Positions 1-64,000 of a DNA stretch of 64,000 bases are shown here, one piece after another. The stretch comes from Qipengyuania citrea. GTDB taxonomy: Bacteria > Pseudomonadota > Alphaproteobacteria > Sphingomonadales > Sphingomonadaceae. The DNA lies in contig NZ_JALJZT010000002.1 in NCBI RefSeq assembly GCF_024171405.1, positions 1,922,001 to 1,986,000 on the forward strand, given 5' to 3'. The position numbers were made by a program, and so were the translations under genes. The notes beneath the pieces are model-generated. The model did no database searches. It worked only from the letters and a program-made list of their open reading frames with translations, and had not been told where the DNA came from. Position 1 is the stretch's first letter, and every line of letters starts with the position of its first letter.

Positions 1-403
1 CGGCGATGATCTCGCCGAAGCGGATGCCCGCGTCATTGGCCTTGTCGGCATAGGCGGCGTTGATCATTTCCTGCGTACAGCCGGTAAAGCCGCCTGCACC
101 GGTGGGCGAGCAAGACATGGTACCGAAAGCGCCCGCCATCTCGAAGCGTTCGACGCGTTCGGCCCATGACTGGTTCTCAGGGCTGTCGGAAAAGCGCAGG
201 TTCTCGGGAATGCGATAGCGCTCGTTCTCGGCCTTGCGGGCGCAGACGACGATCTGGTCGTCCGTGCTTTCGGGGCATTCGTCGTCGCCATAGATGATCA
301 CCATGTTGTAATTGTCTTCGGCCGTATCGACGCTGTCCTGCGCCTGCGCGCCCATGGGGACGGCAAGTGCCAGGCTGGCGATGGCAAGCAACGGTTTCGA
401 CAT
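1..403 (-). CDS. Secreted conserved hypothetical protein, C-terminus off the left edge
   Basis: The reading frame starts at the ATG ending at 403, preceded by GAGAGGA, and runs off the window with no stop. It opens with a signal peptide ending near AQAQD, so the product is probably exported. The mature part has four cysteines (in DECPES, VVCARK, MSCSPT and FTGCTQ), which could form two disulfides, and a short ERYRIPENLRF motif that I recall from uncharacterised Sphingomonad proteins. No enzymatic motif is visible. It lies downstream of coq7 and dsbB on the same strand with a 91-base gap, and dsbB-dependent folding is possible but speculative. Confidence 0.7.
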   Translation of the reverse strand, partial: MSKPLLAIASLALAVPMGAQAQDSVDTAEDNYNMVIIYGDDECPESTDDQIVVCARKAENERYRIPENLRFSDSPENQSWAERVERFEMAGAFGTMSCSPTGAGGFTGCTQEMINAAYADKANDAGIRFGEIIA

Positions 404-494
404 GATGGTCCTCTCGGCGAATGGGTGCGGGGCCACTAGGCGCCCCGTGGGGTGAACTTTTGCTGAAGCGCGTGGGCGGGCCTCCCGGCGCGCG

Positions 495-1022
495 TCACAC
501 ACGCTCCGAAATACGGATCGCCGCGCGGCAGCCCAGGCGAATGACGCCCGAAAGCAGCGGATAGGCGGGCGCACGCTCGGCCCCGGCGGCCAGCGCGGCG
601 TCGCGGTGCTCCCGCTCGTCCTCGCGGAATTCCTCGATCATCGCGGCGAGCTCGGGATCCTCGCCGCTGTCCTGCAGCTGGTCGAGCTGACGCGAATAGT
701 GATCGTCGATCTCGGTCTCGACCGCGGCGGTGCAGGCCATGGCCGCTTCGGGCCCGATCAGCGCGGTCACCGCGCCAAGCGCGAACCCCGCACGATCCCA
801 GAACGGTTGCAGCGCGGTCGGACGCACGCTGCGGCGCGCCATCAGCGCGTCGAACTTTGCGCGGTGGCCGGCTTCCTGCTCCGCCATGCCCGCGATTTCC
901 GCCGAATGCGGGCCGCGGTCGCCCATGACGGCGAGCTGACCGGCATAGATCCGCGTCGCACCGAATTCGCCTGCCTGGTCGACGCGGATCATCCGCGCAA
1001 TATGATCGGGTACCTTGGTCAT
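495..1022 (-). CDS. coq7: Demethoxyubiquinone hydroxylase, COQ7 family
   Basis: The 175-residue product matches the COQ7/CatA di-iron monooxygenases that hydroxylate demethoxyubiquinol late in ubiquinone synthesis. The di-iron ligands are visible: E in DQAGEFGA near the N-terminus, EQEAGH around residue 45, E in ETEIDDHY in the middle, and EFREDEREHRD. I chose ATG at 1022 because the protein then starts MTKVPDHIARMIRVDQAGE, as in the family; the longer open frame upstream is only read-through of dsbB in another frame. Its ATG overlaps the dsbB TGA by four bases, so the two are translationally coupled. It is the last gene of the nadD-to-coq7 run. Confidence 0.93.
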   Translation of the reverse strand: MTKVPDHIARMIRVDQAGEFGATRIYAGQLAVMGDRGPHSAEIAGMAEQEAGHRAKFDALMARRSVRPTALQPFWDRAGFALGAVTALIGPEAAMACTAAVETEIDDHYSRQLDQLQDSGEDPELAAMIEEFREDEREHRDAALAAGAERAPAYPLLSGVIRLGCRAAIRISERV

Positions 1023-1495
1023 GCCCGGCGATCCTTCACCAACAGCGCGAAGATTGCCAGCCCCGTGGCGGTCGAAATCAGGAAATTGAAGCCTGCCAGG
1101 CTGATCCCGAGCAGCGTCCAAGCGGGTTCGTCGCAGCGCACCAGCGGGGTGTTCATGATGTCTTCGAGCGCATTGCCGCTGCTGCCCGAGGTGATCGCGG
1201 CGCAGGAGGTGATCCCCTCCCACCAGCCATATTCGACCCCGGCATGAAACAGGCCGATCGCGCCCGAGACCAGGATCGCCAGCGCGGCGGCACCGGTCCA
1301 CAAGCGCTGCGGCGGGGTCACGTATGCGAGCAGGGCAAGGCCCACGGCAGCGAAATGCGGCCAGCGCTGCCACCAGCACATTTCGCACGGGTAAAGCCCG
1401 AAGCCATATTGCGAGACATAGGCCCCGCCCAGCAGCAGGGCCGGCACGGCGAGCGCCAGGACGCGGGCGAGGCGGGCGTGCTGCGTAAGGCTCAT
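1019..1495 (-). CDS. dsbB: Disulfide bond formation protein B
   Basis: This 158-residue inner-membrane protein has four hydrophobic segments and both DsbB cysteine pairs: CEMC in the first periplasmic loop (YPCEMCWWQRW) and the separated pair in TSCAAIT and VRCDEP of the second loop. DsbB reoxidises DsbA and passes electrons to ubiquinone, which fits the overlap with coq7 downstream. ATG at 1495 (MSLTQHARL) is preferred over an upstream in-frame start that would add an arginine-rich stretch and overlap ctpA. It follows ctpA by 16 bases. Confidence 0.93.
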   Translation of the reverse strand: MSLTQHARLARVLALAVPALLLGGAYVSQYGFGLYPCEMCWWQRWPHFAAVGLALLAYVTPPQRLWTGAAALAILVSGAIGLFHAGVEYGWWEGITSCAAITSGSSGNALEDIMNTPLVRCDEPAWTLLGISLAGFNFLISTATGLAIFALLVKDRRA

Positions 1496-1511
1496 GGCGC
1501 GGCGCTCTACC

Positions 1512-2858
1512 CTATTTCGCGCGAGCGGCAATGCTCTTGGGGCTCGTCCGGCGCAGCGTTTCAAGCGCGTAATAGAGCTGGAAATCCTCGATGCCCTTGT
1601 CCTTCAGCTCTTCCGCCGTCTGCAGGAAGCGCGGATCGGCGCGCGAATCCTTCTCGACCGCATCGTCATCGAGCCCGATCTCGTTGATCAGATGGCCGCG
1701 CAGATCCGATTCGCGCATCTGGAACTTGGCCCGCTTGGCCAGGTCCGGGTCGGAGAGCTGCGGCACCGCGATGTCGGGAGTGATCCCGCCTTCCTGCACC
1801 GAATGGCCCGAGGGGGTGTAATAGCGCGCGGTGGTCAGCTTGAGCGCGGCGTCGCGGCCGAGCGGCAGCAGCGACTGGACGCTGCCCTTGCCGAAGCTGC
1901 GCTCGCCCATGACCACGCCGCGGCGATGGTCCTGGATTGCCCCGGCCACGATTTCGGAGGCCGAGGCGGAGCCTGCATCGATCAGCACGACGATCGGCAG
2001 CCCGGCGGCAATATCCCCGCGGAACACGGTCTCGGCGTCATAGGCGATGTTCTCGCCCCGCGCGCGGCCGCGCTGCGACACGATACGGCCTTCAGTGAGG
2101 AACAGGTCGGACAATGCCACCGCCTCGTCGAGCGAGCCGCCGGGGTTCGAGCGCAAGTCGAGCACCAGCCCGCTGAGGCGGCCGGTGGCCTGGCTCTTGA
2201 GGTCTTCCCACGCGGCGAAGACATCGCTGCCGACATCGCGCGAGAACTCGTTGATCATGATGTGGCCGACATTGCCGTCGTGCAGTTCCCAGGTGACCGG
2301 TTCGAGCTCGATCACGCCGCGAGTCACGCTCACATCGAAGGGTTCGTCGCGGCCGGGGCGGAAGATCGTCAGTTCGATCGCAGTGCCTTCGCGTCCGCGC
2401 ATCTGCGCCACCGATTCGTCGAGCGTCTGGCCCACGATCAGGCGGCCATCGAGGTGGGTGATGAAGTCGCCCGCCTTGATGCCCATCTTGTCCGCCGGGC
2501 TGCCGCGGAAGGGCGAAATGACCTTCACCGCGCCGTCTTCGGCCACGACCGAGAGGCCGAGACCCGAATAATTCCCGTCGATCATCGTCTCGAGCCGCTG
2601 CAGGTCGCTGCCGTCGAGATAGCCCGAATGCGGATCGAGCGCGGTCAGCATGCCATCGATCATGCCGCGCATCAGCGTCTCGTCATCGACCGGCTCGACA
2701 TAGCTCGCCTTGATCCGCTGGTAGACCGCAAGGACCTTGGCGAATTCGGGGCCCGCGCGGCCATCGACCTGCGCCATGGTGGCGGTGGTCGCGGGGATCA
2801 GCGCGACAGCGGTCACGAGAGCGGCCGAACGGGCAAGGGCGGCGAATTTCATCGGCAA
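1512..2858 (-). CDS. ctpA: Carboxyl-terminal processing protease, S41 family
   Basis: The 448-residue periplasmic serine protease has an N-terminal signal peptide (about residues 1-29), a PDZ domain (about 95-180) and the S41 core. The catalytic Ser lies in GSASASE (about residue 299) and the Lys in SFGKGSVQ (about residue 324), 25 residues apart as in CtpB. CtpA enzymes trim exported substrates, often cell-wall hydrolases and their partners. The envC-like gene just upstream on the same strand is therefore a plausible functional partner; this arrangement is common in alphaproteobacteria. Confidence 0.95.
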   Translation of the reverse strand: MPMKFAALARSAALVTAVALIPATTATMAQVDGRAGPEFAKVLAVYQRIKASYVEPVDDETLMRGMIDGMLTALDPHSGYLDGSDLQRLETMIDGNYSGLGLSVVAEDGAVKVISPFRGSPADKMGIKAGDFITHLDGRLIVGQTLDESVAQMRGREGTAIELTIFRPGRDEPFDVSVTRGVIELEPVTWELHDGNVGHIMINEFSRDVGSDVFAAWEDLKSQATGRLSGLVLDLRSNPGGSLDEAVALSDLFLTEGRIVSQRGRARGENIAYDAETVFRGDIAAGLPIVVLIDAGSASASEIVAGAIQDHRRGVVMGERSFGKGSVQSLLPLGRDAALKLTTARYYTPSGHSVQEGGITPDIAVPQLSDPDLAKRAKFQMRESDLRGHLINEIGLDDDAVEKDSRADPRFLQTAEELKDKGIEDFQLYYALETLRRTSPKSIAARAK

Positions 2859-2957
2859 GAAGACTCCTTTGCGGGCGCATAACCTATGGTGTGCGACCGC
2901 TTAATGCTAGCTGAGCATGGTTGGTGCCCGTCAGGAAAGCGGTTTTCGACCGGCGGC

Positions 2958-4169
2958 CTAGCGCAAGTGGTCGAGCGGGTTCACCGGTTCGCCGCCCTGC
3001 CGCAGCTCGAGCGTGACCTCGCCGCGCTGTCCCGGCGCGACCCCGAGCGGCGAGCCCGCGTCAACCGCCTGCCCGACCGCGACATCGAGCGTGCCGAGCC
3101 CGGTAACGAGGCTGGTCCAGCCATTGGCATGTTCGACGATCACGATCCGGCCATAGCCGCGATAAGGCCCGGCAAAGGCGATCCGTCCCGCACCGGGAGC
3201 GACGACCTGCGCGCGCGGGCGCGCGGCGAGCGCGATTCCCGCCTGCCGCTGGCCGCTGGTGCCCGCTTCGCCGAAACCCGCGGTAATCTCGCCCGCGACC
3301 GGCAGTTGGTACTGCCGCGGCGGCTGGGTGGCGCTGGGGATCGGGCTCGGGGTCGCGGCGAGGCTCGCGGAAGCGGGATCGGCCGGGCGCGGCAAGGGGC
3401 CGGGCAAGGCCGCCAGCTGCGCGCGCAGCGATCCTGCCGCTTCGAGCCGCCCGACGAGCTGATCGAGATCGATCGCCTGTTCGGCGAGCACCAGCGCGCG
3501 TTGCGCCTCGCGATCGGCCCCGCCCGCCGCCTGGCGCGCCTTGAGCCGCTCCTGCTCGGCAAGCGCGACCAATTGCTTGCGCCGTCCGACGAGGACCGTT
3601 TCGCTTTCCCGCCGATCGGAGACCGCGGCGCGCGCTTCGGTTTCGAGCGTCCTGGCGCGGTCGAGATCGCCGCGCAGCGCGCTGGTCCGCTCGCGCACCA
3701 GCGGGATCGTGCTGGCGAGGACCGCGCGGGTATAGACGAGATCGCGGAGCGACCCGGGTTGCAGCGCCGACAGTGCGAGCGGGCGGCGCGACATCGACTG
3801 CAAAGCGCCGGTCAGCCGGACCAGCGGGGTCCGGCGCGCCGCCAATCGGCGGTCGAGCATGCGCCGCTCGCGATTGGCCAGCGCCAGCCGGGCTTCGGCC
3901 GCGGCGATACCGGCCTCGGCCTGCTGCACGCGTGCCGCGAGCGCCGCCGCCGCGCTACGCGCCTTTTCCGAAGCTTCGCGCGAGCGCGCGGCCTGCTGCT
4001 CGAGCCGTTCCCCGCGGGCCCGCGCATTGCGTTGCTGCACGCGCGCGGCATCGAGCTGGGCACGGGCATCCTCGGCACTTTCGAGCGGGGTCGGCGCCTG
4101 CGCGATCGCCGGCAGCCACAGCAGGCCTGCGGAAAGCGTAACGGCAAGGGCGGCGAGACGGCGGCTCAT
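2958..4169 (-). CDS. EnvC-like murein hydrolase activator with degenerate LytM domain
   Basis: The 403-residue protein has a signal peptide (to about residue 24), a long alanine/arginine/glutamate-rich coiled coil (about 30-240) and a C-terminal LytM/M23 domain (about 285-403). The zinc ligands of active M23 enzymes are missing: the usual HxGxD segment reads QAGIALA, the HxH segment reads VTLELRQGG. This is the EnvC pattern, in which the domain activates amidases rather than cutting peptidoglycan itself. It sits between rlmH and ctpA in the conserved nadD-rsfS-rlmH-envC-ctpA order. Which amidase it activates cannot be seen here. Confidence 0.88.
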   Translation of the reverse strand: MSRRLAALAVTLSAGLLWLPAIAQAPTPLESAEDARAQLDAARVQQRNARARGERLEQQAARSREASEKARSAAAALAARVQQAEAGIAAAEARLALANRERRMLDRRLAARRTPLVRLTGALQSMSRRPLALSALQPGSLRDLVYTRAVLASTIPLVRERTSALRGDLDRARTLETEARAAVSDRRESETVLVGRRKQLVALAEQERLKARQAAGGADREAQRALVLAEQAIDLDQLVGRLEAAGSLRAQLAALPGPLPRPADPASASLAATPSPIPSATQPPRQYQLPVAGEITAGFGEAGTSGQRQAGIALAARPRAQVVAPGAGRIAFAGPYRGYGRIVIVEHANGWTSLVTGLGTLDVAVGQAVDAGSPLGVAPGQRGEVTLELRQGGEPVNPLDHLR

Positions 4170-4187
4170 CGCGGCATTTCTGCCCGA

Positions 4188-4610
4188 TCAATTGCTCCGA
4201 TGATAGGGGTGGCCCGCGATAATCGTCGTCGCGCGATAGAGTTGTTCGGCCAGCATCGCGCGTGCCAGCAGGTGCGGCCAGGTCGCCGAGCCGAACGCAA
4301 GCAGCAGATCGGCTTCGGCGCGTTCTTCCGCCGTATGTCCGTCCGCCGCGCCAAGCACGAAGCGGCATTCGCGCATGCCATCGTCGCGCCACCGTCCAAG
4401 GATCGCGGCAAGCTTTTCGGAGGAGAGGTCCTTGCCGCGCTCGTCGAGGAGCACGGTTTTGACCGGTGTCAGCGGATCGGGAATGCGCCCGCCGGTTTCG
4501 GGCAGTTCGGTGAATTTGACCGGCCAGGTCAGCCGCTTCTCATACCGCGCGACCAGATCCGTCTCCGGCGAGCGGCCGATCTTTCCGCGGGCGATGATGT
4601 GGAGGAGCAT
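4188..4610 (-). CDS. rlmH: 23S rRNA (pseudouridine-1915-N3)-methyltransferase
   Basis: The 140-residue product is a SPOUT-class methyltransferase that modifies pseudouridine 1915 in helix 69 of 23S rRNA. The C-terminal knot is intact (FVLGAADGH, then AEQLYRA and the terminal HPYHR). I use the ATG at 4610 (MLLHIIARGK) because it aligns with the start of E. coli RlmH. An alternative ATG at 4655 would add 15 residues and has the better ribosome site (AGAGGA seven bases upstream), so the start is unresolved. Confidence 0.9.
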   Translation of the reverse strand: MLLHIIARGKIGRSPETDLVARYEKRLTWPVKFTELPETGGRIPDPLTPVKTVLLDERGKDLSSEKLAAILGRWRDDGMRECRFVLGAADGHTAEERAEADLLLAFGSATWPHLLARAMLAEQLYRATTIIAGHPYHRSN

Positions 4611-4720
4611 GGCGTGGTCGTAGCCGGATTGTTTGTGTTTCGCACCCACCTGCATGGGTGCGTCCTCTGGACGGTTCTTCCGCTACGCCACGGGTCCCTG
4701 TAGGCGCGCGGTCGCGCTTG

Positions 4721-4740
4721 CCGTTCGCCACGGCGAACGG
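4721..4740. repeat. Perfect 9-bp hairpin in the rsfS-rlmH gap
   Basis: CCGTTCGCC and GGCGAACGG form a perfect inverted repeat with a two-base loop. It lies in a 223-base, GC-rich, apparently non-coding spacer (4656-4878) inside an otherwise tightly packed operon. There is no T run after it in either direction, so it is unlikely to be an intrinsic terminator. It could be an RNA-processing or stabilising element, or a dispersed palindromic repeat. Confidence 0.4.
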
Positions 4741-4878
4741 GGACTTTGGCTGACCGAATCGAAATGCCGCGCCGTTTTCCGAGCCGCAGGCGAGGCGAGC
4801 GCGACTGCGCGCCCGAGGCCCTGCGAGCAAGCCAAGCCGAGCTCAGCTTCGGCGCCCCGCGCCCGAGGCGCTAGAGGG

Positions 4879-5298
4879 TCACGCCGTGCCGGCGACCGGC
4901 GGGGCATCTCCGAACGCCCACATGCGCTCGAGGTTGTAGAAGCTGCGCACTTCGGGGCGGAACAGGTGGACGACGACGTCGCCCGCATCGAGCAGCACCC
5001 AATCGGCTGCGGGAAGCCCTTCGAGCTTCACCGGGCCAAAGCCGGCCTGCTTGACCTTCTCGGCCAGTTTCTGCGCCATTGCGGCGACCTGGCGAGTCGA
5101 GCGGCCCGAGGCGATCACCATGTGATCGGCAATCGAGCTCTTGCCCTCGAGATCGATGGTCACGACCTCCTGTGCCTGGTCGTCGTCAAGCTGCTGCAGC
5201 ACCAGCTTGAGCAGTGGATCGGTGGTCGCGTCAGCCAAGTCGATGACCTGTGCCGATGCGGGTCCGGACGAAGCCGGATGGGTTTGCGCCTGAGTCAT
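4879..5298 (-). CDS. rsfS: Ribosomal silencing factor RsfS
   Basis: The 139-residue product carries the DUF143/Iojap fold (core about residues 20-120, including IADHMVIASGRSTRQV and DWVLLDAGDVVVHLF). RsfS binds uL14 on the 50S subunit and blocks subunit joining in starvation. ATG at 5298 (MTQAQTH) is the first start giving a family-length protein; an AGGAG stands about 13 bases upstream, rather far. It lies between nadD and rlmH, the usual alphaproteobacterial order. Confidence 0.92.
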   Translation of the reverse strand: MTQAQTHPASSGPASAQVIDLADATTDPLLKLVLQQLDDDQAQEVVTIDLEGKSSIADHMVIASGRSTRQVAAMAQKLAEKVKQAGFGPVKLEGLPAADWVLLDAGDVVVHLFRPEVRSFYNLERMWAFGDAPPVAGTA

Positions 5299-5355
5299 AG
5301 GCGGATGCGTTACTCCTGAATTGAGAGGCTTGGGCCATGGAAGGGACAACGCGCG

Positions 5356-6018
5356 TCATGGCGCGGTGGTTTCCTCCCCCGACGGTATCAAGCGATGCGT
5401 CAACTGGTCCCTCGGAGGCGGTCCGGCGAAGCGTAAGGCCCAGTCGGGATCACCGCGGCGGATTGCCGTGGCCGATCGTTCGTCGGGATCGAAACGCAAT
5501 GTCACCAGTGCCGGTGCGCTCCATTCGCCCCTGTTCACAAAGCTGGACAATGGCACCGAAAAGCGCCGCAGCCAGGCCATCGCGGGGCTCGCGAGGGCAG
5601 CAGCATCATAGCCGGGCCGCGCGATGACTGCAATCGGCATCCTGCGCGCGATGTCGCGCCAGGCTTTCCAGCGGTGGAATTGCGCCAGATTGTCCGCTCC
5701 CATCAGCCACACGAAGTCGTGCTTGGAATAGCGTCGGGTAAGCGCGCCGAGCGTATCGACCGTGTAGCGCGTGCCGAGCTCGCGCTCGATCGCGGTTACG
5801 CGGATCGGGGCGCGCCGTGCCTGCACCATCGCCGAACGCACACGCGCGGTGAGCGGCGCCATCCCCGCCTGCGGCTTGAGCGGGTTCCCCGGCGACACCA
5901 TCCACCAGACCTCGTCGAGCTCGAGCGCGCGCCGAACGAACAGCGAAATTCGCCGATGGCCGCCATGCGCCGGGTTGAAGCTGCCGCCGAGCAGACCGAT
6001 TCGCCGCTTTCCGCGCAT
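5356..6018 (-). CDS. nadD: Nicotinate-nucleotide adenylyltransferase
   Basis: The 220-residue enzyme adenylates nicotinate mononucleotide to deamido-NAD in NAD synthesis. The nucleotidylyltransferase signature GLLGGSFNPAHGGH with its HxGH element is at the N-terminus, and a central FVWLMGADNLAQFHRW segment is typical of NadD. ATG at 6018 (MRGKRRIGLL) is chosen because it puts the signature about 7 residues from the start; an in-frame ATG at 6048 lacks a ribosome site. It heads the minus-strand operon that continues to coq7. Confidence 0.94.
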   Translation of the reverse strand: MRGKRRIGLLGGSFNPAHGGHRRISLFVRRALELDEVWWMVSPGNPLKPQAGMAPLTARVRSAMVQARRAPIRVTAIERELGTRYTVDTLGALTRRYSKHDFVWLMGADNLAQFHRWKAWRDIARRMPIAVIARPGYDAAALASPAMAWLRRFSVPLSSFVNRGEWSAPALVTLRFDPDERSATAIRRGDPDWALRFAGPPPRDQLTHRLIPSGEETTAP

Positions 6019-6273
6019 CAGATTCGGGCCTCGGGAAATTTGTCGCATTTATACAATGACTTGCTGGGCCCAGCCGAGGGAAATCGTAAGCCATTGGTAA
6101 ACCACACTTTAATCTCTTACCCCCGGCCCGAGCCAAAATTTAGCGCGCGCTCAAACGACTCGTCCCACCGATGCTTCGACTCGTAGATTCTACGGGAACC
6201 GCGATTCGATTTCACAAGCAACCTTTGTTAGCTGTCTCAATGGGACATAAGAGACCATAAGGGACGGGTCGTT

Positions 6274-7431
6274 TTGAGCAATAACAATGCCAGCATTGGC
6301 TTGGGGGATCGCTTACGCAGCTGGTTTCCCGATCGCGAATTTTTCATGCGGTCGGAAGGCCAGGTTCGCTTCATCACCATTTCATCGAAGGTCCAGATGA
6401 CCGCCGCGGCGGTGTCGCTAACGGCGCTGATCGTCTGGGCGGCATCGATGGCGGGCGCGGGATGGTCGCAATATCGCGCCACCGCCGACCGCCTGTCGCT
6501 GCTCGACCGCGAGGCGAAGGTCGCCACCGCGACCGAACGGGTGAACGCCTATCGCAGCGATATCGATGCAGTCGCCACCGATCTGGCCAAGCGCCAGGAG
6601 TTCATCGAGGACATGGTCGCTTCGCTGCCCGAAGACGTGAAGACCGCGGCCAGCACGAGCGATTCCGCTGGCGAGGCAAGCGAGACGATCAGCAAGGTCA
6701 GCCTATCGATCCCCGAAGCCAGCGCGCTGGCGAAGATCGAAGCACGCCAGCTGGTGTTCGTCGAGGGCCTGACCCGCTATGCCGACGCGCGCGCCCAGCG
6801 TGCCACCGTGGCGCTCAAGACGCTCGGCCTCGACCCCGCCAGCATGATGCGCAATGCCGACCACAGCGCGATGGGTGGTCCGCTCGAGAATCTCGTCACC
6901 GATGCCGATGGCGGGATCGATCCGCGCTTCGAGCGGCTTGGCCTGTCGATTGCCCGCATGGCCGCGCTCGAACGGGGTCTCGAAGGGGTCCCGCAAGTGG
7001 CGCCCGCACGCACCGACATGATTTCGAGCGGCTTCGGCTATCGCCGCGACCCGTTCACCCGCCGCGGCGCGATGCACAAGGGTCTCGATTTCCGGGGTGC
7101 CGTCGGCACGCCGATCCAGGCCGCATCGGCCGGCCGCGTCAGCTTCGTCGGCTGGAAGGGTGGTTATGGCAAGACGGTCGAGATCTCGCATGGCAACGGG
7201 CTGATGACGCGCTATGCGCATATGTCGCGGTTCGACGCCAAGCCCGGCCAGCGTGTCGCGGCGGGCGAGACAATCGGCGCGATCGGCAATACGGGTCGCT
7301 CGACCGGCGCGCACCTCCATTTCGAGGTGCGGATCAACAATCGCGCGGTGAACCCGCGTACCTTCCTGGAGACGGCTCCCAATGTTCTCGAAGAAATCCG
7401 GCGAGCTCCCCAGCTCGCCTCAGGCCAGTAA
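6274..7431 (+). CDS. M23 family peptidoglycan endopeptidase, bactofilin-linked
   Basis: The 385-residue protein has a cytoplasmic N-terminus, one transmembrane segment (about residues 42-62), a coiled-coil-rich periplasmic region and a C-terminal LytM/M23 domain (about 245-365). All zinc ligands are present (MHKGLDF, TRYAHMS, AHLHFEV), so it should cut peptide cross-links. The start is a TTG at 6274 with AAGGGA nine bases upstream; the next ATG (residue 25) would lose the basic N-terminus. The bactofilin gene begins inside its last 50 bases, and such pairs are known to couple cell-wall hydrolysis to bactofilin polymers. Confidence 0.9.
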   Translation: MSNNNASIGLGDRLRSWFPDREFFMRSEGQVRFITISSKVQMTAAAVSLTALIVWAASMAGAGWSQYRATADRLSLLDREAKVATATERVNAYRSDIDAVATDLAKRQEFIEDMVASLPEDVKTAASTSDSAGEASETISKVSLSIPEASALAKIEARQLVFVEGLTRYADARAQRATVALKTLGLDPASMMRNADHSAMGGPLENLVTDADGGIDPRFERLGLSIARMAALERGLEGVPQVAPARTDMISSGFGYRRDPFTRRGAMHKGLDFRGAVGTPIQAASAGRVSFVGWKGGYGKTVEISHGNGLMTRYAHMSRFDAKPGQRVAAGETIGAIGNTGRSTGAHLHFEVRINNRAVNPRTFLETAPNVLEEIRRAPQLASGQ

Positions 7432-7837
7432 TTCGGGACGCGAGCGTATGGCCAGCAAAAGCAATTCCACCTTCTCGGTCCTGGGATCGGACCTCACGAT
7501 CACCGGCGACATCGAGGCGTCGGCCGATCTTCATATCGACGGGTCGGTCGAAGGTGACATCGCCTGTTCCTCGCTCGTGCAGGGCGAGGAAAGCCGCGTC
7601 AAAGGCGCGATCAAGGCCGAAACCGCTCGGCTAGCCGGAACGGTCGACGGCTCGATTACTGCGCGCGAGCTGGTCATTCTCAAGACCGCGCGAATCACCG
7701 GTGATGTCTTTTACGACGCGCTGACCATCGAACAGGGCGCGCAGGTCGAAGGCCGCTTCGCGCATCGCGACGCCAAGGCCAAGGCGCCCGGGCTGACGCA
7801 GCCGGCGACCAAGCCGGAGCTCGCCGTAGCCGGCTGA
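7382..7837 (+). CDS. Bactofilin family cytoskeletal protein
   Basis: The 151-residue protein is a bactofilin (DUF583): a flexible N-terminal tail (MFSKKSGELP) followed by the repetitive beta-helix core (about residues 30-130, with turns such as ITGDIEASADLHIDG). Bactofilins form nucleotide-free filaments that localise wall enzymes. ATG at 7382 lies within the M23 gene in another frame, with GGAGACGG upstream; an internal ATG at 7448 would remove the membrane-binding tail. The 50-base overlap suggests translational coupling with the hydrolase. Confidence 0.92.
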   Translation: MFSKKSGELPSSPQASNSGRERMASKSNSTFSVLGSDLTITGDIEASADLHIDGSVEGDIACSSLVQGEESRVKGAIKAETARLAGTVDGSITARELVILKTARITGDVFYDALTIEQGAQVEGRFAHRDAKAKAPGLTQPATKPELAVAG

Positions 7838-7860
7838 GCCAAGCCATTTCGGAGGGGAGG

Positions 7861-7897
7861 AGGGCCGCTTGCGCATGACGTATGCGGCCTTCTCTTT
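7861..7897 (+). terminator. Intrinsic terminator after the bactofilin gene
   Basis: AGGGCCGC (7861-7868) pairs with GCGGCCTT (7884-7891) with one G-U pair, and is followed by CTCTTTT. It sits between the convergent bactofilin and acyl-CoA ligase genes. Confidence 0.65.
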
Positions 7898-7901
7898 TGG
7901 G

Positions 7902-9575
7902 CTAGTCGAGCACTTCGGCGCGCAGCGCCTTGCGGTCGAGCTTGCCGATCATCGTCTTGGGCAGATCCTCACGGATGACTACCGCATCGGCACGCTCGTG
8001 CTTGCCCACGCGCGTATTGAGCCATTGCTTGAGCTGTTCGCCGCTCGCTTCATGGCCGGCTTTGAGCGTCACATAGGCCACCGGCATTTCGCCGTGATAG
8101 GCATCGGGACGGCCGATCACCAGCGCCTCCTTCACCGCCTCATGCTCAAGCAGGACGTCCTCGACTTGGCTCGGGAAGACCTTGAAGCCGCCGACCGCGA
8201 TCATGTCCTTGATCCGGTCGACGATCTCAAGAAATCCATCGGAATCCACGGTCGCCACATCGCCCGTGCGCAGCCAAGTCTTGCCGAGATGTTCGACGAA
8301 AATGTCCTTGGACGCCTCGGGACGGTTCCAATAGCCCCGCATGACCTGCGGACCATGGAGCGCGAGTTCGCCCGGTTCGCCGTCGGGCGCGATGACTGCC
8401 GGGTCTTCCTTGTCGAGCAGCAGCACTTCGGTCTGCATGATGACCTGGCCGATGGTGCCGGGCTTGCGCATCCCTTCATAGGGATTGGCCGAGACCACCC
8501 CCGCACTCTCGGTCAGGCCATAGCCTTCGACCAGCCGGACGCCGGTGTCCGCCTCGAATTGCTCGCGCAGCGGGCCGGGCAGCGGCGCGCCACCCGAAAT
8601 GCACACTTTGAGCGTCGATAAATCGGTCTTGGCGAGATCGGGATGGTCGAGCAACGCCTGGAACATCGTCGGCACGCCGGGGAATCCCGTCGCGCCATAT
8701 CGCGCGATCGTCTGCAGCACCTGTCCTGCCTCGAACCGCGGGACCATGGCGATCGACGCGCCGGTCAGCACCGCGTGGTTGAGCAGCGCGGTATTGGCGA
8801 AGACATGGAAGAACGGCAGCGCGCCGAGAAAGACCTCGCCCGCCGGATTGCCGAAGGGGTTGAGCCCTGCAGTCTGCTGCGCATTGATCGACAGATTCGC
8901 ATGGGTGAGCATCGCCCCCTTGGGCGTGCCGGTCGTCCCCCCGGTATATTGCAGCAGCGCGAGCCCCTGCGGATCGATTTCGGGAAGTTCGCCCGTGTTC
9001 CGTTCGCCGCTCTCCAAGAAGGCGCGCCACGGCAGGATCGATGGGCCGTAGGCTACCTGGGCGATCTTGCTGCGCGCGAGCACGCGCATCGCCAGCCCCT
9101 TGAGCGTGGGCAGCATCTGTCCCAGCGAGCTGACGACCAGCGTTTCGAGCGCGGAGCCATGCAGCACCTTTTCCGCGGTGGCGTAAAGCTCGGGCACATC
9201 GACCGTGACCAGCAGCCGCGTACCCGAATCGGCGACCTGCTGCTCGAGCTCCTCGACCGAATAGAGCGGCGAGAAATTAACCACCACGGCCCCCGCCATC
9301 ATCGCCCCGTAATAGGCAGCGACATAGCTCGGGACATTGGGCAGGAAGAGCCCGACCCGGTCGCCCTCGGCAATTCCCCGCGCCCGGAGGGCATGGGCAA
9401 AGGCCTGCGCATCGCCGAGCAGCTCGCGATAGGGATAGGTGCGACCGAGGAAATGCAGCAGCGGCGCATCGGGCGAGGCCTGCGCCGTCCGCGCGAACAT
9501 GGCGGGCAGCGCCAGCGCTTCGAAATGCGTATCCCATGGCACCGGGTGGTGGTTCGGCAGCTTGCTTACATCCAT
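7902..9575 (-). CDS. Long-chain acyl-CoA ligase, AMP-binding family
   Basis: The 557-residue enzyme belongs to the ANL superfamily and activates a carboxylic acid to its CoA thioester through an acyl-adenylate. The P-loop YTGGTTGTPKGAML (about residue 210), GYGLTESAG (about 355), the TGD motif (about 440) and the catalytic Lys in KTMIGKLDRKAL near the C-terminus are all present. It resembles FadD/PimA-type ligases of beta-oxidation; chain-length preference cannot be read from sequence. ATG at 9575 is preceded by a distant GAGAGG. It is monocistronic between two terminators. Confidence 0.88.
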   Translation of the reverse strand: MDVSKLPNHHPVPWDTHFEALALPAMFARTAQASPDAPLLHFLGRTYPYRELLGDAQAFAHALRARGIAEGDRVGLFLPNVPSYVAAYYGAMMAGAVVVNFSPLYSVEELEQQVADSGTRLLVTVDVPELYATAEKVLHGSALETLVVSSLGQMLPTLKGLAMRVLARSKIAQVAYGPSILPWRAFLESGERNTGELPEIDPQGLALLQYTGGTTGTPKGAMLTHANLSINAQQTAGLNPFGNPAGEVFLGALPFFHVFANTALLNHAVLTGASIAMVPRFEAGQVLQTIARYGATGFPGVPTMFQALLDHPDLAKTDLSTLKVCISGGAPLPGPLREQFEADTGVRLVEGYGLTESAGVVSANPYEGMRKPGTIGQVIMQTEVLLLDKEDPAVIAPDGEPGELALHGPQVMRGYWNRPEASKDIFVEHLGKTWLRTGDVATVDSDGFLEIVDRIKDMIAVGGFKVFPSQVEDVLLEHEAVKEALVIGRPDAYHGEMPVAYVTLKAGHEASGEQLKQWLNTRVGKHERADAVVIREDLPKTMIGKLDRKALRAEVLD

Positions 9576-9610
9576 GTCAGTAGCATGACCTCTCTCGCTT
9601 CAAAGGCAAG

Positions 9611-9646
9611 CAAAAAGGCGGGAAAAGCCATAGCCTTCCCCGCCTT
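9611..9646 (-). terminator. Intrinsic terminator after the TrcR-like gene
   Basis: On the minus strand AAGGCGGGGAAGGC pairs with GCTTTTCCCGCCTT (14 pairs, two of them G-U) around a four-base loop, followed by a T run. It ends the DUF1013 gene before the acyl-CoA ligase. Confidence 0.8.
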
Positions 9647-9670
9647 CCGGAATTTCATGCGCCGACAGGA

Positions 9671-10396
9671 TCAGGCCTGGTCGGGTTCCGCAGTCTCGCC
9701 CGCGTCTTCGGCTGCGCGCTTGGCTTCGAGCCAGGCGGCGGCTTCGGCTTCCTGCACGGCTTCTGCAGCAGCCTTTTCATTGGCCTGGCGCTCGGCCCGC
9801 AGTTCCTCGATCAGCTTCTCGCGATCGCTGCCACCGGTGGTTTCGACCGGTGCGGCTTCGTCTTCGATGCCGGCCTTCTTCGCTGCCTTGGCGACGACCG
9901 CGTCGAGTTCGCGCTGCGAACACAGACCGAGCGTCACCGGGTCCTTGGGCTGGATGTTCTGGATGTTCCAGTGGCTGCGTTCACGGATCGCGGTGATCGT
10001 GTTGCGCGTGGTGCCGATCAGCTTGCCGATCTGCGCATCCGAAATCTCCGGATGGTTGCGCAGGATCCAGGCGATGCCATCGGGCTTGTCCTGGCGCTTC
10101 GAGACCGGCGTGTAGCGCGGCCCCTTGGTGCGGCTGACCGCCACCGGCGCGCGCTGCATCTTGAGCCGATAATCGTTGTCCGCCTGTCCCTTTTCGATCT
10201 CGTCCTGCGTCAACTCGCCCGAGTGGACGGGGTCGCGGCCGGTATATTTGCTGCCCGTGAGATCGTCCGCCATGGCCTGCACTTCGAGGATATGAAGGCC
10301 GCAAAACTCGGCGATCTGTTCGAACGACAGGCCGGTGTTGTCGACCAGCCAGGTGGCAGTCGCATGCGGCATCAGCGGTTTGGGTTGGTCGGCCAT
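9671..10396 (-). CDS. DUF1013 protein, TrcR-like cell-cycle transcriptional regulator
   Basis: The 241-residue protein contains the alphaproteobacteria-specific DUF1013 core (about residues 1-165), with helix-turn-helix-like segments (LSFEQIAEFCGLHILEVQAM and ISDAQIGKLIGTTRNTITAI). The family is annotated as cell cycle transcriptional regulator TrcR after the Caulobacter member. The last 75 residues are alanine/glutamate-rich and probably a disordered or coiled tail. ATG at 10396 opens with MADQPKPLMPHATA, as in the family. It stands alone, with a terminator behind it. Function is assigned by family recall only. Confidence 0.82.
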   Translation of the reverse strand: MADQPKPLMPHATATWLVDNTGLSFEQIAEFCGLHILEVQAMADDLTGSKYTGRDPVHSGELTQDEIEKGQADNDYRLKMQRAPVAVSRTKGPRYTPVSKRQDKPDGIAWILRNHPEISDAQIGKLIGTTRNTITAIRERSHWNIQNIQPKDPVTLGLCSQRELDAVVAKAAKKAGIEDEAAPVETTGGSDREKLIEELRAERQANEKAAAEAVQEAEAAAWLEAKRAAEDAGETAEPDQA

Positions 10397-10420
10397 TGAA
10401 ATGCCTTTTCTCGTCTTACG

Positions 10421-10451
10421 AAAATAGAAGGCCGCCCCTCGCGGGACGGCC
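10421..10451 (-). terminator. Intrinsic terminator after the plcP-agt pair
   Basis: On the minus strand GGCCGTCCC and GGGGCGGCC form a stem closed by a GCGA (GNRA) tetraloop, followed by TTCTATTTTC. It lies 50 bases past the glycosyltransferase stop and upstream of the DUF1013 gene. Confidence 0.75.
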
Positions 10452-10500
10452 GTTATCGTGCCGATGTAGGGGAGAGCGCCGGATTCGGCAAGCGAAAGCC

Positions 10501-11583
10501 TCAGGCCGCGGGAAGCTGCTCCGCCTCGAAAGCCGCGAGCCCGCTGAGGAACTGTCCCGTCGCGGCGGCCCAGCTGAAGCTTGCGCCATACCGGGCACAG
10601 GCTGCGCGGTCGCAGAAAAGTGCCGCACCGATCGCACGGGCGAGTTCCTCACCCAATGCGCCGACCGCGCTGGTCACGATATCGCGCGGTCCGGCAACCG
10701 GATAGGCGGCGACCGGAGTACCGCAGGCCAGTGCCTCGATCATGACCAGTCCGAAAGTGTCGGTCCTGCTCGGGAAGACGAAGACATCCGCCCCGGCATA
10801 GCACCCCGCCAGATCGCGCCCCGAACGCCGCCCCAGAAAGTGCGCTTGGGGATATTTCGCGCGCAGTGATGCCAGCGACGGTCCGTCGCCGACCACGACC
10901 TTGCTGCCGGGATAGTCGGCGTCGAGGAATGCCTCGACGTTCTTTTCAACCGCGACCCGACCGACATAGAGCTGGATCGGGCGCGGCAGATCGGCAAATT
11001 CGGGCGGCGGCGGCGCATCGGGCGTAAAGCAGGCGAGATCGACCCCGCGGCTCCAGCGGTGCAGCTGGGTCAGCCCATGCGCGCGCAATTCCTCGCTGAT
11101 GCTCTCGGTCGCCACCAGCACGCGTTTGGCGGGACGGTGGAACCACTGGATATACCGCCAGAACCATGCGGCGGGCAGATGCGTGCGCTTGGCGAGATAG
11201 TCCGGAAACTGTGTGTGATAGGCGGTGGTGAAGCGGATATCGTGTTTTGCACAATAGCGGCGTGCCGTCATGCCGAGCGGACCCTCGGTAGCGATATGGA
11301 TCGCCTCGGGCGAAAAGGCGCGCAGGCGGTTCGCCACCGCGCCCGGGACGGCCAGCGCCAGCCGGATTTCGGGATAGGTCGGACAGGGCACGCTGGCGAA
11401 TTCGTCGGGCGAGACGACCAGCACATCGTGCCCCTGTTCGCGCAAGTGATCGCAAGTCGTGGTGAGCGTGCGGACGACGCCATTCATCTGTGGCAGCCAT
11501 GCGTCGGTGACGATCGCAATCCGGTGCGGCGCGCTCGGCTGAACCTCGCGGATCTGGGCGCGCGCGCCGGACATCGAACTCAC
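10501..11583 (-). CDS. GT4 glycosyltransferase, probable diacylglycerol glycosyltransferase (Agt-like)
   Basis: The 360-residue GT-B enzyme has an N-terminal acceptor domain opening RIAIVTDAWLPQMNGV, a hinge, and a C-terminal nucleotide-sugar domain with KNVEAFL, the VGDGP loop and FGLVMIEALACGTPV. Its start is a GTG at 11583 overlapping the TGA of the metallophosphoesterase (GTGA), so the two are coupled; an ATG at 11574 is an alternative. This pairing with a PlcP-type phosphoesterase is the arrangement of Agt, which makes glucosyl- or glucuronosyl-diacylglycerol when phosphate is scarce. The acceptor is inferred from context; a mannosyltransferase is the main alternative. Confidence 0.8.
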   Translation of the reverse strand: MSSMSGARAQIREVQPSAPHRIAIVTDAWLPQMNGVVRTLTTTCDHLREQGHDVLVVSPDEFASVPCPTYPEIRLALAVPGAVANRLRAFSPEAIHIATEGPLGMTARRYCAKHDIRFTTAYHTQFPDYLAKRTHLPAAWFWRYIQWFHRPAKRVLVATESISEELRAHGLTQLHRWSRGVDLACFTPDAPPPPEFADLPRPIQLYVGRVAVEKNVEAFLDADYPGSKVVVGDGPSLASLRAKYPQAHFLGRRSGRDLAGCYAGADVFVFPSRTDTFGLVMIEALACGTPVAAYPVAGPRDIVTSAVGALGEELARAIGAALFCDRAACARYGASFSWAAATGQFLSGLAAFEAEQLPAA

Positions 11584-12476
11584 GCGGCCTCCGGGACCGA
11601 TGGCGCGACCACCCGCTGCTCGGCTTCGCGCCGGGCAATCTCATCGGGCCAGTGGAGGATTTCCATGGTCCCGTCGAAATGCTCGACCAGCGCGTTGCAA
11701 CCCTCGACCCAGTCGCCGTCGTTCCAATATTCGATCTGCTTGCCATCATGGTCGAAGGTGCGGAATTCGGCGGTATGGATATGGCCGCAGACCACGCCAT
11801 CGACACCCCGTTCGGCCGCGGCACGGGCGACGACTTCCTCGTATTTCGAAATGAACTCGACCGCGTTCTTGACCTTGTGCTTGGCGGCCTTCGAGATCGA
11901 CCAATAGGGCAGGCCCAGCCGCTTGCGCGCGCCGGCCACCCAATTGTTGAGCTTCATCATCACATGGTAGAGCGCGTCGCCGACGAAGGCGAGCCAGCGG
12001 TGCGCCAGCATGATGGTGTCGAATTCGTCGCCATGCAGCACCATCAGGCGGCGCCCGTCGGCAGTATCGTGGAATGCCGCGCGCATGATCTCGACTCCGC
12101 CCAGGTTCATCCCGCTGAACGGGCGGACCATTTCGTCGTGATTGCCGGGAATATAGACGATCCGCGTACCGCGCTTGGCACGCTTGAGGATGCGCCAGAC
12201 GATATCGTTGTGTTCCGGGGGCCAGTAGACCTTCTTCTTCAACCGCCAGCCATCGATGATGTCGCCGACGAGATACATCGTCTCGCTATCGGTGTGGTCG
12301 AGGAAATCGATCAGCAGTTCGTGATTGCAACCCCTGGTGCCGAGATGGACGTCGCTGATCCAGATCGTGCGAAACTCGCGCCGCTTGCCGATCGTGCGTT
12401 CGGGCACGCTCGGTTTGATCGACGGAAAACTGGCGACCTTGTGGACGGCATCGAAGTCGGTGGGCAGATCATTCAT
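11580..12476 (-). CDS. plcP: Metallophosphoesterase, probable phospholipase C PlcP
   Basis: The 298-residue protein is a calcineurin-like phosphoesterase related to LpxH. Metal-binding motifs run in order: ISDVHLG (about residue 40), VGDIIDG (about 70), GNHDE (about 109), HGDEFD (about 148) and GHIH (about 232). Many tools would call it UDP-2,3-diacylglucosamine diphosphatase. The extended VYWPPEHNDIVW and RGTRIVYIPGNHDE segments and the coupled glycosyltransferase instead fit PlcP, which releases diacylglycerol from phospholipids during phosphate starvation. An AGGGGAG ribosome site precedes the ATG but is partly buried in a hairpin. Confidence 0.8.
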   Translation of the reverse strand: MNDLPTDFDAVHKVASFPSIKPSVPERTIGKRREFRTIWISDVHLGTRGCNHELLIDFLDHTDSETMYLVGDIIDGWRLKKKVYWPPEHNDIVWRILKRAKRGTRIVYIPGNHDEMVRPFSGMNLGGVEIMRAAFHDTADGRRLMVLHGDEFDTIMLAHRWLAFVGDALYHVMMKLNNWVAGARKRLGLPYWSISKAAKHKVKNAVEFISKYEEVVARAAAERGVDGVVCGHIHTAEFRTFDHDGKQIEYWNDGDWVEGCNALVEHFDGTMEILHWPDEIARREAEQRVVAPSVPEAA

Positions 12477-12487
12477 GGGCCGGGCTC

Positions 12488-12505
12488 CCCTGATGAGTAT
12501 CAGGG
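12488..12505 (-). promoter_or_regulatory. Hairpin overlapping the plcP ribosome-binding site
   Basis: CCCTGAT and ATCAGGG form a perfect 7-bp stem with a four-base loop, ending 11 bases before the plcP start codon. On the minus strand the 3' arm runs into the AGGGGAG Shine-Dalgarno sequence, so folding of the leader could limit ribosome access. Confidence 0.5.
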
Positions 12506-12524
12506 CCAGCCATGGCGATGGATT

Positions 12525-12553
12525 GTTACGAGCGATTCACATTGCCGTTACGG
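12525..12553 (-). promoter_or_regulatory. Pho-box-like triple repeat upstream of plcP
   Basis: On the minus strand the heptamers CCGTAAC, ATGTGAA and TCGTAAC recur at exact 11-base intervals. PhoB boxes are direct heptamer repeats of the CTGTCAT/CTGTAAC type with the same 11-base period. Each heptamer is a weak match; the spacing is the stronger argument. The block ends 48 bases upstream of the plcP start codon. Confidence 0.4.
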
Positions 12554-12579
12554 ATCGGCGACATTGCGACACTTTGGGT

Positions 12580-13194
12580 TCACCCCATGGGGATGAAATC
12601 GGGAAGCTGCGACACCCGTTCGATCCAGCGTTCGACCGCCGGATAGTCGCCCAGCCCGAAGCCGCCTTCGTCCGCCACATGGGTATAGGCGAACAGCGCG
12701 ATATCGGCGAGCGAGACGCTATCGCCCACAAACCAGTCGTGCCCGGCAAGATGGCCGTCCATCAGCGACAGCGCCTCGCAACCGGCGATCCGCTTGGCCA
12801 TCATCTGCGCCTTCTGCTGCGGCGAAAGCTGCGCGCTCCCGATGAAATGCAGCCAGAAACGCATGGTCGCGATGTTGGGTTCGTGGCTGTATTGTTCGAA
12901 GAACATCCATCGCAGCATATCCGCCTGGTCGAAGCTGTCCTGCGGGATCAGTGCGCTGCCCGAGGCGAGATACCAGCAGGCGGCATTGCTTTCGGGCAGG
13001 AAGCGGTTGCCGATCTGCAGCACGGGGATGCGCCCGTTCGGATTGACCCGCTCGAGGAACTCGGGCGTGCGCGTTTCCCCGGCAATGATATCGTATTGCC
13101 GGGTTGCCAGCGGCAGGCCGAGCAGCGCGGCGGTGAGCTTGATCTTGTAGCAATTGCCGCTGCGCGGATCCTCGTGGAGCGTGACCTCAGTCAC
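12580..13194 (-). CDS. Glutathione S-transferase family protein
   Basis: The 204-residue product has the thioredoxin-like N-terminal domain (about residues 1-80, with NPNGRIPVL and the glutathione-binding PESNAACWYL) and an all-helical C-terminal domain (about 90-204, with DWFVGDSVSLADIALFAY). The probable start is GTG at 13194, overlapping the stop of the quinone oxidoreductase by eight bases. The coupling suggests a joint role in detoxifying electrophiles or quinones, but the substrate is unknown. Confidence 0.88.
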   Translation of the reverse strand: MTEVTLHEDPRSGNCYKIKLTAALLGLPLATRQYDIIAGETRTPEFLERVNPNGRIPVLQIGNRFLPESNAACWYLASGSALIPQDSFDQADMLRWMFFEQYSHEPNIATMRFWLHFIGSAQLSPQQKAQMMAKRIAGCEALSLMDGHLAGHDWFVGDSVSLADIALFAYTHVADEGGFGLGDYPAVERWIERVSQLPDFIPMG

Positions 13195-14209
13195 CGGCTA
13201 CCTCGAGCACGATCTTGCCGATATGATCGCCCGCCTCCATCCGCGCATGCGCGGCACTCGCATCGGCAAGCGCGAAGGTCTGGTCCATCACCGGTGCGAT
13301 CGTGCCGTCCTCGAACAGGGGCCAGGCATGGTTGTAGATCTCGTCGGCGAGCAGCGCCTTGAAATCGTCCGAGCGCGGCCGCAGCGTCGAGCCGGTCAGC
13401 GCCAGCCGCTTGCGCATGACCGTGGCCATGTTGATCTCGGCCTTGAGCCCGCCAAGCACGGCGATGGTTACATGCCGCCCGTCATCGGCCAGACATTCGA
13501 TATTGCGCGCGACGTAATCGCCCGAAACCATGTCGAGCACGACGTTGACACCCTGACCGCCGGTGAAGGTCTTTACCTCCTCGACGAAGTCCTGCGTCTT
13601 GTAATTGATCGCCAGATCCGCCCCCAGATCGCGGATCGCCTGACATTTCTCTTCGCTTCCCGCGGTCGCGATCACGGTGATGTCGAAGGCCTTGGCCAGC
13701 TGGATCGCCATGGTTCCGATTCCGCTGGTGCCGCCATGGACCAGCAGCGTGTCGCCGTTCCCGGCCCAGCCGCGCTCGAACACATTGTGCCACACGGTGA
13801 ACAGCGTTTCGGGGACTGCCGCGGCGGCTTCCATCGTCATCGCCTTGGGCACGCGCAAGCAATGCGCCGAATGTGCCAAGCAGTATTCCGCGTAGCCCCC
13901 GCCCGACACGAGTGCGCAGACGCGCCTGCCCAGCATTTCGGGCGGCGCGCCCTTGCCGATCGCCACGACGGTGCCCGATACTTCGAGGCCCGGGACTGGC
14001 GAGGCACCGGGCGGCGGCGGGTAATAGCCCTGCCGCTGGATCACATCGGGCCGGTTGACCCCGGCGTAAGCGACACGGATCAGCACCTGGTTCTCGCCCG
14101 GTTGGGGCACGGGCAACTGCTCGGACCGCAATACCTCGGGTCCGCCGGGCTTGTCGAAACCCGTCGCTGACATCGTTTTCGGCAAATCTGCTGCCACTCG
14201 CGCCCCCAT
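13187..14209 (-). CDS. NAD(P)H-quinone oxidoreductase, zinc-independent MDR family
   Basis: The 340-residue protein is a medium-chain dehydrogenase/reductase of the QOR/PIG3 type: GroES-like N-terminal domain with AGVNRPDVIQRQGYYPPPPG, then a Rossmann domain with HGGTSGIGTMAIQLAKA. The cysteine and histidine zinc ligands of alcohol dehydrogenases are absent. I place the start at the ATG ending at 14209, nine bases after AGGGA; an ATG at 14215 is close, and the longer frame would collide with the divergent DUF1192 gene. It is coupled to the GST downstream. Confidence 0.88.
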   Translation of the reverse strand: MGARVAADLPKTMSATGFDKPGGPEVLRSEQLPVPQPGENQVLIRVAYAGVNRPDVIQRQGYYPPPPGASPVPGLEVSGTVVAIGKGAPPEMLGRRVCALVSGGGYAEYCLAHSAHCLRVPKAMTMEAAAAVPETLFTVWHNVFERGWAGNGDTLLVHGGTSGIGTMAIQLAKAFDITVIATAGSEEKCQAIRDLGADLAINYKTQDFVEEVKTFTGGQGVNVVLDMVSGDYVARNIECLADDGRHVTIAVLGGLKAEINMATVMRKRLALTGSTLRPRSDDFKALLADEIYNHAWPLFEDGTIAPVMDQTFALADASAAHARMEAGDHIGKIVLEVAGD

Positions 14210-14307
14210 CGCCATTGTTCCCTGCGTGTCGTCCCTGCCACGCTTGGCCGTGCAATACCGCGCTGCCCCGTTGACAGCAACCACACAGAATTGCGACATT
14301 GGTCCCA

Positions 14308-14508
14308 ATGGATGACGATGCCCGTCCGCGCCCCCGAGGCGACGCCGCGAGCCTGCTTATGACCGAGGACCTCGGCCCCTATTCGCAGGACGAACTGGCG
14401 GTGCGGATCGCATTGCTCGAAGCCGAGATCGACCGGGTCGAGAACCACCGGAGCTCGGCCGCCGCGCATCGCAATGCCGCAGAGGCATTGTTCGGGCGAA
14501 AGGAATAG
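14308..14508 (+). CDS. DUF1192 family small protein
   Basis: This 66-residue protein matches DUF1192: a charged N-terminus (MDDDARPRPRGDAAS), then DLGPYSQDELAVRIALLEAEIDRV and a short helix ending in FGRKE. The central part should form a coiled-coil helix. No function is known for the family. The ATG at 14308 lacks an obvious Shine-Dalgarno site. It is divergent from the quinone oxidoreductase and 128 bases upstream of clpA. Confidence 0.82.
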   Translation: MDDDARPRPRGDAASLLMTEDLGPYSQDELAVRIALLEAEIDRVENHRSSAAAHRNAAEALFGRKE

Positions 14509-14636
14509 TTGGTGATGCGGGGGCTGAAAATATTGCCCTGCGCACCCATATCCGGCGAGCATACAGCATTGGCTAACCTTCGGCCCATAGGCTGTCCCGT
14601 ATTCGCCCCGTGCGAATCCCATGAGAAAGACATCTG

Positions 14637-17024
14637 ATGCCCAGCTTTGCCGCCAATCTCGAAAAGACCCTCCACGCCGCGCTTACCGATGCGGGCGAGC
14701 GCCGGCACGAATACGCGACGCTCGAGCACCTGTTGCTCGCGCTGATCGACGACGAGGATGGCGCGCAGGTCATGTCCGCCTGCGGGGTCGACCTTGGTGA
14801 GCTGACCGCGGTGGTGAAGCAGTATCTCGAACAGGAATACCAGTCGCTGCAATCGGACGAGACCGCCGACCCGCAGCCGACCGCGGGGTTCCAGCGGGTG
14901 ATCCAGCGCGCAATCCTGCATGTCCAGTCGAGTGGCAAGGATACGGTGACCGGCGCCAATGTGCTGGTCGCACTGTTTTCCGAACGCGACAGCTATGCGG
15001 TCTATTTCCTCCAGCAGCAGGACATGAGCCGGCTCGATGCGGTGAGCTTCATCAGCCACGGCATCGGCAAGGGCGGCAAGCAGGTCGAAAGCCGTCCTTC
15101 GCAGGGCGCCGAAGAAGGCGAGGCTCAGAGCGAGGACAAGGCAGCCGAGAAGGGCAAGAAGGAAACCGCGCTCGACCAGTTCACCGTCAATCTCAACAAG
15201 AAGGCCGAAGATGGCCGGATCGATCCGCTGATCGGCCGCGGGCCCGAGGTCGACCGGACGGTCCAGATCCTGTGCCGTCGGAGCAAGAACAACCCGCTTT
15301 ATGTCGGTGACCCCGGCGTCGGTAAAACCGCGATCGCCGAAGGTCTTGCGCGCAAGATCGTCGAAGGCGAAGTGCCCGAAGTGCTGCAGGACGCGGTGAT
15401 CTATTCGCTCGACATGGGCGCGCTGCTCGCCGGGACACGCTATCGCGGCGATTTCGAGGAGCGACTGAAGCAGGTCGTGAACGAGCTCGAAGGCATGCCC
15501 GATGCAATCCTGTTCATCGACGAAATTCACACGGTCATCGGCGCGGGCGCGACCAGTGGCGGGGCAATGGACGCATCGAACCTGCTCAAGCCGGCGCTGA
15601 GCTCGGGTGCGATCCGCTGCATCGGCTCGACCACCTACAAGGAATTCCGCAACCACTTCGAAAAGGACCGCGCGCTGCTGCGCCGCTTCCAGAAGATCGA
15701 TGTGAACGAGCCCACGATCGAGGACACGATCAAAATCCTCAAGGGGTTGAAGACCGCGTTCCAGGACCACCACAAGGTGACCTATACGGTCGACGCGCTC
15801 AAGACCGCGGTCGAGCTTTCGGCGCGCTACATCAATGATCGCAAGCTGCCCGACAAGGCGATCGACGTGATCGACGAGGTCGGCGCGATGCAGATGCTGG
15901 TCCCGCCCAGCCGGCGCAAGAAGAAGATCACCGCGCGCGAGATCGAGGCGGTAATCGCGACCATGGCGCGTATCCCGCCCAAATCGGTATCGAAGGACGA
16001 CAAGAGGGCGCTCGAAAATCTCGACCGCGACCTGCGACGGGTCGTCTTCGGGCAGGATGCGGCGGTCAAGAAGCTATCGACCGCGATGAAGCTGTCGCGC
16101 GCGGGTCTGCGCGATCCGGACAAGCCGATCGGCTCGTTCCTGTTCAGCGGCCCGACCGGTGTCGGCAAGACCGAGGTCGCGCGCCAGCTCGCCAGCATCA
16201 TGGGGATCGAGCTCAAGCGCTTCGACATGTCCGAATACATGGAACGCCACAGCGTTTCACGGCTGATCGGCGCGCCTCCGGGCTATGTCGGTTACGACCA
16301 GGGCGGCCTGCTGACCGACGCAGTCGACCAGAACCCGCACTGCGTGTTGCTGCTCGATGAGATCGAGAAAGCGCATCCCGACCTGTTCAACATCCTGCTG
16401 CAGGTCATGGATAACGGCCGGTTAACCGACCATCACGGCAAGACGGTCGATTTCCGCAACGTGGTGCTGATCATGACCACCAATGCAGGCGCGGCCGACA
16501 TGGCGAGCCAGGGAATCGGCTTTGGCGACGTGTCGAAGGAAGATGCGAGCGAGGAAGCGGTGAAACGCATGTTCACCCCCGAGTTCCGCAACCGTCTCGA
16601 TGCGGTGGTGCCCTTCGCCTATCTGGGCCGGGATACCGTTGCGCGCGTGGTCGACAAGTTCATTCTCCAGCTCGAACTGCAGCTGGCCGAACAGAATGTC
16701 GACATCCAGTTCGACCAGGACGCCCGCGCATGGCTGGCGGACAAGGGCTACGACCGGCTTTACGGCGCACGTCCGATGGGCCGCCTGATCCAGGAAAAGA
16801 TCAAGCAGCCGCTCGCCGAGGAACTGTTGTTCGGCAAGCTGGCCGATGGCGGCGAGGTTTCGGTGACGATGAAGGACGGCAAGCCGAGCTTCGAGCTGAC
16901 CCCTGCTCCGCCCAAGGCCAAGCGCAAGGCGCCGCCGCGCAAGAAAGCCGCGGAAAAGAAGGCACCGGCGAGCAAGAAACCGGCGGCCGATGCCAGCGAA
17001 AGCACCGACGAGAGCGAAGGCTGA
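14637..17024 (+). CDS. clpA: ATP-dependent Clp protease ATP-binding subunit ClpA
   Basis: The 795-residue AAA+ unfoldase delivers substrates to ClpP. It has the N-domain for adaptor binding (about 1-145), then AAA-1 with GDPGVGKTAIAEGL (about residue 224) and AAA-2 with GPTGVGKTEVARQL (about 505), plus the IDEIHTVIGAGA and LLDEIEKAHPD Walker B regions. The last 45 or so residues are an unusual lysine/alanine/proline-rich tail followed by an acidic end. The adaptor gene clpS, often next to clpA, is not adjacent here. A terminator follows. Confidence 0.95.
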   Translation: MPSFAANLEKTLHAALTDAGERRHEYATLEHLLLALIDDEDGAQVMSACGVDLGELTAVVKQYLEQEYQSLQSDETADPQPTAGFQRVIQRAILHVQSSGKDTVTGANVLVALFSERDSYAVYFLQQQDMSRLDAVSFISHGIGKGGKQVESRPSQGAEEGEAQSEDKAAEKGKKETALDQFTVNLNKKAEDGRIDPLIGRGPEVDRTVQILCRRSKNNPLYVGDPGVGKTAIAEGLARKIVEGEVPEVLQDAVIYSLDMGALLAGTRYRGDFEERLKQVVNELEGMPDAILFIDEIHTVIGAGATSGGAMDASNLLKPALSSGAIRCIGSTTYKEFRNHFEKDRALLRRFQKIDVNEPTIEDTIKILKGLKTAFQDHHKVTYTVDALKTAVELSARYINDRKLPDKAIDVIDEVGAMQMLVPPSRRKKKITAREIEAVIATMARIPPKSVSKDDKRALENLDRDLRRVVFGQDAAVKKLSTAMKLSRAGLRDPDKPIGSFLFSGPTGVGKTEVARQLASIMGIELKRFDMSEYMERHSVSRLIGAPPGYVGYDQGGLLTDAVDQNPHCVLLLDEIEKAHPDLFNILLQVMDNGRLTDHHGKTVDFRNVVLIMTTNAGAADMASQGIGFGDVSKEDASEEAVKRMFTPEFRNRLDAVVPFAYLGRDTVARVVDKFILQLELQLAEQNVDIQFDQDARAWLADKGYDRLYGARPMGRLIQEKIKQPLAEELLFGKLADGGEVSVTMKDGKPSFELTPAPPKAKRKAPPRKKAAEKKAPASKKPAADASESTDESEG

Positions 17025-17046
17025 GCGGCAGAGAAAACCACTTCGA

Positions 17047-17080
17047 GGGGGCGCCACCGGGAACGGTTGGCGCCCCTTTC
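17047..17080 (+). terminator. Intrinsic terminator after clpA
   Basis: GGGGCGCCA (17047-17055) pairs perfectly with TGGCGCCCC (17068-17076), followed by TTTCGTTT. It separates clpA from the nuclease-ligase pair. Confidence 0.8.
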
Positions 17081-17093
17081 GTTTGAATCGGGG

Positions 17094-18101
17094 ATGGCTG
17101 CAGCCCCCTTCTCCTGGATCAAACCCGAACCGCACGGTATCCATGTCGTCCCCGCCGACTGCTGGATCGACCCAAGCCGCGCGGTCGACCGCGCCCTGGT
17201 CACGCATGGCCATGCCGATCATGCGCGCGGTGGCCATGGCCAGACCGTGGCCACCCCCACCACGCTGGCGATCATGGAGTTGCGCTACGCAACTAGGGAG
17301 GGCGCGACGCCGGTCGAATATGGTGAGACGATCAGCCTGCCCGGCGGGGTGGATGCGACCTATATCCCCGCCGGTCATGTGCTCGGCAGCGCGCAGATCC
17401 TGCTCGAGCATGCGGGCGAGCGCGTGGTGGTAACCGGCGATTACAAACGCCGATCCGATCCGACCTGCCCCCCGTTCCAGGTCACCCCGTGCGATATCTT
17501 CATCACCGAGGCGACCTTCGGGTTGCCGGTGTTTTGCCACCCGCCGATCGAGGAGGAAATGGCCAAGCTGCTCGAACGGCTCGCCGCGCATCCCGATCGC
17601 TGCGTGCTGGTTGGCGCCTATGCGCTGGGCAAGGCGCAGCGGGTAATCGCCGAACTACGCCGCGCGGGCCATATGGACCCGATCTACCTGCATGGCGCAA
17701 TGGACAAGATGTGCCGGCTCTATGAAGAGCACGGGGTGGATCTGGGCGAACTGCGGCTGGTCGCGGATTACACGAAGGACGACATGCGCGGCGCGGTGGT
17801 GGTGAGCCCGCCATCGGCGCTCAACGACCGCTGGAGCCGCCGCCTGCCCGACCCGATTACGGCGATGGCGAGCGGCTGGATGCGCGTGCGCCAGCGCGCC
17901 CGGCAGCGCAATGTCGAGCTGCCGCTGGTGATTTCGGACCACGCCGACTGGGGCGAACTGACGCGCACGATCAAGGAAGTCGATGCGGCGGAAAACTGGA
18001 TCACTCACGGGCGCGAAGATGCTCTGCTGCGCTGGTGCCAGCTCAACCAGCGCCGTGCACGGGCACTGGCGATGGTGGGATATGAGGATGAGGACGACTA
18101 G
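17094..18101 (+). CDS. Ligase-associated DNA exonuclease, metallo-beta-lactamase fold
   Basis: The 335-residue protein has a metallo-beta-lactamase/beta-CASP-type fold with the metal-binding THGHADHARGG motif (about residue 45), GHVLGSAQ, TGDYKR and a late SDHADW. It belongs to the mRNA-3'-processing-exonuclease-like family found beside bacterial ATP-dependent DNA ligases and thought to process DNA ends. ATG at 17094 (MAAAPFSWIKPEPHG) is chosen over a start inside the clpA terminator. The ligase gene follows two bases after the stop. Confidence 0.88.
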   Translation: MAAAPFSWIKPEPHGIHVVPADCWIDPSRAVDRALVTHGHADHARGGHGQTVATPTTLAIMELRYATREGATPVEYGETISLPGGVDATYIPAGHVLGSAQILLEHAGERVVVTGDYKRRSDPTCPPFQVTPCDIFITEATFGLPVFCHPPIEEEMAKLLERLAAHPDRCVLVGAYALGKAQRVIAELRRAGHMDPIYLHGAMDKMCRLYEEHGVDLGELRLVADYTKDDMRGAVVVSPPSALNDRWSRRLPDPITAMASGWMRVRQRARQRNVELPLVISDHADWGELTRTIKEVDAAENWITHGREDALLRWCQLNQRRARALAMVGYEDEDD

Positions 18102-18103
18102 CG

Positions 18104-19696
18104 GTGGAGGAGTTTGCCGCCCTGATCGATGCTCTGGTCTACACCCGCAGCCGCAACGAGAAGCTGCGGCTGATCGCGGAATATCTGCGCGCGACGCCCG
18201 ATCCGGATCGCGGCTGGGCGCTGGCTGCGCTGGCCGACGGGCTCGATTTTCCTGCAGTCAAAAGCTCCACCATCCGCAATCTGCTCAAGGACCGGGTCGA
18301 TCCGGTGCTCTGGACGCTGAGCCGCGACTTCGTCGGGGATACGGCCGAAACCGCGAGCCTGCTGTGGCCCGCACCCGACCAGTCACCTTCGCCGCCCACG
18401 GTAAGCGAAGCGGTCGAACAGCTCGCCGCAATGAACCGCAAGAGCGTGCTCACCGAATTGCCCCGGCTGCTTGATCGGCTCGATCCATCGGGCCGCTATG
18501 CGCTGCTCAAACTGGCGACCGGGGGAATGCGCATCGGAGTGTCCAGCCGCCTCGCCAAGACGGCGTTTGCGCAGGCTTTCGACGTCTCGGTCGACGAGGT
18601 GGAGGAATATTGGCACGGGCTCGACGCGCCCTATGACGCTCTGTTCGGATGGGCCGCCCGCGGCGAGGCGCCGCCCGATATCGCCAATTTGCCGACCTTC
18701 CGCCCCTTCATGCTCGCACATCCGCTCGAGGAGACCACGGTTGATCTGGCGGACTATGCCGCCGAGTGGAAGTGGGACGGCATTCGCGTGCAACTGGTCC
18801 GCGCGGGCGAGGAAACCCGTGTCTACTCGCGTTCGGGCGACGACATCTCCGCGACCTTTCCCGAGCTGCTCGACGCGCTGCCCTTCCCCGCAGTGCTCGA
18901 CGGCGAACTGCTGGTGCGCGGTTCGGCGCAGGGCGGCGAGGAAGGCGGAGCGGCAAGTTTCAACGCGCTGCAGCAGCGGCTGGGGCGCAAGACCGTCAGC
19001 AAGAAGATGCTGCAGGACTATCCGGCGTTCGTGCGACTCTATGACACGCTGCTGATCGAGGGCGAGGATGTGCGCACCCTCGCATGGAGCGAGCGCCGCG
19101 ACCGACTCGAAGCGCTGATGACGCGGCTGCCCGACAGCCATTTCGATATCAGCAAGGTGGTGCAGGCGAGCGATTTCGAGCACCTCGCGCAGATCCGCGA
19201 AGGCAGCCGCGACGATGCGATCGAAGGCCTGATGCTCAAGCGCAAGGACAGCCCCTATATCGCCGGGCGGCGAGTCGGCTATTGGTACAAGTGGAAGCGC
19301 GACCCGCTGCTGGTCGATTGCGTGCTGATGTATGCGCAGCGCGGTTCGGGAAAAAGGTCTAGCTTCTTTTCCGATTACACCTTCGGTTGCTGGGATGGCG
19401 ATCCCGACCAGGGCGCCGATCTGCTGCCCGTGGGCAAGGCCTATTCGGGCTTTACCGACGAGGAGCTGAAAAAGATCGACCGCCACGTGCGGCAGAATAC
19501 GATCAACCGTTTCGGACCGGTGCGCGAAACCGAGAAGACACTGGTGTTCGAAGTCGCATTCGACAGCGTGCACGAAAGCAAACGGCACAAATCGGGCCTC
19601 GCAATGCGGTTTCCGCGCATCCACCGCATCCGTTGGGACAAGCCGCCGCATGAAGCGGATCGTATCGAGGCCCTGCGAGTGCTTATCCGGGATTGA
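18104..19696 (+). CDS. Cisplatin-resistance-type ATP-dependent DNA ligase
   Basis: The 530-residue enzyme has the N-terminal DNA-binding domain (about 1-190), an adenylation domain with the active Lys in EWKWDGIR (about residue 226), SRSGDDI, the DGELLV motif, YWYKWKRD near residue 390 and the C-terminal OB fold. It seals nicks with ATP and is accessory to the NAD-dependent LigA. Start is GTG at 18104. In many bacteria this gene travels with the exonuclease, a DEXH helicase and a phosphoesterase; here only the exonuclease is adjacent. Confidence 0.9.
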   Translation: MEEFAALIDALVYTRSRNEKLRLIAEYLRATPDPDRGWALAALADGLDFPAVKSSTIRNLLKDRVDPVLWTLSRDFVGDTAETASLLWPAPDQSPSPPTVSEAVEQLAAMNRKSVLTELPRLLDRLDPSGRYALLKLATGGMRIGVSSRLAKTAFAQAFDVSVDEVEEYWHGLDAPYDALFGWAARGEAPPDIANLPTFRPFMLAHPLEETTVDLADYAAEWKWDGIRVQLVRAGEETRVYSRSGDDISATFPELLDALPFPAVLDGELLVRGSAQGGEEGGAASFNALQQRLGRKTVSKKMLQDYPAFVRLYDTLLIEGEDVRTLAWSERRDRLEALMTRLPDSHFDISKVVQASDFEHLAQIREGSRDDAIEGLMLKRKDSPYIAGRRVGYWYKWKRDPLLVDCVLMYAQRGSGKRSSFFSDYTFGCWDGDPDQGADLLPVGKAYSGFTDEELKKIDRHVRQNTINRFGPVRETEKTLVFEVAFDSVHESKRHKSGLAMRFPRIHRIRWDKPPHEADRIEALRVLIRD

Positions 19697-19726
19697 ATTC
19701 TGCGCAACAGTCCGCATGGTGCTGCG

Positions 19727-20368
19727 ATGCAACGCTACGATCGCAGCCGCCAGAAACTCGCCGTAGGGCTGGCATTCCTCGCCGGCCAGGTCGATGCCAT
19801 CGGCTTCGTCGTTGCAGGCGGCTATTTCACCTCTTTCATGTCGGGCAACACGACGCGGCTTGGCGTCGAGCTGATCGCCGATCGCGCGCTGGCGTGGATC
19901 CCGATCCTCGTCATCGCCTGCTTTATCGGGGGCGTGATCGCCGGTGCGCTGGTCGCGTTTGGCCGACAGGGACAGCACAAGCGCATTCTGCTCGCCATGG
20001 TCACCGCGGTGCTTGGAACAGCCACGCTGGCACTGGGGAATGCCCACGACATGGTCTTCCTCGCGCTCGCCGCCGCGGCGATGGGAGTCGCCAACAACGT
20101 CTTCTCGCGCGAGGGCGAGGTGACCGTCGGGGTGACTTATATGACGGGGGCGCTGGTGCGCTCAGGCCAGGGGGTGGCAGCGCGCATTCTCGGACGTCCG
20201 AGTGAAGCCATGCGCGGCTATCCCACGCTGTGGCTGGCGCTGGCGGTGGGCGCGGTATGCGGTGCCTGCCTCTATGCAGTGCACCCCCTTGTCGCCGCAG
20301 CAGCAGCGGCGGGCCTCGCGCTGCTGCTGTTCGCCTTCGCGGTCAGGATCGAGACACGCGCTGCCTAA
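19727..20368 (+). CDS. DUF1275 (YoaK-type) membrane protein
   Basis: The 213-residue protein has about six hydrophobic segments and the family opening GLAFLAGQVDAIGFVVAGGYFTSFMSGNTT, given here only in part as a recognised YoaK-like element (VDAIGF, FMSGNT). Function and substrate are unknown; the family is widely distributed and sometimes proposed as transporters. It follows the ligase by 30 bases and converges with the DUF167 gene, the stop codons overlapping by four bases. Confidence 0.82.
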   Translation: MQRYDRSRQKLAVGLAFLAGQVDAIGFVVAGGYFTSFMSGNTTRLGVELIADRALAWIPILVIACFIGGVIAGALVAFGRQGQHKRILLAMVTAVLGTATLALGNAHDMVFLALAAAAMGVANNVFSREGEVTVGVTYMTGALVRSGQGVAARILGRPSEAMRGYPTLWLALAVGAVCGACLYAVHPLVAAAAAAGLALLLFAFAVRIETRAA

Positions 20369-20643
20369 GGATCGAGCTGGAGCACCTTTTCACGCGAAGT
20401 CGCGCCGCGCACAATCCGACAGCGTGACGTCGCGACCCCAAGAGCGCGCGCCACCAGTTTCACGACTGCGGTATTGGCAGCCCCATCGCTGGGCTTGGCG
20501 CGTACCTTTACCAGCACCCGGCCCTCTTCCACGCTGATCGCTTCGGTCCGGGCGCCGGGCGTCACACGGAGGCGTAGCTGGTCGCCGGCCACCAGGTCCC
20601 ATAGCGCTGCGGGGTCGGGCAGGTCAGCCTTGGGCCGCGGCAT
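20365..20643 (-). CDS. DUF167 (YggU-type) family protein
   Basis: The 92-residue protein shows the DUF167 core: LRLRVTPGARTEAI, VLVKVRAKPSDGAANTAV and a terminal helix with REKVLQL. The fold is known structurally but the function is not. ATG at 20643 is chosen; it lies inside the last 20 bases of the gamma carbonic anhydrase gene, so translation is probably coupled. It is the last gene of the run that begins with the M23 gene at 24.9 kb. Confidence 0.82.
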   Translation of the reverse strand: MPRPKADLPDPAALWDLVAGDQLRLRVTPGARTEAISVEEGRVLVKVRAKPSDGAANTAVVKLVARALGVATSRCRIVRGATSREKVLQLDP

Positions 20644-21199
20644 CGACGACCGCGGCGGCGTGATGTTTGGCATTCTCGGCATAATGCGCGACGCCCATCC
20701 GCATACCGGCGATGGCGGCATCGTCGAGATCGCGCATCTTGCGCGCCGGGCGGCCGCCCCACAATTCGCGCGCGGCCATCACCTTGCCTTCGGTCAGCAT
20801 GGCACCGGCGGCGAGCATTGCATCCGAACCGATCACCGCCTTGTTCATCGCAATGGCGCCCAGGCCGACGAAGCCGCGATCCTCGATGGTGCAGCCATGG
20901 ACCATCGCCATATGGCCGACCAATACGTCGTCACCGATGATGAGCGGCGAACCGCCCGGGTCGCCAGGGCGCTCGGGGTCGCAATGGCATACGCTACCAT
21001 CCTGGATGTTCGACCGTTCGCCGATCACGATCCGGCTGACGTCGGCGCGCAGGACGCAATTGTACCACACTGAACTGTCTGCCCCGATCTCGACATTGCC
21101 GATGATCGTGCAGCCGGGCGCGATGAAGGCGCTATCGTGGATGCGCGGCGTGTGGCCGTGGATCGGGATGATGGTGACACCAGGGCGGCTCGCGGTCAT
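20624..21199 (-). CDS. Gamma carbonic anhydrase family protein
   Basis: The 191-residue left-handed beta-helix protein has hexapeptide repeats (for example VEIGADSSVWYNCVLRADVS in part) and the metal-binding histidines in VCHCD, GHMAMVHG. It resembles YrdA/PaaY-type proteins, whose carbonic anhydrase activity is often weak or untested. ATG at 21199 overlaps the stop of the upstream acetyltransferase by four bases (ATGA). Confidence 0.87.
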   Translation of the reverse strand: MTASRPGVTIIPIHGHTPRIHDSAFIAPGCTIIGNVEIGADSSVWYNCVLRADVSRIVIGERSNIQDGSVCHCDPERPGDPGGSPLIIGDDVLVGHMAMVHGCTIEDRGFVGLGAIAMNKAVIGSDAMLAAGAMLTEGKVMAARELWGGRPARKMRDLDDAAIAGMRMGVAHYAENAKHHAAAVVDAAAQG

Positions 21200-21753
21200 T
21201 GGCTGCTCTCCCATTGCTCTTGCGTGAGCGAATACTGGATTGTCGGATTGCCTTCAGGCGGGAAGCCCGGGTCGGTGAAGTCGAGATCCTCGCGGCGGAC
21301 CATGCCGAGCTTCTGCATCAGTTTCCAGCTTCCGGCATTGGCCTCGCTGGTCAGCGCGACGACATGCGGCGCATGAATGCGGGTAAAGGCCCAGTCGAGT
21401 ACCGCGCGCATCGCCTCTTCGGCATAGCCGCGCCGCCAGCGGTCCTCGCGCACCAGCCAGCCGATTTCGTGATCGCCGACATTGGGCGCCAGCGGGTTGT
21501 CGACACGCTTGATCCCGCAATGGCCGACCATTTCGCCGCTCGCCTTTTCGATCATGAACAGGAAGCTGAAGCCCTCGCGGGCATACATCGCCATCGCCTT
21601 GGCGTGCTTGGCCTCGATCTCGTGCAATTCCTTGACGCCGCCAAGCCGCGCCATCACCGACGGCGTATTGAGCAGACGATCCTGTTCGATAGCGTCGCCT
21701 TCCTCGATCGTGCGCAGGATCAACCGGTCGGTTTCGGCGATGATATCAGTCAC
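21196..21753 (-). CDS. GNAT family N-acetyltransferase (RimJ/RimL-like), copy 2
   Basis: The 185-residue protein has the acetyl-CoA fold with ETDRLILR at the N-terminus, GWLVREDRWRRGYAEEA (the R/QxxGxG/A-type pyrophosphate loop) and a terminal NAGSWKLMQKLGM. GTG at 21753 is the start, overlapping the preceding acetyltransferase by eight bases. It is a diverged tandem duplicate of that gene. The acetylated substrate is unknown. Confidence 0.85.
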   Translation of the reverse strand: MTDIIAETDRLILRTIEEGDAIEQDRLLNTPSVMARLGGVKELHEIEAKHAKAMAMYAREGFSFLFMIEKASGEMVGHCGIKRVDNPLAPNVGDHEIGWLVREDRWRRGYAEEAMRAVLDWAFTRIHAPHVVALTSEANAGSWKLMQKLGMVRREDLDFTDPGFPPEGNPTIQYSLTQEQWESSQ

Positions 21754-22303
21754 GATGGGCTGTCCAGGATGCGCGATCGGCCGAATAGACGATGATGACC
21801 GGGTCCTCCTTGTCGAACTCCGCATTGTCGAAATCGAGATCGTCGCGGCGGCGCATTCCCAGCCGCTGCATCAACCCCCAGCTGGCCGTGTTGCGCTGAA
21901 CCGTCATGGCGATCACCTCTTCCGCATCGAACCGGTCGAAGGCAAGATCGAGCGAGGCGGTAGCCGCCTCTTTCGCATAGCCCCTGCCCCAGGCGTCTTC
22001 GCGCAGCCGCCAGCCCACTTCCATCATGCCGAGCGGGCCGCCCGCCTGATTGGAACGCTTGAGACCGCAGAAACCGAGGATCGCGCCATCGCTGCGGCGC
22101 TCGACGCACCAGAAGGTGTGGCCGAGTTCGCGTTCGTAGGAGAGCAGGCGCTGCTGCGCCGCATCGCGCTTCGCACCATCGCAAACCCCTCCCAGCCAGC
22201 GCATTACGCCGGGCGTATTGGTCCCGTCCCAGAAGAGCGGCCAGTCTTCCTCACGCCAGTCGCGCAGGATCAACCGGTCGGTCTCGTGGCGGAAGTCAGC
22301 CAT
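21746..22303 (-). CDS. GNAT family N-acetyltransferase (RimJ/RimL-like), copy 1
   Basis: The 185-residue protein shares the plan of its neighbour: HETDRLILRDW, GWRLREDAWGRGYAKEA and NTASWGLMQRLGMRRRDDL. The ATG at 22303 overlaps the hemB stop by eight bases. The same length and motif spacing in both copies point to tandem duplication followed by divergence. Substrate unknown. Confidence 0.86.
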   Translation of the reverse strand: MADFRHETDRLILRDWREEDWPLFWDGTNTPGVMRWLGGVCDGAKRDAAQQRLLSYERELGHTFWCVERRSDGAILGFCGLKRSNQAGGPLGMMEVGWRLREDAWGRGYAKEAATASLDLAFDRFDAEEVIAMTVQRNTASWGLMQRLGMRRRDDLDFDNAEFDKEDPVIIVYSADRASWTAHRD

Positions 22304-23294
22304 TGAGCAATTGGGCGGCGCGCGGCGCGTGATAGGTCAGCACGCCGCTGCATCCGGCGCGCTTGAAGGCAAGCAGCTTCTCCATCAGCAACGCATCACG
22401 GTCGCCCACCCCGGCGGCGGCGCCGACCTCGATCAGCGCATATTCCCCGCTGACCTGATAGGCGAACACCGGCACGCCGAATTCCTGCTTGGCGCGCCAG
22501 ATGATGTCGAGATAGGCGAGGCCCGGCTTGACCATCACGCTGTCGGCGCCCTCGGCGATGTCGAAGGCGATTTCGCGCAGCGCCTCGTCGCCATTGGCGG
22601 GGTCCATCTGGTAGCTTTTCTTGTCGCCCTTGAGCAGGCCGCCCGAGCCCACCGCGTCGCGGAACGGACCGTAGAAGGCCGAGGCGTATTTGGCGGCATA
22701 GGCCATGATCTGGACGTTGGGATGCTGGTTCATTTCCAGCGCCATGCGGATCGCCTTCACGCGGCCATCCATCATGTCGGACGGGGCGATGATATCGGCC
22801 CCCGCAGCGGCCTGGTTGACCGCCTGATCGACCAGCACCGCTACCGTATCGTCATTGACGACATAGCCGGCCTCGTCGAGCAGCCCGTCCTGGCCGTGGC
22901 TGGTATAGGGATCGAGCGCGACATCGGTGAGGATGCCGATATCGTTGCCGCAGGCATCGCGGACCGCCTTGATCGCGCGGCACATCAGATTGTCGGGATT
23001 GAGCGCCTCGGCCCCGTCATCGCTGCGCCGATCGGGCTGCGTGTTGGGGAACAGCGCGATGCAGGGGATGCCCAGATCGACCGCCTCCTTCGCGCGTTTG
23101 GCGATGTGGTCGACCGACCAGCGCGACACGCCCGGCAGGCTGGTAACGGGTTCCTCGACCCCGGAACCATCGGTGACGAACAGCGGCCAGATCAGATCGG
23201 CGGGCGTCAGCACGGTTTCGCGGTGCATGGCGCGGCTCCACCCGCTCGAACGGGTACGGCGTAGGCGCGTGGCGGGATAGTGGGCATTGGTCAT
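22296..23294 (-). CDS. hemB: Delta-aminolevulinic acid dehydratase (porphobilinogen synthase)
   Basis: The 332-residue enzyme condenses two aminolevulinates to porphobilinogen. The two active-site lysine regions are present (KGDKKSYQMDP and the Schiff-base Lys in SVMVKPGLAYLDI), as is APSDMMDGR. ATG at 23294 (MTNAHYPATRLRR) gives the usual family length; the longer open frame upstream overlaps the M23 gene. hemE and hemJ lie elsewhere in the window, near the origin. Confidence 0.95.
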   Translation of the reverse strand: MTNAHYPATRLRRTRSSGWSRAMHRETVLTPADLIWPLFVTDGSGVEEPVTSLPGVSRWSVDHIAKRAKEAVDLGIPCIALFPNTQPDRRSDDGAEALNPDNLMCRAIKAVRDACGNDIGILTDVALDPYTSHGQDGLLDEAGYVVNDDTVAVLVDQAVNQAAAGADIIAPSDMMDGRVKAIRMALEMNQHPNVQIMAYAAKYASAFYGPFRDAVGSGGLLKGDKKSYQMDPANGDEALREIAFDIAEGADSVMVKPGLAYLDIIWRAKQEFGVPVFAYQVSGEYALIEVGAAAGVGDRDALLMEKLLAFKRAGCSGVLTYHAPRAAQLLNG

Positions 23295-23331
23295 TGCAGC
23301 GCAATGCCGCAAGCGCGCGCGGGGCGCAATC

Positions 23332-24939
23332 TCAGCTCCGCTTGGGCGGGGCCAGCTTGTCGATTTCGCGGACCGGTTCCGTAGCGGCGACTTCGGCCGC
23401 TGTCTGTTCGAGTTCGGACAATGCCGCGCCCGGTTCGACCGTTTTGATCCGCGCCAGCGCGTCCTTGAAGCGCCGCAGTTCGACACCGGCGAGCTGCGCG
23501 CGGGTGACATACTGGACCGAGGAGGGATCGATCGCGCGCCCGTTGCGGTACATTTCGTAATGCAGATGCGGGCCGGTGGAGAGGCCGGTCGAACCAACAT
23601 AGCCGATGACCTGCCCGCGCCGAACGCTCTGACCGCGATTCACCGCGACCCGGCTCATGTGGCAATAGCGCGTGTCGAGCGAGGCATCGTGACGCAGGCG
23701 CACGGCGTTACCGCAGCCGCCCATCCGCCCGGCGCCGATCACGCGTCCATCGGTGACCGCCACGATCGGGGTGCCATAGCGCGCCTTGAAATCGAGGCCC
23801 GAATGCATCCGGCGATAGCCGAGGATTGGATGGCGCCGCATGCCGAAGCGCGAGGTGGTGCGCCCCGGAACGGGGGCCATCAGCCCGCCGCGCTGTTCGC
23901 CGACACCCGAGGCTTCGTAGAATTCGCCGTCGGAGCCCCAGCGCATCAGCTGCACGCGTGGCTGTTCGCCCCGGTCGAGCCCGGCATAGAGCAATTGCCC
24001 CGCCTGCCGTTCGCCCGTGGCGGCGCGGCGATGCGCCACGACGAAATCGAACGTGTCGCCCGCGCGTATATCGCGGTCGAGATTCACATATTGGCCGAGC
24101 GTCTTGAGATAGGCCTGCACTGCACTCGCCGGGGCGCCTGCAGCGCGTGCCGAGCGATAGAGGCTGTCGCCCACCGTACCGCGAATACGCAAAGGGGTAT
24201 CGTCGACACGGATGACCTTTTTGGTCAGTGACAGGTCGGCCCCTTCGTCGAACCGGCCAATATCGAGTTCGAGATCGAACCGGGCGCGGAAGGCGATCGA
24301 TTCGAGCGGACGGGGGGCGCCTGGGGCAGGGCGGCGGCCGAGCACGATGTCGAACGTCGTGCCAGGCTCGAGGTCGCTCAGCGCAGTCGCGCCCGCGACC
24401 AGTTCCGCCACGCGCAGGCTGTCGTCGCGGCCCACGCCCGCACGGCGCAACATGCGTTCGAAGCTGTCGCCCTTGGCGAGTGTCGCAACCATGTCGAGCG
24501 TCGGCCGCTCGGGCGCGCCAGCGAGCGGTTCGACCAGCGCGGTCGCCCCCATATGGCGGCCGCTGTCCGCACCAAGGGCGAGCGGCAGGATCATCTGGCT
24601 GCGATATTCATCACGCACGGCATCGTCGATATGTGCGGGAGCGGCGGCTTCCAGCGGGGCGAAGCTTGGCCAGAAGGCGAGCGCCGCAGCCGTCAGGCCG
24701 ACGAAGGTGCCCAGCCCGCGCAGCCATCGCTTGCTGCCGATCTCGCTACCGAGGTCGGGCGCGAGATCGAGCTTTGCAATGCGGTGCGACAGGCGTTCGC
24801 GTGCATCGGTCCAGGAAAAGGCAGGCACGGAGACGGCGGAAAGGATCTGGTCATGCGCAAGCGCGGCAGCGAGCTGGCCCGGTCCGCCAGTTGTCTGCGG
24901 CCGGTCACTCTCTTCCGAATCTGCATGGGACGTATACAC
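23332..24939 (-). CDS. M23 family metallopeptidase, membrane-anchored
   Basis: From the GTG at 24939 the product has 535 residues: a basic cytoplasmic start, one membrane segment (about residues 75-95), two LysM-like or OapA-like substrate-binding regions, and a C-terminal LytM domain with intact zinc ligands (MHSGLDF, TRYCHMS, PHLHYEM). It resembles MepM/DD-endopeptidases that open peptidoglycan cross-links during growth. AAGGGA stands about nine bases before the GTG. The longer open frame upstream overlaps the divergent helicase and lacks a ribosome site. Confidence 0.88.
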   Translation of the reverse strand: MYTSHADSEESDRPQTTGGPGQLAAALAHDQILSAVSVPAFSWTDARERLSHRIAKLDLAPDLGSEIGSKRWLRGLGTFVGLTAAALAFWPSFAPLEAAAPAHIDDAVRDEYRSQMILPLALGADSGRHMGATALVEPLAGAPERPTLDMVATLAKGDSFERMLRRAGVGRDDSLRVAELVAGATALSDLEPGTTFDIVLGRRPAPGAPRPLESIAFRARFDLELDIGRFDEGADLSLTKKVIRVDDTPLRIRGTVGDSLYRSARAAGAPASAVQAYLKTLGQYVNLDRDIRAGDTFDFVVAHRRAATGERQAGQLLYAGLDRGEQPRVQLMRWGSDGEFYEASGVGEQRGGLMAPVPGRTTSRFGMRRHPILGYRRMHSGLDFKARYGTPIVAVTDGRVIGAGRMGGCGNAVRLRHDASLDTRYCHMSRVAVNRGQSVRRGQVIGYVGSTGLSTGPHLHYEMYRNGRAIDPSSVQYVTRAQLAGVELRRFKDALARIKTVEPGAALSELEQTAAEVAATEPVREIDKLAPPKRS

Positions 24940-25140
24940 GTCGCGTGTCCCTTCTATCTGGCCGCCCCGGCGGGGAAGCGAGCGGCCCGACCCGTGATGG
25001 TGGTCGTCTGCCCGCTTTGCCTGCCGAAACAAAGTAAAGAGCCGCTTAATTTGCGGCCATGCGAGTCCGGAACGGGATGAATTGAATCCTCGGCGCGGCG
25101 AGTGGTTGCCCTTGCGTTCGCGCGCTGCCACCTAGGGCGC

Positions 25141-27645
25141 GTGCAGGATAGCGCGATCAAGGCGGTCCTCGGACCCACCAATACCGGCAAGACGCATCTG
25201 GCGATCGAGCGCATGGTCGCGCATTCGAGCGGATGCATGGGCTTTCCGCTGCGGTTGCTCGCGCGCGAAGTCTACGACCGGGTACGTGCGATCAAGGGCG
25301 ATGCGGCAGTCGCGCTGATTACCGGCGAGGAACGCGTCGAGCCCAAGGGCGCACGCTATATGTGCTGCACAGCCGAAGCCATGCCGCGCGACGGTGCGGG
25401 GGCCGCGTTCGTGGCCCTCGACGAAGCGCAGATCGGTGCCGACCGCGAGCGCGGCCATATCTTCACCGACCGGCTGCTCAACACGCGCGGCCGCGAGGAA
25501 ACCATGCTGCTGGGCGCCGCCACGCTTGAGCCGCTGGTGCGGCAACTGATCCCCGAGGCCGAGATCTCCGATCGCCCCCGGTTCTCGACGCTCACGCATA
25601 TCGGACCGCGCAAGCTGTCGCGGCTGCCGCCGCGCAGCGCCATCGTCGCCTTCAGCGCGGAGCAGGTTTACGCCGTGGCCGAGATGCTGCGGCGATTCCG
25701 CGGCGGCGCGGCGGTGGTGATGGGCGCACTGAGCCCCGAAACGCGCAACAAGCAGGTCGCATTGTTCCAGAATGGCGAGGTCGATTACATCGTCGCCACC
25801 GACGCCATCGGGATGGGGCTTAATCTCGATGTGAACCATGTCGCCTTCGCCGGGCTGAGCAAGTTCGACGGCGTGCGGATGCGGCGCCTGCTGCCAGCCG
25901 AAATGGCGCAGATCGCCGGGCGTGCGGGACGCCACCAGCGTGACGGGACCTTCGGCACATTGGCGGGTACGACCAAGCACGGTGCCGCGCCCGAGTTCAC
26001 CGAGGAAGAGATCTACGCGATCGAGGAGCATCGTTTCGCGCCGCTCACGCATCTGTACTGGCGCGAGCCCGAGCCGCGCTTTGCCTCGCTCGCCGCACTG
26101 ATCGCCGATCTCGAGGCCCCGCCCGAAGACCCCGCGCTACGGCTCGCACCGCAGGCGATCGATCTCGCCACGCTCAAGCGCCTGGCCGAAGAACCCGTGG
26201 CCGCCAATGTGCGCGGCGCCGGAATGGTGCGGCGGTTCTGGGAAGCCTGCTCGCTGCCCGACTTCCGCCAGCGCGGGCCCGATGTCCATGCGCGCTTCGT
26301 CGCGCGGCTGTGGCAGGATCTTGGCGAAGGCTATCTGGGGGCGGATTATGTCGCCGCGCGGATCAGCGAACTCGACAATATGGCCGGGGACATCGATACG
26401 CTGCAGGGGCGGATCGCGGCGATTCGCAGCTGGGCCTATATCTGCCAGCGGCCCGACTGGGTGCTGGCGCGTGACGAAATGGCGTCCCGTGCGCGGGGCG
26501 TAGAGGCCAAACTGTCGGACGCGCTCCATGCGCGGCTGACCGAGAGATTCGTAAACCGGAGGACAGCAATCCTGATGAAGTCGTTAGGGCAGGATGCAGG
26601 CATGTTGCCGATCGAGATGAGTGACGATGGCGCGGTGACGGTCGAGGGCGAGGTGCTCGGCCATGTCGCCGGGCTGCGCTTTACCGTCGATCCTTCCGCG
26701 CGGCAGGAAGACCGCCGGATGCTGCTGGCCGCAGCGGAGAAAGCGCTGCCGCGGCTGCTGGGCGAGAAAGCCGTGGCGCTGGCCGAATCGGATTTCGGCG
26801 AGGTCGAACTGACGCGCGGGGCAATCCGCTGGCGCGGACAGGAGCTGGCGAAGCTCGAGCACCGCGATGGCAGCGTGACGCCGCTGCTGGTGCCGTCACG
26901 CGAAGTGGCCGCGCTGCCCGACGCAGCGCGGGCCACGCTGCTCGCCGCGCTCGAAGGATGGCTCGCGCAGAAGCTAAGCCCGCTCGAGCCGCTCGATAAA
27001 TTGCATCATGCCGCGAGCAATCCCGACGCCGGATCGCAGGCACGTGCGCTGCTGCTCAATCTCATCGCCGGGCATGGCTATGTCACCCGCGAGCAGGCGG
27101 GGATCGAGCACCTGCCCAAGGAGATGCGCCCCTTCCTGCGCAAGATCGGGGTCACTTTCGGCGCGCTCGATATTTTTGCCCCGGCACTGCTCAAGCCCGC
27201 GCCGCGCCAATTGCTCCATGCGCTCGGCCTCGACCGCCGCCCGGTGCAGGACGCGATGCTGCCAGTCATTCCCGACACGAAAAAGCTCCCTTCGGGCTAC
27301 CGCCATGCCGGGAGCCAGGCGATCCGGATCGATCTGGTCGAGAAGATTCTACGCGCCGCTCACGAAACGCGCGCGAAAGCGCAAGCCAAGGATCGCAAGC
27401 GCAAATTCGTGCTCGATCTGGCATTGCCGATCTCGATTGGCCTCGAAGAAGGAAATATTTCCCGCTTGCTCGGTACTGCCGGGTTCCGGGTGCAAAAGGC
27501 CCGCCCGCTGGCCGAGGGGCAATTCGGCCCGCCGCGGCCCGACCGGTGGGAATGGCGTCCCTCGCGCCGCAAGCAGGAACGGCAGAAACCCGCGCAGCCG
27601 CGCGAAGGCAGCGCCTTCGCCGCGCTTGCAGATCTGGTCCGTTAA
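25141..27645 (+). CDS. Suv3-like DEAD/DEAH-box RNA helicase
   Basis: The 834-residue helicase has Walker A GPTNTGKT almost at the N-terminus, DEAQI as motif II, GMGLNLDV and QIAGRAGRHQRDGTFG as motif VI, followed by a long C-terminal region with SUV3-type segments and a basic tail. Mitochondrial SUV3 works in the RNA degradosome; the role of alphaproteobacterial homologues is poorly known. GTG at 25141 gives VQDSAIKAVLGPTN, the usual start; GTG at 25102 is possible but overlaps nothing helpful. The S4 gene starts 13 bases after its stop. Confidence 0.88.
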   Translation: MQDSAIKAVLGPTNTGKTHLAIERMVAHSSGCMGFPLRLLAREVYDRVRAIKGDAAVALITGEERVEPKGARYMCCTAEAMPRDGAGAAFVALDEAQIGADRERGHIFTDRLLNTRGREETMLLGAATLEPLVRQLIPEAEISDRPRFSTLTHIGPRKLSRLPPRSAIVAFSAEQVYAVAEMLRRFRGGAAVVMGALSPETRNKQVALFQNGEVDYIVATDAIGMGLNLDVNHVAFAGLSKFDGVRMRRLLPAEMAQIAGRAGRHQRDGTFGTLAGTTKHGAAPEFTEEEIYAIEEHRFAPLTHLYWREPEPRFASLAALIADLEAPPEDPALRLAPQAIDLATLKRLAEEPVAANVRGAGMVRRFWEACSLPDFRQRGPDVHARFVARLWQDLGEGYLGADYVAARISELDNMAGDIDTLQGRIAAIRSWAYICQRPDWVLARDEMASRARGVEAKLSDALHARLTERFVNRRTAILMKSLGQDAGMLPIEMSDDGAVTVEGEVLGHVAGLRFTVDPSARQEDRRMLLAAAEKALPRLLGEKAVALAESDFGEVELTRGAIRWRGQELAKLEHRDGSVTPLLVPSREVAALPDAARATLLAALEGWLAQKLSPLEPLDKLHHAASNPDAGSQARALLLNLIAGHGYVTREQAGIEHLPKEMRPFLRKIGVTFGALDIFAPALLKPAPRQLLHALGLDRRPVQDAMLPVIPDTKKLPSGYRHAGSQAIRIDLVEKILRAAHETRAKAQAKDRKRKFVLDLALPISIGLEEGNISRLLGTAGFRVQKARPLAEGQFGPPRPDRWEWRPSRRKQERQKPAQPREGSAFAALADLVR

Positions 27646-27658
27646 TGGCGCGCTGCGA

Positions 27659-27916
27659 GTGAGGATCGACCGGCTGCTGTGCTATTTGCGCTTCGTGCGC
27701 ACACGCAGTGCCGCACATCGACTCGTCGAGGAAGGCCACATCCGGCGCAATGGCGAGCGGGTCACCCGCTGTTCGCGCGACATTGCCGAGGGCGATATTC
27801 TCACGCTGCCACTTGGCGACAGGGTCCGCCTGATCGAAATCCGCACGCTGCCCGAGCGGCGTGGCCCCCCGCGTGAAGCCGAAGCCTGTTATCGGGACCT
27901 TGACCCGCAAGGATAA
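27659..27916 (+). CDS. RNA-binding S4 domain protein (Hsp15-like)
   Basis: The 85-residue protein is essentially one S4 RNA-binding domain: MRIDRLLCYLRFVRTRSAA, then VEEGHIRRNGERV and DILTLPLGDRVRLIEI. Hsp15 family proteins bind stalled 50S subunits carrying peptidyl-tRNA. The start is GTG at 27659. It is linked to the Suv3-like helicase, a pairing that suggests a shared role in RNA or ribosome rescue, and precedes fdxA. Confidence 0.85.
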   Translation: MRIDRLLCYLRFVRTRSAAHRLVEEGHIRRNGERVTRCSRDIAEGDILTLPLGDRVRLIEIRTLPERRGPPREAEACYRDLDPQG

Positions 27917-27967
27917 TCCGCCCTAGCAGCGCGGGAAAGAGTATCACTTCGAGGGAATACGCTACCC

Positions 27968-28306
27968 ATGACCTATGTCGTCACCGATGACTGCATCAAG
28001 TGCAAGTACACCGACTGCGTCGAGGTCTGCCCGGTCGACTGCTTCTACGAGGGCGAGAACATGCTCGTCATCAATCCCAGCGAATGCATCGATTGCGGCG
28101 TGTGCGAACCCGAATGTCCGGCCGAGGCGATTCTGCCCGATACCGAGGATGGGCTTGAGAAATGGCTCGAACTGAACACCAAGTTCAGCGCCGAATGGCC
28201 GAACATCACCCAGTCGAAGGAACCGCCCGCCGAGGCCGACGAGCACAAGGGCGAAGAAGGCAAGTTCGACAAGTACTTCTCGCCCGAGCCCGGCGAAGGC
28301 GATTGA
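27968..28306 (+). CDS. fdxA: Ferredoxin FdxA, 3Fe-4S/4Fe-4S type
   Basis: The 112-residue protein starts [17 protein letters not shown] and has the two-cluster cysteine pattern, with the second set in [12 protein letters not shown]. The first set lacks one canonical cysteine spacing, as in seven-iron ferredoxins. The C-terminal half is the acidic extension typical of FdxA. It carries electrons at low potential; its partner is not known from context. Confidence 0.93.
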
Positions 28307-28318
28307 TCGCGCCGACGC

Positions 28319-29101
28319 GTGCTCGCTGATTTGAAGGCGGCCTGGCAGGCCGGCGACACCGACAATATCGGCATACTGGCAGCGGGAATCGCGCATTATG
28401 CGCTGCTCGCGCTGGTGCCTACGCTAGGCGCCATCGTCCTCGGATATGGCCTGTTCGCCGATCCGAAAACGGTGGCTGCGCATGTCGACTTGCTCGCGGG
28501 GAGGCTTCCCGCCGCTGCCGCCGAACTGATCGGCGGTCAGCTGGAAAGCGTTGCCCAAGGCGCGTCCGGAGCCAAGGGCCTCGGCCTGCTCGCTTCACTT
28601 GCGATCGCGCTGTTCGGTGCCCGCAATGGCGCGCGCTCCCTAATGACCGGGATCAATATTGCTAACGGCACCGATGGCACGCGCGGCTTCGTGAAGGGAA
28701 ATCTGGTCGCGCTGGCGCTCACTGCAGCGGGCCTTTGCGGCTTTATCCTGGCGGCTGTCGGTAGCGCGGCGCTGGCTGGGATCGGCGGATTTTTCGGCGG
28801 TCTTGTCAGCCTTGCTTTTCTGTTGGCGATCGCAATTCTCGGCGCGGGCCTGTTGTACCGCTTTGCCCCGAACGGCCCCGCCCCGGCATGGTCAGCCATC
28901 TGGCCCGGCGCGATGACATTCGCATTCCTCTGGCTAATCGCAACCGCGGCGTTCGGTTTCTATGCGGCGAATTTCGGCAGCTATAACGCCACTTACGGCG
29001 CGCTGGGTGCGGTTCTCGCGTTGATCACCTGGTTCTGGGCCACCGGTTTCCTGCTGCTCTTCGGGGCCGAACTGACCGCACTCCGCAACCGCCGCCCCTA
29101 G
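28319..29101 (+). CDS. YihY/BrkB family inner-membrane protein
   Basis: The 260-residue protein has about six transmembrane helices and YihY/BrkB features (IAHYALLALVPTLGAIV near the N-terminus, LITWFWATGFLLLFGAEL at the end). The family is often misnamed as ribonuclease BN; its function is unresolved, with transport roles suggested. The start is GTG at 28319, 12 bases after fdxA. Confidence 0.85.
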   Translation: MLADLKAAWQAGDTDNIGILAAGIAHYALLALVPTLGAIVLGYGLFADPKTVAAHVDLLAGRLPAAAAELIGGQLESVAQGASGAKGLGLLASLAIALFGARNGARSLMTGINIANGTDGTRGFVKGNLVALALTAAGLCGFILAAVGSAALAGIGGFFGGLVSLAFLLAIAILGAGLLYRFAPNGPAPAWSAIWPGAMTFAFLWLIATAAFGFYAANFGSYNATYGALGAVLALITWFWATGFLLLFGAELTALRNRRP

Positions 29102-29151
29102 GTGCCGACGGAACCTTTTACCGCAGACTCGCAATATTGCGCCGGCTGTGC

Positions 29152-29159
29152 TATATAAT
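29152..29159 (+). promoter_or_regulatory. Likely promoter -10 element for carD
   Basis: TGCTATATAAT contains a good -10 (TATAAT at 29154-29159, or TATATA with an upstream TG). No convincing -35 lies 16-18 bases upstream. If used, transcripts would carry a leader of about 160 bases before the carD start at 29329. Confidence 0.45.
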
Positions 29160-29328
29160 GCAACAACTGAGCCGGTTTGCTCCCGGCCAGGTGTGCGAAT
29201 TGAAAGGGCAGGCCACCAGCAACGTCAGCTTCGGTCCCAGACCGCACTCCCTTATGCGGGGCTGCGGCCAAGGGGTTCCTTGACGCTGCTGTTTCCTAAC
29301 GGCCAAGCCCGACGAAAGGAAAGATTGC

Positions 29329-29862
29329 ATGGCAAGCAAGGCTGATGCCTTCGACGTTGGCGATTACGTTGTTTACCCCAAGCACGGCGTTGGCCGTGTG
29401 ATCGAACTGCAGAGCGAGGAAATCGCCGGTATGCAGCTCGATCTCTATGTCCTCCGCTTCGAGAAGGAGCGCATGACGCTCCGCGTTCCGGTGAACAAAG
29501 TCGAATCGATCGGCATGCGCAAGCTGTCGAGCGACAAGACGCTCAAGGAAGCGATGGAAACGCTCAAGGGCAAGCCCAAGGTCAAGCGGACCATGTGGAG
29601 CCGCCGTGCCCAGGAATACGAAGCGAAGATCAATTCGGGCGAGATCGTCCTGATCGCCGAGGTCACGCGTGACCTGTTCCGCCCGGACGACCAGCCCGAG
29701 CAGAGCTATTCGGAGCGCCAGATCTTCGAAGCCGCCTCGAGCCGCCTCGCGCGCGAACTCGCCGCGATGGAGAAGACCGACGAGCCGACCGCGCTCGAGA
29801 AGATCCTCGACGTGCTGCGCGAGCATGCACCGCAATATTACGAGAACACCGAAGACGCGTAA
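29329..29862 (+). CDS. carD: CarD family transcriptional regulator (CdnL-like)
   Basis: The 177-residue protein has the RNA-polymerase-interacting Tudor-like domain (about 8-65, DYVVYPKHGVGRV and LRFEKERMTLRVPV) and a helical DNA-binding C-terminal domain (about 70-165, MWSRRAQEYEAKI, SGEIVLIAEVTRDLF). CarD/CdnL stabilises open promoter complexes, especially at rRNA and growth-related promoters. GAAAGGAAAG precedes the ATG. It is followed by a clear terminator. Confidence 0.94.
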   Translation: MASKADAFDVGDYVVYPKHGVGRVIELQSEEIAGMQLDLYVLRFEKERMTLRVPVNKVESIGMRKLSSDKTLKEAMETLKGKPKVKRTMWSRRAQEYEAKINSGEIVLIAEVTRDLFRPDDQPEQSYSERQIFEAASSRLARELAAMEKTDEPTALEKILDVLREHAPQYYENTEDA

Positions 29863-29888
29863 GCGCGACGCTTCACGAACATGCAAAA

Positions 29889-29917
29889 GGGGGTGCCGCC
29901 GGGCGCCCCCTTTTTCG
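29889..29917 (+). terminator. Intrinsic terminator after carD
   Basis: GGGGGTGCC pairs with GGCGCCCCC (one G-U) around a short GC-rich loop and is followed by TTTTTCG. Confidence 0.85.
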
Positions 29918-29948
29918 TTTCAGCGGTAATCCATCAAGCGACTACAAC

Positions 29949-29969
29949 TGTCGACGAACGCGGTCGACA
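29949..29969 (+). promoter_or_regulatory. 21-bp palindromic operator candidate upstream of the GIN-domain genes
   Basis: TGTCGAC and GTCGACA form perfect 7-base arms around a 7-base spacer, 49 bases before the first GIN-domain start codon and after the carD terminator. The geometry suits a dimeric helix-turn-helix repressor or activator. Confidence 0.45.
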
Positions 29970-30018
29970 TGGCAGGGCGAAGGTGGGAGCGTGGCGTCCA
30001 GCAATTCGGAGAACCGCC

Positions 30019-30756
30019 ATGTTTCGTATCATCGCCGCCTGCACGCTCGGCCTCGCGGCCGTCACCGCCCTTCCCGCCAGCCCGGCCATGGCCGATAAGT
30101 CGTGGCGCTCCAGCCTGGACGATGCCGAACCGATACCGACCTCATGGGCCGCGACCGGTCGGTTTGCGCAAATCACGCTCGCAGGGAGCGACGAAGTTAT
30201 CGTCACCCGCGGCGACCGCTGGCAGATTCGCGCAAGTGGGAGCCCGGCCGTGATCGCCGACCTGCGTTTCGAGGTCGAGGATGGCAATCTGCTGATCGGT
30301 CGTCGCTGGCGCCGTACGCCGGTCGCAGGTGTGGCCCGGATCGAGGTGGTCGCCCCCGATGTGGAAGCGGTCACACTGGCCGGATCGGGCATGCTGCGGG
30401 TCGACGCAATGAAGGGCGATGAGGTCGATGTCACCGTGGCCGGATCGGGTACGCTCGATATCGGACGGGTCGACGCCACCCGCTTGTCCGCGACGATCGC
30501 GGGGTCGGGTGATCTCGAAGTGGCGGGCCGCGCCGATCGCGGCCGGATCACCATCGCCGGTAGCGGCGGGATCGATGGCCGCCAGCTACAGGTAGGCGGT
30601 GCGAGCGTTTCGATCGCCGGGACGGGCAATGCCCGTTTCCGCGCCAACGGCCGCGTTTCCGCCAGTATCCTCGGCAGCGGTCATGCGCTGGTTACCGGTA
30701 CCACCGACTGCACCCAGAGCCGCATGGGAACGGGCCATTTGACCTGCACACGCTGA
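30019..30756 (+). CDS. Exported GIN-domain (DUF2807) protein, copy 1
   Basis: The 245-residue protein has a cleavable signal peptide (to about residue 25, AMADKSW) and a DUF2807 head-GIN domain made of short beta repeats ending in AGSG (VTLAGSGML, VTVAGSGTL, ATIAGSGDL, ITIAGSGGI, VSIAGTGNA). These repeats suggest a beta-helical exported or surface protein; the family is described as a putative adhesin head, without firm function. Two Cys lie at the end (DCTQS, HLTCTR). GGAG precedes the ATG. It is a paralogue of the next gene. Confidence 0.85.
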   Translation: MFRIIAACTLGLAAVTALPASPAMADKSWRSSLDDAEPIPTSWAATGRFAQITLAGSDEVIVTRGDRWQIRASGSPAVIADLRFEVEDGNLLIGRRWRRTPVAGVARIEVVAPDVEAVTLAGSGMLRVDAMKGDEVDVTVAGSGTLDIGRVDATRLSATIAGSGDLEVAGRADRGRITIAGSGGIDGRQLQVGGASVSIAGTGNARFRANGRVSASILGSGHALVTGTTDCTQSRMGTGHLTCTR

Positions 30757-30763
30757 TCCCCCC

Positions 30764-30803
30764 GCGGAGGAGGCGATGGCTGGCGCGCCCGCCGCGCCTC
30801 CGC
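30764..30803 (+). terminator. Possible weak terminator between the GIN-domain genes
   Basis: GCGGAGG (30764-30770) pairs with CCTCCGC (30797-30803), with partial pairing inside, followed only by AACCCTTTCCC. The stem is good but the T run is poor, so it may attenuate rather than end transcription. Confidence 0.35.
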
Positions 30804-30814
30804 AACCCTTTCCC

Positions 30815-30843
30815 TTGATGAAGAGGTGTCACTGTATTATATG
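30815..30843 (+). promoter_or_regulatory. Candidate promoter for the second GIN-domain gene
   Basis: TTGATG (30815-30820) and TATATG (30838-30843) are separated by 17 bases, upstream of AGGAAAGGA and the GTG start at 30878. The match is moderate. Confidence 0.4.
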
Positions 30844-30877
30844 AGCAATACGGACTGCCACAGGAAAGGACATTACC

Positions 30878-31690
30878 GTGACGATCCATCGAATTCTCAA
30901 GGGCTTCGCCCCGCTTGCCGCGCTCGCCGGAGCAGCCCTTCTCGCCGGCTGCGATGGCATGAATATCAAGATTGGCGACAGCGAGGGCGTGCCGCTCGCC
31001 GAACTCGACATGAGTGGCCCCGCGCCGACCGAACTGGTTCTGGCCGGCCCCGATCGGGTCATCGTCACCGAAGGCGATGAGCTCGACATCACCGTCTCGG
31101 GCGACGATGGCGCAATCGAAGCGCTGCGGTTCTCGCTCGACGACGATTCGCTCGGTATCAGCCGCGAAAGCGATAGCTGGCGCGACAGGGGCGTCGCCAC
31201 CGTCCGCGTGACCATGCCCAGCCTTACCGCGATGGTTCTGGCCGGGTCGGGTGATATCGAGGCAGCCTCGATGAGCGATGAGGCCGATGTCACCATCGCC
31301 GGTTCGGGCACCGCCAAGGTCGTACGGATGGACGCACGCTCGCTTGATCTTACCATTGCCGGATCGGGTGATTTCGAAGCCGCCGGCAGCGTCGGTGAGC
31401 TCGACATGACGATCGCCGGTTCGGGCCGAGCGCGCATGGCGGACCTCCAGGTCGGCAATGCCGAGATTTCGGTCGCCGGTTCGGGCGATGCCGAATTCTC
31501 CTCCGACGGGGCGGTCGAGGCCAATATCATGGGCTCGGGCACGATTACCGTGAATGGCCGCGCCGACTGTACCGTCAGTGCGATGGGCTCGGGCAAACTC
31601 AATTGCCGCGAAGTCCGCGCCGCGGACAGTGCTCCCGAGGCACCGCGCGCTCCCGACGGACCGGAAGCGCCCGAGGCACCCGAGGCGTAG
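30878..31690 (+). CDS. GIN-domain (DUF2807) lipoprotein, copy 2
   Basis: The 270-residue protein begins with a lipoprotein signal (lipobox LLAGC at about residue 25), so it should be anchored to a membrane by its cysteine. The DUF2807 region has the same AGSG-ended strands as copy 1 (MVLAGSGDI, VTIAGSGTA, LTIAGSGDF, MTIAGSGRA, ISVAGSGDA). The tail is an acidic proline/alanine repeat (APEAPRAPDGPEAPEAPEA). GTG at 30878 has a strong AGGAAAGGA site. One copy soluble or surface-exposed and one lipidated suggests a pair with different locations. Confidence 0.86.
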   Translation: MTIHRILKGFAPLAALAGAALLAGCDGMNIKIGDSEGVPLAELDMSGPAPTELVLAGPDRVIVTEGDELDITVSGDDGAIEALRFSLDDDSLGISRESDSWRDRGVATVRVTMPSLTAMVLAGSGDIEAASMSDEADVTIAGSGTAKVVRMDARSLDLTIAGSGDFEAAGSVGELDMTIAGSGRARMADLQVGNAEISVAGSGDAEFSSDGAVEANIMGSGTITVNGRADCTVSAMGSGKLNCREVRAADSAPEAPRAPDGPEAPEAPEA

Positions 31691-31743
31691 TTCATCGACG
31701 GGTTAGCGATTATGGGCTAGGCGGCGCGGCGAAAGGAATTTCC

Positions 31744-32076
31744 ATGCACCGCCTAGCCCTTCTTATCCTCCTGCCCGCCAGCGTGATGCTACCCGGCTGT
31801 CTTGCCAAGGCCGTGGTCGACGTCGCGACGGCGCCGGTAAAGGCGGTGAGCAAGGGCGTCGACCTTGCCACCACCAGCCAGTCCGAAGCCGACGAGAAGC
31901 GTGGCCGCGAGATCCGGCGGCGCGAGCAGCGCCTCGCCAAGCTTGAGCGCGACTATGAAAAGCAGCTCGACCAGTGCGAGGACGGCATTCGCCGCGCCTG
32001 CGACGAGGCGCGCGACACCTATGCCGAGATGCAGCAGATCATCCCGACGCTCCCCTACGAACCTGAAGACGATTAA
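31744..32076 (+). CDS. Small lipoprotein with coiled-coil tail, unknown function
   Basis: The 110-residue protein has a signal peptide with lipobox MLPGC (about residue 19) and a highly charged helical region (about 45-95, KRGREIRRREQRLAKLERDY) likely to form a coiled coil. The two later cysteines (DQCEDGIRRACDE) are eight residues apart. I do not recognise a characterised family. It follows the GIN-domain genes by 53 bases and its stop overlaps that of sua5 by four bases. Confidence 0.75.
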   Translation: MHRLALLILLPASVMLPGCLAKAVVDVATAPVKAVSKGVDLATTSQSEADEKRGREIRRREQRLAKLERDYEKQLDQCEDGIRRACDEARDTYAEMQQIIPTLPYEPEDD

Positions 32077-33002
32077 TCGGGCGGCGTCGCCGCGCGGCGC
32101 AGCCGGTCGTTGATCGCGATGCCGATCCCTGTTTGGGGGACCGGGGCAATGGCAATGCGCGGCTTGCCCGAGCGGGCGCCTTCGTGCAGGCAGGCGTAGA
32201 GACGCGCTGCCGCCTGCGTGAGATCGGCGCTGTCCGAAAGCGTGCAGTCGCCGCCAATCGCGCCGAAACCAATCCAGAACTCGTCTGGCGCAACTTCTGA
32301 GGCCATCAGACGCACCGGCTTTCCCGGTGCGTAATGGCTCGCGAGCTGGCCCGGCGCTTCGATCGAGCCTGCGTTCGCAGCCGCTAGCCCGAGATCGATC
32401 GGACCCGGGCGCAGAATTTCCACCGAGCCATCGCTGCGCACCGCTGCGATGGTGGACTCCAGCCCCCTGTCACAGTCCCCCCCGTCGAGGACCGCATCGA
32501 TCCGGCCTTCGAGCGAGGCCAGGACATGCGTCGGCGAGGTAGGACTGATGAAACCGCTGCGATTCGCAGAAGGAGCCGCGAGCGGAAGACCGACCGCATC
32601 GAGCAGGCCGCGCATGACCGGGTGCGAGGGCATCCGCAGCGCCAGCGTATCGAGACCTGCCGTCACCGCATCGGACAGGTCGGCAGCACGGCGGCGCGGC
32701 AGCACCAGCGTGAGCGGGCCGGGCCAGTGCTGCTCTGCCATGCGTTCGGCGACGGGCGAGAATTCGGCCAGGGCACGCGCTTGCGCCAGCGATGCCACAT
32801 GGACGATCAGGGGATTGTAGCTCGGCCGCCCCTTGGCCCCGTAGATCTTGGCGACCGCATCGTCGCTATCGGCGCGGGCAGCGAGACCATAGACCGTCTC
32901 GGTCGGCACGGCGACAAGCCCGCCATCACGCAGGATTTTCGCGGCGCGCGCGATGCCACCTTCCTCGACGTGAAGCGTTTCCGTAGCGTATTTGCCGCTC
33001 AT
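32073..33002 (-). CDS. sua5: L-threonylcarbamoyladenylate synthase, long form
   Basis: The 309-residue enzyme makes threonylcarbamoyl-AMP for the t6A modification of ANN-decoding tRNAs. The YrdC domain (about 15-200) has PTETVYGLAAR, KGRPSYNPLIVH and APSANRSG; a linker with the SHYAPGKPVRL motif leads to the C-terminal Sua5 domain. ATG at 33002 is used; a GTG six bases upstream is in frame. It diverges from the acyl-CoA dehydrogenase gene across 47 bases. Confidence 0.93.
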   Translation of the reverse strand: MSGKYATETLHVEEGGIARAAKILRDGGLVAVPTETVYGLAARADSDDAVAKIYGAKGRPSYNPLIVHVASLAQARALAEFSPVAERMAEQHWPGPLTLVLPRRRAADLSDAVTAGLDTLALRMPSHPVMRGLLDAVGLPLAAPSANRSGFISPTSPTHVLASLEGRIDAVLDGGDCDRGLESTIAAVRSDGSVEILRPGPIDLGLAAANAGSIEAPGQLASHYAPGKPVRLMASEVAPDEFWIGFGAIGGDCTLSDSADLTQAAARLYACLHEGARSGKPRIAIAPVPQTGIGIAINDRLRRAATPPD

Positions 33003-33049
33003 GCCCACGCGCTATATCTGCCTGCGCACAAAGCCAAGAGGATACCACC

Positions 33050-34789
33050 GTGACCTATACCCCCGCCACGCAGGACCAGCTGCTTGCCATCCGCGTCAAT
33101 GCCGGCATCGAGGAGCTTGCCCAGTCCGAAAGGTTTGCTGCCGCCGAGCCCGATATGGTCGAGGCGATCGTCGGCGGAATCGGCGAATTCGCGGCCGGCG
33201 AATGGGCCCCGCTCAACCGCGTGGGCGACCTCGAAGGCGCCAAGCTCGAGAACGGCGTGGTGCGCCTGCCCGGGGGCTTCGCCGAGGCCTATGAACATTA
33301 TGTCGAGCAGGGCTGGAATGCGATCTCGGGGCCGGTCGAGTTTGGGGGTCAGGGTCTGCCCTTCACGCTCTCGTGCAATGTGCTCGAAAACCTCGGCACC
33401 GCTAACATGGCCTTCAACCTGCTTCCCATGCTCAGTGTCGGGTCGATCGAATCGCTCGAACATCACGGCTCGAAGGAGTTGCAGGAGAAATATCTGCCCA
33501 AGCTGGTCAGCGGCGAATGGTCCGGCACAATGAATCTGACCGAACCGCAGGCGGGCTCGGATGTCGGCGCGCTGCGGACGACGGCCCAGCCGATTACCGA
33601 GGGTGAGCATGCGGGCAAATACCGCATCAAGGGCCAGAAGATCTACATCACCTGGGGCGAGCACGAGCTGGCGAAGAACATCATCCACCTGGTCCTTGCG
33701 CGGCTGCCCGATGCGCCCGAGGGAACACGCGGCATTTCGCTGTTCATCGTCCCCAAATATCATGTGAAGGACGATGGCACCCCCGGGGAGCGCAACGATC
33801 TGCGCTGCGTCAGCATCGAACACAAGCTGGGCATCAATGCCTCGCCCACCTGCGTGATGAGCTATGGTGACAACAGTGAGTGTATCGGCGAACTGGTCGG
33901 CGCGGAGAACCGCGGGTTGATGGCGATGTTCACGATGATGAACAATGCCCGCATCAATGTCGGCAACCAGGGCGTCCAGATCGGCGAGAGAGCGACCCAG
34001 CAGGCGCTGAACTTTGCCAGGGAGCGCATCCAATCCGCGCGCGCCGGCTCACCCAACAAGGCGCCCGTATCGATCATCGAGCACCCCGATGTGCGGCGTA
34101 TGTTGCTACGGATGAAGGCGCTGACCGAAGGCGCGCGGGCGCTGCTCTATTATACTGCGGGCCAGGTCGACCGGGGCACGCTGGGCGACGCGGCTGCGGG
34201 GGCGCGCGGCGAAGTGCTGACTCCGCTGATCAAGGCCTGGGGCACCGATATCGGGATCGAAGTCGCCAGCCTCGGCGTGCAGGTCCATGGCGGCATGGGC
34301 TTCGTCGAGGAAACCGGCGCCGCGCAGCATTGGCGCGATTCGCGCATCGCGCCGATCTATGAAGGCACCAATGGCATCCAGGCCGCCGATCTCGTCACCC
34401 GCAAACTCGGGCTCGAAGGGGGCGAAGCGCTTACCGGCGTGATCGCCGATGTGGCGCGCGACGCCGCGGACGAACCCGCGCTTGCCGCGCTCGCGGCCGA
34501 TTGCGCGGCAGTGGCGCAATGGATGCGCGAGGATGCCAGCCTCGATGATCGTCTGGCGGGTTCGGTGCCGTTCTGCACCATGTTCGCCGTGGCGGTGGCC
34601 GGGGCGCAGCTTCTGCGACAGTTGCGCGCGGTCGAAGACGGCGCTGCCCCCGGAATTGCTGCCACCAAGGCGGCCAGCGTGCGCTTTTTCCTCGACCGCA
34701 TCGTCCCCGAAGCCGCGGGCCTCAAGAGCGCCGCGATGGCCGGCGGAGAGGCGCTCTACGCGCTCTCGGCCGACCAGCTCGTGGGCTGA
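33050..34789 (+). CDS. Acyl-CoA dehydrogenase with C-terminal extension
   Basis: The 579-residue flavoprotein has the N-terminal helical, central beta (NLTEPQAGSDVGAL) and C-terminal helical domains, with the catalytic Glu in APIYEGTNGIQA (about residue 440), plus about 120 extra C-terminal residues as in the DmdC/FadE-type long acyl-CoA dehydrogenases. Substrate could be a medium or long acyl-CoA, or 3-methylmercaptopropionyl-CoA in DmdC-like members; sequence alone does not decide. GTG at 33050 follows AAGAGGA. Confidence 0.88.
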   Translation: MTYTPATQDQLLAIRVNAGIEELAQSERFAAAEPDMVEAIVGGIGEFAAGEWAPLNRVGDLEGAKLENGVVRLPGGFAEAYEHYVEQGWNAISGPVEFGGQGLPFTLSCNVLENLGTANMAFNLLPMLSVGSIESLEHHGSKELQEKYLPKLVSGEWSGTMNLTEPQAGSDVGALRTTAQPITEGEHAGKYRIKGQKIYITWGEHELAKNIIHLVLARLPDAPEGTRGISLFIVPKYHVKDDGTPGERNDLRCVSIEHKLGINASPTCVMSYGDNSECIGELVGAENRGLMAMFTMMNNARINVGNQGVQIGERATQQALNFARERIQSARAGSPNKAPVSIIEHPDVRRMLLRMKALTEGARALLYYTAGQVDRGTLGDAAAGARGEVLTPLIKAWGTDIGIEVASLGVQVHGGMGFVEETGAAQHWRDSRIAPIYEGTNGIQAADLVTRKLGLEGGEALTGVIADVARDAADEPALAALAADCAAVAQWMREDASLDDRLAGSVPFCTMFAVAVAGAQLLRQLRAVEDGAAPGIAATKAASVRFFLDRIVPEAAGLKSAAMAGGEALYALSADQLVG

Positions 34790-34790
34790 C

Positions 34791-36251
34791 TTATTCCGCG
34801 GTTACCCGCCGCGCATAGTCATCCTCGCCGAAGGTCGCCTGCTGCCCGCGCAATTCGCGCTGCGGGGGCAGGCGGTCGCCGGTCACCCGTTCGATGCCCT
34901 GCTGCGCATCGGCACCGGGAGCGAAGACGCGCCAGATAATCCCGGCGGTGTCGTCCGATACGAGCAGCGATCCGTCGCCCGCCCATTCGACCCAGGTCGG
35001 GCGTCCGCGCGTCGTGCCGTCGTCCTGCAGGAAGCCCGTGAGCACGGGTACCGGCTTACCAACCGGATTGCCGCGCTCGTCAAAGGCGACATAGACCACG
35101 TCGTAGCCCGAGGGCGGCTTGCGGTTCCACGAGCCATGACGGGCGATCAATGCGCCACTGGCGAAGTTCTCACCCAATTTGGCGCCTTCGCGGCTGAAAA
35201 CGAAGCCCAATGCAGCGACATGCGGTCCAAGCGCATATTCTGGCGTGCGCACATAGCTGATGGCCTGCGGGATCGGGTATTTGACCCGGCGATCGAAATT
35301 GTCGCCGTAATAGACCCAGGGCCAGCCATAATGCGCGCCCACGGGGACGTTGGTCAGGTAATCGGGTACCAGATCCGAACCGAGCATGTCGCGTTCGTTG
35401 ACGGTGGTCCACAATTCCCCCGACCAGGGGCTGAAATCGAGGCCATTGGCGTTGCGCAGGCCCGCAGCGAAGACGCGCTGGCGGCCGGTTTCGAGATTGA
35501 TTTCCCAGATCAGCGCGCGGCCTTCTTCGATCTCGAGCCCGTCCTCGCCGATATTCGACTTGGAGCCGACCGCCGCATAGAGGCGGTTGCCATCGGGATG
35601 GAGCGCGAGGTTGCGCATCCAGTGGCCGGTGCCCTCGGCGAGATCGGCGATCTTGCGGCCTTCGCCGGTCACCTGGGTCGCGCCGAGTTCGTAATCGAAT
35701 GCCAGCACTTCGTCGTGATTGGCGACATAGAGCGTGTCGTCGCCCCAGGCGAGGCCCGAGGGCGAATCGAGATCGTCGCGCAGGACGAACCGGCCTTCGG
35801 CCACCCCGTCGCCGTCGCCATCGCGCAGCAGGACCAGCTGGTTGGCGCTATCGCCGCCCGCGCCCGCCTTGCGGAACAGGAAGCCGGCGATGAGGTCGCG
35901 CAGCCAATTGCTCTCGCCGCCGCCGAGTTTGGGCGATTGGGTCAGCGAGACCAGGATATCGCCATTGGGCAGCGCCTGCAGCGTGCGCGGATGGTCGAGA
36001 CCATCGGCGAACCGCGTGACCGCAAGGCCTTCGGCAGCGGTCGGGACTTCATCCTCGGCCCATCCCACCGGTTCGGCGATGGCAACGGTCGGGAAGCTTT
36101 CGGCTTCAGGCTCATCGAGCGTGGGATCGGTGCCCACGGTCTCCTCGAAAGCGACATCGGCGGTATCGCCCCGGGTGAAGAAATAACCGGTGACCAAAAC
36201 CACCAGCAGGATGACGAGGAGCGCGATGCCCAGCTTCTTGAGAATTCCCAT
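34791..36251 (-). CDS. Sorbosone dehydrogenase-like beta-propeller protein, membrane-anchored
   Basis: The 486-residue protein has one N-terminal membrane segment (about residues 4-22) and a periplasmic six-bladed propeller of the soluble glucose/sorbosone dehydrogenase family (HPRTLQALPNGDILVS, GLRNANGLDFSPWSGELWTT in part, HYGWPWVYYGDN). Members are PQQ-dependent sugar or aldose dehydrogenases, but many are uncharacterised. ATG at 36251 (MGILKKLG) is the start; the longer frame overlaps the divergent gene. It converges with the acyl-CoA dehydrogenase, one base apart. Confidence 0.82.
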   Translation of the reverse strand: MGILKKLGIALLVILLVVLVTGYFFTRGDTADVAFEETVGTDPTLDEPEAESFPTVAIAEPVGWAEDEVPTAAEGLAVTRFADGLDHPRTLQALPNGDILVSLTQSPKLGGGESNWLRDLIAGFLFRKAGAGGDSANQLVLLRDGDGDGVAEGRFVLRDDLDSPSGLAWGDDTLYVANHDEVLAFDYELGATQVTGEGRKIADLAEGTGHWMRNLALHPDGNRLYAAVGSKSNIGEDGLEIEEGRALIWEINLETGRQRVFAAGLRNANGLDFSPWSGELWTTVNERDMLGSDLVPDYLTNVPVGAHYGWPWVYYGDNFDRRVKYPIPQAISYVRTPEYALGPHVAALGFVFSREGAKLGENFASGALIARHGSWNRKPPSGYDVVYVAFDERGNPVGKPVPVLTGFLQDDGTTRGRPTWVEWAGDGSLLVSDDTAGIIWRVFAPGADAQQGIERVTGDRLPPQRELRGQQATFGEDDYARRVTAE

Positions 36252-36327
36252 GGCGCGGGGATAAGCGAGCCTTGCTGCGGGAGCAATGGCCCTTGCAGCG
36301 CGGCGCGCGCACGCTACATCGCGCGCC

Positions 36328-36810
36328 ATGTTCGATTTCCGCCCCGATCCAGCGACGCCCAAGCCCGAAGCCTATAGCCAGCTGCTCGATGCGGCCGAAG
36401 CGCTGACTGCGGGCGAGCCCGATGCAGTCGCCAATATGGCCAATATCGCCGCGCTGCTGTGGGATTTCCTGCCCGATTTGAACTGGTCCGGCTTCTACCG
36501 CGTCATCGGCGACGAGCTGGTGCTTGGCCCCTTCATGGGACGCCCCGCCTGCATCCGTATTCCGATGGGCCAAGGGGTCTGCGGGGCAGCGGCGCGCGAC
36601 GGTAGAACACAGCTCGTCGAAGACGTGCATGCATTCCCCGGCCATATCGCCTGCGATTCGGTCACCAATTCCGAACTGGTGGTCCCGGTGCTGCGGGACG
36701 GGGCAACCGTCGCGGTGATCGATCTCGACAGCCCCGCCAAGGCCCGGTTCGACCGCGACGATGCCAATGGTGTCGAGGCGTTGGCCCGCATGCTCGCAGA
36801 CCGTATCTAA
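36328..36810 (+). CDS. Free methionine-(R)-sulfoxide reductase, GAF domain
   Basis: The 160-residue protein is a single GAF domain of the fRMsr (YebR-like) type, which reduces free methionine-R-sulfoxide using thioredoxin. The three conserved cysteines are present in RPACIRI, GVCGAA and HIACDS. ATG at 36328 gives the family length (MFDFRPDP). It stands between divergent and tandem neighbours without an obvious operon. Confidence 0.9.
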   Translation: MFDFRPDPATPKPEAYSQLLDAAEALTAGEPDAVANMANIAALLWDFLPDLNWSGFYRVIGDELVLGPFMGRPACIRIPMGQGVCGAAARDGRTQLVEDVHAFPGHIACDSVTNSELVVPVLRDGATVAVIDLDSPAKARFDRDDANGVEALARMLADRI

Positions 36811-36934
36811 ACTCCGCCGCCCCATTGCGGCACAGACGCAGGGGCAGCTTTTGCGCTCCGCAGGAGGGATGCTAAACAGGGCGTTAACGAAAGCGGCGCG
36901 GCGTGATCCCGAGTCGCCTGAAGGAGCCCCTGCT

Positions 36935-37885
36935 ATGATCGCCCGCACTGCCCTTGCCCTGACTGCTTCCTGCTTGGCGTTTACGTCAGGTGCAGCCCTG
37001 GCGCAGGAAACCATGTCCTATGAGACCGGTCAGTACGAATATGCGCAGGCGCTGCCTGAGCTCGACGACGATGTGGTGACAGAAACCGTCACGAGCGAGC
37101 CGACCGGTGCGGCGCGCGTCATTCCTGCGCGGCAGACACCCCCGGTGTTCGTCAGCAAGCCGACGATCCAATCGATCGATCCCTCGGCCCCGGTCTACTA
37201 CACCTACGAAGCGCCGAGCAGCGAAGCAGTCCCCGCCGCGCGGACGATCGCTGCACGGGGAACCGCCGCTACCGTGTTGCCGGTCCAGCCGACCTATATC
37301 TACGTCCAGCAAATGCCGCAGGTGGTCTATAGTTACCCGGCACCGGTCAGCTATGCCCCGCCGATTACGGGCGGCGCAGCGCGGGTGATTTATCCCGCCG
37401 GCACTCCGGCCCAGGCTGTTCCCGCCGAGTATGGTTATGGCGCCGCGCCAGCGCAGCTTCCCTTCGGGTCGCAAGTCGTTGCCTTCGATCGCAATGCATG
37501 GCTCGAGGAATGCCGTGCCCGGCTCGACACTTATGAGACGGACAGCGACCGCGGTGAAATTATCGGCGCGCTGGTGGGCGGCGCGGCGGGCGGTTTGCTG
37601 GGTAACCGGATCGCAGGACCCGGGAATCGCATGGCGGGTACCCTGATCGGTGCGGGCGCCGGCGCACTGGCCGGGATGGCCGCGGGTGACGCGATCGAGG
37701 ACGGCAGTCGCCGCCGGACGAACAGCCAGGGCCAGTGTCAGGCCTATCTCGACGATTACATGCAGCAGGCGATGGCTAGCGCGGGAACTGTCCAGTACAA
37801 TCAGGCGGGGCAGTATATGCTGATGCCGGTGACGGTCACCGTGCCGCAACGCGCGGTCTATCCCGACGGCACCCCCGCCAACTAG
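36935..37885 (+). CDS. Exported glycine-zipper protein, unknown function
   Basis: The 316-residue protein has a signal peptide (to about residue 23, ALAQE), a long proline/tyrosine/valine-rich low-complexity region (about 60-190) and a glycine-zipper segment (about 208-250, GALVGGAAGGLLGNR and GTLIGAGAGALAGMAAG) like those of outer-membrane lipoproteins and 2TM proteins. Two cysteines flank the zipper (EECRAR and GQCQAY). GGAG lies 8 bases before the ATG. Function unknown; envelope location is likely. Confidence 0.78.
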   Translation: MIARTALALTASCLAFTSGAALAQETMSYETGQYEYAQALPELDDDVVTETVTSEPTGAARVIPARQTPPVFVSKPTIQSIDPSAPVYYTYEAPSSEAVPAARTIAARGTAATVLPVQPTYIYVQQMPQVVYSYPAPVSYAPPITGGAARVIYPAGTPAQAVPAEYGYGAAPAQLPFGSQVVAFDRNAWLEECRARLDTYETDSDRGEIIGALVGGAAGGLLGNRIAGPGNRMAGTLIGAGAGALAGMAAGDAIEDGSRRRTNSQGQCQAYLDDYMQQAMASAGTVQYNQAGQYMLMPVTVTVPQRAVYPDGTPAN

Positions 37886-37939
37886 GCTCTTGCCGGTATC
37901 CGTCCGGGCAAGGCTTCATACCATACGGGGCTTACCCCA

Positions 37940-38914
37940 CTAGATGTCGCCGCCCGTAAGCCTCTGACAAATAAGGTCTAATTGGTCGAGTGTGCGGAAC
38001 CGGATAGTCACGCTTCCGGTATTGGGCGTCGCGTCGGTAGAGATCTTTACCGGCATCCCGAGAAATTCCTCGAGATGGCTCTGGACCGCGGCGATATCGG
38101 AATTGCCCCCTGTCTCGGGCCTGTCTCCCGATCCGCTCTCGGCGGTCTGCCGGGCGCGCGGCTTGCGGGTGAGCGCTTCCATCTCGCGAACCGAAAGACC
38201 TTCGGAAACCGCTTTCCTCGCCAGTTCGGTCGCCTCTTCGCGGCCGATCAAAGCGCGCGCGTGGCCCATCGACAACGAACCCTCGGCCAAAAATGCCAGG
38301 ATCGTATCGGGTAGTGCGAGGAGGCGCTGGAAATTGGCCACGTGGCTGCGCGATTTGTCGACCAGCTTGGCGATCTCGGCCTGTGTCATACCCTCGTCAT
38401 CGGAGAGTTTCTGATAAGCACGCGCTTCCTCGACAGGGTTGAGGTCCTCGCGCTGGAGGTTCTCGATGAGTGCGAGCGCCATCACCTCGCGCTGGTCCAG
38501 TTCACGCACCAGCGCCGGAATTTCGTGCAATCGCGCCTTCTGCGCCGCCCGCCAGCGCCGTTCACCCGCGACCAGACGGTAACGTCCCCCGCCCAGCGGA
38601 GAAACAATGATGGGCTGGATCACGCCGCGCGACGCGATCGACGACGCGAGCGATTCGAGCGCGTCTTCGTCAAAGCGGCTACGCGGCTGACCCGGCAATG
38701 GCTCGATATCGGCCACGGGGATCGAGGCAAGGCCCTCGGTCGGCGCGGTACGCGACTCGGAATGGTCCGCCGGCAAACTGCCGCCGGAGCCGCTATCCTG
38801 CCGTACGAGCGGTTCTTCGCGGCGCGTCTCTCCCAGCAAGGCACCAAGTCCCTTGCCGAGCTTCTTCTTGCGGTCGATCGTTTTTGCTCCGGTATTCGAT
38901 GCGGTTTCGCTCAT
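37940..38914 (-). CDS. parB: Chromosome partitioning protein ParB
   Basis: The 324-residue CTP-dependent clamp has a flexible N-terminus with KKLGKGLGALLG, the CTP-binding core (about 65-160, with QPRSRF, AGERRWRAA and ENLQRED), the helix-turn-helix (about 165-230, MTQAEIAKLVDKSRSHVAN) and a C-terminal dimerisation domain. It loads at parS and spreads; three parS-type sites lie within the next 4.3 kb upstream. Its ATG overlaps the parA stop by four bases. Confidence 0.96.
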   Translation of the reverse strand: MSETASNTGAKTIDRKKKLGKGLGALLGETRREEPLVRQDSGSGGSLPADHSESRTAPTEGLASIPVADIEPLPGQPRSRFDEDALESLASSIASRGVIQPIIVSPLGGGRYRLVAGERRWRAAQKARLHEIPALVRELDQREVMALALIENLQREDLNPVEEARAYQKLSDDEGMTQAEIAKLVDKSRSHVANFQRLLALPDTILAFLAEGSLSMGHARALIGREEATELARKAVSEGLSVREMEALTRKPRARQTAESGSGDRPETGGNSDIAAVQSHLEEFLGMPVKISTDATPNTGSVTIRFRTLDQLDLICQRLTGGDI

Positions 38915-39702
38915 GCCGCCTTCCTCTTTTCGGGTAGTCGTCCGATCAGCTCGCGCGCGAGACCGATATAGGCGCGGCTGCCCGAGCAGTTGTGGTCATA
39001 GACCAGCGCGGGCATGCCGTGACTGGGCGCCTCGGAAAGCCGTACATTGCGCGGAATCACGCTGTCGAAGACGAGCTTGCCCAGGCAATCGCGCACATCG
39101 TCTGCGACCTGGTCGGTCAGCCGATTGCGCCGGTCGAACATGGTCAGAACGACGCCTACGATACCCAGATCGGTGTTGAACCCCTGCTGCACGCGCTCAA
39201 CCGTCTGGAGTAGCTGGCTGAGGCCTTCCAGTGCGAAAAACTCGCATTGCAGCGGTACCAGAAGCGTGTCGGCTGCGCAGAGCGCGTTGAGCGTCAGCAG
39301 TCCGAGCGACGGCGGGCAATCGATGAAGCAGACTTCGTATCCGGCGAAACTACCCCGCTCCTGCGCCGACAGCGCTTTGCGGAGGCGTGCAGTGCGATCG
39401 ACCACCGACACTAGCTCGACTTCGGCGCCTGATAGATCCTGCGTCGCGGGCACGATATCGAGACCCGGAATGTCGGTCGGCTGTGCACATTCAGCCAAAG
39501 TGGCCTGATCGAGCAGCAAATCGTAGCTGGTGTTTTCACGGTTGGCAGCCGCGATACCCAAGCCGGTGGATGCGTTTCCCTGCGGATCGAGGTCGATCAG
39601 CAGCGTCTTCCAACCCGTGGCAGCCATCGCCGTGGCAATGTTGATCGCGGTGGTGGTCTTGCCCACCCCGCCCTTCTGGTTGGCAATTGCGATCGTGATC
39701 AT
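38911..39702 (-). CDS. parA: Chromosome partitioning ATPase ParA
   Basis: The 263-residue ATPase has the deviant Walker A KGGVGKTT at residue 10-17, LIDLDPQGNAS and FIDCPPSLGLLTLNAL. It binds DNA non-specifically when ATP-bound and pulls ParB-parS complexes. ATG at 39702 overlaps the rsmG stop (ATGA), so rsmG-parA-parB are translationally linked. The order mnmG-rsmG-parA-parB is the classic origin-proximal arrangement. Confidence 0.96.
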   Translation of the reverse strand: MITIAIANQKGGVGKTTTAINIATAMAATGWKTLLIDLDPQGNASTGLGIAAANRENTSYDLLLDQATLAECAQPTDIPGLDIVPATQDLSGAEVELVSVVDRTARLRKALSAQERGSFAGYEVCFIDCPPSLGLLTLNALCAADTLLVPLQCEFFALEGLSQLLQTVERVQQGFNTDLGIVGVVLTMFDRRNRLTDQVADDVRDCLGKLVFDSVIPRNVRLSEAPSHGMPALVYDHNCSGSRAYIGLARELIGRLPEKRKAA

Positions 39703-40334
39703 GCTTTGGCGCTCCACTTGCCGCGTCCGACGATGATTCCCGCTTCGGAATCGGTGTGCGATTGTTCCACGTGAAACATCGCGCGGCGATTCTTGGGCAG
39801 TTCGCTGACTTCTTGCGCTGCCGAACGCCCTTTGGGCAACACCCAGCAGGTGCTCCTTGTGGAGAAGCGCGCCGATAATGTGAGCAAGCGGTCGAGCGGT
39901 GCAAAGGCGCGCGCGGATATCACGCCGGCATCGAATGCTTTGACATTCTCCAGCCTGGTGCCCTCTATCCGGCAGTTTTCAAGGCCCATCAGGCTCACAG
40001 CCCGCGAAAGCCAGTCGACCCGGCGCTTGCGGGATTCCACCAGAACCACCAGCATGTCGGGTTTCATCGCGGCGATAACGAGCCCGGGGAAACCCGCCCC
40101 GCTCCCGAGATCGAGCCATGGCTGTGAGGCTGAGGGGGTGTCACACAGTCCCAGCAATTGCGCCGAATCGGCAATATGCCGCTGCCAGATCTTCGAAAGC
40201 GTGGGTTTGGCGACCAGATTCTGCAGCTGGTTCTCGACCGGAAGCGCCTGTGCGAGGCGGTCGAGGCGATCCATGGCCTCCTCGTCGCACATACCGGCGA
40301 CAAAAGCGCGCGCATCGCTCTCCGAGGAAATCAT
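39699..40334 (-). CDS. rsmG: 16S rRNA (guanine-527-N7)-methyltransferase
   Basis: The 211-residue methyltransferase has the SAM-binding motif [15 protein letters not shown] (about residue 75) and [12 protein letters not shown]. It modifies G527 of 16S rRNA. The ATG overlaps the mnmG stop by four bases. A parS-type palindrome is embedded in its 3' coding sequence, encoding the MFHVEQ segment, so the protein sequence there is shaped by a DNA-binding site. Confidence 0.94.
39763..39778. other. parS site 1 inside rsmG
   Basis: TGTTCCACGTGAAACA matches the 16-base parS consensus (TGTTNCACGTGAAACA) exactly; it is one base from a perfect palindrome. It lies about 60 bases upstream of parA, within coding sequence. 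Confidence 0.9.
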
Positions 40335-42181
40335 GCGGCGCGGTCCAGCTTACGCGCATGCACCAGCAGCGCAGCCAGCGCCGCCGGGGTGATCCCGCGG
40401 ATGCGCCCCGCCGCTGCCAGCGATTCAGGGCGGGCAAGCGACAGTCGCTCGATCATCTCGTTGGAAAGGCCCGGGACCTCGTCGAAGGGGAAGTCGCGCG
40501 GCAGGTGCTGCGCCTCGCTGCTGCGCAGATCGGCGAGCTCGGCGCGCTGACGGGCAAGATAGGGGGCGTAAAACGCATCCTCGGCCATCTCGACCGCGAG
40601 CTGATCGGACGGATCGACACCCTCCATCCACGGCGCGAGCGTTTCGAGAGTGGCATGACCGCCTCCCAGCCATTCGGCGGCCGGGCGCGGACCCGCGTCA
40701 CGTTTCACGTGAAACCCCGCGTCGGACAGGACCTTGGAATGGATCGGCGTCGCAAAGCGCTCGGCGTAACGGTCCCGCCGGTCCTCGCGCCAGGCATACC
40801 ATTCCCGCCGCTCTTCCCCGACCAGGCCACAAGCAACACCCAGCGGCGTGAGCCTGGTGTCGGCATTGCTTGCGCGCAGGCGCAGGCGGTATTCGGCCCG
40901 CGAGGTCAGCATGCGATAGGGCTCGGTGATCCCCTGCAGCGTGAGATCGTCGAGCATGACGGCGATGTAGGAATTGGCCCGATCGAGCGGTGCGGGGGCA
41001 ACGCCCAGCACTGTTGATGCGGCATGCATTCCCGCCATCAGTCCCTGCGCTGCGGCCTCTTCGTACCCCGTCGTGCCATTGATCTGCCCGGCGCAATACA
41101 GGCCCGGGATAGCCCCAAGTTCCAGCCCCGAACTGAGCGCGCGCGGATCGATATGATCGTACTCCACCGCATAGCCGGGTACCGCCATCTCGACCCGGCC
41201 CAAGCCGTCCATCTCGCGCAGCATGGCGAGCTGGACATCGACCGGGAGCGAGGTGGAAATCCCGTTGGGATAAACCAGCGCGGTGTCCAGCCCTTCGGGT
41301 TCGAGGAAGACCTGATGCCCTTCGCGGTCGCCGAAGCGATGAATCTTGTCTTCGATCGACGGGCAATACCGCGGACCGGCGGCGCCGATTGCGCCGGAGA
41401 ATAACGGCGACCGGTCGAGATTGGCGCGGATGATATCGTGCGCGCGCTCGTTGGTCCGCGTGATCGCGCAGAACACCTGCGGATTGCTACGCTCGGTAGT
41501 GAGCGAACTCATCGTCCAGGCTTCGCCATCGGACGGCTGTTCATCGAGCGAGGCCCAGTCGATGGTGCGCCCGTCGAGACGCGGCGGCGTGCCGGTCTTG
41601 AGCCGCCCCATCGGCAAATCCGCCTCGCGCAATTGGGCGGCAAGCCGATGCGCTGCCCCCTCGCCGATCCGGCCACCATCGAAACGCTCTTCGCCCCGGT
41701 AGAGAATACCGCCGAGAAATGTCCCGGTGCACAGGACAACAGCCTTCGCACCAAGAGCAGTGCCGTCCGCCAGTTCCAGCCCCGCGACACGATTTCCGTC
41801 GAACCGGAGCGCTGCCACCTCGCCTGCAATCAGATCAAGCTGCGGCTGCGATTTTACAATCGACTGGACCGCATCATGGAACAGCCGGCGATCCGCCTGC
41901 ACACGCGGACCCCAAACGGCGCTCCCCTTCGAGCGGTTGAGCATCCGGTAGTGGATTGCGGCGGCGTCTGCCGCGCGGCCGATGACTCCATCGAGCGCGT
42001 CGACCTCACGCACGAGATGGCCCTTACCCAGCCCACCGATCGCGGGGTTGCAGCTCATTGCGCCGATCTTATCGAGGTCGAGGCTGACCATACCCGTGCG
42101 CGCGCCCATGCGGGCGGCCGCGCAGGCCGCCTCGACACCGGCGTGACCGCCGCCGACTACAAGGACATCGAGGGTTTGCAT
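40331..42181 (-). CDS. mnmG: tRNA uridine-5-carboxymethylaminomethyl modification enzyme MnmG
   Basis: The 616-residue FAD protein opens with the dinucleotide fold [19 protein letters not shown] and has GTFLGGI, the conserved [11 protein letters not shown] and [17 protein letters not shown] segments and a helical C-terminus. With MnmE it forms the complex that makes (carboxymethyl)aminomethyl-uridine at the wobble position. mnmE lies 60 bases upstream on the same strand with a parS site between. A further parS core lies in its coding sequence. Confidence 0.96.
40702..40715. other. parS core site 2 inside mnmG
   Basis: GTTTCACGTGAAAC is the perfect 14-base inner palindrome of parS; the outermost bases (C and C) depart from the consensus T and A. 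Confidence 0.8.
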
Positions 42182-42225
42182 TGGAGGCGCGCCTTAGCCT
42201 TCGCCCAGACTCGCGTCAAAGTGCA

Positions 42226-42241
42226 TGTTTCACGTGAAACA
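42226..42241. other. parS site 3 between mnmG and mnmE
   Basis: TGTTTCACGTGAAACA is a perfect 16-base palindrome and an exact parS match. It occupies the mnmE-mnmG gap, ending one base before the mnmE stop codon region. Confidence 0.92.
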
Positions 42242-43513
42242 CTACTTGCCGATGCAAAAGCGGCCGAACAGCGCGTCGAGCATCTCTTCGGTCGAATCGC
42301 GACCCACCAACCGATCGAGCGCGCGTCTTGCGCTGCGCAGGTTCTCTGCCGCCACGAGTAGGTCACCCGCGACCTCCACTGCTTCCAGATGTTCGGCTGC
42401 GGCGAGGGCCCATTGCTTCTGCCGACGATTGAACCCGACCTGGTCGACGGGCGGAAGCGCCTCCTTGCCCAAGGCCACCAGAAGGTCCAGCAACTCGCCA
42501 ATTCCGGCACCGGTTACGGCCGATACTTTCAGACCCTCCGCGCCGGGGCAGCTCTCAAGGTCGCTTTTCGAATTGATCTGGATCGACCCGGCGGGCGCCT
42601 GCCCGGGCTCGCCTAGCCACAGGACGATCTGTCCCTCGCCTACAGCACGGCGTGCGCGGGCGATGCCGATCTCCTCAATCATACCCGCCCCTTCCTCGCG
42701 CATACCCGCCGTATCCACGAGGACGAATGGCACCCCGCCGATCGCAATTGGCCGTTCCAGCACATCGCGTGTTGTCCCCGCCTCTGCAGTTACGATAGCA
42801 GCTTCGTCAGCAAGCAACGCATTGAAAAGTGATGATTTACCCGCATTCGGTGGTCCGGCGAGGACGACTCGAATGCCGTCGCGCAGGCGTTCAGCCGCGG
42901 GCTGCCCGGCGATCCGCCTCATCTCTACTGCGAGATCGCCAATTTCGCCTTCAAAAGATGCCGGCAAACCCGCCACATCATCCTCGTCGGCGAAATCGAT
43001 CACCGCTTCCACCGAGGCGGCGAGACCAAGTATCTGCTCGCGCCAGCTCTCGATCTGCCGGGATAGCGCGCCGCCCGCCGAAAGCAGCGCCCCCTTGCGC
43101 TGCAAGTCGGTTTCAGCTGCAAGCAAATCCGCAAGCCCCTCGGCCTCGGCGAGATCGATCCGGCCGTTGCTGAAAGCCCGGCGGGTAAATTCGCCCGGCT
43201 CCGCTTCGCGCAGGCCTTCCATGCGCCCGAGAGCAGCCGCGATCGCGGCTACGACCGCGCGGCCGCCATGGCAGTGAATTTCGGCCAGATCCTCGCCCGT
43301 GGCGGTAGCAGGTCCGGGAAACCACAGTACCAGGGCGACATCGAGCGGCTCGCCCGCACAATTGCGCAAGGTCCGCACGCGCGGCGAGCGCGCCGGGGGG
43401 AGATCGCCCGCCAGCGCGGCCAGCGCATCGCCCGCCTTCGGTCCGCTTATCCGGATGACACCGATCGCCGCCGGCGGTGCCCCGCTCGACAGGGCGAAAA
43501 TCGTATCTTCCAT
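42242..43513 (-). CDS. mnmE: tRNA modification GTPase MnmE
   Basis: The 423-residue protein has the folate-binding N-terminal domain (about 1-115), helical domain, an inserted G domain with GPPNAGKSSLFNALL (about residue 222) and DTAGMREEG, and the C-terminal FCIGK ending that carries the catalytic cysteine. It works with MnmG on wobble uridines. It is somewhat shorter than E. coli MnmE, mostly in loops. Confidence 0.96.
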   Translation of the reverse strand: MEDTIFALSSGAPPAAIGVIRISGPKAGDALAALAGDLPPARSPRVRTLRNCAGEPLDVALVLWFPGPATATGEDLAEIHCHGGRAVVAAIAAALGRMEGLREAEPGEFTRRAFSNGRIDLAEAEGLADLLAAETDLQRKGALLSAGGALSRQIESWREQILGLAASVEAVIDFADEDDVAGLPASFEGEIGDLAVEMRRIAGQPAAERLRDGIRVVLAGPPNAGKSSLFNALLADEAAIVTAEAGTTRDVLERPIAIGGVPFVLVDTAGMREEGAGMIEEIGIARARRAVGEGQIVLWLGEPGQAPAGSIQINSKSDLESCPGAEGLKVSAVTGAGIGELLDLLVALGKEALPPVDQVGFNRRQKQWALAAAEHLEAVEVAGDLLVAAENLRSARRALDRLVGRDSTEEMLDALFGRFCIGK

Positions 43514-43528
43514 CGCGCGCAGGCGCTC

Positions 43529-43792
43529 CTAGTCGTCGGCGGGAGTCTTGTCCTGCGAAGACGAGCGCGAGGCATTGGTGCCTTCCATGAAACTCTGGAA
43601 CAGCTTGAACCCAGCCTGCCCCATCGGCGCAAGCTGCTTGGCGTATTCCTGCAGCTGCTCGTTGTTGTTCACGCCCTTCATCGCCTTGGACATCATGTCG
43701 ACATAGACCGCATTCGCCTTGCCGACATCGGGAAGGCCCATGAAGGTCCGCGCCTCATCGGGCGTGCAATCGATTTCGATATGGACCTTCAT
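43529..43792 (-). CDS. Small conserved protein (DUF6489-like), unknown function
   Basis: The 87-residue protein opens MKVHIEIDCTPDEARTFMGLPDV and has a helical middle and a serine-rich charged end (ASRSSSQDKTPADD). It resembles a small Sphingomonad family that I recall as DUF6489; no function is known. It lies 15 bases upstream of mnmE on the same strand, so the two are probably cotranscribed. Confidence 0.72.
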   Translation of the reverse strand: MKVHIEIDCTPDEARTFMGLPDVGKANAVYVDMMSKAMKGVNNNEQLQEYAKQLAPMGQAGFKLFQSFMEGTNASRSSSQDKTPADD

Positions 43793-43888
43793 CGCGCTTC
43801 CTCCGTTATGGCTTGCAAGACCCTATCTGGGTCCGCATCACGCGTCATGCAAGCATAAGACACCAATCGAAGCGAGGGAGCCCCGTCC

Positions 43889-44587
43889 ATGAGCGAAACC
43901 GTCACCATCTCCACCCTGTCCGGCAACGAGACGTTCGCCGCCTACGTCGCGCGTCCGGCGAAGACGCCCAAGGCCGCCATTCTCGTGATTCAGGAGATCT
44001 TCGGCGTGAATGCGGGCATCCGTCGCAAATGCGACAAGCTGGCCGAGGAAGGCTATCTCGCGGTCGCGCCCGACCTGTTCTGGCGGCTCGAGCCCGGGGT
44101 CGAACTCGACCCCGATGTCGAACCCGAATTCCAGCGCGCGCTCGACCTCATGGGCAAGTTCAACCAGGATCAGGGCATCCGCGATATCGAGGCCACGATC
44201 CACCATATCCGCCGCGAGGAGGGTGTGCCCAAGGTCGGCTGTGTCGGATACTGCCTCGGCGGCCGCCTCGCCTATATGACCGCCGCGCGCACCGATGTGG
44301 ACGCCAGCGTAGGCTATTACGGCGTGGGAATCGACGGCCTGCTCGACGAGAAGCACGCCATCGCACATCCGCTGATGCTGCATATCCCGACCGAAGACGG
44401 TTTCGTCGGCAAGGATACGCAAAAGGCCATGCATGCCGGGCTGGACGACCATCCAAAGGTCACGCTCCACGATTACGAGGGGCTCGATCACGGCTTCGCC
44501 ACCGAATTCGGCAAGCGGCGGTCGGACGAGGCCGCACAATTGGCCGATAGCCGCAGTGCGGAGTTCTTCGCCAAGCACCTCGGCTGA
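43889..44587 (+). CDS. Dienelactone hydrolase family protein
   Basis: The 232-residue alpha/beta hydrolase has the nucleophile motif GYCLGGRLAYM (Cys at about residue 118), an Asp in the HIPTEDGFV region and His in LDHGF near residue 199, the DLH triad. Classical DLH opens dienelactones in chlorocatechol breakdown; many homologues have other ester substrates. GCGAGGGAG precedes the ATG. It overlaps the glutamate-synthase-like gene by one base, opening a three-gene operon. Confidence 0.88.
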   Translation: MSETVTISTLSGNETFAAYVARPAKTPKAAILVIQEIFGVNAGIRRKCDKLAEEGYLAVAPDLFWRLEPGVELDPDVEPEFQRALDLMGKFNQDQGIRDIEATIHHIRREEGVPKVGCVGYCLGGRLAYMTAARTDVDASVGYYGVGIDGLLDEKHAIAHPLMLHIPTEDGFVGKDTQKAMHAGLDDHPKVTLHDYEGLDHGFATEFGKRRSDEAAQLADSRSAEFFAKHLG

Positions 44588-46203
44588 TGCAGAACAAGGC
44601 GCATATCCGCAGTTCCTCCGAACTGTTCATGCGGTTCGGGCCCACGCTGGTGGTGGCGCTGCTGACCGCGCTGTTTATTACGGTCGACTGGCTGCGCTGG
44701 GGGCTGGTTTTCACCGTGCCGCTGCTGCTGCTGGCGGTCTATGATTTCTTCCAGCGGCGGCATACGCTGTGGCGCAATTATCCGCTGCTCGCGCATGTCC
44801 GCTGGATCATGGAGGATTTGCGCCCCTATGCGCGTGCCTATCTGGTCGAGGGCGATCTGGAAGGGCGCCCCTTCAACCACCAGCAGCGCGCGCTGGTCTA
44901 TGCCAGGGCCAAGGGCCAGCTCGACTCGCATCCATTCGGGACCGAGCTGGACGTCTATTCGGACGAATATGAGTGGCTGGCCCATTCGATGGCGCCCAAT
45001 GCCCAGGCACCCTCCGAATGGCGCGTGGATGTCGGCAGCAGGCAATGCACCCGGCCCTATTCCGCATCCCTGCTCAATATCTCGGCGATGAGCTTCGGCT
45101 CTCTGTCGGCCAATGCGATCATGGCGCTCAACAAGGGAGCGGCCGCAGGGAATTTCTACCACGATACCGGCGAAGGCGGCATCTCGCGCTATCACCGCTC
45201 GCATGGCGGCGACCTCGTCTGGGAAATCGGCAGCGGTTATTTTGGCTGCCGGACCGAGGATGGCGCGTTCGATCCCGAGCGCTTTGCCCAAAGCGCCCGC
45301 GGCGAACAGGTCAAGATGGTCGAGATCAAGCTCAGCCAGGGCGCCAAGCCCGGCCATGGCGGGGTCCTGCCCGGCAGCAAGGTGACCGAAGAGATCGCCG
45401 CAGCGCGCGGGGTTCCGGTGGGGAGCGATTGCATCTCGCCCCCCGCGCATTCCACCTTCTCGACCCCGATCCAGATGCTCGAATGGGCCGCACAGCTGCG
45501 TGAACTGTCGGGCGGCAAGCCGGTGGGGATCAAATTATGCGTCGGCAAGCCGCATGAGGTCTTCGCGCTGATGAAGGCCATGCGCGAGACGGGGATCACG
45601 CTTGATTACATCGTCGTCGACGGTGCCGAAGGGGGCACTGGCGCCGCTCCGGTGGAATTCTCCAACCGCGTCGGAATGCCGCTGCGCGAGGGGCTTATCC
45701 TCATGCGCAATGCGCTGGTCGGCAGCGGTCTGAAGCCCGAGGTCAAATTGGTTGCTGCGGGCATGGTGCATTCGGGTGCGGGAATGGCAATGAATTTCGG
45801 ACTGGGCGCCGACTGGTGCAACGCCGGGCGCGCCTTCATGTTCGCGCTGGGCTGCGTCCAGTCGATGAAATGCCATAACGACATGTGTCCGACCGGCGTG
45901 GCGACGCAGGACGCGACGCGGCAACGGGGCCTGGTACCGATGGAAAAGGCCGAACGTGTCGCGCGTTTCCAGCGTCATACGCTGCATTCCTTCCGGGAAA
46001 TGATCGTTGCGATGGGGCTCGACAATCCGTGGCAGATCACGCCGGCGCATATTTCCGAACGCCAGAACAGTGCCCAATCGGACAGCCTCGACCACATCCA
46101 TCGCTTCCTCGAGCCCGGCCGGTTGCTCGACTCCCCCGAAAGCACGCCCTATGCCACCGCCTGGGCCGCCGCACGGGCGGATACATTTGCGGAGGCAATA
46201 TGA
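44587..46203 (+). CDS. FMN-binding glutamate synthase family protein, membrane-anchored
   Basis: The 538-residue protein has two N-terminal hydrophobic segments (about residues 15-55) and a glutamate-synthase central/FMN barrel (about 100-500) with LNISAMSFGSLSANAI, VDGAEGGTGAAPVEF and the 3Fe-4S cysteine pattern C-x5-C-x4-C (GCVQSMKCHNDMC). The glutaminase and ammonia-channel domains of true GltB are absent, so it is an FMN/Fe-S oxidoreductase of unknown substrate. It is coupled to the DLH before it and the NTF2-like gene after it. Confidence 0.85.
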   Translation: MQNKAHIRSSSELFMRFGPTLVVALLTALFITVDWLRWGLVFTVPLLLLAVYDFFQRRHTLWRNYPLLAHVRWIMEDLRPYARAYLVEGDLEGRPFNHQQRALVYARAKGQLDSHPFGTELDVYSDEYEWLAHSMAPNAQAPSEWRVDVGSRQCTRPYSASLLNISAMSFGSLSANAIMALNKGAAAGNFYHDTGEGGISRYHRSHGGDLVWEIGSGYFGCRTEDGAFDPERFAQSARGEQVKMVEIKLSQGAKPGHGGVLPGSKVTEEIAAARGVPVGSDCISPPAHSTFSTPIQMLEWAAQLRELSGGKPVGIKLCVGKPHEVFALMKAMRETGITLDYIVVDGAEGGTGAAPVEFSNRVGMPLREGLILMRNALVGSGLKPEVKLVAAGMVHSGAGMAMNFGLGADWCNAGRAFMFALGCVQSMKCHNDMCPTGVATQDATRQRGLVPMEKAERVARFQRHTLHSFREMIVAMGLDNPWQITPAHISERQNSAQSDSLDHIHRFLEPGRLLDSPESTPYATAWAAARADTFAEAI

Positions 46204-46601
46204 CGGCGGAACAGGGCTTGAAGCGCTGGCACGAGGTGGTCGAAAACGGCAATTCGCCCGAAGCGCTGGCGGCGATCATCTACGAGGACGCGGTATTTCA
46301 TTCGCCGGTCGTCCACACGCCGCAGCGCGGCCGCCCGATCGTGGTGGCCTATCTGTCCGCTGCAGGGCAGACGCTCGGCAACGACAGCTTCGAATATGTC
46401 CGCGAACTGGTCGATGGCGAGAATGCGATGATCGAGTTCAGGACCGAGATGGACGGTATCGAAGTCAATGGCATCGACCTCATCCGCTTCGATGAAGACG
46501 GGATGATCGTCGACTTCAAGGTCATGGTGCGGCCACTAAAGGCCGTGAACAAGGTCTGGGAGCAGATGGGCGCCATGCTGGAGCGCATGAAGGCGTCATA
46601 G
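46200..46601 (+). CDS. NTF2-like (SnoaL-type) protein
   Basis: The 133-residue alpha+beta cone protein (HSPVVHTPQRGRPIVVAYL, then DLIRFDEDGMIVDFKVMVRPL) resembles SnoaL/ketosteroid-isomerase-like folds, which may be enzymes or binding proteins. ATG at 46200 overlaps the preceding stop by four bases. Its end overlaps the convergent ATPase gene by six bases. Confidence 0.85.
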   Translation: MTAEQGLKRWHEVVENGNSPEALAAIIYEDAVFHSPVVHTPQRGRPIVVAYLSAAGQTLGNDSFEYVRELVDGENAMIEFRTEMDGIEVNGIDLIRFDEDGMIVDFKVMVRPLKAVNKVWEQMGAMLERMKAS

Positions 46602-47117
46602 GCGCGCAAGAATGAAAGACGCGCGCTCCTCGGCGGGGACCAAGGGCAGGTCGATCAACGCATAGCCATGGTCGCGCCAGGCCCCGCACACGGCCCGGTC
46701 GCTGGCAATGGCTTCCTGCCAATCCTGGATTCGCTCGTCGTCGGGCGTGTAGATCGCGCGCCACGGCGGCGCGCGAAAGATCGGCCCGTCGAAACGATAT
46801 TCCTCGCAGGCCCGCGCAATCGCGTCGGAGACGGGGAGTCCCTCGACCCGCAGGAAACCGGCAATATCGGGGAAGCCGCGGTCGAACACGACCGGTCCGT
46901 CGACCCGCGTCTCGTCCCACGCCGCCAGTTGCGCCGAGAGCATTGCATCGGCGAAGGCGAGCGGATCCTCTTCGCGCAGCGCCATGCCGCCTGCAGATCT
47001 GAGGATCGTCCGCGCGACTTCCTCGACCGTAGTCACGCCGCGGCGCGAAAGCTCGGCCAGCAGCGTCGACTTGCCCGCCCCGGGAGCCCCTGTAATGGCG
47101 GCTCTCTGGACGGGCAT
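46596..47117 (-). CDS. Small AAA-type predicted ATPase
   Basis: The 173-residue protein has a Walker A (ITGAPGAGKSTLL, residues 8-20), a likely Walker B (VVFDRGFPDI) and the compact layout of AAA_28/kinase-like P-loop proteins. It may phosphorylate or sense a nucleotide or cofactor; the target is unknown. It lies upstream of nothing on its strand except rho, whose coding end is 13 bases away but upstream in transcription order, so it may be read from the rho transcript. Confidence 0.78.
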   Translation of the reverse strand: MPVQRAAITGAPGAGKSTLLAELSRRGVTTVEEVARTILRSAGGMALREEDPLAFADAMLSAQLAAWDETRVDGPVVFDRGFPDIAGFLRVEGLPVSDAIARACEEYRFDGPIFRAPPWRAIYTPDDERIQDWQEAIASDRAVCGAWRDHGYALIDLPLVPAEERASFILARL

Positions 47118-47130
47118 CGCGTGCGAACCC

Positions 47131-48396
<1,266 letters not shown>

Positions 48397-48482
48397 AACT
48401 TTTACTCGGTAATCGGTTGGATGGCCGGCAGGTCGGTGGGTCCTTCGACGGGCGCAGGACTGGGCTTGGGGAAAGCAGACCC

Positions 48483-48504
48483 GGTCCCGTCTGTGCGCGG
48501 GACC
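48483..48504 (-). promoter_or_regulatory. Hairpin in the rho leader
   Basis: GGTCCCG and CGGGACC form a perfect 7-bp stem with an 8-base loop, about 87 bases before the rho start. The minus-strand RNA after it is C-rich (for example CTTTCCCCAAGCCC), as expected of a Rho-loading region. E. coli rho is autoregulated by attenuation in its leader; this may be comparable. Confidence 0.45.
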
Positions 48505-48577
48505 TGTAGCCGGTAGGTGGGATGCAATTACGGCGGCGCTGCGGGGCCGTCAATCGGCAATGCGACGGGCCGATCGC

Positions 48578-49021
48578 TCAGAAGGGTTTGACGATCACCA
48601 GCACGACGATGATCGCCAGCGCGATCCCGGGAAATTCGCCCCAGATGCGCAGCTGCTTCTCGGTCATCGGACGTTCGCCCGCGACCATCTTTTTCGACCG
48701 CGCAACCATGATCCCGTGAAACGCGGTCAGCAGCAGGACGAACAGCAGCTTGGCATGGAACCAGCCCTGGTCCCATGCGCCGATGGTCATCGCCAGCAAC
48801 AGCCCGAGCACCCACACGACGATCAGGCTGGGGGTCAGGATGACCTTGCGCAGCAGGCCCATCCGCTTGCCCCACAGACCCGCTTCCGCGGAACCTTCGG
48901 TCGCCGGGTGCAGGTAGATCATCTGCCGCGGCAGCATGAACAGCCCCGCCATCCAGAACACCATGAAAATGATGTGCCCGGCCTTGAGCCACAGATAGGT
49001 CATCGCCAATACGTCCTGCAT
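48578..49021 (-). CDS. hemJ: Protoporphyrinogen IX oxidase HemJ
   Basis: The 147-residue membrane protein has four or five transmembrane helices and the HemJ features KAGHIIFMVFWMAGLFMLPR with its conserved His near residue 15. HemJ oxidises protoporphyrinogen IX in bacteria lacking HemG/HemY and is typically next to hemE and rho in alphaproteobacteria, as here. ATG at 49021 is used; ATG at 49003 (MTYLWLK) has an AGGA ten bases upstream and is possible. Confidence 0.9.
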   Translation of the reverse strand: MQDVLAMTYLWLKAGHIIFMVFWMAGLFMLPRQMIYLHPATEGSAEAGLWGKRMGLLRKVILTPSLIVVWVLGLLLAMTIGAWDQGWFHAKLLFVLLLTAFHGIMVARSKKMVAGERPMTEKQLRIWGEFPGIALAIIVVLVIVKPF

Positions 49022-49054
49022 CGCCGGGTTATGTAGGCTGCGCGCACGCCTGCG

Positions 49055-50080
49055 TCACCCCTTGAAACCGCGCACGGTCGCGAGCAGCCGCTCGACATGC
49101 GCGATTGGCGTCCGGCGGTCGATCCCGTGACCGAGATTGAAGACATGCGGGCGGTCGGCGAAACACTCGAGGATGAAACGTACGCGCCGTTCCAGCCGAT
49201 CGCTTCCCGCAAGCAGCAGCAGGGGATCGAAATTCCCCTGGACCGGCATGTCGCGGGGCAGTTCGCGGGCCGCCCATGCGGGATCGACCGTCTCGTCCAC
49301 ACCGACAGCCTGCACACCCGTCTCGCGGGCATAGGCGGGCAGTTTCTCCCCTGCACCCTTGGGAAATCCGATGATCGGGGTCGCGGGGTGGCGTTCGCGC
49401 AGGGCCGCGACGATCCGCGCATTGGGGGCGATCACCAGACGCTCGAATTCATCGGGGGCCAGGCTTCCTGCCCAGCTGTCGAACAACTGGACCGCTTCCG
49501 CACCCGCCTCGATCTGGCCGGAGAGATAGCTGATCGTCTCGATGGTGATGGCTTCGAGAATGGCGTCGAGCTTGGCCGGATCGCGATAAGCCATCGCGCG
49601 CGCCTCGTGCTGGTCGCGGCTGCCTTCGCCCGCCACCATGTAGGTCGCCACCGTCCACGGGCTTCCCGCAAAGCCAAGCATGGTCACCTCATCGGACAAC
49701 CGCTCGCGGCATAGCCGCACGGTCTGGTAGATCGGCTCGTAGCGACTTTTGTCAGGCGTCAGCCCCGCCAGAGCGGCATCGACCAGCGGCGGTGACAGCT
49801 TCGGCCCCTCGCCTGCGAGAAACTCGAGATGCTGCCCCAGCGCATGCGGGACGATCAGGATATCGGAAAACAGGATCGCCCCGTCGAAACCGAAGCGGTC
49901 GATCGGCTGCAAGGTGATCTCGCAAGCCGCTTCGCTGTCATAGGCCAGCGCGAGGAATCCGCCCTTTTCGGCGCGTAACGCCCGGTATTCGGGCAGATAG
50001 CGACCCGCCTGCCGCATGAGCCAGAGGGGCACGCGATCGGCACGTTTGCCGTTCAGCGTATCGAGCAGGAGACCGGGCAT
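49055..50080 (-). CDS. hemE: Uroporphyrinogen decarboxylase
   Basis: The 341-residue enzyme converts uroporphyrinogen III to coproporphyrinogen III. The substrate signature MRQAGRYLPEYR is near residue 25, and FSDILIVPHALGQ and FDSWAGSL are intact. ATG at 50080 gives the family start; an upstream TTG is unlikely. hemE bordering the replication origin is characteristic of Caulobacter and Rickettsia. Confidence 0.95.
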   Translation of the reverse strand: MPGLLLDTLNGKRADRVPLWLMRQAGRYLPEYRALRAEKGGFLALAYDSEAACEITLQPIDRFGFDGAILFSDILIVPHALGQHLEFLAGEGPKLSPPLVDAALAGLTPDKSRYEPIYQTVRLCRERLSDEVTMLGFAGSPWTVATYMVAGEGSRDQHEARAMAYRDPAKLDAILEAITIETISYLSGQIEAGAEAVQLFDSWAGSLAPDEFERLVIAPNARIVAALRERHPATPIIGFPKGAGEKLPAYARETGVQAVGVDETVDPAWAARELPRDMPVQGNFDPLLLLAGSDRLERRVRFILECFADRPHVFNLGHGIDRRTPIAHVERLLATVRGFKG

Positions 50081-50358
50081 CTCTGAGTCCAATCTAATAA
50101 ATAATAGTATTTATAAAGAGGTTGTAGGTGTCTGTTGGCCCTGTGGATTTCAGGGATAAGTGGCCCCTGCCCGATTTCTCCCCCTCTGCAAAGGGTCGAG
50201 GCCGGTTGCCGACTCGCCGCCGGCTGTGAGTCGAGTCAAACTTATCCCTGCTATGCCCACCCCTGCGCAAAACTCGGATTTGGTGTGCGGGAATCGGCCC
50301 GTGAAGGACTCGTTCCGGGGAGGGTTTTTGCTCCCGAACTTGTCGCCAGCTTTCTCCC
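50081..50358. other. Candidate chromosomal replication origin oriC
   Basis: The 278-base gap lies between divergent hemE (minus) and the PPDK regulator (plus), the Caulobacter/Rickettsia oriC position. From 50091 to 50117, 25 of 27 bases are A or T, a likely unwinding element. DnaA-box-like 9-mers TTATCCCTG occur in opposite orientations at 50151-50159 (minus) and 50242-50250 (plus), with a weaker TGTGGATTT beside the first and TTCTCCACA at 50375-50383. Six GANTC sites, targets of the CcrM methylase, occur at 50085, 50211, 50228, 50233, 50291 and 50307. A hairpin spans 50312-50339. Confidence 0.8.
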
Positions 50359-51243
50359 GTGGTTTATGCCCCCGTTCTCCACAGGCCGCAGGACCTCGCC
50401 ATCGCCAACCGCGTCCATCTCCATCTGTTGTCCGATTCCACCGGCGAAACGCTCGAAATGCTCGCCAAGGCGGCGCTTGCGCAATTCGAGGATGCCGATG
50501 TCATACGGCATTTCTGGCCGATGGTCCGCAGCCGCCAGCATCTCGAGCGGATCCTGCCCGAACTCAAGGACAATCCGGGCCTCGTCCTGTTCACGCTGGT
50601 CAATCCGGATACGCGCAACCGGCTGGAGGAAGCCTGCACCCAGCTGGGCTTGCCAGCGGTACCCATTCTCGACCGGGTGACCGAAGCGCTCGAAAAAGCG
50701 CTGGGCCAGGAAGCGCATGGCCGGCCGGGGCGCCAGCACGCAATGGACCAGGCCTATTTCAACCGGGTCGAGGCGATTCAGTTCACCATCGCGCATGACG
50801 ACGGGATCGGCTGGGAAGAATGGGAAGAGGCCGATATCCTGCTGGCGGGCGTGTCGCGCAGTTCGAAAACCCCGACGAGCATCTATCTTGCCAATCGCGG
50901 TTACAAGGTCGCCAATATCCCGCTGGTGGTCGAAAGCCCGCCGCCGCCCAAGCTGTTCGAACTCAAGCATCCGATGATCGTGGGGCTAACCACCGCGCCC
51001 GAACGGCTGGTGCAGATCCGCCGCAACCGCCTGCTTACGCTCAATGAGGAACGCGAGACCGACTATGTCGATGGCGAGCGGGTCAAGGGCGAGGTCAAGT
51101 TCGCCCGGCGGATGTTCGCCGACAATGGCTGGGCGGTGATCGACGTGACGCGCCGCTCGATCGAGGAAACCGCCGCGGCGGTGATCCGCTTGTATAACGA
51201 GCGTTCGGCAAGTGGCAGCTCGCAGGGATCCAAACCGATATGA
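50359..51243 (+). CDS. Pyruvate phosphate dikinase regulatory protein (kinase/pyrophosphorylase)
   Basis: The 294-residue DUF299 protein has [16 protein letters not shown] near the N-terminus and the P-loop-like [18 protein letters not shown] (about residue 170). Family members reversibly phosphorylate and inactivate pyruvate phosphate dikinase or PEP synthase. The GTG at 50359 lacks a ribosome site, so the true start may be a little downstream. It is the first gene right of the origin, matching the Caulobacter order. Confidence 0.9.
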
Positions 51244-51845
51244 GTGACCTTGGTGGTAGCGGGATCGTGCTCGCCTCGAACAGCGCGTCGCGCAAGGCGA
51301 TGCTGGAGGCGGCGGGGATTGCCTTCGAAGCCGAAGGTGCCGCAGTCGACGAACGCGCGCTCGAAGCCGAGATGGAGGGCGCCGAGCCTGCCGAGATCGC
51401 GCAGGCGCTGGCCGCGGCCAAGGCGGCAGCCCTATCCGCCGCGCGGCCCGATGCGCTGGTGCTGGGTTCGGATTCGCTGGTCGAGGTCGACGGCAGGCGC
51501 TTCGACAAGCCGGCCAACCGCGACAATGCGGCCGAACATTTGCGGTTCTTCTCGGGCAAGGCAATGACCCTGCATAGCGCAGCGGCGCTTGCGCGCGGGG
51601 GCCAGATCGTCTGGGTCGGCTCCGATTTTGCGCGGCTGCGCGTACGCGACCTCAGCGAGGACTTTATCGCCGCCTATCTCGATGCCGAATGGCCCGCCGT
51701 ATCCTATTGCGTCGGCGTGTTCCGGATCGAGGGGCCCGGCGTGCAACTGTTCGAGAGTATTGCGGGCGACCAGTTCACCGTGCTCGGCATGCCCCTGCTC
51801 CAAGTCCTCGATGCACTGCGCGGCGAAGGGGCGCTCGCTTCGTGA
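51240..51845 (+). CDS. maf: Maf family nucleotide pyrophosphatase
   Basis: The 201-residue protein has [17 protein letters not shown] (variant of the ASxSPRR motif), the SDSLVEVDG segment and [12 protein letters not shown]. Maf proteins hydrolyse modified or canonical nucleoside triphosphates (house-cleaning) and affect septation. ATG overlaps the previous stop by four bases. Confidence 0.92.
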
Positions 51846-52696
51846 CGGACTATGTCGAAGTGATCGGCGATCCGATCGCCCAATCCAAATCGCCCGTCAT
51901 CCACGGGCTGTGGATCGAGAAGCTCGGGCTCGCTGCGGAATACCGTGCCACGCGTGTCGAAGCTGCGGGGCTGGAGGACTATCTCGCCGCGCGCCGCGAG
52001 GACGCCGCCTGGCGCGGATGCAATGTCACCATGCCGCACAAACAGGCCATCATGCCGCTGCTCGACCGGCTCGAACCGCTGGCGAAGCGCGTCGGTGCGG
52101 TCAATACGGTCGTGAAGACCCCCGACGGCCGGCTGGTCGGACGCAATACCGATGTCGCCGGGTTCCTAGAGCCGCTGGCGCAGCGGCTTGGCGAGCAGCA
52201 CTATTTCCGCATGGCGCGCGTGCTGGGCACTGGCGGTGCCGCGCGCGCGATCGTTACCGGGCTGGCGCGCGAAGGGTTCCGCATCGTGCTTGCCGGTCGC
52301 AATACCGACAAGGCGCGCGCGCTGCTGGAGGAACTCGATCCCGACGGCGAACACCATGTCGCGCCGCTCGATCATTTCGCGCAGACGACCGATTTCGCCT
52401 TCGATGATCGCGAGGGATGCTGCGACCTGGTCGTCAACGCCTCGCCGCTCGGCATGCGCGGCCAGCCCGCCCTCGCCTTCGACTGGAGCCATGCCCCACC
52501 GGGTTCGATCGCCTATGATATCGTTACCGATCCGGTCGCTACGCCATTTCTGGAGAATGCCCGCGCCGCCGGGTTCCAGACCATCGACGGGTTCGCCATG
52601 CTGATCGGTCAGGCAGCGGCGGCGTTCGAACATTTCTTCGGTGTGGCCCCGCCCCGTGAATACGATTCGACGCTGCACGAAAGGCTGGCGGCATGA
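51842..52696 (+). CDS. aroE: Shikimate dehydrogenase
   Basis: The 284-residue enzyme reduces 3-dehydroshikimate with NADPH. It shows [23 protein letters not shown] and the Rossmann loop [10 protein letters not shown] (about residue 133). The start is a GTG at 51842 overlapping the maf stop (GTGA). It overlaps coaE by four bases. Confidence 0.95.
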
Positions 52697-53307
52697 CCCG
52701 CCCACTGATCGTCGGCCTCACCGGTTCCATCGGCATGGGCAAGTCGACTGTCGCCGCGATGTTCGAGGCTGCGGGTGTGCCGGTATTCGATGCCGATGCC
52801 GAGGTGCGCGCGATGCAGGGCCCCGGCGGTGCGCTGGTTCAGGCAATCGAAGCTGCCTTTCCGGGGAGTACCGATGCAGGCGGCGTCTCGCGGGAGAAAC
52901 TCGGTGCGCTGGTGTTCGGCAATCCGCAGGAATTGGCTCGGCTCGAAGCGATCGTCCATCCCGCGGTGGCGGCGCAGCGCGAGGCGTTCCTGATCGAACA
53001 TGCCGGCGCGCCGCTGGTGGTGTTCGATATCCCGCTCTTGTTCGAGAAAGGCGGCGCCGAAGCGGTCGACCGCGTGGTGGTCGTCTCCGCCCCCGCCGAA
53101 GCCCAACGCCGCCGCGTGCTGGCCCGCCCCGGAATGACCGAAGAAAAGTTCGCGCATATTCTCGAACTGCAGACCCCCGATTCGGAAAAACGCGCGTGCG
53201 CGGACCACATCATCGACACCGGGACTTCGGTCGAAGAGACCGAAGACGAGGTCCTCGCGCTGATCGCGGAACTGCGCGGTGTCATACCCGCGCGCCAATC
53301 GCTGTAA
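52693..53307 (+). CDS. coaE: Dephospho-CoA kinase
   Basis: The 204-residue kinase adds the last phosphate in CoA synthesis. It has Walker A GLTGSIGMGKSTVAAMF (residues 8-24), DADAEVRAM and VVFDIPLLFE. It continues the coupled maf-aroE-coaE run and is followed by dnaQ after 41 bases. Confidence 0.95.
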   Translation: MTRPLIVGLTGSIGMGKSTVAAMFEAAGVPVFDADAEVRAMQGPGGALVQAIEAAFPGSTDAGGVSREKLGALVFGNPQELARLEAIVHPAVAAQREAFLIEHAGAPLVVFDIPLLFEKGGAEAVDRVVVVSAPAEAQRRRVLARPGMTEEKFAHILELQTPDSEKRACADHIIDTGTSVEETEDEVLALIAELRGVIPARQSL

Positions 53308-53348
53308 CCCCCTTGTAATCTGGCCCCGCGGCGCCGATAGGAGTGGTG

Positions 53349-54044
53349 ATGCGCGAGATCGTGTTCGATACCGAAACCACCGGCCTAGACCCCAAGACCG
53401 GGGACCGGATGGTCGAGATCGGCTGCATCGAGATGGTGAATCTCGTTCCGACCGGCGCGAGCTACCACGCTTACTTCAATCCGGAACGTGACATGCCCTC
53501 GGGCGCCGAGGCCGTACATGGCCTGTCGGCGGCATTCCTGTCGGACAAACCGCTGTTTCGCCACCTCGCCGCAGAACTGCTCGAATTTATCGGCGATTCG
53601 CCGCTGGTGGCGCATAATGCCGGGTTCGATTTCGGGTTTCTCAATACCGAGTTGTCGCTGTGCGAACTGGCCCCCATCTGCACCAGCCGGATGGTCGATA
53701 CCGTCGCCTTGGCACGCAAGCGGCATCCGGGGGCCAAGCTCTCGCTCGACGCGCTGTGCTCGCGCTACGGGATCGATCGCAGCCACCGCGTCAAGCACGG
53801 TGCGCTGCTCGATGCCGAACTGCTGGCGCAGGTCTATGTCGAGCTCAAGGGTGGGCGGCAGATCGGCCTCGAACTGGCGGCGGAGGTCGCATCCGCCGGA
53901 CTCGTCCAAGCCGCCGATTTCCCCGCAGTGCGCCAGGCCCCGTCGGGGCCGCGCCGCCAACCGCGCCCACACCATGCCAGCGCCGCGGAACTGGCGCGGC
54001 ATCGCGAATTCATGACCGGGATCGAGAACCCCTTGTGGGGCTGA
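53349..54044 (+). CDS. dnaQ: DNA polymerase III epsilon subunit (proofreading exonuclease)
   Basis: The 231-residue 3'-5' exonuclease has the DEDDh motifs: FDTETTGLDP (Exo I), VAHNAGFDFGFLN (Exo II) and HRVKHGALLDAELLA (Exo III, with the His). A C-terminal basic tail should contact the polymerase alpha subunit. AGGAG lies five bases before the ATG at 53349; GTG codons just upstream are in frame. It is near the origin, as in Caulobacter. Confidence 0.94.
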   Translation: MREIVFDTETTGLDPKTGDRMVEIGCIEMVNLVPTGASYHAYFNPERDMPSGAEAVHGLSAAFLSDKPLFRHLAAELLEFIGDSPLVAHNAGFDFGFLNTELSLCELAPICTSRMVDTVALARKRHPGAKLSLDALCSRYGIDRSHRVKHGALLDAELLAQVYVELKGGRQIGLELAAEVASAGLVQAADFPAVRQAPSGPRRQPRPHHASAAELARHREFMTGIENPLWG

Positions 54045-54122
54045 TGTCCGGTATGGTGGAAACCGGCGGACGGGCCGGGGAGTTGGAACCGCACGGGGGA
54101 CGGTAAAGGAGAAAATAACAAG

Positions 54123-54692
54123 ATGGATATTCGTGTTTCCGGCCACCAGATCGACACCGGCACAGCGCTGCAGGAGCATGTCGGCGATCGATTGAACTCC
54201 ATCGTCGACAAGTATTTCAACCGCGCCATTTCTTCGCATGTCACCTTCGGCAAGGGGTCGGGCGGCGCGTTCACCTCCGATATCGTCACACATGTCATGC
54301 AGGGCCTGATCCTCAAGGGTCATGCGGAAGCGCATGACGTCCACCAGGCTTTCGATGCCGCGGCGAGCAAGATCGAAAAGCAGCTGCGCCGTTACAAGCG
54401 CCGAATCAACGATCGCCACGAACAGGCCGCCCATGCGGTACGCGAGGCCGAGGCCGCCTATACGATCCTCGGCGCGCCCGAACCCGACAATGACGAGGAA
54501 CTGACTGCCGACAGCCCGCCGGTGATCGCCGAGACCAAGGCGATGATCCCCGAATGCAGCGTGGCCGATGCAGTGATGCTGCTCGACCTCCAGAACACCA
54601 ATGGGCTGTTGTTCAAAAATGCGGGCAGCGGCGCGCATAATATGGTCTATCGCCGTCACGACGGTTCGATCGGCTGGGTCGAACCGCGCTAG
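54123..54692 (+). CDS. hpf: Ribosome hibernation-promoting factor, long form
   Basis: The 189-residue protein has the N-terminal HPF/YfiA domain (about 1-100, MDIRVSGHQIDTG, ASKIEKQLRRYKRRI), a flexible linker and the C-terminal dimerisation domain (about 135-189, SVADAVMLLDLQNTNGLLF). Long HPF pairs 70S ribosomes into 100S dimers by itself. AAGGAG precedes the ATG. With rsfS in the same window, two ribosome-silencing factors are present. Confidence 0.93.
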   Translation: MDIRVSGHQIDTGTALQEHVGDRLNSIVDKYFNRAISSHVTFGKGSGGAFTSDIVTHVMQGLILKGHAEAHDVHQAFDAAASKIEKQLRRYKRRINDRHEQAAHAVREAEAAYTILGAPEPDNDEELTADSPPVIAETKAMIPECSVADAVMLLDLQNTNGLLFKNAGSGAHNMVYRRHDGSIGWVEPR

Positions 54693-54710
54693 GAACGACG
54701 GAGAGTAGCA

Positions 54711-55175
54711 ATGACGGGGGCCGCAACCAGCGGGGCTGAGCGCCATCATCGGGCGCTCGAGAGCCTCTATGCTTCGGCGCCGGTCAATGCGCTGTTTCCT
54801 TCGCGGCTGGAAATTACCGGCGAGGGCACCTCACGGATCACCTTCGATGTGACCGAAGAAGTTTATCATGCTGCCGGTGCGGCGCATGGCACGATCTATT
54901 TCAAGATGCTCGACGATGCCGGTTTCTATGCTGCGAACACCTTCGTCACCGACCGTTTCCTGCTGACGACCTCGTTCAACCTGCATTTCACCAAGCCGGT
55001 GCGGGTGGGGCAGGTGGTCGCCGAGGGGCGCTGGGTGAGCGGGCGCAAGCGCGTGTTCGTCGCCGAATCGCGGCTGGTCGATGACGAGGGCGACGAAATC
55101 GGCCGCGGAACGGGGACCTTCATGCGCTCGCATATCCCGCTGTCGAGCCTCCCCGGCTATCTCACCGAAGGCTGA
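54711..55175 (+). CDS. PaaI-like hotdog thioesterase
   Basis: The 154-residue protein has the hotdog core (HGTIYFKMLDDAGFYAAN, then LTTSFNLHFTKPVRVG and ESRLVDDEGDEIGRGTGTFM) of PaaI/YigI-type thioesterases, which hydrolyse acyl-CoAs. Substrate unknown. GGAGAG precedes the ATG. It is followed five bases later by the DUF1491 gene. Confidence 0.85.
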   Translation: MTGAATSGAERHHRALESLYASAPVNALFPSRLEITGEGTSRITFDVTEEVYHAAGAAHGTIYFKMLDDAGFYAANTFVTDRFLLTTSFNLHFTKPVRVGQVVAEGRWVSGRKRVFVAESRLVDDEGDEIGRGTGTFMRSHIPLSSLPGYLTEG

Positions 55176-55180
55176 GCATA

Positions 55181-55516
55181 GTGGACGCGCGCTTGCCTGC
55201 CCATGTCGAGGTTTCGGGCTTGATCCGTGCGGTCGAGAGTGCGGGCGGTTTTGGCATGGTCCTCCAGAAGGGGGAGAAAGACGCGGGCATCCTGCTGGTA
55301 TTAACCACGCAAAGCGGCAGGAATACCCGCTTGTGGGAGCGCATGCCCCAGCTCGACGGGTCGCGCGCATTCGTCTGTACGCGCACACAAGACGATGAAA
55401 ACGCAAGAGAATTTGACGAATACGTGACCAAGCGCCGGCGCTCCGACCCCGATTGCTGGGTTATCGAGCTGGATATCGAAAATGCAGAACGGTTCGTCGC
55501 AGGGGTGGCGGGTTAA
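55181..55516 (+). CDS. DUF1491 family protein
   Basis: The 111-residue protein matches DUF1491: LPAHVEVSGLIRAVESAGGF, GILLVLTTQ, RTQDDENAREFDEYVTKRR in part and the DPDCWVIELDI ending. The family is restricted to alphaproteobacteria and has no known function. The start is GTG at 55181, so it is likely cotranscribed with the thioesterase. Confidence 0.82.
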   Translation: MDARLPAHVEVSGLIRAVESAGGFGMVLQKGEKDAGILLVLTTQSGRNTRLWERMPQLDGSRAFVCTRTQDDENAREFDEYVTKRRRSDPDCWVIELDIENAERFVAGVAG

Positions 55517-55526
55517 CTTGACTTAA
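55513..55526 (+). promoter_or_regulatory. CtrA-box-like TTAA-N6-TTAA near the DUF1491 stop
   Basis: TTAA half-sites are separated by six bases (consensus CtrA spacing is seven). A promoter-like TTGACT (55518-55523) with TATTTG 16 bases on (55540-55545) overlaps the second half-site. The downstream gene is the SleB-type hydrolase at 55718, leaving a 172-base leader. Confidence 0.35.
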
Positions 55527-55717
55527 TATCAATTGCGACTATTTGCCCGCCAGCTTCGATGCGCAGGCGGCGTTAGGACGGCAATGGGGTCGACACGCTA
55601 GCACGCAGACGGGGGGTGGCCGGCAGGCCCGTATCGGATCCAAGTTTCAGGACGCCATCAACGCGCCATGGATCCCAGCCTGCGTCAGACCGCCAACCGC
55701 TTAGTTGTCAGTGAAAA

Positions 55718-56374
55718 ATGGTATTCAAGACTACCGGGTTTACCGCGGTCATCGCGGCAATCGCCTTTACTACTTTTGCGGGAGCCGAAGGTTCCGGCGC
55801 CAACGCCCAGGTTGCGGCGCAAGCAACCGCAGACATCACCACCGAGGCACAGCTCACTGAAGAAGTGGTGCCCGTCTTCGTCGAGAAGGAAGTGGTGCAG
55901 GAGCTTCCCGCAGCGGAAGCCGTATCAGACAATTCCGCCGACGCGGCACCGCAGGCAGACAGCCTGCGCGAGCTCGTCGCCGCCATGCCCGCTGGGAGCC
56001 AGCTTTCCGACGAACTCCAGTGCCTCGCCGGGGCGGTCTATTTCGAATCGCGCGGCGAACCGCTCGACGGCCAGCTGGCGGTTGCGCAGGTGATCATCAA
56101 CCGCGCCGAAGACCGCCGTTTCCCATCGAGCTATTGCAGCGTCGTCTACCAGCGCGCGCAATTCTCTTTCGTCAAACATGGCCGTATGCCGCGGATCAAG
56201 ACCGGCTCGCGCGCCTGGCAGCGTGCGCATGCCATTGCCCGCATCGCCCACCGCGGGCTGTGGGACAGCGAAGCAAGCGATGCGCTGTACTTCCACGCGA
56301 ACTACGTCCGGCCCAGCTGGAGCCGCCGCAAGGTAGCGCTGGCGACGATCGACACGCACGTCTTCTACCGCTGA
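55718..56374 (+). CDS. Cell wall hydrolase, SleB family
   Basis: The 218-residue exported protein has a signal peptide (to about residue 30), an acidic linker and a SleB/CwlJ hydrolase domain (about 105-218, ECLAGAVYFESRGEPL, QVIINRAEDRRFPSSYCSVVY in part, ALYFHANYVRP). Here the catalytic Glu is in FESRGEP. SleB-type enzymes are lytic transglycosylases of spore cortex in Firmicutes; in Gram-negatives their roles include wall remodelling. It precedes a terminator shared with convergent xth. Confidence 0.88.
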   Translation: MVFKTTGFTAVIAAIAFTTFAGAEGSGANAQVAAQATADITTEAQLTEEVVPVFVEKEVVQELPAAEAVSDNSADAAPQADSLRELVAAMPAGSQLSDELQCLAGAVYFESRGEPLDGQLAVAQVIINRAEDRRFPSSYCSVVYQRAQFSFVKHGRMPRIKTGSRAWQRAHAIARIAHRGLWDSEASDALYFHANYVRPSWSRRKVALATIDTHVFYR

Positions 56375-56390
56375 AGCAAGTCAATTTGGA

Positions 56391-56422
56391 AAGGGGCCTT
56401 CGCGCGAGCGGGGGCCCCTTTT
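56391..56422 (+). terminator. Intrinsic terminator between the SleB-type gene and xth
   Basis: AAGGGGCC (56391-56398) and GGCCCCTT (56413-56420) form an 8-bp stem followed by TTTTCG on the plus strand. The A-rich left side would also give a short T run on the minus strand, so it may serve both convergent genes. Confidence 0.8.
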
Positions 56423-56435
56423 CGATTCGCGCGGA

Positions 56436-57209
56436 CTAGTCGCGCACGTCGACCCAGACCGGAGCATGATCGCTGGCCTTCTCGCGCCCGCGATGCTCCT
56501 TGTCCACGCCCGCTGCCTGCAACCGTACGGCTAGCTCGGGGGACAGCAGCAGGTGATCGATGCGGAACCCGTGGTCGCGCTGCCATGCGCCCGCCTGATA
56601 GTCCCAATAGGTCCACACGCCTCCGCGCGGATTGAGCGTATCGAGCGCGTCGGTCCATCCGTCACCCAGCAGCCGGGCATAGGCATCGCGCGATTCGGGC
56701 TGCATCAGCGCGTCGCTCGCCATCGCGCGCCCCGACCAGACATCCTTGTCTTCGGGGATGACATTGTAATCGCCGACCAGTGCAGTCGGGATTTCCTGCG
56801 TCCACAGCGTCGCCGCATGCGCGCGCAGCCGTTTCATCCAGGCCAGCTTGTAATCGAATTTCGGCCCCGGTTGCGGGTTGCCATTGGGCAGGTAGATCGA
56901 CGCCACGCGGACGCCGTTCACGTCCGCCTCGAGATAGCGCGACTGTTCGTCCTCGGGATCGCCGGGCAGGCCGCGCTGGGTCTCCACCGGTTCAACCCCA
57001 TCGGCGAGGATAGCGACGCCGTTGAAGCTCTTCTGACCATGCCAGATGGCCTTGTAGCCGATGCTCTCGAACTCCTCGGCGGGAAAGCCTTCGTCCATCG
57101 TCTTGATTTCCTGCAGGCAGGCGACGGTGGGCCGGGTTTCCTCGAGCCATTCCTTCAGACGCGGCAAGCGCGCCTTGATCCCGTTGATGTTGAAGCTGGC
57201 GATACGCAT
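56436..57209 (-). CDS. xth: Exodeoxyribonuclease III
   Basis: The 257-residue AP endonuclease/exonuclease shows MRIASFNINGIKARL, LQEIKTMDEGFP (metal-binding Glu), GDYNVIPEDKDVW and the terminal SDHAPVWVDV. It repairs abasic sites and processes 3' ends. It stands alone on the minus strand, 96 bases downstream of erpA. Confidence 0.94.
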   Translation of the reverse strand: MRIASFNINGIKARLPRLKEWLEETRPTVACLQEIKTMDEGFPAEEFESIGYKAIWHGQKSFNGVAILADGVEPVETQRGLPGDPEDEQSRYLEADVNGVRVASIYLPNGNPQPGPKFDYKLAWMKRLRAHAATLWTQEIPTALVGDYNVIPEDKDVWSGRAMASDALMQPESRDAYARLLGDGWTDALDTLNPRGGVWTYWDYQAGAWQRDHGFRIDHLLLSPELAVRLQAAGVDKEHRGREKASDHAPVWVDVRD

Positions 57210-57305
57210 GCGGGCGTTCTTATGGCCTCGGCAGGCGGTTGGCCAGCGCCAAGCCCCGTGCCTTCTCTGCGATGTGTGAAGGGCCGGTCCGGCCCTGCAG
57301 GATGG

Positions 57306-57635
57306 CTAGATGCCGAAGCTCGACCCGCAACCGCAGCCTGCCGCGGCCTGCGGGTTTTCAACGCGGAAGGCCGCGCCGCCCAGCGATTCGACGAAATCGA
57401 CCGTGCTACCCGCGACGAGATCGAGGCTGACAGGATCGACGAGCAGCTTGACCCCGTCCTTCTCGCTGATCGCATCGTCGCTTTCAGCCGCATCGGCGAG
57501 GCCGAACTTGTACTGGAAGCCCGAACAACCGCCGCCTTCGACCGAGAGGCGGAGGATGGCCGGCTTGGCCTGCTTCTCGGCGATCACGGCGATACGGGCC
57601 GCCGCGGCATCGGTGAGGGTGGGGGAATTGATCAT
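57306..57635 (-). CDS. erpA: Iron-sulfur cluster insertion protein ErpA (A-type carrier)
   Basis: The 109-residue A-type carrier has the three conserved cysteines: GGCSGF (about residue 37) and the GCGCGSSF ending. It delivers Fe-S clusters to apoproteins. ATG at 57635 (MINSPTL) is the start; the longer frame overlaps the CBS gene. Several potential clients are in the window (fdxA, class I fumarase, the glutamate-synthase-like protein). Confidence 0.92.
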   Translation of the reverse strand: MINSPTLTDAAAARIAVIAEKQAKPAILRLSVEGGGCSGFQYKFGLADAAESDDAISEKDGVKLLVDPVSLDLVAGSTVDFVESLGGAAFRVENPQAAAGCGCGSSFGI

Positions 57636-57666
57636 GCCAGCGATGTAGGGAGGCGCGAGCCCAGTC

Positions 57667-58098
57667 TCAAGCGGTCTGGATGTAAGCGCGCATGGCTTCA
57701 GCCTCGTGTTCGATCTCGTCGAGCCGCGCCTTGACCAGATCGCCGATCGAAATGAAGCCGCACATCGCCTCGCCATCGACCACCGGCAAGTGGCGGATCC
57801 GCCGCCGGGTCATCAGCGCCAGCGCTTCGAGAACCGAGGTTGTGCGCTGCACGGTGATCGCGGGCGCGGTCATGACCTCGCCCAGCGGCCGCGACAGGCA
57901 GGCATCGCCTTCATCGGCGAGGCGATAGATTACGTCGCGTTCGGAAAAAATGCCGACCACCTTGCCGGCTTCGACCACCGGGACCGCGCCGATGCGCTTC
58001 GAGGCCAGCAGCGCAACCGCCTCGCGTACGGGCGTATCGACATTGCAGGAGATGATCTCGGAGTTCGCCCGCCCTTCGATCAGACTGCCGATTTCCAT
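57667..58098 (-). CDS. CBS-pair domain protein
   Basis: The 143-residue protein is a single CBS pair (about 10-130; motifs RIGAVPVVEAGKVVGIFSERDVI in part, and RIRHLPVVDGEAMCGFISIGD). CBS pairs bind adenosyl ligands and regulate partners. The ATG at 58098 follows AGGAGA. No fused effector domain is present, so it acts alone or through a partner. Confidence 0.87.
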   Translation of the reverse strand: MEIGSLIEGRANSEIISCNVDTPVREAVALLASKRIGAVPVVEAGKVVGIFSERDVIYRLADEGDACLSRPLGEVMTAPAITVQRTTSVLEALALMTRRRIRHLPVVDGEAMCGFISIGDLVKARLDEIEHEAEAMRAYIQTA

Positions 58099-58211
58099 GC
58101 GCCATCTCCTCCGCTTTGCTGCTGCCAGAATGCCATCTTCACCTGCAAAAAGCGAATCGTCCAGCACCCCGGCGTTGAAACTGGTGCGCAGGCCCGCCAT
58201 GTGCGCTGGCG

Positions 58212-58502
58212 ATGGCGCATAAATCTCCCTTGGACGATCCCGAAAGCGCGGCCTTTGCCTGGGCGCGCTATCGGCGGATCATGCGCTTCATGTTCCTGCT
58301 GACGGTCGGCGTGGTCGCGATCGCGATGGCACTGCTGTACCGCCACGGCGCCGAGGAAGTGTCGATCCACTTCTACATCGCCGTCGCGCTCGGCGTCGGC
58401 TTTACCATGCTGCTGACCAGCGCGCTGATGGGACTGGTGTTCCTGTCCTCGGGGACCGGCCATGACGAAGCGATCGAAGACCCGCTCCGCGACGACGACT
58501 AG
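58212..58502 (+). CDS. Small two-helix membrane protein, unknown function
   Basis: The 96-residue protein has two transmembrane helices (about residues 25-43 and 54-80) and charged ends ([11 protein letters not shown] at the start, [12 protein letters not shown] at the end). I do not recognise a characterised family. It is divergent from the CBS gene and convergent with the ferredoxin-like gene, with a four-base stop overlap. Confidence 0.72.
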
Positions 58503-58918
58503 TCGGCTGGTCTGAGACGGTATTCCTCGACCGGCACGCCGCCGATCAGATGGCGTTGGATGATCGCCTCGAGTACCTCGGGGTGGCACGAATGGTACCA
58601 AACGTTATCGGGCCAGACGACCGCGATGGGCCCCGCCTCGCATACCTGCAGGCAATCGGCCTTGGTCCGTTGGACGGTCCCCTCGCGGCCGACCAGACCA
58701 AGTTCCTTCAACCGGCGCTTGAGGTAGTTCCACGCCTGCTTGCCTTCGTCGCGGCGGCAGCATTTCTGCTTCTCGGAGATGCTGCACAGGAAGATCTGCC
58801 GTTCGGCAATGGCGCCGCCGGTCTTGGCCAGCGCTTGCTCGGCCTTGCGCAGGGCTTTCGGTTTTGCCGTCAAATGTACCGCGGCAGGCTCAGCTGCGCT
58901 TGCCCGCAATCCGTGCAA
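58499..58918 (-). CDS. Thioredoxin-like 2Fe-2S ferredoxin domain protein
   Basis: The protein resembles thioredoxin-like [2Fe-2S] ferredoxins: [14 protein letters not shown], then a helix ([15 protein letters not shown]) and [18 protein letters not shown]. The cysteines in [11 protein letters not shown] and DCLQVC should bind the cluster. The start is uncertain: the frame opens at a TTG ending at 58918, inside the PopZ-like gene, and a TTG near 58873 would remove about 15 residues. Electron partner unknown. Confidence 0.78.
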
Positions 58919-59363
58919 TCTCGGCCTTGACCAGATCCTCGACCATGCCGGGCAGGTTGTCGTCGAGCCATTGGGCCAGCATCGGGCGCAGCATTTCGCG
59001 CGTCAGGCCCTCGAGCGAGGTCTCGCCCGAACGGACGATCTGCGGCTGCTTGCCGGGTTTGGCGAGCATGGCGAGCGCGGCGAAATTCTGGCTCATCGCC
59101 GCGCGCGTGTCGCCCCGGGTGAGCGCATCGTCTTCGGCTTCGTCCTCGTCCTCGTCCCGCTCGTCATCGAGGGCGATTTCCTCGGCGAGTTCGAGCACTT
59201 CGTCGGCTTCTTCGGAATCGGCGGGTTCGGCAAGGCTTTCGCGCATCGTGGCAGCCGTGCGCCGACGGCGTTCGAGGATCGCGCCTTCGCGATTGTCGCG
59301 TGCGATCACCTTTTTGATCGAGTCGAGAATTTCCTCGACCGAAGGTTCACCCGTTTGCTGCAT
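58890..59363 (-). CDS. PopZ-like DUF2497 protein
   Basis: The 157-residue protein has the DUF2497/PopZ layout: a short N-terminal helix ([17 protein letters not shown]), a long very acidic middle ([20 protein letters not shown] in part) and a conserved C-terminal helical region ([17 protein letters not shown], ending in [10 protein letters not shown]). Caulobacter PopZ forms a polar condensate that tethers ParB-parS. ATG at 59363 is the start (a GTG two codons upstream is possible). It follows the TolC-type gene by 52 bases. Confidence 0.82.
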
Positions 59364-59415
59364 CGTCACTCAAGCCCCTGTTGGCGAATCGGTACGTCCC
59401 GATTCGGTACAGCGC

Positions 59416-60897
59416 TCAATAGCCTGATTCGGTTCCCGTTTCATCCTCTCCCGGAACACTGGCGTCGGGCGTCGCGACATCGACAGTGCTCGTGGCGCCG
59501 GCGACGGGTTCGGGATCGCGGTCCCAATCCCACACACGGCCCTTCACGCGCTCGTAATTGGCTGCGGGATCGTAGAGTACGCCCTCGCCCAGGAACCCAA
59601 GGTCGCGCGCTTCGGCGCGGCCCATCGCGGCCAGCAGGCTGAAGCCCGCGACATAGGCGTTGCGGCGCGCCGTCACCAGCTGCGCTTGCGCGCTGAGCAG
59701 TTCCTGTTCGGCATTGAGCACATCGAGTATCTGGCGGCTGCCGATCGAGTTCTCCGCGCGCACGCCTTCGAGGCTGAGCGTGGCGGCCTCTACCGCGATC
59801 TGGCTGCTTTCGATCACGGCCAGCGATGCCTGCCAGCTCGACCAGGCGGCGCGTACCTGGGCGATGGTTTCGCGTTCGGCGGCAATGACCTGTTCGAGCG
59901 CTGCGGTTTCGCGCGCTTGTGCCTGCCGCTGGCGTGCGGCGGGAAGCCCGCCCTGGAATATGGGAATGCTGAGGTTCACTCCCGCATTGGCCGTCGTTTC
60001 TTCCTGCGTAATGCCGGGAGCGCCCCCGGCCAGCGTGTCGAAGTAATCGGTATAGGTCGCGCCCGCGAACAGCGAAACGCGCGGCAGCCGACTGGCGCCT
60101 GCGACCTCGGAGTCGAACCCCGCGGCATCGGCGCGTTCCATCGCCGCCAGCAGGTCGGGATTGTTGGCCAGCGCCGTATCGACAGCCGTGGCCACATCGG
60201 TCGGCAGGTTGGGCAGCGGCGGCGGTGCCTGCAGATCCTCGGGCGCGTCGCCCACCAGCCGGATGTAGGTTTCGCGGGCATTGATCAGGTTCGCCTGCGC
60301 ATTGCGCAGATCGCCCTGCGCCAGCGCCAGCCGCGATTGCGACTGGGCAACATCGGTGCGGGTAAGGTCGCCGATCTCGAACCGGTCGCTCGTTGCCTGC
60401 AGATTGACCGTCAGGAATTCGACCTGGTTGGCGGTGAGCGCGACCAGCGCCTGCGTGCGGAGCACGTCCATGTAAGCGGCCACCACCTGGCTGAAAATCG
60501 CGCTCTCGGTCGCGCGCAAATCGTTCTGCCCCGCCGCGACGCGTTCTTCCGCCGCCTTGACCGCGTTCCTGACCGCCCCGCCGGCATAAACCGGAACGGT
60601 CAGCTCGGGACCGATCTGGAGGGTCCGGTCGGGCGAAGTGAAGCTGTTGGGCGACTTCTTGATAAACTCGATATAGGTGCCGGAGGCATTCACGCTGGGA
60701 ATGCCGGGGGCTTCCTGGATCTGGACGTTTTCGTCATTCGCCCGCTGGTTGGCGCGCGCGGCGAGCAGCGTGGGATTGTACAGATAGGCGTTGGTCAGCG
60801 CCTCCTGCAGCGTATCGGCTTGCGCCGGAACAGCGAGAGCCAGCGCGCTTGCGCCCGCCCCCAGAACCCAGAACTGTGCTACCCCTCCGCGACGCAT
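59416..60897 (-). CDS. TolC family outer membrane efflux protein
   Basis: The 493-residue protein has a signal peptide (to about residue 27, AQADTLQEAL) and the two-repeat TolC fold (YLYNPTLLAARANQR, then NAGVNLSIPIFQGG and NSIGSRQILDVLNAEQELL in part). It forms the outer-membrane channel of tripartite efflux or type I secretion. The extra C-terminal tail (about 45 residues) is acidic and low-complexity. It starts directly after the PCMT-like stop (TGAATG), with no partner pump genes nearby. Confidence 0.9.
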   Translation of the reverse strand: MRRGGVAQFWVLGAGASALALAVPAQADTLQEALTNAYLYNPTLLAARANQRANDENVQIQEAPGIPSVNASGTYIEFIKKSPNSFTSPDRTLQIGPELTVPVYAGGAVRNAVKAAEERVAAGQNDLRATESAIFSQVVAAYMDVLRTQALVALTANQVEFLTVNLQATSDRFEIGDLTRTDVAQSQSRLALAQGDLRNAQANLINARETYIRLVGDAPEDLQAPPPLPNLPTDVATAVDTALANNPDLLAAMERADAAGFDSEVAGASRLPRVSLFAGATYTDYFDTLAGGAPGITQEETTANAGVNLSIPIFQGGLPAARQRQAQARETAALEQVIAAERETIAQVRAAWSSWQASLAVIESSQIAVEAATLSLEGVRAENSIGSRQILDVLNAEQELLSAQAQLVTARRNAYVAGFSLLAAMGRAEARDLGFLGEGVLYDPAANYERVKGRVWDWDRDPEPVAGATSTVDVATPDASVPGEDETGTESGY

Positions 60898-61500
60898 TCA
60901 GAAACTCCAGCTTTGCGGCCGGTCGAATGCGCCAAGCCGCGGGATACCCATTTCGGCAAGCGGGATCAGCGCCAGCGCGCTCCCCGATTTGCGGCCGGTG
61001 GCGAGGCGGGTGACGCCGCGCTCGACCATGCCGGTTACGATCCGTCCGCCTTCGGCGACCAGCTTGGCCAACGCTGCGGGCGCGTGTTCGATGGCCCCGT
61101 CGACCAGCACCAGCGTGTAATCGCCGCGCTTGGCGCCATTGGCCGCCTTCTCGGGCGTGACGGTGTCGAGCTTGCCGACCAGCGGCTCGACCAGCACGGG
61201 CAGGTAGCCGCTGCCGCCATCGATCACCAGCACGCGGTCATCCATGCTGGGCCGGGCTTCGGCGAGCATGGCACCATGAAACAGCGGAGCGGGCAGGAAC
61301 CCGCCGCTTTCGAGCCGAATCGCGCGGTCCATATAGGCGATCGACTTGGCCCCCTCGGGCACGAAATCCTCGCGCGCGACGCTCGCCATGCGCTCGAGCA
61401 CGAAGCCGTCGTTGACACCGCTGGTGCGCAGCTGGCTGTCGATCATCGCCTTGCGGGCGGCCGTGTAGTCGGGGCGGGTGGTGGTCAGGGTCATGGTCAT
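60898..61500 (-). CDS. PCMT-like methyltransferase-fold protein
   Basis: The 200-residue protein matches protein-L-isoaspartate O-methyltransferase in ARKAMIDSQLRTSGV, AREDFVP and the overall fold, but the SAM motif reads VLVIDGGSGYLP rather than VLEIGTGSGYQ, and the GQTIS.P substrate segment is replaced by GFLPAPLFHGAML. It may therefore have lost isoaspartate repair activity. ATG at 61500 is used. Its stop abuts the TolC-type start, a coupling that suggests a linked role. Confidence 0.82.
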   Translation of the reverse strand: MTMTLTTTRPDYTAARKAMIDSQLRTSGVNDGFVLERMASVAREDFVPEGAKSIAYMDRAIRLESGGFLPAPLFHGAMLAEARPSMDDRVLVIDGGSGYLPVLVEPLVGKLDTVTPEKAANGAKRGDYTLVLVDGAIEHAPAALAKLVAEGGRIVTGMVERGVTRLATGRKSGSALALIPLAEMGIPRLGAFDRPQSWSF

Positions 61501-61646
61501 TTCCGCGAGCTGTATTACATCAATAACACGCTTATGCAAGCTCCGGTTGCCTTAGGCGTATGGCCTCTCCGGGCCAAGCGCTTTGACCGATGGCGGCAAA
61601 CCTGACTATCGGGGAGCGCAAATCTGCAACATGGGAATTTGCGGCG

Positions 61647-63173
61647 ATGAGCGACATGACCGTCATCAGTGAAAACGACCTGATCGAGAGCGTTGCCGAC
61701 GCGCTCCAGTATATCTCCTATTACCATCCGATGGACTATATCCGAGCGCTGGGCGAGGCCTATGAGGCCGAGAAGGGCCCCGCTGCCAAGGATGCGATCG
61801 CGCAGATCCTCACCAACAGCCGGATGTGCGCCGAGGGGCACCGCCCGCTGTGCCAGGACACCGGGATCGTCAACGTCTTCGTCAAATGGGGGATGAACTG
61901 CCGGCTCGACAGTACGCGCTCGCTGCAGGACGTCGTCGATGAGGGGGTGCGCCGCGCCTACAACCACCCCGAAAACAAGCTGCGCGCCTCGATCCTCGCC
62001 GATCCCGCCTTCACCCGCCGCAACACGCGCGACAACACGCCCTGCGTCCTGTCGGTCGAAATGGTGCCCGGCAGTACGGTTGAAATCGACGTTGCCGCCA
62101 AGGGCGGGGGCAGCGAGAACAAGTCCAAGTTCAAGATGATGAACCCGAGCGACAATATCGTCGACTGGGTGATCGAGCAGATTCCCTCGATGGGTGCGGG
62201 TTGGTGCCCTCCGGGAATGCTCGGCATCGGCATCGGCGGCACCGCGGAGCATTGCGTGAAGCTGGCGAAGCAGAGCCTGATGGATCCGATCGACATGGGC
62301 CAACTCAAGCAGCGCGGCGCACAGAACGATATCGAGCAATTGCGCATCGACATCTTCGACGCGGTGAATGCCATGGGGGTGGGCGCGCAGGGCCTTGGCG
62401 GACTTGCCACCGTGCTCGACGTGAAAATCCTCGACGCGCCCTGCCATGCGGCGGGCAAGCCGGTGGCGATGATCCCCAATTGCGCCGCTACGCGCCATGC
62501 GCATTTCACGCTCGACGGCTCGGGACCCGCCTATCTCGAGCCGCCCAAGCTGGACGATTATCCGCAAGTGACCTGGCAGCCCGACAGCGCCGCCCGGCGC
62601 GTCGATCTAGGCACGTTGACGCCGGCGGAAGTGGAAAGCTGGAACCATGGCGACCGCCTGCTGCTGTCGGGCAAGATGCTGACTGGGCGCGATGCCGCGC
62701 ACAAACGCATCAAGGACATGCTGGATGCAGGCGAGGAGTTGCCGGTCGAGTTCAAGGGGCGCGCGATATACTATGTCGGTCCGGTCGACCCAGTGATGGG
62801 CGAAGTCGTCGGTCCGGCCGGCCCCACCACCGCCACGCGGATGGACAAGTTCACCGACATGATGCTCGACCTCGGGCTGCTCGCGATGATCGGCAAGGCC
62901 GAGCGCGGCCATGATGCGGTCGAAGTAATCAGCCGGTTCAAGGTCGCCTACCTCATGGCGACCGGCGGGGCGGCCTATCTCGTCAGCCGCGCGATCAAGG
63001 GCGCGGAAGTGGTGGCTTTCGAGGACTTGGGGATGGAAGCGATCTACGAATTCGAGGTCCAGGACATGCCCGTAACGGTCGCGGTCGATGCGGCGGGCAA
63101 CAATGTCCACACGCTCGCGCCTGCCGAATGGCGACGCCGCATTGCTGCTGGAAATCTCGAACCTGCGGAATAA
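61647..63173 (+). CDS. Fumarate hydratase class I
   Basis: The 508-residue enzyme interconverts fumarate and malate with a 4Fe-4S cluster. Cysteine ligands appear in LCQDTGIVNVFV and further along (NCAATRHAHF; CHAAGKP), with the C-terminal domain MDPxDMGxxKxRGA-type segment and GPVDPVMGEVVGPAGPTTATRMD in part. ATG at 61647 (MSDMTVISEND) is chosen with GGGAA upstream; an earlier in-frame ATG adds 19 residues. It should be oxygen-sensitive, so erpA in this window is relevant. Confidence 0.93.
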   Translation: MSDMTVISENDLIESVADALQYISYYHPMDYIRALGEAYEAEKGPAAKDAIAQILTNSRMCAEGHRPLCQDTGIVNVFVKWGMNCRLDSTRSLQDVVDEGVRRAYNHPENKLRASILADPAFTRRNTRDNTPCVLSVEMVPGSTVEIDVAAKGGGSENKSKFKMMNPSDNIVDWVIEQIPSMGAGWCPPGMLGIGIGGTAEHCVKLAKQSLMDPIDMGQLKQRGAQNDIEQLRIDIFDAVNAMGVGAQGLGGLATVLDVKILDAPCHAAGKPVAMIPNCAATRHAHFTLDGSGPAYLEPPKLDDYPQVTWQPDSAARRVDLGTLTPAEVESWNHGDRLLLSGKMLTGRDAAHKRIKDMLDAGEELPVEFKGRAIYYVGPVDPVMGEVVGPAGPTTATRMDKFTDMMLDLGLLAMIGKAERGHDAVEVISRFKVAYLMATGGAAYLVSRAIKGAEVVAFEDLGMEAIYEFEVQDMPVTVAVDAAGNNVHTLAPAEWRRRIAAGNLEPAE

Positions 63174-63250
63174 CAGCCGCTCGACCAACCGCAGAGCCTG
63201 TTCGACCGCCGCGCTGGCATTTGCGGGCGCGAAGGGGCACATCGCAAACC

Positions 63251-64000
63251 GTGCCAATCGATGAACGCCAGATGAATCCCGAAAGCGAGCGCCTGTCCGG
63301 CAAGGTCGTCCTCGCCTCCATGGTGGGGGTGTGGCTGTGCTATTTCCTCCTGATCACCTTGCGCGGCGTGGTCGTCGGGCTCGAGTTCCAGGACGAGCTG
63401 CTATGGCGGCGCGCATTGGTTTGCGTTGTCGGCGTGGCCATGACCGGGCTTCTTTGGCTCGTCCTGCGGGTGGTCGAGAACCGCTCGCTCGGCATCAAGA
63501 TCGCGGTCACGCTGGTTGTCGCGATGCCCGGTGCGATCATGATCGCGCAGGCGAACCGCTGGATATTCAGTTCGATCGAAGCCAAGGTCGAGGAGCAGAT
63601 GGGCAAGGAGCGCGGTATTGCCCTGCGCCGCGACGATGCCGGCAATCTCCTCATCGACCTGCCCCGCACGAAGATGGGCGAAGATGTCGAGCAGGCCGAA
63701 GAGGCCGTTCCGCAAAGCGTGCTTATCTCGCCCGCTCCGACCGCACTCGACCAGTGGAAGATGACCTTCGACTTCGCGATCGGACGCTATTTCATCCTGC
63801 TGGCCTGGGCGTCGCTGTTTCTCGCCCTGCTGGCCGGTGCGCAGGCACGCGCGGCCGAGCGGCGCGGCGAACGCTTCCGCACGGCGGCCAAGGCGGCGGA
63901 ACTGCGATCGCTGCGCTATCAGGTCAATCCGCACTTCCTGTTCAACACGCTCAATTCGCTGTCGGCGCTGGTGATGACCGGCAAGGCGGACCGGGCCGAA
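63251..64000 (+). CDS. LytS-type sensor histidine kinase, truncated by the right edge
   Basis: The open frame continues past the window with no stop. It starts at GTG 63251 or ATG 63272 and has three to four transmembrane segments (about residues 19-36, 55-72, 81-100 and 180-200), with a periplasmic loop between the last two. After a short helix comes LRSLRYQVNPHFLFNTLNSLS, the phospho-accepting His region of the His_kinase (PF06580) family. A LytTR-type response regulator would be expected next, beyond the edge. Confidence 0.85.
   Translation, partial: MPIDERQMNPESERLSGKVVLASMVGVWLCYFLLITLRGVVVGLEFQDELLWRRALVCVVGVAMTGLLWLVLRVVENRSLGIKIAVTLVVAMPGAIMIAQANRWIFSSIEAKVEEQMGKERGIALRRDDAGNLLIDLPRTKMGEDVEQAEEAVPQSVLISPAPTALDQWKMTFDFAIGRYFILLAWASLFLALLAGAQARAAERRGERFRTAAKAAELRSLRYQVNPHFLFNTLNSLSALVMTGKADRAE

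Follow-up and report, generated by a model that had tools for sequence, protein, structure and literature searches.

The gap between hemE and a divergent gene for a PPDK/PEP-synthase regulatory protein in Qipengyuania citrea raises the question of whether this stretch holds the origin of the chromosome and, if so, where it ends. We analyzed 64,000 bp of DNA, hereafter the window, which corresponds to positions 1922001-1986000 of contig C2 (2,886,391 bp), one of three contigs in the genome. Features are given in window coordinates, with the strand in brackets where a feature has one. A first-pass annotation had read positions 50081-50358 as the chromosome origin, lying between divergent genes. 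Domain matches bear out the flanks, with hemE (uroporphyrinogen decarboxylase, URO-D; 49055-50080, -) on one side and the regulator gene (DUF299/Kinase-PPPase, PF03618; 50401-51243, +) on the other. The regulator protein shares 95% identity with its Q. citrea counterpart, which agrees with placement in Qipengyuania (Erythrobacteraceae). The left edge of the interval also stands: hemE starts with an ATG on the complement of 50078-50080, and this start is ATG in all 37 same-genus genomes that were aligned. The right edge should shift to 50400, because the regulator gene probably starts at 50401. The gap therefore runs from the hemE start to the likely true start of the regulator gene, spanning 50081-50400, or 320 bp. 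Downstream of the regulator, maf (51240-51845, +), aroE (51824-52696, +, with its start taken as annotated), coaE (52693-53307, +) and a dnaQ-type gene with an exonuclease domain (53343-54044, +) follow in the order that had been claimed. Along the window, the genes are arranged as rho, a UPF0093 gene that we take to be hemJ, hemE, DUF299, maf, aroE, coaE, the dnaQ-type gene and HPF.

The annotation had also stated that Caulobacter and Rickettsia have their origins in this gap, flanked by hemE and DUF299 (COG1806), and this is the layout given in PMC1914354. Most Sphingomonadaceae origins have likewise been located at hemE (PMC4741004). The gap in our window resembles Cori of Caulobacter crescentus in its hemE-DUF299 position, its AT-rich patch and its putative DnaA boxes (PMC1914354). 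Unlike Cori, which has five CtrA sites, it contains no TTAA, and dnaA is 556 kb away. It is also similar to oriC of Sphingopyxis granuli TFA and to the Sphingomonadaceae origins in DoriC, which lie by hemE and have conserved putative DnaA boxes and a duplex-unwinding element (PMC4741004), but S. granuli is of a different genus.

To place the origin on the chromosome, we used cumulative GC skew, which had been proposed as a check of the earlier reading. A 36-point sample gave a broad minimum at 1.69-2.01 Mb and, taken alone, fitted the G-C break best at 1.69-1.77 Mb, which misses the gap by 0.2-0.3 Mb. In the same sample, the switch in polarity of GGGNAGGG was fitted best at 2.01-2.17 Mb, and the eight best fits also include 1.93-2.01 Mb. 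Because this sample was too coarse, 580 kb around the gap were read contiguously; with the sample of the rest, the data cover about 40% of the chromosome. Within the contiguous 580 kb, the minimum lies at window position 62049, with a near-tie at 50674, where the cumulative value is only 6 bases higher. The trough is shallow, as 10-kb bins over 1.91-2.03 Mb end between -972 and -1151. Given this breadth and shallowness, skew alone locates the origin only to about 0.1 Mb. In a relative (G014), DNA with 96% identity to the gap lies at 2.185 Mb, and the lowest of 20 cumulative skew samples from this genome is at 2.10 Mb (-225); its sample at 2.52 Mb is almost equally low (-210) and is itself strongly negative. 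The E. coli-type dif core, at up to 3 mismatches, had no match, so the terminus was placed by skew alone. One sampled stretch (L019) was considered as a low-GC island and rejected, since it contains 5000 masked bases and has 63% GC without them.

The chromosome partitioning locus lies in the same neighborhood. The genes parB (37940-38914, -) and parA (38911-39717, -) sit with rsmG, mnmG and mnmE in 37940-43513, all named from their translations. Three parS sites accompany them, one with 1 mismatch at 39764-39777 and two that are exact, at 40702-40715 (GTTTCACGTGAAAC) and 42227-42240. All of these parS, parA and parB elements are 8-12 kb from the gap, and the two exact parS sites are 8-9 kb away. 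Elsewhere in the genome, with up to 1 mismatch allowed, parS has a single further match (1 mismatch; C2:471857-471870), which lies close to the likely terminus at a distance of roughly 1.4-1.5 Mb from the origin.

Inside the gap, a patch of 25 A/T in 27 bases at 50091-50117, noted previously, proved to be the AT-richest 27-mer of the window. No 27-mer with 25 A/T was present in 58 sampled chromosome stretches (1.144 Mb with 5 kb masked, the gap itself being left out), and its composition makes the patch a likely duplex-unwinding element. It is AT-rich across aligned relatives with individual letters that vary; since the letters differ among relatives, a reading of the patch as DnaA-trios was set aside. 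The count of six GANTC (CcrM-type) sites was exact. They occupy 50085-50089, 50211-50215 (GACTC in 32 and GAATC in 5 of 37 genomes), the adjoining pair GAGTCGAGTC at 50228-50237 with sites starting at 50228 and 50233 (whole in 34 of 37 genomes), 50291-50295 and 50307-50311. Across the window and the 58 sampled stretches, six GANTC fall within 274 bases at only one other place, window 5998-6203, so the cluster in the gap is rare, not unique. This second cluster surrounds the start of a nadD-like gene and is upstream of an M23-peptidase-like gene (both names read from translations).

The DnaA-box-like 9-mers were the weakest element of the first-pass annotation. Compared with the consensus TTATCCACA, the interval 50081-50358 has none at zero or one mismatch and one at two, and a perfect box is absent from the whole 64-kb window. 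The best putative box, TTCTCCACA (1 mismatch; 50375-50383, +), falls beyond the former end at 50358, and its TCCACA is present in 35 of 37 genomes. A second putative box, AAATCCACA (2 mismatches; 50142-50150, -), keeps its TGTGGA core in 37 of 37. This conservation of the cores supports the assignment of both boxes. Additionally, two copies of TTATCCCTG, which is loosely DnaA-box-like (3 mismatches), are inverted partners at 50151-50159 (-) and 50242-50250 (+); at least 27 of the 37 genomes have CTTATCC, CTTGTCC or CTTCTCC at the start of the 9-mer aligned to the latter. A conserved block of TTGTCG-17-TTTATG at 50340-50368 (+; TTTATC in 15 of 37) is a possible promoter of the regulator gene. 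A consensus promoter scan of 50060-50460 called no promoter, so the promoter at this block is one that we infer.

These features are shared across the genus. Gap DNA was matched in all 37 same-genus genomes, our own included, with the shortest match covering about half of the gap, and in none of 24 genomes of other families. Over the 37 gaps, GANTC sites average 6.59 per gap (range 4-8) compared to 1.57 in shuffled sequence, TCCACA cores 2.00 compared to 0.13, and DnaA boxes at up to 1 mismatch 1.24 compared to 0.04. TTAA averages 0.14 compared to 0.78 when shuffled, a total of five. Two TTAA never occur in one gap, so none of the 37 has a full TTAA-N7-TTAA CtrA site, as judged from exact TTAA half-sites. 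The missing sites fit with Sphingomonas melonis, which tolerates loss of CtrA with its growth unharmed. We then surveyed more widely the 700 bases upstream of the regulator gene, for which 19 of 22 other-family loci could be anchored. At least five GANTC were present in 9 of 17 loci from the family's other genera, in 39 of the 65 named loci that are more distant and in 1 of 19 other-family loci; for at least two TCCACA/TGTGGA cores, the respective counts were 15 of 17, 64 of 65 and 13 of 19. Because gap DNA matched none of the 24 other-family genomes and a single other-family locus reached five GANTC, the GANTC-rich form belongs to this lineage. Two matches to N6/N4 methyltransferases (PF01555), a strong one at C2:931 kb and a weaker one at 733 kb, are candidates for a CcrM-like enzyme.

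The proximity of parS, parA and parB, the matches in 37 of 37 genomes and the enriched sites narrow the skew trough of about 0.1 Mb to the gap. Together with the trough, they support the earlier reading of the gap as the chromosome origin, and from these sequence features we put the probability that the main chromosome begins its replication at 50081-50400 at about 0.95. In kind, this origin is of the hemE/DUF299-linked alphaproteobacterial type, which is known and ordinary. DnaA boxes can serve gene regulation, and the gap might be only a divergent promoter region in which CcrM and DnaA regulate transcription of hemE and the regulator, with replication starting elsewhere, for example near dnaA at C2:2.528 Mb. 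The GANTC cluster at the promoter-like gap 5998-6203 would suit this idea, which is nevertheless very improbable, as the skew trough is at the hemE gap and not at 2.53 Mb, parS and parAB are close to the gap, and dnaA is reported as not conserved near the origin in this order. An origin in another gap of the same neighborhood, for instance around window 62 kb, the site of the strict minimum within the broad trough, is barely credible given the near-tie at 50674, the window's strongest AT patch in the hemE gap, its only six-GANTC clusters at 6 kb and in that gap, and the known or predicted origins of relatives in the hemE gap.

At an origin in the hemE gap, DnaA would bind the conserved TCCACA boxes and perhaps also the TTATCCCTG pair, the AT-rich patch beside hemE would unwind, and forks would depart bidirectionally. 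ParB on the parS sites 8-10 kb away would separate the new origins, and the state of the GANTC sites, fully or half methylated by a CcrM-like enzyme, probably signals whether the origin was recently copied. DnaA may also damp the regulator gene through the box at 50375, which has the promoter-like block on one side and the start of that gene on the other.

The right edge of the gap depends on where the regulator gene starts. An ORF finder chose the GTG at 50359, and in the 37-gap alignment the N-terminus of the regulator is inconsistent with that choice. The likely true start is an ATC at 50401-50403 (+), which follows an AGGA at 50390-50393. We anchored codon positions on the HLHL motif in 59 congeneric genomes (a sixtieth had no protein match). 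Codon -5 is ATC (21), ATT (18) or ATA (6) in 45 of them, and never ATG in these; within the gap alignment, ATH is found there in 29 of 37 genomes. The other 14 of the 59 have GTG (12), TTG (1) or ATG (1) at -4 or -5. There is no ATG, GTG or TTG within eight codons upstream in 36 of the 45 AUH species. When the comparison was widened to the best 80 of 188 named loci, the nearest 14 (L166-L179) had ATH and the next, L180 from Q. marisflavi, had GTG. A canonical start is close by in 63 of the 65 more distant named loci (72-80% identical). The two exceptions, L235 and L243 from Alteripontixanthobacter and Pseudopontixanthobacter, have no ATG, GTG or TTG within 17 codons of HLHL, which points to a long extension of the N-terminus or to a further unusual start. 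Separately, one genome (G013), whose assembly is 75% complete, carries a second regulator gene, 73% identical, on a small contig (C202, L294), which is perhaps contamination.

Across 391 pairs of ATH species, difference rates at the three codon positions are 0.45/0.51/0.49 over the seven codons before the ATH, 0/0/0.58 at the codon itself and 0.10/0.01/0.26 after it. The onset of codon-periodic rates at the ATH indicates that coding constraint begins there. Shine-Dalgarno pairing has a mean of -4.39 kcal/mol before the ATH, compared to -0.55 for the closest canonical codon upstream in the frame and -1.67 for random places. Pairing of -3.5 kcal/mol or better is found in 78% of the 45 AUH species and at 24% of 900 random places, and in the species of the window its value before the ATC is -4.0. 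Since nine of the 45 species offer a canonical codon no more than five codons upstream, both tests were rerun on the other 36 and came out alike, giving 0.48/0.53/0.51 before, 0/0/0.60 at and 0.10/0.01/0.25 after the codon, with pairing of -4.5. In a tree built without the start codon, a 100/99 branch separates the 45 ATH rows plus a GTG row (G018) from the 13 other canonical rows. Changes on this tree number 16 for all seven labels and 11, 9 and 3 for ATC, ATT and ATA, or 6, 4 and 3 on well-supported branches only, so the third base has changed repeatedly.

The regulator could instead have a longer N-terminus, starting at GTG 50359 here and at an upstream GTG, ATG or TTG in other species, in which case ATC, ATT and ATA, all of which encode isoleucine, would be ordinary codons of the protein. 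GTG 50359 is the choice of the ORF finder, the open frame extends upstream, and in each of the 45 AUH species an ATG, GTG or TTG stands in frame somewhere above. The pairing before these upstream codons is nonetheless weaker than at random, and the frames differ among species, with the distance to a conserved block modulo 3 splitting the 45 into 22, 13 and 10. The nine species with a canonical codon nearby (GTG three codons up in five, GTG or TTG five up in four) are the best ground for a longer protein: in the five, GTG and ATC are preceded by equal pairing (-2.5 and -2.3, respectively), and in G015 the upstream codon has the better pairing (-6.8 compared to -5.8). One AUH species (G121) also has a GTG four codons downstream. 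Codon periodicity, however, is absent upstream and present downstream, including in the 36 species with no such codon near, and in the sister clade a GTG, TTG or ATG occupies this codon or the next. Codon usage was a further consideration, as ATT makes up 18 of the 45, above the isoleucine usage of the gene (P 7e-4, from sequences that are not independent). ATA is not significantly over-used (P 0.09), and with pair counts that are not independent, this test adds little. A longer N-terminus is unlikely. The strongest arguments are the frame changes upstream and the abrupt beginning of constraint, and we consider it probable, on comparative grounds, that the regulator gene starts at an AUH codon, ATC 50401 in this genome, and not at GTG 50359. 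Weak, IF3-sensitive translation would be expected from such a start.

The gene infC, which encodes the factor that polices such starts, serves as a positive control for the AUH reading of the regulator. It was matched in 58 of 60 genomes, in our own at C2:1.414 Mb, and we read 30 loci. All 30 have GGAGA followed by ATA where the N-terminal stretch of the protein begins. An ATG is found eight codons downstream of the ATA, and infC may start there. In four loci (L313, L322, L326 and L327), a stop lies shortly upstream, with no canonical codon between it and the ATA. Because GGAGA-ATA coincides with the N-terminal onset and some loci have these upstream stops, AUA is likely the infC start in this genus.

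Known IF3-controlled near-cognate starts include AUU in infC of E. coli, AUC in infC of Streptomyces and GUC in sigR of Streptomyces (PMC5472188), and the AUA of infC here would parallel the first two. As in infC and sigR (PMC5472188), the start that we read for the regulator is outside ATG, GTG and TTG, conserved in the genus and easily misassigned upstream. It differs in that the gene encodes a PPDK regulator at oriC, the codon has drifted between T, C and A at its third base, and IF3 control is a prediction. Among the matches listed in the open-licence PMC literature, judged by title or the opening of the abstract, we found no report of a near-cognate start for the PPDK regulator or in this genus. 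Set against an ordinary and well-supported origin, the probable near-cognate start is the surprising part of this locus.

The origin provides a zero point for the coordinates of this genome and of the genus. As a hemE-type origin with many GANTC and no full CtrA site, it is useful for understanding how replication is timed without CtrA at the origin. The AUH start, if real, would be a rare conserved near-cognate case beyond infC, would mean that ordinary gene finders likely misplace the start of the regulator, and would offer a simple test of IF3 control over metabolism. More tentatively, this regulator gene, the leader of which is within oriC and includes a DnaA box, may have acquired an AUH start once and retained it in most of the genus, its third base drifting since among U, C and A. 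Given the apparent AUA start of infC as well, a switch of central carbon metabolism would then come under IF3 at the level of translation and, by way of oriC, under DnaA and the timing of replication.
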